From IMG/VR virus record IMGVR_UViG_3300008266_001443, positions 1 to 21,978 of that record: a DNA stretch of 21,978 bases. One strand, given 5' to 3'. Both the position numbers and the translations under genes were made by a program. The DNA comes from a virus. Positions 1 to 21,978 of the stretch are shown in pieces (position 1 is the first letter of the stretch; each line of letters begins with the position of its first letter). The notes under the pieces are model-generated. The model worked only from the letters and a program-made list of their open reading frames with translations, searched no databases and was not told the origin of the DNA.

Positions 1-92
1 TCAGGACAATGGTAAGCCCTATTGCCTTTAGATGTTGGTTTACCTTTACCTAAAACAGAATCAATTAAGAATACTAGAGCATTATTAGTCAT
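1..92 (-). CDS. Probable DNA primase, N-terminal fragment (runs off window)
   Basis: An open frame starts at the ATG at 92 and runs off the left edge, giving 30 complete codons. The peptide begins MTNNALVFLIDSVLGKGK and reaches a Tyr-His-Cys-Pro, which looks like the first cysteine of a zinc ribbon. From memory, marine T4-like phage primases of the CHC2 zinc-ribbon type begin in a similar way (hydrophobic helix, Gly-Lys-Gly-Lys, then the zinc motif). The gene lies 41 nt after the stop of the GIY-YIG gene and is the first replication-type gene after the tail block. Only about 30 residues are visible, so the identification rests on the N-terminal pattern. The start is the first ATG in an otherwise TA-rich leader. 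Confidence 0.5.
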   Translation of the reverse strand, partial: MTNNALVFLIDSVLGKGKPTSKGNRAYHCP

Positions 93-114
93 AACTTCAA
101 TATATAAAATATAT

Positions 115-128
115 TTTTGGAGGCCTAG
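115..128. repeat. 14-nt element shared with 19551-19564 (copy 1)
   Basis: Plus strand TTTTGGAGGCCTAG lies 5 nt beyond the stop codon of the 146-aa GIY-YIG gene. A 13/14 match (TTTTGGAGGCCAAG) abuts the stop codon of the 141-aa gene at 19565. On the transcribed strand it reads CTAGGCCTCCAAAA. The role is unknown. Confidence 0.55.
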
Positions 129-133
129 CCTTA

Positions 134-574
134 CTATAAAAAATCTTTAGCGAAAAATTTACCTAAAATGTTATCATTGAAATATTCAACTGGGTGTTCT
201 AATACACCATAGTGAAATAGATATTTACATTCATAATATGTTAATAATTTTTTACTAGTAGTGATTTTTATTATTTCACGTTTAAATTCTTCGTGTTTAT
301 TTTCCTTTAATAAACCTAATATTGGTTTAGCAGAACCGTAGTAAGTTTTCCAATCAGATTCCTTTAAAACGGTTTTAGTGGCCGATTTACGCCCAGGACC
401 TAATTGCTCTGCTAATTCTTTTTTAGTAAGTTTTTTCTTAATATTATGGTAAAGTGATTTTTTACCTATATAAGATATCCCACTTGGTATATGAGTAGTC
501 ATATAAACAAAACCAAATGTATTTTCAGGAAAATCCTCTATTTTTTCTATAACTTTATTTTCGTATAACCACAT
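134..574 (-). CDS. GIY-YIG-type endonuclease-like protein
   Basis: This 146-aa protein carries a GIY-YIG signature near its N-terminus. The first half is Gly21-Phe-Val-Tyr24 and the second is Tyr35-Ile-Gly-Lys38, separated by a short strand-turn segment. A Trp-Lys-Thr-Tyr-Tyr-Gly-Ser motif follows at 75-81, and a Tyr-Tyr-Glu-Cys segment at 113-116 could supply the metal-binding glutamate. GIY-YIG enzymes cut or nick DNA and in T4-like phages are often free-standing homing endonucleases (Seg type). Single-domain relatives like this one also occur as ordinary phage genes, so homing is not proven. The ATG overlaps the stop of the preceding tail gene by one base (TAATG), so it is translationally coupled to late genes. 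It sits at the junction between tail genes and the probable primase. Confidence 0.75.
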   Translation of the reverse strand: MWLYENKVIEKIEDFPENTFGFVYMTTHIPSGISYIGKKSLYHNIKKKLTKKELAEQLGPGRKSATKTVLKESDWKTYYGSAKPILGLLKENKHEEFKREIIKITTSKKLLTYYECKYLFHYGVLEHPVEYFNDNILGKFFAKDFL

Positions 575-2001
575 TACATATCTAAATTAATCAATATCGT
601 TGTATCTGTTGTTGGTGAACCAGGAACAGGTTGTGCTAATTTACCTATTGCTAATAAATTCTGTTGATCATCATATAAACCTACTGTTGTAATGTAAGGT
701 GAAAAATATGATTCTGTAACGTATCCATAAACACTACCTGATGTTCCATTTGCAATTGTACTTGGATTTAATGTAAAATTAAATTCATTTTCTCTAATAG
801 TACATTTATATTGTTTTTCAAAAATTGTATATGAACTTGAGAATGAACAAGTAAAATTAGCTGAATTAACAAAATCAAATATTAATACTTGTATATCAGG
901 AGCTAAACCATAAACATAAGATGTACCATAAATAGCGCTACCATAAAGTGATCCAGGATTATTATTTAATGTGGCTGATTGAGAAGCAGCCCAATTTGCA
1001 AAATATTCATTTCCTACTAAAGTTACTATACCATGAGTATATGTAATATTACCCATAACATATGAACCCGACATTAAATTACCTTGACCATCATCATAAA
1101 AAGATTGACTAGCAAAACTCATATTAAACGAACCAGGTTGAATAAATTCTCCGAATGTATTCATTGGAATAGATAATACCCCAATAGTACTACCTGTTGC
1201 TGTAGGAAAATATCTTTGATAAGTTAATGTTGATTGTAAATAATTATCATATGCTTGATTACTAGAGGAACCAATATATCTATCTCCTTCTTCATCTCTT
1301 CCTGGGATTAGGATAGGCATATTAACTGGGTCTCCGTATGAAGAGGTTAAATAATTTGAATAATATAATTGTTTTATAGAATTATAAACTAGTCTCTGGT
1401 ATTGATATGGTTCTGGAACTACATCGTTTGTACCGTTTGAAAAATATTCTATATAATAAGGATAACTACTACCTGTAATTATGTAATTATAATTATTTAT
1501 ATAATTAGCATTTTTAGTATAAAGTTCTAGTCTAGGAGAATTCCAAGACGCAGTTATATTATATATTCCTGAGTAATATGAAGAACTAGCATTAATAGCG
1601 TTTTGGATATTAATTGCTGTATTTGCCCCACTAGAACCTGAGGAAACATATATAATATTAAAACTATTAGGGTATGGAGTACTTCCTGTTATAACAAATA
1701 TTGTTTGAGCACCAGTGTAGTTACTTATAGCAAATGAACTCGAACCTACTGTAAATGCTTCACCATGAATAGAAGCAATTGAAAATGAAATTGAAGATGT
1801 AATTCCAGGAGTTACAACATCATAATTTCCAGTATATGGATCTTTACCCGGTTCAAAATCAAATTGATATATATTTTGACCTAAAAATCTATCTATAGAA
1901 GCTGTAATAAGTGAAGAACTACCTTGAAAAGTAAAATCTTTATTTACCCTAAGAGGAGTAGTAATTACATCTGATGTTAAAAATTGCTTGTAAGCACCCA
2001 T
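574..2001 (-). CDS. Tail/adsorption structural protein, 475 aa
   Basis: The start is taken as the ATG at 2001 (MGAYKQFLTSD). A longer GTG-initiated reading from 2034 adds 11 residues inside the upstream gene and is less likely. The protein is rich in Ser, Thr, Asn, Gly and Tyr with many Gly-Ser turns, as in beta-rich phage fibre or baseplate-periphery proteins, and has no signal peptide or membrane helix. It resembles the 309-aa protein encoded just upstream: a similar N-terminus (SDVITTPL versus SDSVTAPL), a PGS/PGT segment followed by an Asp-Asp element, and a C-terminal Glu-Phe-Asn-(Phe/Tyr) ... Asn-Pro-Ser motif near residue 407. After that motif it continues for more than 60 residues (YITTVGLYDD, then a short strand ending LINLDM) that the neighbour lacks. 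It overlaps the upstream gene by 53 nt and couples to the GIY-YIG gene by TAATG. The precise virion position is unknown. Confidence 0.72.
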   Translation of the reverse strand: MGAYKQFLTSDVITTPLRVNKDFTFQGSSSLITASIDRFLGQNIYQFDFEPGKDPYTGNYDVVTPGITSSISFSIASIHGEAFTVGSSSFAISNYTGAQTIFVITGSTPYPNSFNIIYVSSGSSGANTAINIQNAINASSSYYSGIYNITASWNSPRLELYTKNANYINNYNYIITGSSYPYYIEYFSNGTNDVVPEPYQYQRLVYNSIKQLYYSNYLTSSYGDPVNMPILIPGRDEEGDRYIGSSSNQAYDNYLQSTLTYQRYFPTATGSTIGVLSIPMNTFGEFIQPGSFNMSFASQSFYDDGQGNLMSGSYVMGNITYTHGIVTLVGNEYFANWAASQSATLNNNPGSLYGSAIYGTSYVYGLAPDIQVLIFDFVNSANFTCSFSSSYTIFEKQYKCTIRENEFNFTLNPSTIANGTSGSVYGYVTESYFSPYITTVGLYDDQQNLLAIGKLAQPVPGSPTTDTTILINLDM

Positions 2002-2878
2002 GATTATTAATAAATGAACTAAATAATACTTCACCTGTACTACCTGAGATAAAACTTGGGTTTTCTGAATAGTTAAATTCTGCGTTTCTTGCTCTTACGA
2101 ATATATAATCTGATGAAATTGTCTCTTGGCTATTTGCTGTAAAATTACCTCCTAAATTTAAAGCATTAAATAAAAGTTGATAATTATCTCCATCCGAGTT
2201 ATTAGTTCTATTAGCATTTAACCCAATTGAGGAACTAATAGCTGCAGGATGTAATAAAAGAGTTCCAATATCAGGTAAAAACCAACCATATGAACCACTA
2301 GCATTACTATACCCATATGGATTAACACCTTGGGTATATACTGAGCCCGCTGATCCACTTACTAATTGAAATACTCTACCAGCTTCATTAAAGGTAATTG
2401 ATGAAACAATATTACTATCATCTGTTAAAGATAATCTACCTCCACTTCCTGATAGCATTAATGTCATTGTACCAGGTAATAAAGATTCTTTATAGTGATT
2501 TCTATCAACTGATATTACCCAAAAATTATCTGAGGTTGTTCCTCCAAAAACAAAATTAGCATTTTCATCTCCTAAAACTAAAGTTCTATATTGACCATAT
2601 GTAGTTTTAGTAGGAGAAGATCCGGTTACAGATGGATTATAATATATACTTCCACTGCCTAATTTATCACCATAAGATATAGCGAATTGAACTTCAGCTG
2701 AGGCATTTCCGGAGGCAGTTTGATAAACATTTAGATAAAATAATCCAGATGATCCTAATTCTTGAATTGATGAAGAATAAAATTTAGTTAATGTTGGGGA
2801 TCCTGCTGACCATAATGGAGCAGTTACTGAGTCAGAACTTACAACGAAATCTTCAGGTGCTAAACGATTAAATGACAT
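1949..2878 (-). CDS. Tail/adsorption structural protein, 309 aa, paralogue of the next gene, C-terminus shortened
   Basis: This 309-aa Ser/Gly/Asn-rich protein is probably beta-structured and part of the distal tail. It has no cysteine-rich, membrane or catalytic motif. It shares with the 475-aa protein the N-terminal SDSVTAPL element, a PGT...Asp-Asp segment in the middle and an FNYSENPS motif at 268-275. In the paralogue the segment after this motif contains a conserved-looking YITTVGLYDD strand pair. Here it is replaced after about FSSFINN by residues encoded in the region that overlaps the next gene, ending in an unrelated-looking sequence. The ATG at 2878 follows an A-rich leader without a Shine-Dalgarno sequence. 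Placement among tail genes makes a virion role likely; receptor binding is only a possibility. Confidence 0.7.
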   Translation of the reverse strand: MSFNRLAPEDFVVSSDSVTAPLWSAGSPTLTKFYSSSIQELGSSGLFYLNVYQTASGNASAEVQFAISYGDKLGSGSIYYNPSVTGSSPTKTTYGQYRTLVLGDENANFVFGGTTSDNFWVISVDRNHYKESLLPGTMTLMLSGSGGRLSLTDDSNIVSSITFNEAGRVFQLVSGSAGSVYTQGVNPYGYSNASGSYGWFLPDIGTLLLHPAAISSSIGLNANRTNNSDGDNYQLLFNALNLGGNFTANSQETISSDYIFVRARNAEFNYSENPSFISGSTGEVLFSSFINNHGCLQAIFNIRCNYYSS

Positions 2879-2898
2879 ATTTTTATATTAGTTTATTT

Positions 2899-3552
2899 TT
2901 AGGATATTTTAGTTACAGTAATAGGAATTGTTAAGCGAGCTCCACTATCTCTACCTTCAACTGTTAATGTTGCTTGTAATTGATTATTAGTTCCAAATAA
3001 TGTATTAACAGTAGTTGCTCTTAAGTTAATTGTAGTACCTACAACAGTTTTGGAAACATTTATTCCTAATGTAGTAGTACTATTTAAAGCTTGAGCAGAT
3101 GGTGTATTAATACCTACTCCTTCAAATGTATTCATTAAACGAACATCAGAAATAGTTGCTGTGTAACCAGCTGTTTCAAATGTATTTCCACCGAAATAAT
3201 TTAATGTTTGAGGTGTAATAGCAAGTGAAGCACCTTGTTTAATAACAATAGCAGAATAACCTAAATCTAGAATAGGCATTTTAGCTGTACCACGAGGAAG
3301 TGTAACTAATTTATATTTCATAATTTGTGTTTCCTGAGGGAATGCTTCTAACAGTGGCATATTTTGAATTGCTTCACCATAATATGTTGATCCAGATGGA
3401 TGATTAGGATTATATAATGTATAATCAATTTCATCATCTGCCAAAGCAAATTGAGTAATTCTGAATGAACCATCATTTTTTGATAGAAGTTGTCTTCCTT
3501 TTGTTGTTAAAATCGCGTCTACTGTTACAACCGCGTTATTTAAATATCCCAT
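2899..3552 (-). CDS. Conserved phage structural-type protein, 217 aa
   Basis: The 217-aa protein begins MGYLNNAVVTVDAILTTKGR and then has an acidic Ala-Asp-Asp-Glu-Ile-Asp-Tyr segment and NHPSGSTYYGEAIQNMP. To my recollection this pattern occurs in uncultured marine T4-like phages among tail genes, without known function. The second half is a repetitive Thr/Asn/Val-rich beta region (NLRATTVNTLFGTNNQLQAT) that looks like an Ig-like sandwich. It has no catalytic motif and no membrane segment. A 47-nt spacer, one of the few in this block, separates it from the 1019-aa gene and contains a possible late promoter, so it may head a short unit with the two paralogous proteins after it. Confidence 0.65.
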   Translation of the reverse strand: MGYLNNAVVTVDAILTTKGRQLLSKNDGSFRITQFALADDEIDYTLYNPNHPSGSTYYGEAIQNMPLLEAFPQETQIMKYKLVTLPRGTAKMPILDLGYSAIVIKQGASLAITPQTLNYFGGNTFETAGYTATISDVRLMNTFEGVGINTPSAQALNSTTTLGINVSKTVVGTTINLRATTVNTLFGTNNQLQATLTVEGRDSGARLTIPITVTKIS

Positions 3553-3599
3553 TTGTTATTAAGTATTTTGTTATAAATATTGTTAAATTATATTTTTTA
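3553..3599 (-). promoter_or_regulatory. AT-rich spacer with possible late promoter
   Basis: The spacer reads on the minus strand ...CAATATTTATAACAAAATAC..., ending 10 nt before the ATG. It resembles the spacer at 17393-17421 (GTATTTATAATAAATAAAAT), with a shared TATTTATAAYAAA. Both are loosely like the T4 late box TATAAATA, though neither is an exact copy. It is one of very few gaps in the structural operon. AT-richness makes chance matches likely. Confidence 0.3.
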
Positions 3600-6500
3600 T
3601 TAAACAGATTTAAAGAATCCAACAGATTGAGCTATTGACAATAAGTTATTCTTATATTCAGGATTAAAATTATCTGGTACTAATAGTCCTTGAAGAGGAA
3701 AATCTTCTGATGTTGGTAATAAAGACGTAGGAGAGGATGGGGGTTGAGTTGGAATTACTAACATACTTGTTTCATTAGGATATAACATATTATAACGTCG
3801 ACCATAATAATAATTTAATACTGGGGTTACATCAGTAAGAGGATTAGCAGGTGAATAACCAGCAATTAAAGTATTAAATGGTAAAAATGATCCTGTAGTT
3901 GAAAGACCTCCTCCTGGTGGTGCAGCAGGGCCTGTAAACATAATAATATTTCCTGGAGTATTATCAGGAAAAATAGATTGGATAAAAGGAATATTACTTG
4001 TTAAAGGATTAGGTAAATTTAATGGTGAAACATCAGTTGATATTCCAGTAAATAAATCATAAGTACCACTATATATAGACCCAGACGATGATTGATTATT
4101 TATAGCAGATAAATTAATTACATCTCCATTAATACTTATTAAACTAACTAAACTTATATAGTAACATACTTTAGGAACTTTATTCGCTGGATCAGAAATA
4201 TAATATACTGTAGGTTCGATATAATTAAAATAAGCAAACCAATTACAATATGAAGCAGCATTAAATAAACTATTACCACTACCTGATACTAGGGTAGTTG
4301 TTTGAGAATTATTTGCACCTAATATTTCTGATAATTCTTTTTGGGAAAAACCATCAACAAATGGTTTATTAAAATCTGGGCTTGTTGTTCTTACTCCTTG
4401 GTATCTTGGTAATATACTAGCATTAACTTTAAATAAGTAATCATTTACTTCTGCTTGTTGAGCTGTTCCACTTATGATTTGTTGTAAATTTGAAGGGATT
4501 ATCCCTCCATTATCATATAGCACTTCTTGAACTAGATTACTAGTATCATTTTCATTATAATTATTCATTAATACATCACAATCTGTGTTATAGAATGCCG
4601 CTGGTAAATATGGTTCAAATATAAATGAACTAGTTACGGATTGAGGAGGAACAGATTGAGTAATATTCCAAGTAAAATTATTAATAGAAGCAGACGCATT
4701 AGGAGTAACTATAAAACGAGTTACACCAAATTGCCAACCAAAAACATTACTAAATTGGGAAGCAATTGGAGTTAATGCACTACCACTATTATTTAAATAA
4801 TCTGTAGAAATAGATGAACTCGCTGGAGCTAATATTCCTATTTTATAATCATTAGCTGTTACAGTATATTGGAATTCAAAAATTCCACTAGATTGAGATG
4901 GTATTACTCCTATAATTGATGAAGTTTGAATTAAATCAATAGATGAATTATTACCTTGACGAGTAGCAACTACATATACATCACTTCCCCAAGAAGGTCC
5001 ATAAATACCATTTTGATAATCTTCACAATATTGAACTTGTGAAGGTGTTAAATCACCAGATGTATAATCAGGAGCAGGAGATGGTATTTCTACTAATATA
5101 TTAAAACTTACACCAGTATCACTAGGGTGAGACCAAACATCTGAACTTGCACTCCAATAAGTTAATAAACAATCTAATCCCTCTTTTTCTGGGGAACTGT
5201 ATGGTTCATAAAGCCATACTCCTACATCTGTGGGAAAATCATAAAAATAAGGATAATCATTAATAGCAAATCCTGTGATACCTTTATTAATAAAAGAAGG
5301 ATAATCATTTATTGGTGGTGATACTTGTTGATAATCTCTTCTAAATTGATTAGGTCCTGTTCGAGCCCAAGATTTATATGGTAAAGGAAGATTATCAAAC
5401 ATTGTAGTAAATCCCCCTCTATCACCATCACTTCCGGTTGGTGGATTATCAAAATTTTGATTACTCCATATAGGTAAAGGATATGTTTTTATAAAAGCAT
5501 CTATTTCAAAAGCATAATCTTGAATAGGTAATAAACTACTACCTGTTATAGTTAAAACATGGTTTCCAGCTCCATAATAGACCCAATTAGAAGGATTAAT
5601 AAAATAATCAGGATCAAAATTTGGATATGATCCTACGCCTACAGTATTAGGAACATTACCAACTGCTATAGCAGTAGACGGTTCCCACTCTTGTATAGCC
5701 CATGAAAATGTAACAGGATAATTTAAAGTAAGATCTAAAGAAGCAGTAAATTGAATAGGAATATTAGGAGACATTGGAAAATAATATCGTTCCTCAAATG
5801 AATTCCATCCATTAGCTGAATCAGTTGTAACATTCCATTGTCCATTTCCAAATGTAAAATAGTATTCTATTCCTTCAATACTTGAAGTAAGTTCAGGAAC
5901 ACTTGAAGTAGCTTCAAAAGTATAATCTAAATAATTTGTATCTATAAAAGGTATAGTAATTACATTAGATATAAAATCAAAACTAAAATAATTACTAAGA
6001 CTATTTCTACTTTGAATAGGTAATTCAACTTCTACAGATCCACCATCATACCATATAATTTTATTATTAATACCTAATGTTGAAAATGTAAAACCAAGAT
6101 CATTTCCATCTTTATCAATTCTAGCTATTTTAGCAGATTTTACATTTGCAGTAGTTGGACTTAGTATATCATAAAATATATACATTTCTCCATCTTTTGG
6201 AATAGTATTACTATAATTGTATACTGGAAGGTATGTTGAAGAAGAATAAAAGAATATACTATATTTAAAAGAATCCGCGTTTGGAGTTAGAAATTGTTGG
6301 CAATATTCATCTGTTAAATTTCCATCACTTACAATATAAGGATTAGAACCACTAAATTCTCCATTAAAAAATTCATCCATTGTATTATGAACAAAATTAA
6401 TATATCCTAAAGTACTAGGAACAGAACCAGACCACGATTGAGTAATATTTACTACTAAATCTGTTGTGTAATTAGAAGCAGAATTTGTAGATGTTAGATT

Positions 6501-6659
6501 TCTAAGAGGAAAATTAGGCCATACTCCAGCTTGACTACCAGTTATAGATTCTATTGGGAATGATTGTTCATCAGTAGAGGCTACATATGTTGTTTGTCCA
6601 TATGATTGAGTAACAATACTATTAATAGAGGATGTTATTGTTATATTTTGTAACGACAT
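3600..6659 (-). CDS. Large tail/fibre structural protein, 1019 aa
   Basis: A 1019-aa protein with no enzymatic motif, dominated by Ser, Thr, Asn, Pro, Tyr and short beta-type segments. It has repeated domain-like stretches with Trp/Phe-rich cores, for example around residues 270-320 and 620-670, and a proline-rich C-terminal part (PTQPPSSPTSLLPTSEDFPL). The segment RYQGVRTTSPDFN follows a more helical stretch and looks like a linker between modules. Length, composition and position directly after the gpI-motif protein suggest a baseplate-periphery or long-fibre component contacting the host surface. It starts by a TAATG overlap with the stop of the 1060-aa gene, implying coupled synthesis. 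I do not recognise a named family; the assignment is from context and composition. Confidence 0.68.
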   Translation of the reverse strand: MSLQNITITSSINSIVTQSYGQTTYVASTDEQSFPIESITGSQAGVWPNFPLRNLTSTNSASNYTTDLVVNITQSWSGSVPSTLGYINFVHNTMDEFFNGEFSGSNPYIVSDGNLTDEYCQQFLTPNADSFKYSIFFYSSSTYLPVYNYSNTIPKDGEMYIFYDILSPTTANVKSAKIARIDKDGNDLGFTFSTLGINNKIIWYDGGSVEVELPIQSRNSLSNYFSFDFISNVITIPFIDTNYLDYTFEATSSVPELTSSIEGIEYYFTFGNGQWNVTTDSANGWNSFEERYYFPMSPNIPIQFTASLDLTLNYPVTFSWAIQEWEPSTAIAVGNVPNTVGVGSYPNFDPDYFINPSNWVYYGAGNHVLTITGSSLLPIQDYAFEIDAFIKTYPLPIWSNQNFDNPPTGSDGDRGGFTTMFDNLPLPYKSWARTGPNQFRRDYQQVSPPINDYPSFINKGITGFAINDYPYFYDFPTDVGVWLYEPYSSPEKEGLDCLLTYWSASSDVWSHPSDTGVSFNILVEIPSPAPDYTSGDLTPSQVQYCEDYQNGIYGPSWGSDVYVVATRQGNNSSIDLIQTSSIIGVIPSQSSGIFEFQYTVTANDYKIGILAPASSSISTDYLNNSGSALTPIASQFSNVFGWQFGVTRFIVTPNASASINNFTWNITQSVPPQSVTSSFIFEPYLPAAFYNTDCDVLMNNYNENDTSNLVQEVLYDNGGIIPSNLQQIISGTAQQAEVNDYLFKVNASILPRYQGVRTTSPDFNKPFVDGFSQKELSEILGANNSQTTTLVSGSGNSLFNAASYCNWFAYFNYIEPTVYYISDPANKVPKVCYYISLVSLISINGDVINLSAINNQSSSGSIYSGTYDLFTGISTDVSPLNLPNPLTSNIPFIQSIFPDNTPGNIIMFTGPAAPPGGGLSTTGSFLPFNTLIAGYSPANPLTDVTPVLNYYYGRRYNMLYPNETSMLVIPTQPPSSPTSLLPTSEDFPLQGLLVPDNFNPEYKNNLLSIAQSVGFFKSV

Positions 6660-9600
6660 TAGTAAGGTATATTAAATGTTTGTGATGTTGGATCTCCCAC
6701 AAAAGCAATTTGAGTACGAGAATTAACTCTAGGTTGAGGATATTTATATCTTTCTAGTAATGTTGGTTTAATTACTATACCGGATGCTAATCCTGCTCTT
6801 GATGGTGTAAAATCTTTAATCATTTTAAATAATGAGTTATCATAAAATTTTATAAGTCTTATATAATCATTTAAATCATAATTATGAGTATATTTAGAGA
6901 AATAATAATCTCTTAACTTGTTAAAATCAGGATAATAATTCGATGAACTTAATATTAATTGTCTTGGATCTCCAATATATGAACCTATATTGAAATATCC
7001 AAGTTGAGCTATAATATCATCATTAACTTCATCTTGAGGTGAAAAAGCAGCTTCAAGATAATTTACATCTTTAGTGAATGTTTCATTAGATGGAGAATTT
7101 TGTTGAATTGAAATATATTGAGATAAGGTACTACCTGAAGGTAGAACCATATTGACTATTCTAATTTTTTCAGATACAGAATTTTTAATACCAGCTACAA
7201 ATTGGTTTTGGTATAATATTTCAGTATTAGGTTCAAAAGTAAATGTCCCAAATAATCTATACGTATTAGTTGTGCCAAAAGAAGATGTAGGAGGAATTTG
7301 TGATACTGATGGATGGACTGATTGTTTTGTAGTTGGTGTTAAATTGTTATCTAGTAATGTACCTAATGGTGCTCTAAAAAATAATTGATTAAAAGCATCA
7401 TTTGCTCCTTCTATAGAATTTCCTTCAATAGAATAAGGATTCATTACATAATCATCAAATTTTTTCTCTTCTAATATATCATGATAAAATCTTAATTCTT
7501 GATATGAACCTGAGAATGGAGTGTAAGTATTTCCACTAATAGTTAGATTAGTATCATTGCTTAAACGAAAAGCTTTAGTTACACCTCCCACCCATATTCC
7601 ACTAGTATTAATACTACTAGATGCTTGAAATCCTAATTGACTACCATCATAACCATCATATATGTTATTTTTAGCATATAATGTAATAGGAGTATTAACA
7701 GAACCTGTGTCTTGATTTATTAAAATTGACCACCATCCTCCATCAAAAAACGGTAGATATACACTAGCTGAATTTAAAGAAGCTGAGTCTATATATTTTA
7801 AGGTAGCATATTGGTTATAGTTATTTGGGATAGAGCCACTATATGAACCAGAAGTATATCCACTTCCTGTGTATTCTAATACTATTTCAAATGAACTTGA
7901 AATTCTAGCTATAGATTGACTATATTCTGTAGAATTAGGAATCCCAAATGTTTTAAATCTAAATTCAATACTATTTAAATCTTTAGTACCATCAAAATAT
8001 GATATTGATAAAGGTACATTTACATACCCAGTTCCAGGAGAAGTAAAAGCATAATTAAATTGATCTACAAAATTATCCCACGATTGATTCTCATATGATT
8101 TACCTCCAAACTCATTTATACGTAAAACAGTATCAGGAATACCATAAACATTTACTAACATTCTTAAACCTTCTGCTGTTCCTTTTTTCTTAAGTAACAT
8201 AGGAAGATTATGATATATACGTTTATAAATTTCTTTATTAATATCATCTACTGGTTCTATTGAAGCAGTTGAAGATGCTGTTACATAAGTATTTACATAT
8301 TCATATCCTGTAAGTGTGGGTAAAGAACTTGTAGTATAAGGTAAATTATATAAATCACCTGTTGTAGTTATACCTAATAAAGCTGAGTATAGATCATTTG
8401 TAGAAAAATTATTTTGGTATATTTTAATTCCTAAATCACGAATAGCTTGGGCTACTATATCTTTAGAAATACCATAATTTAATCTATTATCAGCATCAAA
8501 TTTATTAGTAATATCTTTTAAATAAACCCAAACATTATCAAAATTTTGTCCAAGCATTTGAACAAATAATTGATATTGATCATTATCAGAGTCCTCTAAT
8601 AAATAATTTGGAATAGCATATATTAAAGCATCTTTATTTTCAGAATCATAATATGAGGCTGTAAATAATTGAGAATTAATCCAACTTATAGATGTAGGAT
8701 CATTTATAGGAGCATTTATATACGGATAAATAGAGTTAGTTTTAGGCCAAGCTGTACTTCCAGATTCATAATAAAGATAATATTCATAACCATCAAAATT
8801 AGTTATAATATCATTTATTTTATTTTGATATATAAATTGACTTCCTGAGGTAAAATTATTTAATGGTAAACCACTATTTGATAAACTAGCACTATGTGAA
8901 TATTCTTCAATTAAAGCTAATTTATAATAAAAATTTTCTAAACGAGTTTGAGCAGATGAAAAATGAACAAACTCAGAATAATCAGAATAATCTATATTAA
9001 TTTCAATTCCCTTTTCAGCTAATAAACTATTAATTTGGTATAATAAACTACCTGATCCTAATGTTGAGTAATTTTGAAGTAAAGAATTTTGATTATAATA
9101 TGGTGTTGAATTATTAATTTGATCTTGAATATCTAAATTAAAATTAGGACCTAAAATATAATTATATTGATCTTCAACATTAAAAATTGTAGTTAATTCT
9201 ATTTGATATGCTTGAGATTCTGCTATTTGTTCTACAACCCAACATTGAGAATTAAATGTAAATTCTTGAGGTAAAGGTTCGTATAATTTAATTAATACTG
9301 TAGGATCATTAGAATTAGAATTATCTAATAAAATATTATTGGCAATTATTAATTTATTACCTCCAAAATTTAAATAAAAATCTAAATATGAACCTGTTGA
9401 ATTAGTAATTTGATTAGTTAATTCATTAGTTAATGTAATTACATCAATATTAGAAATTTGAGTAGTATTTAATCTTAACTCTGTTCTATCAGCACTTATA
9501 TCTTGTATATAAAAAGTACTAAATGGAGATGATGATAATTTTCCTTTTAAAAAATTATAAACAGTATAATATTGGCCTTCTGTAAATCCTTCATTTTCTA

Positions 9601-9841
9601 AATTAGTTTGAGGATCAATATTAACTAAATTATCTCTAAGTTGATAGTCTGGGTAGTTATTATTTTCAAAAAGAAGATCATTATTTAAATCATAAATAAA
9701 ATATTCAATATAATCTACAGTTGAATCAAAAACTATATCTTGTTGAGTAAAATTAGATATAAGATTTTCATCCTCACTAGAATAATTTTGTAGTTGAAGA
9801 TTATCGGGATTTATATTTTGTATATTAACTATTTTATCCAT
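6659..9841 (-). CDS. Large baseplate/tail protein with gpI-like motif and LamG-like domain
   Basis: This 1060-aa protein has several regions. Residues 1-430 are Asn/Gln/Ser-rich with scattered helices (290-315). Residues 425-490 (FDNVWVYLKDITNKFDAD and onward) and 533-580 (YHNLPMLLKKKGT, then NVYGIP and RINEFGG) recall tail protein I/gp7-type baseplate proteins, where a helical 'leu-pro ... kkKGT' segment precedes a Gly-containing strand. Residues about 595-800 look like a LamG/concanavalin jelly roll (FDGGWWSILIN, then IWVGG and SGSYQELRFYHD), a fold often used to bind glycans. The C-terminus contains FKMIKDFTPSRAGLASGIVI, a pattern I associate with marine phage tail proteins. This fits a wedge protein with an embedded adhesion domain. 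No signal peptide or transmembrane helix is visible. The ATG at 9841 follows a 36-nt spacer. Confidence 0.7.
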   Translation of the reverse strand: MDKIVNIQNINPDNLQLQNYSSEDENLISNFTQQDIVFDSTVDYIEYFIYDLNNDLLFENNNYPDYQLRDNLVNIDPQTNLENEGFTEGQYYTVYNFLKGKLSSSPFSTFYIQDISADRTELRLNTTQISNIDVITLTNELTNQITNSTGSYLDFYLNFGGNKLIIANNILLDNSNSNDPTVLIKLYEPLPQEFTFNSQCWVVEQIAESQAYQIELTTIFNVEDQYNYILGPNFNLDIQDQINNSTPYYNQNSLLQNYSTLGSGSLLYQINSLLAEKGIEINIDYSDYSEFVHFSSAQTRLENFYYKLALIEEYSHSASLSNSGLPLNNFTSGSQFIYQNKINDIITNFDGYEYYLYYESGSTAWPKTNSIYPYINAPINDPTSISWINSQLFTASYYDSENKDALIYAIPNYLLEDSDNDQYQLFVQMLGQNFDNVWVYLKDITNKFDADNRLNYGISKDIVAQAIRDLGIKIYQNNFSTNDLYSALLGITTTGDLYNLPYTTSSLPTLTGYEYVNTYVTASSTASIEPVDDINKEIYKRIYHNLPMLLKKKGTAEGLRMLVNVYGIPDTVLRINEFGGKSYENQSWDNFVDQFNYAFTSPGTGYVNVPLSISYFDGTKDLNSIEFRFKTFGIPNSTEYSQSIARISSSFEIVLEYTGSGYTSGSYSGSIPNNYNQYATLKYIDSASLNSASVYLPFFDGGWWSILINQDTGSVNTPITLYAKNNIYDGYDGSQLGFQASSSINTSGIWVGGVTKAFRLSNDTNLTISGNTYTPFSGSYQELRFYHDILEEKKFDDYVMNPYSIEGNSIEGANDAFNQLFFRAPLGTLLDNNLTPTTKQSVHPSVSQIPPTSSFGTTNTYRLFGTFTFEPNTEILYQNQFVAGIKNSVSEKIRIVNMVLPSGSTLSQYISIQQNSPSNETFTKDVNYLEAAFSPQDEVNDDIIAQLGYFNIGSYIGDPRQLILSSSNYYPDFNKLRDYYFSKYTHNYDLNDYIRLIKFYDNSLFKMIKDFTPSRAGLASGIVIKPTLLERYKYPQPRVNSRTQIAFVGDPTSQTFNIPY

Positions 9842-9877
9842 TATTATCTAAGTTTATTCGCTATAAAAGATCAACAT

Positions 9878-10396
9878 TTACCTATTCCTCCAGTTATTTA
9901 ATAGTGTATTATTTGGAGCGGCTTGTTGAAGCTGCTGGAGAGGTGTTGGAGGAGGTGTATTAGTTTGCTGTGTTGAAGTTTGATTTATTGAAGTATCAAT
10001 TGTTGGAACATTAATATTAGGTATAATTTCATTTGATACGTTCTGAGTTAAAGAATTAACTGATTGTAATTCGATTATTTGTCTATTAAGTTCTAAATTT
10101 TGTTGTTGTAAAATATTAATTTCATCTATTAAAGCTTGAATATCATTATTAACTAAATCAGCATTAATATACTCTGAGCTAGTTTTAACTAAATATTCAT
10201 GAGAATTAGTTTCTCCTTCTTTTGGGATTTGGAAAAATATTTGATTATAATTTTGAAAAAATTCAGAAACAGATATTGTAGGTACTGGAGTAATTGATGA
10301 TGGAGTAGTATTAGCTAATTGAGTAAAATTAGTATCAATAACTCTTTCATATTGGTCTTTAGCATATACTTTTTTATTTAAATTAATTTGATCCAT
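9878..10396 (-). CDS. Coiled-coil tail-associated protein, 172 aa
   Basis: The preferred start is the ATG at 10396, which overlaps the upstream TGA as TGATG, the same coupling geometry as other genes here. A GTG three bases earlier would give 173 aa. Residues about 85-120 form a heptad-type coiled coil (NDIQALIDEINILQQQNLEL and onward). Flanks are Ser/Thr/Asn-rich, and the C-terminal 50 residues are a low-complexity Gln/Thr/Pro stretch (QQTNTPPPTPLQQLQQAAPN). This suggests an oligomerising, trimer-forming connector between tail proteins. It lies between the DNRLRE/Ig-like protein and the 1060-aa baseplate protein. No family is recognised. Confidence 0.65.
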   Translation of the reverse strand: MDQINLNKKVYAKDQYERVIDTNFTQLANTTPSSITPVPTISVSEFFQNYNQIFFQIPKEGETNSHEYLVKTSSEYINADLVNNDIQALIDEINILQQQNLELNRQIIELQSVNSLTQNVSNEIIPNINVPTIDTSINQTSTQQTNTPPPTPLQQLQQAAPNNTLLNNWRNR

Positions 10397-11502
10397 CACC
10401 CATTAATTACTTTAAAATAATAATTATTATCTACAATTATAGTTTGTCCATCATAAATAGTTTTAATTACAACTTTATAATATCTTTCTGGTTCTAATCC
10501 ATTCATATAAAGTTTAAAATAACTACTTACAGTATCTTGACTTAATTTAGTATATGTAGTATCAAAATCTATAACATATTCATTAGTATATAAATCTTGA
10601 ATTGCATAATATGATTCTTCAGGTAAATAATAATTTTTAGTATAAAATGAAGAAGTAGCCCATACTCGAGCAGGATATTCAGGTGTTGAGTATACTCTAA
10701 ATTTATTTACACTATCTGGGTAAAAAGTACCTGGGTTTTCATTTAAACTAATAGTAAATGGTTGTGTATCAATAGTTGTTATACCTGATGATCCAGTATT
10801 AATAATACAATCATCCCATTTAAATTCTAAACATGGAGGATAAATTGTATGAGTATCAATAGAATAATAAGTTATTTTAGGTTGATTATTAATATTATTT
10901 ACAAATTCATCTTTTTGTTTAATAATAAACCCATCATTATTATAAGATCCACTATACCAATCATTCACTATATTAGTAACATTTATATTAAGATCTTTAT
11001 CATCATAAAATCCAAATGTTTGAGATCCAGTTGGAGTTATATACCAAGTACCACCGCCTACTGTTACTGATGATGTATAAGAACCTGTTGTTCCAGGATT
11101 AAAATTACCATCAGTCCATAATGTTCCATCTTTATAATCTTTAAAATTCCAACTAGCTCCGTTAGTTACTTCAGGTATATAAGCAAATCTTCCAGTCCCC
11201 ATAACCCATGATTGAGAAATAGGATATACTTCTATAGTAGTATCTTGAATTAAACCACTAACATCAGCTATAAAACATCTTAAATTAGATTGCCATTGTA
11301 ATCCAGATATTTTATTATTAATAATATCATTTATTTCGTTACTAGAAAATTGAATTAATACTCTATTAGCTTGAGGACTAGGATCTAAGTCTAAATTTAA
11401 ACTAGTAGATATATCTAATATTTCATCTAACCCTGTATTTTTATCAGGATAAAATGAATATATTGTTGTGTCTTGAGTTGGAAATATTTTATATACAGCC
11501 AT
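10396..11502 (-). CDS. DNRLRE/CBM-like tail protein with C-terminal Ig-like domain
   Basis: Residues 1-230 resemble the DNRLRE (CBM96-type) jelly-roll domain. The N-terminus has Gln-Asp-Thr-Thr-Ile-Tyr and a Pro-Asp-Lys-Asn-Thr-Gly segment, then RVLIQF near 47-52, an EVYPISQSW strand, ASWNFKDY near 116-123 and the VTNIVNDWYSG element at 175-185. DNRLRE domains occur in secreted and surface proteins and are linked to polysaccharide binding or cleavage. Residues 231-368 form a second, beta-rich domain (NKFRVYSTPEYPAR, YMNGLEPERYYKVVIK) typical of Ig-like tail domains. No catalytic residues are identified. Location between gp6-like and the large tail proteins supports a peripheral baseplate or receptor-contact role. 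Start ATG at 11502, nine bases after the gp6 stop; the TGA overlaps the next ATG. Confidence 0.68.
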   Translation of the reverse strand: MAVYKIFPTQDTTIYSFYPDKNTGLDEILDISTSLNLDLDPSPQANRVLIQFSSNEINDIINNKISGLQWQSNLRCFIADVSGLIQDTTIEVYPISQSWVMGTGRFAYIPEVTNGASWNFKDYKDGTLWTDGNFNPGTTGSYTSSVTVGGGTWYITPTGSQTFGFYDDKDLNINVTNIVNDWYSGSYNNDGFIIKQKDEFVNNINNQPKITYYSIDTHTIYPPCLEFKWDDCIINTGSSGITTIDTQPFTISLNENPGTFYPDSVNKFRVYSTPEYPARVWATSSFYTKNYYLPEESYYAIQDLYTNEYVIDFDTTYTKLSQDTVSSYFKLYMNGLEPERYYKVVIKTIYDGQTIIVDNNYYFKVING

Positions 11503-11511
11503 GGTTTATTT

Positions 11512-13371
11512 TTATAATGGTACTACTCTACCTTGAATATCAGCATTTGGATATTTTACTTCAAATATCATAGGATCTATAGATGGATAAACAACATTAT
11601 TTCTTGTAGCTCCAGATATATCATAAGCAAAATCTGAGTATCCTAGATTTGATCCTACTAAATTGTAAATATCTATATTTTTAACTGTTTGAACTCCTTC
11701 TACTCTATCTAATAAAACATAAATATCTCTTAATATTATAGGTTGATTGATTTGCCAATTACTTATTCTAAAATAAGATTGTAAAACAGAAATACAATTA
11801 GTTAATACTTGATTATTATTATAATTAGGTAATACTATAATATCAAAATTTACTCCAATATTAATAATAAAAGCATCTTTAATATTAATAGCATCATTTA
11901 TCATTCTGTATTGGGAAAGATAAGTTATTAAATTTTGTTTTAAAGCAAACGAAGCATAGTTTAATTTCTTATTAATGTCGTATGTTAAAATATATAAATC
12001 TAATATTCCAAGAGATTCTCCAGGTAATATACTTTGTAACTTTGTTGGTTCAATATATCCTTTAGATATTTCTCCATATCTAGCAGGCATACTTAATGCT
12101 CTAACTAAATAATCATCTTGGGTAACATTTCGTTGTTGTGATGCAAAATTAGCTGAGGAATTTTGTCTTATTTCTTCAATTGAATCTCCATCACCTCCTC
12201 CACTTGCTGCTTCTGGGTTTGTAACGGTTAATGAAGTATAAATTGAATTTGCTAAAGCTGTATTAGCTATATTAGGATTTAAAAAATTAACATTTCCAGA
12301 TATTCCATTTAAAGAATTAGCACTAATATTAGCTGTGGCTCCACCTCCAGTTAAATATCTAAATGTTAAAGTAGTATTTGAAGGAGCAATTCCATATGTT
12401 TTTGTATATAAGAAATTTGAAGGAGAATAAGCTGTTGTTAATTTATCTTGTTCAAATGGTAAACCAATACCTACATTATCTGGATTAGGTATTATAACTT
12501 CATCTGAGTCTGCTACTGTACCTGCACCAAATTGAATTTGCATAGTAGTAGAATTTTTTAAACGAGTAGTAAATCTACGTTGTACTTTTTTAAGTTTTAA
12601 TAAATAAGGAGTATCTCCTGATTGTTGGGATAAATTAGGATCATTAGTATTAGTATTTTTAATACTATCATAAATCATTTCTTGACCTAAATAATCTACT
12701 TCATACCATTGATTTCCTTGAGAATCAAAACAATCTAATATTCCTATTAAACTATTAGAATTTATTTCTACTGTTGCAAATTTTTCAGGAGAATTAAATG
12801 GAAAGGATATTGAATTTATAGTTGCAGATATTGCTTTTCTTGTCTTTTTTAATAAAAATGAATTAGGTGTATTTCCAGGATTTAATACTTCATATACTGT
12901 AATTTCTGTTGGATCGCCTGAGCTTGAAACTGTAAAATCTACCGGATCACTAACTAAAAAAGAATTAGATCCATTATTAGCAACAGTTGAGTTAGGTCCA
13001 ATATATAAAGCATAATCAAAATCAGGAACATAAGAACCACCAGATAGTTTAGCAGGTACTTTTTGATAAAAGTTTACATTAGTAATTGCTACACCAGTTA
13101 CATTTGGTTTATAACCAAACATATATGCTAATTCAAATAAATTATTTGATTGACGAGCAAATTGTAAATAATTTTCTTGAACTTGATTATCTAAATAAAA
13201 TGATAAAACATCACCTACATAAGCAGCCATTTCAATAAACATCATTCCTGGTGATGCTGGGCTAAAGTCATTGTATGTAGTTGGAAAATAGGTTCTAGCA
13301 TAGTCTATTAAACTTGCTCTATATTCACTAAAATCTTTATTTATGTATTTTATATTTTTATTTACAGCCAT
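11512..13371 (-). CDS. Baseplate wedge protein, gp6/J-like
   Basis: A 619-aa protein with the N-terminal signature of T4 gp6 / Mu-P2 baseplate J proteins. It starts INKDFSEYRASLIDYARTYFP, continues with a Phe-Ser-Pro-Ala-Ser-Pro-Gly-Met-Met segment at 36-44, then a long helix (FIEMAAYVGDVLSFYLDNQV) and NLFELAYMFGYKP at 77-89. The C-terminal part (LLDRVEGVQTVKNIDI) matches the dimerisation end of this family. Gp6 homodimers form the iris-like ring linking wedges around the baseplate hub, so this is a core structural component. Its partner gp25 is encoded immediately upstream with a TAATG overlap, the conserved gp25-gp6 pairing of contractile injection systems. Length is close to T4 gp6. Confidence 0.9.
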   Translation of the reverse strand: MAVNKNIKYINKDFSEYRASLIDYARTYFPTTYNDFSPASPGMMFIEMAAYVGDVLSFYLDNQVQENYLQFARQSNNLFELAYMFGYKPNVTGVAITNVNFYQKVPAKLSGGSYVPDFDYALYIGPNSTVANNGSNSFLVSDPVDFTVSSSGDPTEITVYEVLNPGNTPNSFLLKKTRKAISATINSISFPFNSPEKFATVEINSNSLIGILDCFDSQGNQWYEVDYLGQEMIYDSIKNTNTNDPNLSQQSGDTPYLLKLKKVQRRFTTRLKNSTTMQIQFGAGTVADSDEVIIPNPDNVGIGLPFEQDKLTTAYSPSNFLYTKTYGIAPSNTTLTFRYLTGGGATANISANSLNGISGNVNFLNPNIANTALANSIYTSLTVTNPEAASGGGDGDSIEEIRQNSSANFASQQRNVTQDDYLVRALSMPARYGEISKGYIEPTKLQSILPGESLGILDLYILTYDINKKLNYASFALKQNLITYLSQYRMINDAINIKDAFIINIGVNFDIIVLPNYNNNQVLTNCISVLQSYFRISNWQINQPIILRDIYVLLDRVEGVQTVKNIDIYNLVGSNLGYSDFAYDISGATRNNVVYPSIDPMIFEVKYPNADIQGRVVPL

Positions 13372-13781
13372 TATTGTATAAATGTTATTTGTGCTTGATC
13401 AGTTAAATCAGTATTTAATATAGTATAAGTAAATTTAACAGTTAATTCATTATAATCAGGATTTTCTAATATATCTAAAGTATCTAATCTTATGATAGGA
13501 AAATATATACTAATTAAATTTTGAATATTATCTTTTAAATTTTCAGTATTATTAGATGTTATTTGTTCGAATAAGTAAGCTCTTATATTAGCTCCGAATC
13601 CATTATTTAAATATCTTTCTTTTTGATTAGTTAATAAAAAGTTAATTAAATTATTTCTGATAGCATCTTTAGTTGTATATGTTGAAAAAAATACACCAGG
13701 AGCATTAAAAGGAATAGATATTCCAACCGCTGTTCCAGGTTTAGTATCTATAGGAAATATTTTTTTAGCTCCAAATGCCAT
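13371..13781 (-). CDS. Baseplate wedge protein gp25-like (GPW/gp25 family)
   Basis: At 136 aa it matches the usual size of T4 gp25 and of lysozyme-like GPW/gp25 wedge proteins. It begins FGAKKIFPIDTKPG and has the family core TNQKERYLNNGFGANIRAYL at 51-70, where the Glu-Arg pair is equivalent to the conserved EPR-type motif. The C-terminal strand-rich segment (NELTVKFTYTI) completes the fold. Gp25 binds the gp6 dimer and initiates sheath assembly around the hub. Its ATG at 13781 overlaps by one base a TAA that ends a -1-frame extension of the preceding gene, and its own stop overlaps the gp6 start (TAATG). Confidence 0.92.
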   Translation of the reverse strand: MAFGAKKIFPIDTKPGTAVGISIPFNAPGVFFSTYTTKDAIRNNLINFLLTNQKERYLNNGFGANIRAYLFEQITSNNTENLKDNIQNLISIYFPIIRLDTLDILENPDYNELTVKFTYTILNTDLTDQAQITFIQ

Positions 13782-13930
13782 TATTTACCTCCAATTAACC
13801 CCATTATTTGATCTAAACCTAATTGACCACTAGGTAAAGCACTACCTTCAGCTATAGTATTTACAGCACTATTTACTTTAAATTCACCTGCAAATTCTGA
13901 TTTAGGACCTTGAGTTAATAAGCTTTTAAA
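13781..13930 (-). CDS. Open -1 frame after slippery heptamer: putative frameshift-encoded C-terminus of the 341-aa protein
   Basis: In the minus-strand 341-aa gene the codons GAT TTA AAA GCT TAT TAA contain T TTA AAA at 13930-13924, in the phase required for simultaneous -1 slippage. After slippage the -1 frame reads 47 codons (SLLTQGPKSEFAGEFKVNSA, then more, ending QIMGLIGGK) and stops with TAA at 13783-13781, one base overlapping the gp25 ATG. The peptide looks like a folded protein and uses the same codons as its neighbours. No ATG, GTG or TTG exists in this frame before an ATG five codons from the end, so it needs frameshifting, a rare start codon, or correction of an indel. A strong stimulatory hairpin is not obvious downstream. 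Confidence 0.6.
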   Translation of the reverse strand, partial: FKSLLTQGPKSEFAGEFKVNSAVNTIAEGSALPSGQLGLDQIMGLIGGK

Positions 13931-14940
13931 TCATTTGAATCAATAATTAGTTTAATTTCATTAATTAAGGTTTGAGTATCTGTGGAGAATGTTAAAGGAG
14001 TTGATAATAAAATTATGCCTTCTTTATTTTTAGCAACTGCTTTTCTTCTATTAACTGTAAAAGAGTATGGTTCTTCTACTATTTCTAATGTAAATCCCTT
14101 ATAAGTTTGAGTATTATTAATATTATTATTAATTTCATTATTTACTTTTTCTAAATCTAATAATGTAGGAGATAATGGAACTAATAAAGCATCTGGGGCA
14201 CATTGTTGTAAATATTTATCTATTGAATTTAACATAGATATTATTTTTAATAAAACAACATTAATAGTAGCTAAAGCTAAAGTAACTGATGCTAAAGTAG
14301 CTGTTAATTTAACCAATCTATTAGTTGCTTCTTCTTGAGCATCTTTTAAATCGTTTAATCCAGTAGCAACAGATCCTGGGACTCCTGGAGGTGCAGGGAT
14401 GAATTTACTTGCTATTGAAATAGCTAATCTAGAATTTTTAAGAGTAGCTACTAAAGTAGTTACTACTCCAGCTATTAAACTTATACCTGCTAAAATTTTT
14501 GTAAAAGTATCAATAATTTTAACTATTCGGTTTAATTTTTCTACTATACTATTTCTTTTTAAGATTATACTGTCAAGTTCAGGTTTAGTTAAACATGTTT
14601 TAGGAATTTTAGGTTTAAGGGTTCCTATAGATTTAATTCCAATTTGGGTAGCTAAAGCTACAAGCATAGGAATTAAAATTCTTTTTAGTTCACTACGTTT
14701 TTTATTTAATACTATAGCTAATTTTTCTGAGCCTTGAGGTTGTAAATCTGTAGGTGTATTTTTTAAAGTTACTTCAGGATTAACTTGAGAAGTATTTGTT
14801 ACAGTTTGTTGTTCTGAACTTTTATCTGATTCTTGTTGTGTTTGGCTATTTACTTGCTGGGGAGTAGGATTTATAGCATTTGGATCTGGTGCTATATATG
14901 ATTCTACTACTGTAGCTTTATTATTAGAATTATCAGCCAT
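13915..14940 (-). CDS. Baseplate-cluster protein with two hydrophobic segments, 341 aa (possible 386-aa frameshift form)
   Basis: Residues 1-70 are disordered and Gln/Ser/Thr/Pro-rich. A basic segment (75-90) precedes hydrophobic helices at about 88-104, then strong membrane-like segments at about 146-168 (ILAGISLIAGVVTTLVATL) and 209-236 (LATINVVLLKIISML). Predominantly helical heptads lie around 120-145. The C-terminal 60 residues form a compact beta-alpha unit (YKGFTLEIVEEPYSFTV...RRKAVAKNKEGIILL). It ends NDLKAY in the 0 frame. Hydrophobic helices in a baseplate operon suggest a hub or ejected protein that meets the host membrane. I do not recognise the family. It overlaps the preceding gene by 8 nt (ATGGCTGA) and carries a T TTA AAA slippery site two codons before its stop. 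Confidence 0.72.
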   Translation of the reverse strand: MADNSNNKATVVESYIAPDPNAINPTPQQVNSQTQQESDKSSEQQTVTNTSQVNPEVTLKNTPTDLQPQGSEKLAIVLNKKRSELKRILIPMLVALATQIGIKSIGTLKPKIPKTCLTKPELDSIILKRNSIVEKLNRIVKIIDTFTKILAGISLIAGVVTTLVATLKNSRLAISIASKFIPAPPGVPGSVATGLNDLKDAQEEATNRLVKLTATLASVTLALATINVVLLKIISMLNSIDKYLQQCAPDALLVPLSPTLLDLEKVNNEINNNINNTQTYKGFTLEIVEEPYSFTVNRRKAVAKNKEGIILLSTPLTFSTDTQTLINEIKLIIDSNDLKAY

Positions 14941-15760
14941 TTTTAGTTATTTTAATTTGTTTAGGTATATAAACCTTACATTTTATTTTAACATAAGCTT
15001 CACGATATGGTTTAGTTATCGTTCCTTTTAAATCAGATACTCTTCTTTCTAAATATTCTATAGAACGATTTCCAGGTGCATCTGTAATTGTTACTCTACC
15101 ACTACCATTTAAATATTTATCTCTAACTTCTTTTAAAGCTTTACTTGTAGCTTCAAATTCAGCTTGAGCAAGTACTATAGATGAATCTGTAGCTCTAAAA
15201 GAATTTGGATCGGATGTGTATGATCCTTCTGCTATTACATTTTCAACTACTTGAGAGGAAATAGATTCTATTTTTGTATTAACACCTTCCTCAATTATAA
15301 AATTTGATTTAACATTATCATATTTACTAATATAATCAGTATATGCAGTATTTATAAGACTTTGAGCTTGAAATGATAAATTTGATTCAGTTAAAGGATC
15401 ATTTATATTATTACGTTTTATATTACAAAATTCTATTGCCTCTTCATAATAAATAAGAGTATTAGAACTAGGAGTTTTATTTATTACAATATTTGATAAA
15501 AATCCTAAAACAGCATTATAATAATCAGTTGTTCCAGGTTTTATATAATCAGCACTATTATATAATTCAGTTGCTGCATTTAATAATTTTTCATCAGTAA
15601 CATTTGAAAATATAGGAGAGACATAAAATATATCACCATTTTTATCAAAAAAAACAGCTTGTTTTCTAACCCCATCTTGATATATTTTAATAGTAGTTCC
15701 ATCACTTAATTTATTATAAGATCCAGTAGGACTACCTATTACTTCTATTTCCTCATCCAT
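14933..15760 (-). CDS. Uncharacterised baseplate-cluster protein, 275 aa
   Basis: A 275-aa soluble protein between the spike and the hydrophobic 341-aa protein. The first 50 residues are beta-type (DGTTIKIYQDGVRKQAVFFD, then IFYVSP). Residues about 55-240 are largely helical, with Asn/Ser/Glu-rich helices and a long amphipathic stretch near 195-215 (ALKEVRDKYL). The C-terminus is basic (YREAYVKIKCKVYIPKQIKI). It has no catalytic or membrane motif. Coupling by TAATG to the spike gene upstream and an 8-nt overlap with the next gene indicate it is made stoichiometrically with baseplate parts, so a hub or needle accessory role is plausible. The family is not recognised. Confidence 0.68.
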   Translation of the reverse strand: MDEEIEVIGSPTGSYNKLSDGTTIKIYQDGVRKQAVFFDKNGDIFYVSPIFSNVTDEKLLNAATELYNSADYIKPGTTDYYNAVLGFLSNIVINKTPSSNTLIYYEEAIEFCNIKRNNINDPLTESNLSFQAQSLINTAYTDYISKYDNVKSNFIIEEGVNTKIESISSQVVENVIAEGSYTSDPNSFRATDSSIVLAQAEFEATSKALKEVRDKYLNGSGRVTITDAPGNRSIEYLERRVSDLKGTITKPYREAYVKIKCKVYIPKQIKITKNG

Positions 15761-17037
15761 TATACTGTATAATTTCTTTTAGAGGTTAAATTACAATCAT
15801 TAAGACCAGAATCACTGCCTAATGCTTTGCTTAAATTAATTAGATCATCTAATACATCCTGAGCCGCACTGTTTATAGTAGGTAATGTAGAGACTACAGT
15901 AGGTACACATGGACTAGTAGTAGCGGTAGATGCTATTGTCATAAATGTTGTTAATGATTTAACTAAATCTTTAAGTAAATTTACAGTTTGAATACCTAAC
16001 ATTAGCGGTTCTTCAGCTTGGTATTTTCCTAAATATATTTTATCAGCTTGAACTGATAATTCTGGTGAATCAATATTTACTGATGTTAAAGAATTTAGGT
16101 TAATAGATTTAGCAGATGTTAGTAAAATATGATCATTATATGAATTAAATACTAATCTACCTGATGATAATAATATTTGAGCCCCGGCAAATTTACTAGG
16201 AGTAGAGGGAGCACTGTCTTTAGAATAACTAACATAACTAGTGCTAGATGCATTTAGTGGTACATTTTGAGTACTAGTTAAATAAATTGATGAATTATCA
16301 TTATTTACATTTTCTACTGTAGGGATCCAACCTTCATTGGTTTGTGATCCTTGACCATTTCTTATTATAGAAATAGGATCTCCATCTTTACCTGTACTAG
16401 ACCAATTATTTGGAGTTTTCATTACAGTACTACCTAAACGAATTGAATTACCCCATCTACCTTCATATATAACATCTCCTTCAAAAGGTAATATTGGATG
16501 AATATTAGCCCTTTCTTTAAAAGTTTTACCTAAATTTATTTCAGTTGAATTATCAGTAACTCGTCTTACACTTCCAGCTTCAGTTTGTTGATAATCTTTT
16601 TGCTGTTCAGGAGGTAATTTATTAGCTAATAATGGATATCCATTATGATGGGGATGATTCCATAATCCTACAATATTAATATAATATTTTTTACTAGATG
16701 TATTTCTTTTACCTATATCTGTATCCGGGAGGCTAATTATATATACTACTTCATTTAGTAATGGATAATTTTTATTACTAGGATTAAGAGGATAAGCTAT
16801 GTTACGAACTATAGTATTTAAATTTGGAGAGGTAATTTCTTCATATTCTATAGCTCCTAAAGCATTCCATCCCCCTAATTGTTCAAATCTTGGATGATTT
16901 TCATCTAAAACAATACTTTTAACCCTAACAGCGATTATAAGATTATTTAAACTATTAATATCAAGAGATGTAGCATTACCACTAAGTAATCTAGAGTTTA
17001 AATTTTTATTTACACTACTAAATCCGTAATTAGCCAT
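15760..17037 (-). CDS. Central spike / gp5-like OB-fold baseplate protein
   Basis: A 425-aa protein with the layout of T4-type spike proteins. The N-terminal 130 residues are an OB-like beta barrel (NNLIIAVRVKSIVLDENHP, later EVVYIISLPD). Residues 180-203 contain PILPFEGDVIYEGRWGNSIR followed by Leu-Gly-Ser, and then GDPISIIRNG at 219-228, the hallmark of marine T4-like gp5 homologues. Residues about 285-340 are regular short strands (GRLVFNSYNDHILLTSAKSI and onward) consistent with a triple-stranded beta-helix. The C-terminal 80 residues are helical and carry two or three cysteines. There is no lysozyme domain between OB fold and helix, unlike T4 gp5. It should cap the tube and puncture the outer membrane. 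It starts with an 8-nt overlap (ATGGCTAA). Confidence 0.82.
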   Translation of the reverse strand: MANYGFSSVNKNLNSRLLSGNATSLDINSLNNLIIAVRVKSIVLDENHPRFEQLGGWNALGAIEYEEITSPNLNTIVRNIAYPLNPSNKNYPLLNEVVYIISLPDTDIGKRNTSSKKYYINIVGLWNHPHHNGYPLLANKLPPEQQKDYQQTEAGSVRRVTDNSTEINLGKTFKERANIHPILPFEGDVIYEGRWGNSIRLGSTVMKTPNNWSSTGKDGDPISIIRNGQGSQTNEGWIPTVENVNNDNSSIYLTSTQNVPLNASSTSYVSYSKDSAPSTPSKFAGAQILLSSGRLVFNSYNDHILLTSAKSINLNSLTSVNIDSPELSVQADKIYLGKYQAEEPLMLGIQTVNLLKDLVKSLTTFMTIASTATTSPCVPTVVSTLPTINSAAQDVLDDLINLSKALGSDSGLNDCNLTSKRNYTV

Positions 17038-17392
17038 TTTTATTATCTAAATTTTCTTGAATTTTATTTATTTCACCTAACAATTGTGCTTTTTCTTCAT
17101 CAGAAATCAATAATGCACCTTCACCACCTCCACTACTATTATCATTTGCTATACAACGCTGGATGATAGTAGCCATTTTAATAAGTTGTTCATCATTTTT
17201 AACACCTAATTCTAGATATTCTTTAATTAACGGAACAACTAAGGTAGCATCCCCAATATCATCAATTAAAGGTTTTAACTCCTCAATTAATGTAGATATT
17301 TGTCTTTCTTTTTTCTTTTGGTTTTGATAAATTTCTTGGAATAAATCTTTTAATTTTTTATCACCAAAAATATCAGAATCTAAACTACTCAT
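17030..17392 (-). CDS. Conserved helical phage protein, 120 aa
   Basis: A 120-aa, almost entirely helical protein. It begins SLDSDIFGDKKLKDLFQEIY followed by a lysine-rich coiled-coil stretch and LIEELKPLIDDIGDATLVVP, then a helix with GVKNDEQLIKMATIIQR at about 69-85. A Gly/Ser linker (SSGGGEG) separates a last helix (LLISDEEKAQLLGEINKIQ). I recall similar proteins in pelagic T4-like phages next to the spike gene, all of unknown function. Because it is translated with an 8-nt overlap into the spike, a chaperone or assembly factor for the hub is a reasonable guess only. Its start follows a 29-nt spacer after the sigma-factor gene that contains a possible late promoter. Confidence 0.7.
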   Translation of the reverse strand: MSSLDSDIFGDKKLKDLFQEIYQNQKKKERQISTLIEELKPLIDDIGDATLVVPLIKEYLELGVKNDEQLIKMATIIQRCIANDNSSGGGEGALLISDEEKAQLLGEINKIQENLDNKNG

Positions 17393-17421
17393 AATATTTT
17401 ATTTATTATAAATACTAAAAA
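17393..17421 (-). promoter_or_regulatory. Possible late promoter ahead of baseplate operon
   Basis: The spacer on the minus strand reads GTATTTATAATAAATAAAAT. It resembles the T4 gp55 late box TATAAATA and shares TATTTATAAYAAA with the spacer at 3553-3599. It is the natural place for a promoter driving the spike-gp25-gp6 block. In a genome this AT-rich the match is weak evidence. Confidence 0.35.
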
Positions 17422-18123
17422 TTAAAATTTTATATATCCATTCTCTAAATAGAAAACATAACTATTTTTATAAATATCATATAGTTTATCAGCTATTTTA
17501 GTAATTTTAGGAGTTTTAGCATCTACCATTTCTCTTATATAGATATATAATGCTTTTTTATTGAATACTTCTAAGTCATCTCGTTTTCTAAATAATTCAA
17601 GTACAGCATCAGCTATTTTAGCGTCATTTTCTTTAGGAAATAATTTATATATATTTGTAGTACAATAATCAACATATAAATCTGTAAATAGAGATATTTT
17701 ATCATTATGTCCTAGTTTATCACTTGGTGAATTATTCTCTTCAATAACATATGTATGTCCATTATCTTCCTCTAAGATAGAGGCAGGTACTGAGTTGACA
17801 CGTTTTTTATAGTTTTTTTCGTTATATAAAATTAACCAACGTTTAACAATAGTCCCAAAATACGAATATGCTTTAGCACCTTTAGATGGGTCAAATAAAT
17901 GCATTTTACTAAGTAGGAATGTAATAATTTCGTGTTGTAAATCCTCAATATTCTCTACCTCAGTATAATAAAATTTAAATGTATGAATAATATTTTGAGT
18001 AAGTTTAAAAAAAGCATAATGGATTTTATCATTATAAATTCTACTACGTTCTTCTGGGTCAATACATAAATTATATGCTACAATAGCATCTTCGGTGTCT
18101 TGGGTAAAATAGTTTTTGCTCAT
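17422..18123 (-). CDS. gp55-like late RNA polymerase sigma factor
   Basis: A 233-aa protein with a region-2-like domain. The segment DLQHEIITFLLSKMHLFDPS at 61-80, then KGAKAYSYFGTIVKRWLI at 81-98, is the pattern seen in T4 and cyanophage gp55, where it binds the beta-prime coiled coil and melts the -10 box. A basic NYKKRVNSV follows at 104-112. The C-terminal third (about 185-222) is helix-turn-helix-like. It is larger than T4 gp55 (185 aa), with extra sequence after region 2. In T4, gp55 with the sliding clamp and gp33 drives transcription from TATAAATA promoters for virion genes. Here it lies just upstream of those genes. Its ATG overlaps the stop of the small membrane protein gene (TAATG). 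Confidence 0.82.
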   Translation of the reverse strand: MSKNYFTQDTEDAIVAYNLCIDPEERSRIYNDKIHYAFFKLTQNIIHTFKFYYTEVENIEDLQHEIITFLLSKMHLFDPSKGAKAYSYFGTIVKRWLILYNEKNYKKRVNSVPASILEEDNGHTYVIEENNSPSDKLGHNDKISLFTDLYVDYCTTNIYKLFPKENDAKIADAVLELFRKRDDLEVFNKKALYIYIREMVDAKTPKITKIADKLYDIYKNSYVFYLENGYIKF

Positions 18124-18392
18124 TAATTAACTTTGAAATTATTAAGTTGATCTTGAATTTCTTTAAGTGTTATAAAAAAGAATCCTACTTCATCATCACT
18201 CTCGAATGAACCTTTTCTATCAACTTCTTTTAAACGTTTATCTGAATCTTTAATCGTATTAGATAAATTGACCATATACCTCTCGTATGTGGTAATTATA
18301 TCTTCACATTTTTCATTTTTCTTTAATAAATTATAATTAGTATATGATAATAAAATCACTAATACTGATAATATTGAAATAACAATTGCCAT
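18123..18392 (-). CDS. Small single-pass membrane protein, 89 aa
   Basis: An N-terminal transmembrane helix (AIVISILSVLVILLSYTNYN, residues 2-21) is followed by a basic stop-transfer KKNEK and a soluble helical region. Near 55-75 a polar stretch with Lys-Glu-Val-Asp-Arg and Phe-Glu-Ser-Asp-Asp-Glu precedes a last amphipathic helix (TLKEIQDQL). Similar short membrane-anchored proteins lie next to gp55 or hydrolase genes in T4-like marine phages; function unknown. The absence of a signal-peptidase site and the positive residues after the helix suggest an inner-membrane protein with a cytoplasmic tail. It follows a terminator hairpin directly, so it probably begins a new transcription unit with the sigma factor. 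Confidence 0.68.
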   Translation of the reverse strand: MAIVISILSVLVILLSYTNYNLLKKNEKCEDIITTYERYMVNLSNTIKDSDKRLKEVDRKGSFESDDEVGFFFITLKEIQDQLNNFKVN

Positions 18393-18410
18393 ATTTTTTT
18401 AGTATAAGAA

Positions 18411-18438
18411 AAGGCTGTAACCATAAGATTACAACCTT
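18411..18438. terminator. Rho-independent terminator, bidirectional-looking
   Basis: Inverted repeat AAGGCTGTAA (18411-18420) and TTACAACCTT (18429-18438), with an 8-nt loop and one G-U pair. On the minus strand the stem is followed by TTTTCTTAT, and on the plus strand by TATTTATTTTG. It lies 18 nt after the HD-hydrolase stop and 18 nt before the membrane-protein ATG, so it should end the hydrolase transcript. Confidence 0.8.
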
Positions 18439-18456
18439 TATTTATTTTGTTTTTTA

Positions 18457-19239
18457 TTAGTCGTTAAAAAAATCCTGCATTACGTTTTTTAAACCTTCGC
18501 TTTTAATATTACCTAATGCTTTGGTTTTAATGTTAGTTTTTTTATCTGATTTCAATGTACTGCCCTTTCCTTTATTTTCCAAATTTTCTCCATATAGTTT
18601 TGGAAACCATTCACGCTCAAATTCAATACGCGCAGCCATCAAGTCAGCCTGGTGGATTATAAAGATTAATGAAGTACGAGGTTTAGTTTCTGGCATGTAA
18701 GACATTAAATATGGCTTATTAGCATCATCGTATAAACCATCGTGCAATTTGATAGCTAACATTTCATTTTTAGTATATGAAATACCATGCTGAGTAAGTA
18801 AATATAAACCACGATCTGGAACTGACATAAATTCAAGTTTATCATTAAATTTATAATCTTCACCCAATTTATCCTTACGCCATTGATCTGTCTGAGGGAT
18901 ATATGCTTCATTTTGCTCATCACCCATTTTACCTAAGTCATGATTCATAGCTGAGAATACTAATTCTTCTGTAGTGTAATTTTTATATACACCAAACTCA
19001 AACCAGATTTGATTAAATTTAAGAGCAGCCTGAATAACACGATTAACGTGTTCAATATACCCTCCAGGAAAAGCGTTATGATATTCTTTTTTATGAGCGG
19101 CAGGCATAAGTGCTATACGTTCCGCATATTTTTCATAAAACGCCTTTAAAGCGTTTTTACGTGGTTCTGAGATGTAAGTATCAATATAACCAATGAACTC
19201 ATCCCAATTAGATTTGATTTGTTCTTCTGTTAATTTCAT
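18457..19239 (-). CDS. HD-domain metal-dependent hydrolase-like protein, 260 aa
   Basis: Metal-binding residues of an HD-superfamily phosphohydrolase can be placed. His64 lies in PGGYIEHVNRV. His100-Asp101 form the HD dyad (MNHDLGKMGDE). His151 or His166-Asp167 (AIKLHDG) and His196/Asp199 (IIHQADLMAAR) complete the set. The last 40 residues are lysine-rich and probably disordered before a helical tail (LKNVMQDFFND). HD enzymes hydrolyse phosphoesters such as dNTPs or cyclic nucleotides; the substrate cannot be read here, and an anti-signalling role is only speculation. The gene follows the 66-aa coiled-coil gene after 2 nt and is followed by a terminator, so the pair forms a small unit. Confidence 0.75.
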   Translation of the reverse strand: MKLTEEQIKSNWDEFIGYIDTYISEPRKNALKAFYEKYAERIALMPAAHKKEYHNAFPGGYIEHVNRVIQAALKFNQIWFEFGVYKNYTTEELVFSAMNHDLGKMGDEQNEAYIPQTDQWRKDKLGEDYKFNDKLEFMSVPDRGLYLLTQHGISYTKNEMLAIKLHDGLYDDANKPYLMSYMPETKPRTSLIFIIHQADLMAARIEFEREWFPKLYGENLENKGKGSTLKSDKKTNIKTKALGNIKSEGLKNVMQDFFND

Positions 19240-19241
19240 AA

Positions 19242-19442
19242 CTATCTTGCTGATGTATTAAGTTCATCTCCTACAATAGGTTCCGAATCAATATATGTTC
19301 TTAATTGATCAATTTGTTCATTCATATCTTCTAATGTATTATTAAAAGATTGTTCATCACCTCTTCTAAGGTATGAAATTAATTTCTTTAAAGAAGAATC
19401 GATTTGATCGACTTTTCTAAGAGATGCTTCTCTATTTCTCAT
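19242..19442 (-). CDS. Small coiled-coil protein, 66 aa
   Basis: A 66-aa, mostly helical, charged protein (SLRKVDQIDSSLKKLISYLR, later LEDMNEQIDQLRTYID) with heptad-like spacing and no cysteine or membrane segment. It is likely an oligomer or a partner-binding helix. It ends 2 nt before the HD-hydrolase ATG, so the two are co-translated and might interact. The start at 19442 lies only 8 bases after a TATAAATA on the coding strand, so a transcript from that box would have almost no leader. No family is recognised. Confidence 0.65.
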   Translation of the reverse strand: MRNREASLRKVDQIDSSLKKLISYLRRGDEQSFNNTLEDMNEQIDQLRTYIDSEPIVGDELNTSAR

Positions 19443-19449
19443 AGTTTTA

Positions 19450-19457
19450 TATTTATA
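19450..19457 (-). promoter_or_regulatory. Exact TATAAATA box upstream of the 66-aa/HD operon
   Basis: The minus strand carries TATAAATA (plus TATTTATA), the canonical T4 late -10 element recognised by gp55, ending 8 nt from the ATG. If used, initiation a few bases downstream would produce a nearly leaderless mRNA. AT-richness allows a chance match. Confidence 0.4.
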
Positions 19458-19550
19458 TAGTTTATTTCTTACCCCCGTTCGTTCATTTATTCCCTTTCTC
19501 TCATATCCATCTTTTTCTTGAAACCCGTATTAAAAATATACGTACAAGAA

Positions 19551-19564
19551 TTTTGGAGGCCAAG
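19551..19564. repeat. 14-nt element shared with 115-128 (copy 2)
   Basis: TTTTGGAGGCCAAG on the plus strand, directly abutting the TAA of the 141-aa gene. It differs at one position from the copy beside the GIY-YIG gene. The surrounding gap (19443-19564) also holds a short stem CGTAT/ATACG with loop ATTTTTA and two tiny ORFs (7 and 5 codons); nothing else is recognised there. Confidence 0.55.
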
Positions 19565-19990
19565 TTATTTTAAAAACTCTTCAATTGTTGTTTCAATATT
19601 CTTCAAAAGAGCACATTTTTCATACTCTTCATGCAATTCAAAAAATTGTATACTGATTTGTAGGTTATACACAAAGTCCCTACTTGCCTTGTTTTTAAGG
19701 CATTCCACATGAAAATTTTTTTCCAAATCAATACTCTTGATATAATCCCAAGCTTTCCTAAACATTAATTCCTCTCCAGCTTTTTCCAATTCATCAATGT
19801 TTACATCGGGGGAAATATTTTTAAAAGTTTTAACAGTGTATTGAGTGAAAAATAAATGGTTATCAATAATTTTATTAAACCCACTAATCCAGAACAAAGG
19901 ATGCTCGGAAAAATCCATCAAAAGCGATGTCTCATCATCGTTTTGGAAATTCTCCGAGTTAAAAGCATCAAAAATATTTTTAATATTCAT
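19565..19990 (-). CDS. Uncharacterised helical protein with UVR-like C-terminal hairpin, 141 aa
   Basis: The 141-aa protein starts at the ATG at 19990 (MNIKNIFDAFNSE). It is acidic at the N-terminus and helical throughout. The C-terminal stretch FFELHEEYEKCALLKNIETT (117-136) resembles the UvrB/UvrC-type (UVR) helical hairpin, with an Tyr-Glu-Lys-Cys-Ala-Leu-Leu-Lys core. That motif mediates protein-protein contacts in UvrB/UvrC and McsA proteins. Nothing catalytic is visible. GC content and codon use look somewhat less AT-biased than the structural genes (CCC, GCC, TCC codons appear). It follows a terminator hairpin in its leader and is followed at once by the 14-nt shared element. Function unknown. 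Confidence 0.65.
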   Translation of the reverse strand: MNIKNIFDAFNSENFQNDDETSLLMDFSEHPLFWISGFNKIIDNHLFFTQYTVKTFKNISPDVNIDELEKAGEELMFRKAWDYIKSIDLEKNFHVECLKNKASRDFVYNLQISIQFFELHEEYEKCALLKNIETTIEEFLK

Positions 19991-20002
19991 AATAAAGCAC
20001 GA

Positions 20003-20030
20003 TAAAAGCCTCGCATATAAATACGAGGCC
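20003..20030 (-). terminator. Terminator/attenuator-like hairpin in leader of the 141-aa gene
   Basis: On the minus strand GCCTCGTAT (20029-20021) pairs with ATGCGAGGC (20016-20008) across a TTAT loop (nine pairs, one G-U), followed by TTTTAT. It lies 18 nt before the ATG at 19990, so it either insulates that gene from upstream transcription or acts as an attenuator. Confidence 0.65.
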
Positions 20031-20041
20031 AGTTTATCTAA

Positions 20042-20062
20042 TTACTTAAATAATTTTTTCAT
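20042..20062 (-). CDS. Six-codon mini-ORF (MKKLFK) before the hairpin
   Basis: ATG AAA AAA TTA TTT AAG TAA lies between an AT-rich promoter-like motif (20091-20102) and the hairpin at 20008-20029. The first codons match those of the 61-aa gene at 20572 (ATG AAA AAA TTA TT). It could be a leader peptide, a decayed gene start or chance; no further evidence is visible. Confidence 0.25.
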   Translation of the reverse strand: MKKLFK

Positions 20063-20090
20063 TTTGTTTTTTTAAAGGGTTAATAATATG

Positions 20091-20102
20091 TTAATATAAT
20101 AT
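20091..20102 (-). promoter_or_regulatory. Early-type AT motif (copy 6)
   Basis: The minus strand carries ATATTATATTAA, related to the ATTATATTwAA core found ahead of the other small genes. It precedes the mini-ORF/hairpin leader of the 141-aa gene. Confidence 0.4.
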
Positions 20103-20169
20103 AAATATCTAAGGACTCCAAATATTACCATGAAGCCCTCAACACTACACTACCTCCATACGTATATAC

Positions 20170-20271
20170 CTATCTACGATATGGTGTAACGTTTTTAGTA
20201 GTTTTGGATTTCATCCATTGTAACCATTCTTTGATGGCCTCAGTTGCTTGTTTTGGGCTGTTTTTTGACAT
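20170..20271 (-). CDS. Putative microprotein, 33 aa
   Basis: ATG at 20271 to TAG at 20170 encodes a 33-aa basic, helix-compatible peptide beginning MSKNSPKQATEAIKEWLQWM and ending in YRR. It begins 12 nt after the stop of the 37-aa membrane microprotein, continuing the tight spacing of this small operon. It has no Shine-Dalgarno motif, like its neighbours. No homologue is recognised; the placement and balanced composition are the only support. The remaining gap downstream (20063-20169) shows the AT motif but no longer ORF. Confidence 0.45.
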   Translation of the reverse strand: MSKNSPKQATEAIKEWLQWMKSKTTKNVTPYRR

Positions 20272-20283
20272 ATAATTTAGTTT

Positions 20284-20397
20284 TTATTCGTTAAATAGAT
20301 CTTTACCATCGTAATCTGGGTGATTATTTTTCATGTGGTCAATACCACGTACCCAAAGTACTGAAATTATTGTTGCTAATATAATACTAACGACCAT
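20284..20397 (-). CDS. Putative single-pass membrane microprotein, 37 aa
   Basis: A longer reading from 20484 is in frame, but the ATG at 20397 is preferred. It overlaps the end of the 61-aa gene by only 11 nt and puts the hydrophobic helix at the N-terminus: MVVSIILATIISVLWVRGID, residues 1-20, followed by a polar tail (HMKNNHPDYDGKDLFNE). This is the layout of small phage membrane proteins. It may be inserted in the inner membrane with a cytoplasmic tail. No known holin, antiholin or superinfection-exclusion motif is recognised. Confidence 0.5.
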   Translation of the reverse strand: MVVSIILATIISVLWVRGIDHMKNNHPDYDGKDLFNE

Positions 20398-20572
20398 GTT
20401 GTTCGATAAGTGCTTTACGTGTTTGTTTACGAACTGCTGGGTGACGATAATCACCACGTTGATGAGGTGATACATTACGATCACGATAATGATGAGGTCT
20501 GGAAATATTCCTCATGGTTCTTGCTTGATGTTTTGTGTGGTAAGGTAATAATAATAATAATAATTTTTTCAT
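20387..20572 (-). CDS. Small basic His/Arg-rich protein, 61 aa
   Basis: The 61-aa product begins MKKLLLLLLPYHTKH, its six leucines encoded by an in-frame TTA tandem repeat (about 20546-20563), and continues with Arg/His-rich sequence (NISRPHHYRDRNVSPHQRGD). The leucine run is too short to be a convincing signal peptide, since Pro and His follow immediately. The strongly basic rest suggests nucleic-acid or phospholipid binding. It starts 15 nt after an AT motif (20588-20599) resembling the one before other small genes, which supports this start. It overlaps the 37-aa gene by 11 nt. Family unknown; a spurious ORF cannot be excluded. Confidence 0.45.
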   Translation of the reverse strand: MKKLLLLLLPYHTKHQARTMRNISRPHHYRDRNVSPHQRGDYRHPAVRKQTRKALIEQHGR

Positions 20573-20899
20573 AACTTTTATTTTTGGTTAATATAATAAA
20601 GTAAATTTGGGTAGCCAAATATACGTATATACTTTGTCGATGGTAAAGAAATTTTGGTTTTCCTTTGGTCGCGCACCTGTGAATTTTGTGCAAAATGGGT
20701 TAGTTGGAAATGTATGTGTGATATATGGGATAGGTGTGTTAGATATAAATATATACGCATCGGCATGAGCTTAACGTGTAAGATCTGTGAATTCATCATA
20801 TTCGCTTTTTACGCGGCCCCACCGTTATATGGACATCAGCGCGCATGGTCTATATATAATTGCAGTACATATACGTACGCATATATACACGAATCTCTA
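20573..20899. other. 327-nt gene-free stretch with shifted composition
   Basis: No convincing gene, tRNA or known RNA is seen here. ORFs on both strands are compositionally odd and run through the promoter motif. Part of the stretch (about 20640-20880) is visibly richer in G, C and TG/GT than its surroundings. It is dense in 6-mer palindromes (GCGCGC, GAATTC, AGATCT, CGTACG, TACGTA) and contains the perfect 12-bp palindrome ATATACGTATAT at 20619-20630. The AT motif of the 61-aa gene lies at 20588-20599. Confidence 0.5.
20588..20599 (-). promoter_or_regulatory. Early-type AT motif (copy 5)
   Basis: Minus strand TTATTATATTAA, 15 nt before the 61-aa ATG, shares ATTATATT with the other copies but diverges after the core (AACC instead of AAAT). 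Confidence 0.4.
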
Positions 20900-21076
20900 C
20901 TAACTTTTAATAGAGAACGTTGCATGCAAAAATCCATCAATCAAATCATATTCATTGTATTCCCAACCTAACGCTGCTGCTGCTTCAATCAATGCAATAT
21001 GTTTTTCAATGTTTGCTTCGCTAATATTATTTAAGCGTAAGTTGCGTTTTAATTGTTCTAATCTTTCTTTATTCAT
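20900..21076 (-). CDS. Small helical protein, 58 aa
   Basis: The start is set at the ATG at 21076 (MNKERLEQLKRNLRLNNISE), because it lies directly after the leader TTAAAACGTAAAA that also precedes the 64-aa gene. A longer in-frame reading from 21118 would run through the promoter motif. The 58 residues are a charged first helix, a second helix (ANIEKHIALIEAAAALGWEY) and an acidic end (NEYDLIDGFLHATF). No known family is recognised. Being a stand-alone gene with its own promoter-like motif and a hairpin upstream fits an early, host-directed accessory protein. Confidence 0.55.
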   Translation of the reverse strand: MNKERLEQLKRNLRLNNISEANIEKHIALIEAAAALGWEYNEYDLIDGFLHATFSIKS

Positions 21077-21095
21077 ATTTTTACGTTTTAATTTA

Positions 21096-21109
21096 TTTAA
21101 ATATAATAT
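21096..21109 (-). promoter_or_regulatory. Early-type AT motif (copy 1)
   Basis: Minus strand ATATTATATTTAAA, followed by TAAATTAAAACGTAAAA and the ATG at 21076. It has the same arrangement as the copy at 21801-21814, with AT replacing the initial GC. Confidence 0.55.
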
Positions 21110-21119
21110 GAAATACAAA

Positions 21120-21140
21120 GTGAGCCTAATATTGGCTCAC
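21120..21140 (-). terminator. Hairpin after the AT-hook-like gene, possible terminator
   Basis: GTGAGCC (21120-21126) pairs with GGCTCAC (21134-21140) around a 7-nt AT loop. It is 27 nt after the AT-hook gene stop on the minus strand and is followed by TTTGTATTTC, a poor U-tract. It lies between two genes, each with its own promoter-like motif, so a weak terminator is reasonable. Confidence 0.55.
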
Positions 21141-21167
21141 CTTATACTTCACTTAATCTAAATTTAA

Positions 21168-21455
21168 TTATTTCGTAGCCGCTGCTTTACGTGCCGCTTG
21201 TTCAGCTAATCTAATTTGACGAGCACTGCCTTCAACTACTGGGCGTCCGCGTTTTAATTCAATACCACTTTTTACTTTGTCTTCTCTAGCTTTTAACACT
21301 TCTTGTCTTTTGCTTTCACTATTAACTGGTCGGCCTCGTTTACATGTACCATTCTTTCTTTTTTCTTCTAATTCGTTTAAACGTTGTTGTCTTGCTGAAT
21401 TAGGATTTACTGGTCTGCCTAATTGTGTTGTTGTTGTGTTTGTTGTGTTTGTCAT
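21168..21455 (-). CDS. Triple AT-hook-like repeat protein, 95 aa
   Basis: After a Thr/Asn-rich start (MTNTTNTTTTQ) the protein has three tandem copies of about 27 residues. Each begins with (K/L)(R)GRPV followed by a spacer, Ser-x-(Arg/Lys)-Arg/Gln and a charged helix: GRPVNPNSARQQRL, GRPVNSESKRQEVL and GRPVVEGSARQIRL. The Gly-Arg-Pro core flanked by basic residues is that of AT-hooks, which bind the minor groove of AT-rich DNA and would suit this genome. The helices between hooks (ELEEKRKNG, KAREDKVKSG) are basic. It ends in an Ala-rich tail (EQAARKAAATK). A nucleoid-like or transcription-modulating role is inferred. The start at 21455 follows motif copy 2. Confidence 0.68.
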   Translation of the reverse strand: MTNTTNTTTTQLGRPVNPNSARQQRLNELEEKRKNGTCKRGRPVNSESKRQEVLKAREDKVKSGIELKRGRPVVEGSARQIRLAEQAARKAAATK

Positions 21456-21475
21456 ATTTTTATCTTTTTTATTTA

Positions 21476-21489
21476 TTTAAATATAATGC
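21476..21489 (-). promoter_or_regulatory. Early-type AT motif (copy 2)
   Basis: Minus strand GCATTATATTTAAA, 20 nt before the AT-hook ATG. It belongs to a 31-nt block (21471-21501) identical to the one at 21796-21826. Confidence 0.6.
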
Positions 21490-21562
21490 AATTTATTTTG
21501 TGATACTAATTAATTAACTGATTTTTATTTATTTATTTTTAATTTATTTACTTAACTTACGT

Positions 21563-21576
21563 TTTAAATATAATGC
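21563..21576 (-). promoter_or_regulatory. Early-type AT motif (copy 3), with no gene directly behind it
   Basis: Minus strand GCATTATATTTAAA followed by ACGTAAG. No ATG or ORF follows before copy 2 about 75 nt further on. The gap 21456-21587 therefore holds two motif copies and AT-rich repeats only. Confidence 0.5.
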
Positions 21577-21587
21577 GATTGATTATG

Positions 21588-21782
21588 TTATCCTATTTTA
21601 TTCACTATCGTACCTTCGATTTCATAAACTAAATAATTATCGTAGAACATTTTGTTAACTCGTTCTTTAGTATACTCTTCTAATTCACATTCATAAATTT
21701 CTTCAATCAATTGTTCTAAATTATCAACAATGTAATTAAATGTAGGGTCGTTTAAATCGATAACTAAATACTGTTTTTTCAT
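21588..21782 (-). CDS. Small acidic protein, 64 aa
   Basis: The 64-aa product begins MKKQYLVIDLNDPTFNYIVD and continues with an acidic helix (NLEQLIEEIYECELEEYTKE) and a mixed C-terminus (YDNYLVYEIEGTIVNKIG). The pattern suggests a compact alpha-beta fold. It has no membrane segment and no catalytic motif. The ATG at 21782 follows motif copy 4 and the leader TTAAAACGTAAAAC, so it has its own promoter-like element. No family is recognised; an early accessory function fits the position. Confidence 0.6.
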   Translation of the reverse strand: MKKQYLVIDLNDPTFNYIVDNLEQLIEEIYECELEEYTKERVNKMFYDNYLVYEIEGTIVNKIG

Positions 21783-21800
21783 GTTTTACGTTTTAATTTA

Positions 21801-21814
21801 TTTAAATATAATGC
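21801..21814 (-). promoter_or_regulatory. Early-type AT motif (copy 4)
   Basis: Minus strand GCATTATATTTAAA, 18 nt before the ATG of the 64-aa gene, within the 31-nt block shared with copy 2. The motif looks only loosely like the Bacteroidota -7 element (TAnnTTTG), so a phage-specific element is equally likely. Confidence 0.6.
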
Positions 21815-21830
21815 AATTTATTTTGTTGAC

Positions 21831-21978
21831 CTAATCATTATATGTTTCAAAATCTTCAATTTCGTTTAATTGATCAATCATTGAATCTAAATCTTCATAC
21901 ATTTGATGTAAATCAATGTTGTGAGCTTTATCAATATTATCTACACATAAATTAGATGCTTTTTTCAATAAATCAATA
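21831..21978 (-). CDS. Small acidic helical protein, C-terminal part (5' end outside window)
   Basis: The frame is open from the right edge to TAG at 21831-21833, giving 48 visible residues (for example ASNLCVDNIDKAHN, then LDSMIDQLNEIEDFETYND). It is acidic and likely two helices. No start is visible, so the full length is unknown. It ends 17 nt before motif copy 4, in line with the pattern of short genes each followed by the next promoter-like motif. Confidence 0.6.
   Translation of the reverse strand, partial: IDLLKKASNLCVDNIDKAHNIDLHQMYEDLDSMIDQLNEIEDFETYND

Follow-up and report, generated by a model that had tools for sequence, protein, structure and literature searches.

The closest described counterparts of the elements analysed here are the PeSL (promoter early stem-loop) cassettes of T4-type phages, reportedly the subject of work by Arbiol et al. 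in 2010 and Comeau et al. in 2014. One of their defining features is a sigma-70-like early promoter; terminator activity and circular by-products also characterise them. Excerpts of one paper present PeSLs as composite promoter-terminator cassettes that are said to mediate shuffling (PMC4503421). A second point of reference is the Bacteroidota promoter, for which portions of two papers give a consensus of TTTG at -33 and TAnnTTTG at -7 (PMC6847099, PMC2483708), with the G at -5 described in the published portions as nearly invariant in F. johnsoniae promoters; portions of PMC9723704, PMC2993671 and PMC4177764 were drawn on besides. A third is the early region of the Flavobacterium phage immuto (vB_FspM_immuto, Immutovirus), where microgenes, phosphohydrolase, sigma-like protein, gp25 and gp6 follow one another as they do in our DNA, and where the same two-block element, or dyad, is found. 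Immuto differs in having GTTG for TAGG, and TATATTTAG followed by a conserved GTATCAATAATTAAAAC leader. No prior description of the cassettes reported below was found in the literature searched, which lay mostly outside subscription papers and did not include the PeSL originals.

The DNA analysed (the window) spans an entire virus record of 21,978 bases. On its minus strand it encodes a gp6-like baseplate protein (T4 gp6 type; 11512-13371), a gp25-like baseplate protein (T4 gp25 type; 13371-13781) and a 233-aa late-sigma-like protein (17422..18123; PHROG 234, a weak match with E 7e-4, and a Pfam sigma-70 region 2 match under the cut-off), upstream of which lies an array of microgenes. There were no tRNA or Rfam matches in the window, and megablast of the window against phages returned no close DNA relative. 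At the protein level, gp6 matches immuto at 45.1% across its whole length (four immuto records) and Microcystis phage Mel-JY01 at 45.4%; one uncultured phage was also matched, beyond which there were weak or partial matches only, and a search with the sigma-like protein returned the identical six records. The gp6- and gp25-like baseplate proteins, and the gp20- and gp23-like genes in the immuto annotation, indicate by sequence kinship that the window phage is T4-related. Since protein kinship and gene order are common with immuto, the host is likely to be a Flavobacterium-like bacterium.

A repeat in front of the microgenes was noted in a preliminary description of the window. Exact copies of GCATTATATTTAAA lie at 21476, 21563 and 21801 and a copy with two mismatches at 21096, all on the minus strand; the 31-base identity between 21471-21501 and 21796-21826, and the common leader TTAAAACGTAAAA behind the copies at 21096 and 21801, are likewise borne out. 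The repeat is thus real, but the motif as named is only the -7 half of the element, and a -33 half at fixed spacing had been missed. Because the bare 14-mer, allowed three mismatches, does not exceed the chance level in this AT-rich window (18 found against 22 expected), we rejected it as the unit. Records L084 and L087, found via a 95-aa protein of the array, carry the same region extended further upstream, with the motif 7 and 11 times, nearly always before a small ORF and with TAGG ahead of it; a two-block pattern was therefore tested. In the window the unit is the dyad T[AT]G-N20-TATATT[T/A]A, present at all six sites of the preliminary description; in every copy, exactly 20 nt separate T[A/T]G from the TATATTTA or TATATTAA that follows it on that strand. 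Two sites, at 20588 and 20091, had been called weaker relatives; they are real copies and more than weak ones, since both fit the full dyad with a variant -7 box. An exact 23-mer search in viral_contigs gave 0 matches. We think it probable, with fair confidence, that these cassettes are Bacteroidota-type -33/-7 promoters of single microgenes, read by the host polymerase, and that they serve also as joints for gene exchange.

The array is on the minus strand throughout. Cassette 1 (TAGG-N19-TATATTTA, 21803..21833) stands before a 64-aa ORF, which it would drive in this reading; its TAG (21833-21831), as read from the sequence, is the stop codon of an upstream ORF that runs off the window end, a truncated frame missed by the ORF caller. 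The 64-aa microgene (21588..21782) has no confident family and is overlapped at its 3' end by cassette 2 (TAGG-N19-TATATTTA, 21565..21595). Cassettes 2 and 3 (the latter TAGT-N19-TATATTTA, 21478..21508) stand in tandem with no ATG between them, a pair that is found also in L084 and L102 and that may mark either a lost gene or a double promoter. A leader of about 22 nt then leads to a 95-aa microgene (21168..21455) with three GRPV-x3-S-x-RQ repeats, related copies of which recur in the relatives' arrays. Behind it, a terminator-like hairpin of 19 pairs (21108..21152) overlaps cassette 4 (TAGG-N19-TATATTTA, 21098..21128), whose -33 element (TAGGCTCAC) is contained in the hairpin's 3' arm; a 58-aa microgene follows (20900..21076).

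The remaining two cassettes have the variant -7 box. Cassette 5 (TTGG-N19-TATATTAA, 20588..20618), with a short hairpin over its -33 box, is conserved in L084, L085, L086 and L102 and partly in L088, and is followed by a 61-aa ORF (20387..20572) with DNA-level similarity to ORFs in L084 and L102. Cassette 6 (TTGG-N19-TATATTAA, 20091..20121) precedes a 6-codon remnant (MKKLFK stop, 20042..20062). As the corresponding cassette or position in L084 and L102 leads to a 65- or 62-aa gene, the gene behind cassette 6 has been lost in the window. Further TATATTGA matches at 9735-9705 and 127-97 were not counted as cassettes; the one at 127-97, 5 nt ahead of an ATG, may be one. The preliminary description's picture of a modular array, with a control element before most microgenes, is supported by the arrays of the relatives.

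For counts across relatives, 85 loci were reduced to 21 records searched whole, 17 of which matched at one mismatch. The 19 records counted are the window, immuto and 17 of the 21 (G013 less 500 bases); G003, G005, G006 and G019 (0, 0, 2 and 0 matches) were left out. Clade consensus sequences come from 13 of the 19, and clades A-F are working groups, not a tree. Scanning T[AT]G-Nn-TATATTTA at n = 12 to 26, counted from the third base of T[AT]G, gave 143 sense-strand occurrences at n=20 as against 2-15 at the 14 other spacings, and 4 on the antisense strand at n=20; an earlier variant of the scan used TAT[AC]TTTA as the -7 box. The same spacing is the peak for TATATTA[AT] (60 against 9-22) and TATATTCA (25 against 0-5), and weakly for TATCTTTA (15 against 1-10). 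An EM motif search of the 95 bases before short ORFs, which makes no assumption of a dyad, returned it in all five clades tried, with log-likelihoods of 356-724 against 96-120 in shuffled sequences. The motif recovered from the window group was TTAGG.T..CAAA...TTATATTTA, that from G011 TTTGGC...TTATATTTA and that from immuto GTTG...TATATTTAGGTAT.

Of the 211 dyads, 186 have their -7 box outside any called gene, the uncalled share of each record being 4-31%; some uncalled microgenes are counted here as non-coding, because the caller accepts no start codon but ATG and retains the longest frame. A search before other small genes, as the preliminary description had suggested, finds the dyad at 116 of 360 small ORFs (at most 110 aa, gap at least 15) across the related records, compared with 29/176 mid-sized and 19/108 large ones. 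The 244 of 360 small ORFs without a dyad are due in part to the crudeness of the ORF caller. Immuto, whose host is Flavobacterium, has 32 forward dyads against 2 in reverse. In six unrelated or more distant phages (Mel-JY01, LR756508, FCL-2, phi14:2, crAss001 and T4) the dyad is at background, and it is therefore a trait of the immuto-like group, not of Bacteroidota phages in general.

The preliminary description had considered the motif only a loose match to Bacteroidota TAnnTTTG. The consensus G at -5 is indeed replaced by A, but as the -33 half stands at a fixed spacing, the match is better than loose. Cassettes and Bacteroidota primary sigma (sigma-ABfr) promoters share two blocks, with TTTG or TTG upstream in some clades and TA plus TTT downstream, as well as similar spacing, short leaders and no Shine-Dalgarno sequence. 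They are unlike in the A at -5, the single fixed spacing and the longer upstream block of the cassettes. By clade, the -33 box is TAGG in A-C, TTTGG in D and F, and GTTG in immuto. The simplest reading would be a phage version of the host promoters, used by the host polymerase. Sigma-70 promoters were rejected as an explanation, a scan of the window being at chance (16 found, 18.5 expected).

Between the end of the -7 box and the ATG lies an A-rich leader with a median length of 21-33.5 nt by clade. TAAAA, described as a Flavobacterium ribosome binding consensus (PMC2483708), occurs at 37-55% of starts, and SD-like hexamer cores are at chance level. Such an A-rich leader without an excess of Shine-Dalgarno sequences is as expected for Bacteroidota. 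At its other end, the cassette can meet the previous gene: of 77 TAGG cassettes, 20 have a TAG that ends a called ORF, compared with 9 of 539 other TAGG sites, and in two of seven tiled clades examined the first three cassette bases are often the previous gene's stop codon.

Hairpins were rejected as a constant part of the cassette, as they occur in a minority only. Those with z<-2 make up 15, 18, 12, 17, 29 and 44% of cassettes in clades A-F, against 4, 9, 12, 19, 13 and 6% of random stretches, an excess over control in A, B, E and F and none in C and D. The excess is clear in immuto and group F and modest in A and B, and in clade A the share with energy below -6 is the same as in the control. 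Strong hairpins that hold the -33 box are present in relatives at L084 4123 and L102 2533, and those of immuto have a run of T between the boxes.

As we envisage it, each copy would be a promoter cassette complete in itself, in a T4-related phage with a Flavobacterium-like Bacteroidota host. The -33 (T[AT]GG/TTTGG/GTTG) and -7 (TATATT[T/A/C]A) boxes at their fixed 20-nt distance would bring in the host's RNA polymerase and primary sigma factor, and would probably do so early in infection. With its start a few bases further on, transcription would yield a short A-rich leader, which Bacteroidota ribosomes could use without a Shine-Dalgarno sequence, and one microgene would be made per cassette. 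Where, in the minority, the -33 box lies inside a terminator hairpin, the previous transcript would end where the next begins. Because many gene borders carry one and the same short block, cassettes could double as stretches of homology at which microgenes are gained, lost and reordered.

A second motif, TATTTATA[AT], is distributed differently: it precedes 79 of 176 mid-sized, 30 of 108 large and 17 of 360 small genes. It is a single block on the gene-sense strand before larger, mostly structural genes, with sites at immuto structural genes, in upstream regions of the window at 17392 and 3552 (minus strand) and in group F records. Its reverse complement contains the T4 late sequence TATAAATA. 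TATTTATA[AT] is likely to be a late promoter. Because TATTTATA[AT] and the dyad differ by gene-size class, there appear to be two promoter classes, the dyad being that of the accessory microgenes. The cassette resembles the T4 late promoter TATAAATA in its AT-rich -10/-7-like box, and relatives encode a late-sigma-like protein; it is unlike it in that a second block is present, and T[AT]G-N20-TATAAATA occurs 0 times on the sense strand. Neither TATAAATA nor TATTTATA has a dyad peak in the spacing scan of the 19 records, and the T4 late motif, also at chance in the window, was rejected as a candidate.

The same boxes could instead form a phage-specific (middle or private) promoter class, read via a phage sigma factor, a coactivator or a modification of the polymerase. 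Such a factor would read TATATT[T/A/C]A with an extended T[AT]GGCTnnCAAA block, and host promoters would then not be competitors. We regard this as unlikely, though it accounts for several observations. Of 158 sites, 147 have A directly after TATATTT and 2 have G, so that A replaces the host's G at -5; conservation extends past TTTG (clades A and B have TAGG.T..CAAA, clades D and F have TTTGGC); and immuto shows no enrichment of the host-like dyad TTG-N19-TANNTTTG (1 forward, 3 reverse). Across the 19 records, TTG-TA[ACT][ACT]TTTG reaches 22 on the sense strand at n=19 (2-16 elsewhere) and 26 on the antisense strand at another spacing. A sigma-like protein is, moreover, encoded beside the array in the window, L084, L102 and immuto. 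However, this protein resembles late sigma factors in its weak PHROG 234 match, for which TATTTATA[AT] before larger genes would be the more natural target, and the -33/-7 geometry, with the TTTG of clades D and F, is that of the host promoter. In its fullest form, a private class of some 10-35 identical cassettes read at once by a phage-modified polymerase, combined with swappable microgene ends, we hold to be a tentative possibility, with odds clearly against it. If true, the class keeps the host -33/-7 geometry with A for G at -5 and an extended upstream block, so that the polymerase ignores host promoters, and the cassettes, in which terminator and stop codon are nested, serve as interchangeable ends by which microgenes are swapped like beads.

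The host-type promoter reading has further to be set against readings in which the block is no promoter at all. That the repeats are only recombination joints or duplicated remnants of gene borders would fit the breaks in gene order at cassettes and the tandem copies ahead of the 95-aa gene, but duplication would not be expected to preserve only two blocks, at a single spacing, with a diverging spacer between them (0.43 mean identity), and the dyad, always on the gene-sense strand, occurs in clades with different leaders and flanks; we consider this very improbable. Slightly less credible still is an RNA element of the 5' leader, acting in control of translation or processing. The block precedes the ATG at the median distances given above and the immuto leaders are conserved too, yet the -33 block, which often overlaps the stop codon of the gene before it, would then have to lie in a transcript from an unseen promoter, and the sequences of the two blocks suggest no mutual pairing. 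Chance in AT-rich sequence, which would agree with the 14-mer count in the window, has next to no probability: it is refuted by the excess at a single spacing and on a single strand in relatives, with reversed-pattern controls, and by the de novo motif search.

In seven records the core genes are arranged in one order, while the array ahead of them turns over. Between G017 (L084) and G020 (L102), two neighbouring gene pairs are swapped (F0/F24 and F13/F25). Among 23 cassette pairs with homologous upstream genes between records, only 2 keep a homologous downstream gene, and in 15 more pairs only the downstream gene is homologous. From these comparisons, related viruses seem to reshuffle microgenes at cassettes. 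In two G017/G020 pairs (4123/2533 and 4668/3386), the 23 nt ahead of the -7 box are identical and the genes behind are unrelated, which suggests the expected trace of exchange at a cassette. Spacer identity is 0.59 where only the upstream gene is homologous and 0.58 where only the downstream gene is, against 0.43; because the spacer follows both neighbours equally, most exchange points cannot be placed within the cassette. The -7 box was not retained as a general exchange point: two pairs fit, and the averages do not decide.

The likeness to PeSLs lies in putative promoters, in part combined with a terminator-like hairpin, at many small-gene borders in a variable region of a T4-related phage, and in gene order that seems to shuffle at the cassettes, the order breaks being read here from sequence only. 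The cassettes differ in having a Bacteroidota -33/-7 promoter that is not sigma-70-like, a hairpin in a minority only, where it overlaps the -33 box or spacer, and a -33 box that can be the previous gene's stop codon. By analogy, they would work like PeSLs with a different promoter sequence and, only in part, a hairpin. Promoter-terminator cassettes that serve in shuffling may thus have arisen with very different promoter sequences. The dyad can also be used as a sequence rule to locate accessory microgenes, together with their likely promoters, in an abundant uncultured group of T4-related aquatic phages (at least 600 candidate stretches matched in one scan). To our knowledge, few Bacteroidota promoters are known, and the cassettes offer one-gene promoter parts for this group. 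A test is possible in the cultured pair of immuto and Flavobacterium sp. LMO8.

Several minor observations concern the surroundings of the cassettes. The GRPV-repeat protein family is present in the window, L084, L102, L103 and L089, with up to two copies per array; it had no Pfam or PHROG match above the cut-off, and by eye its repeats look AT-hook-like. A block of about 320 bases without a convincing ORF is shared by the window (20570-20894, minus strand), L084 (6096-6398), L102 (5212-5523), L085, L086 and L088. It is about 80-87% identical among close relatives (BLAST hits reach past the block) and contains TATATACGTATA-like palindromes. A conserved RNA structure was not supported for this block, with an unfavourable covariation term (+3.56) and two-sided changes in 3 of 62 pairs; it could be an origin or regulatory DNA. 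Finally, Mel-JY01 (PP395634) is kin to immuto and the window by gp6 (45%) and the sigma-like protein (36%), its stated host is a cyanobacterium, and its dyad counts are at background (5 and 4, control 6 and 7). This host label may deserve a check.
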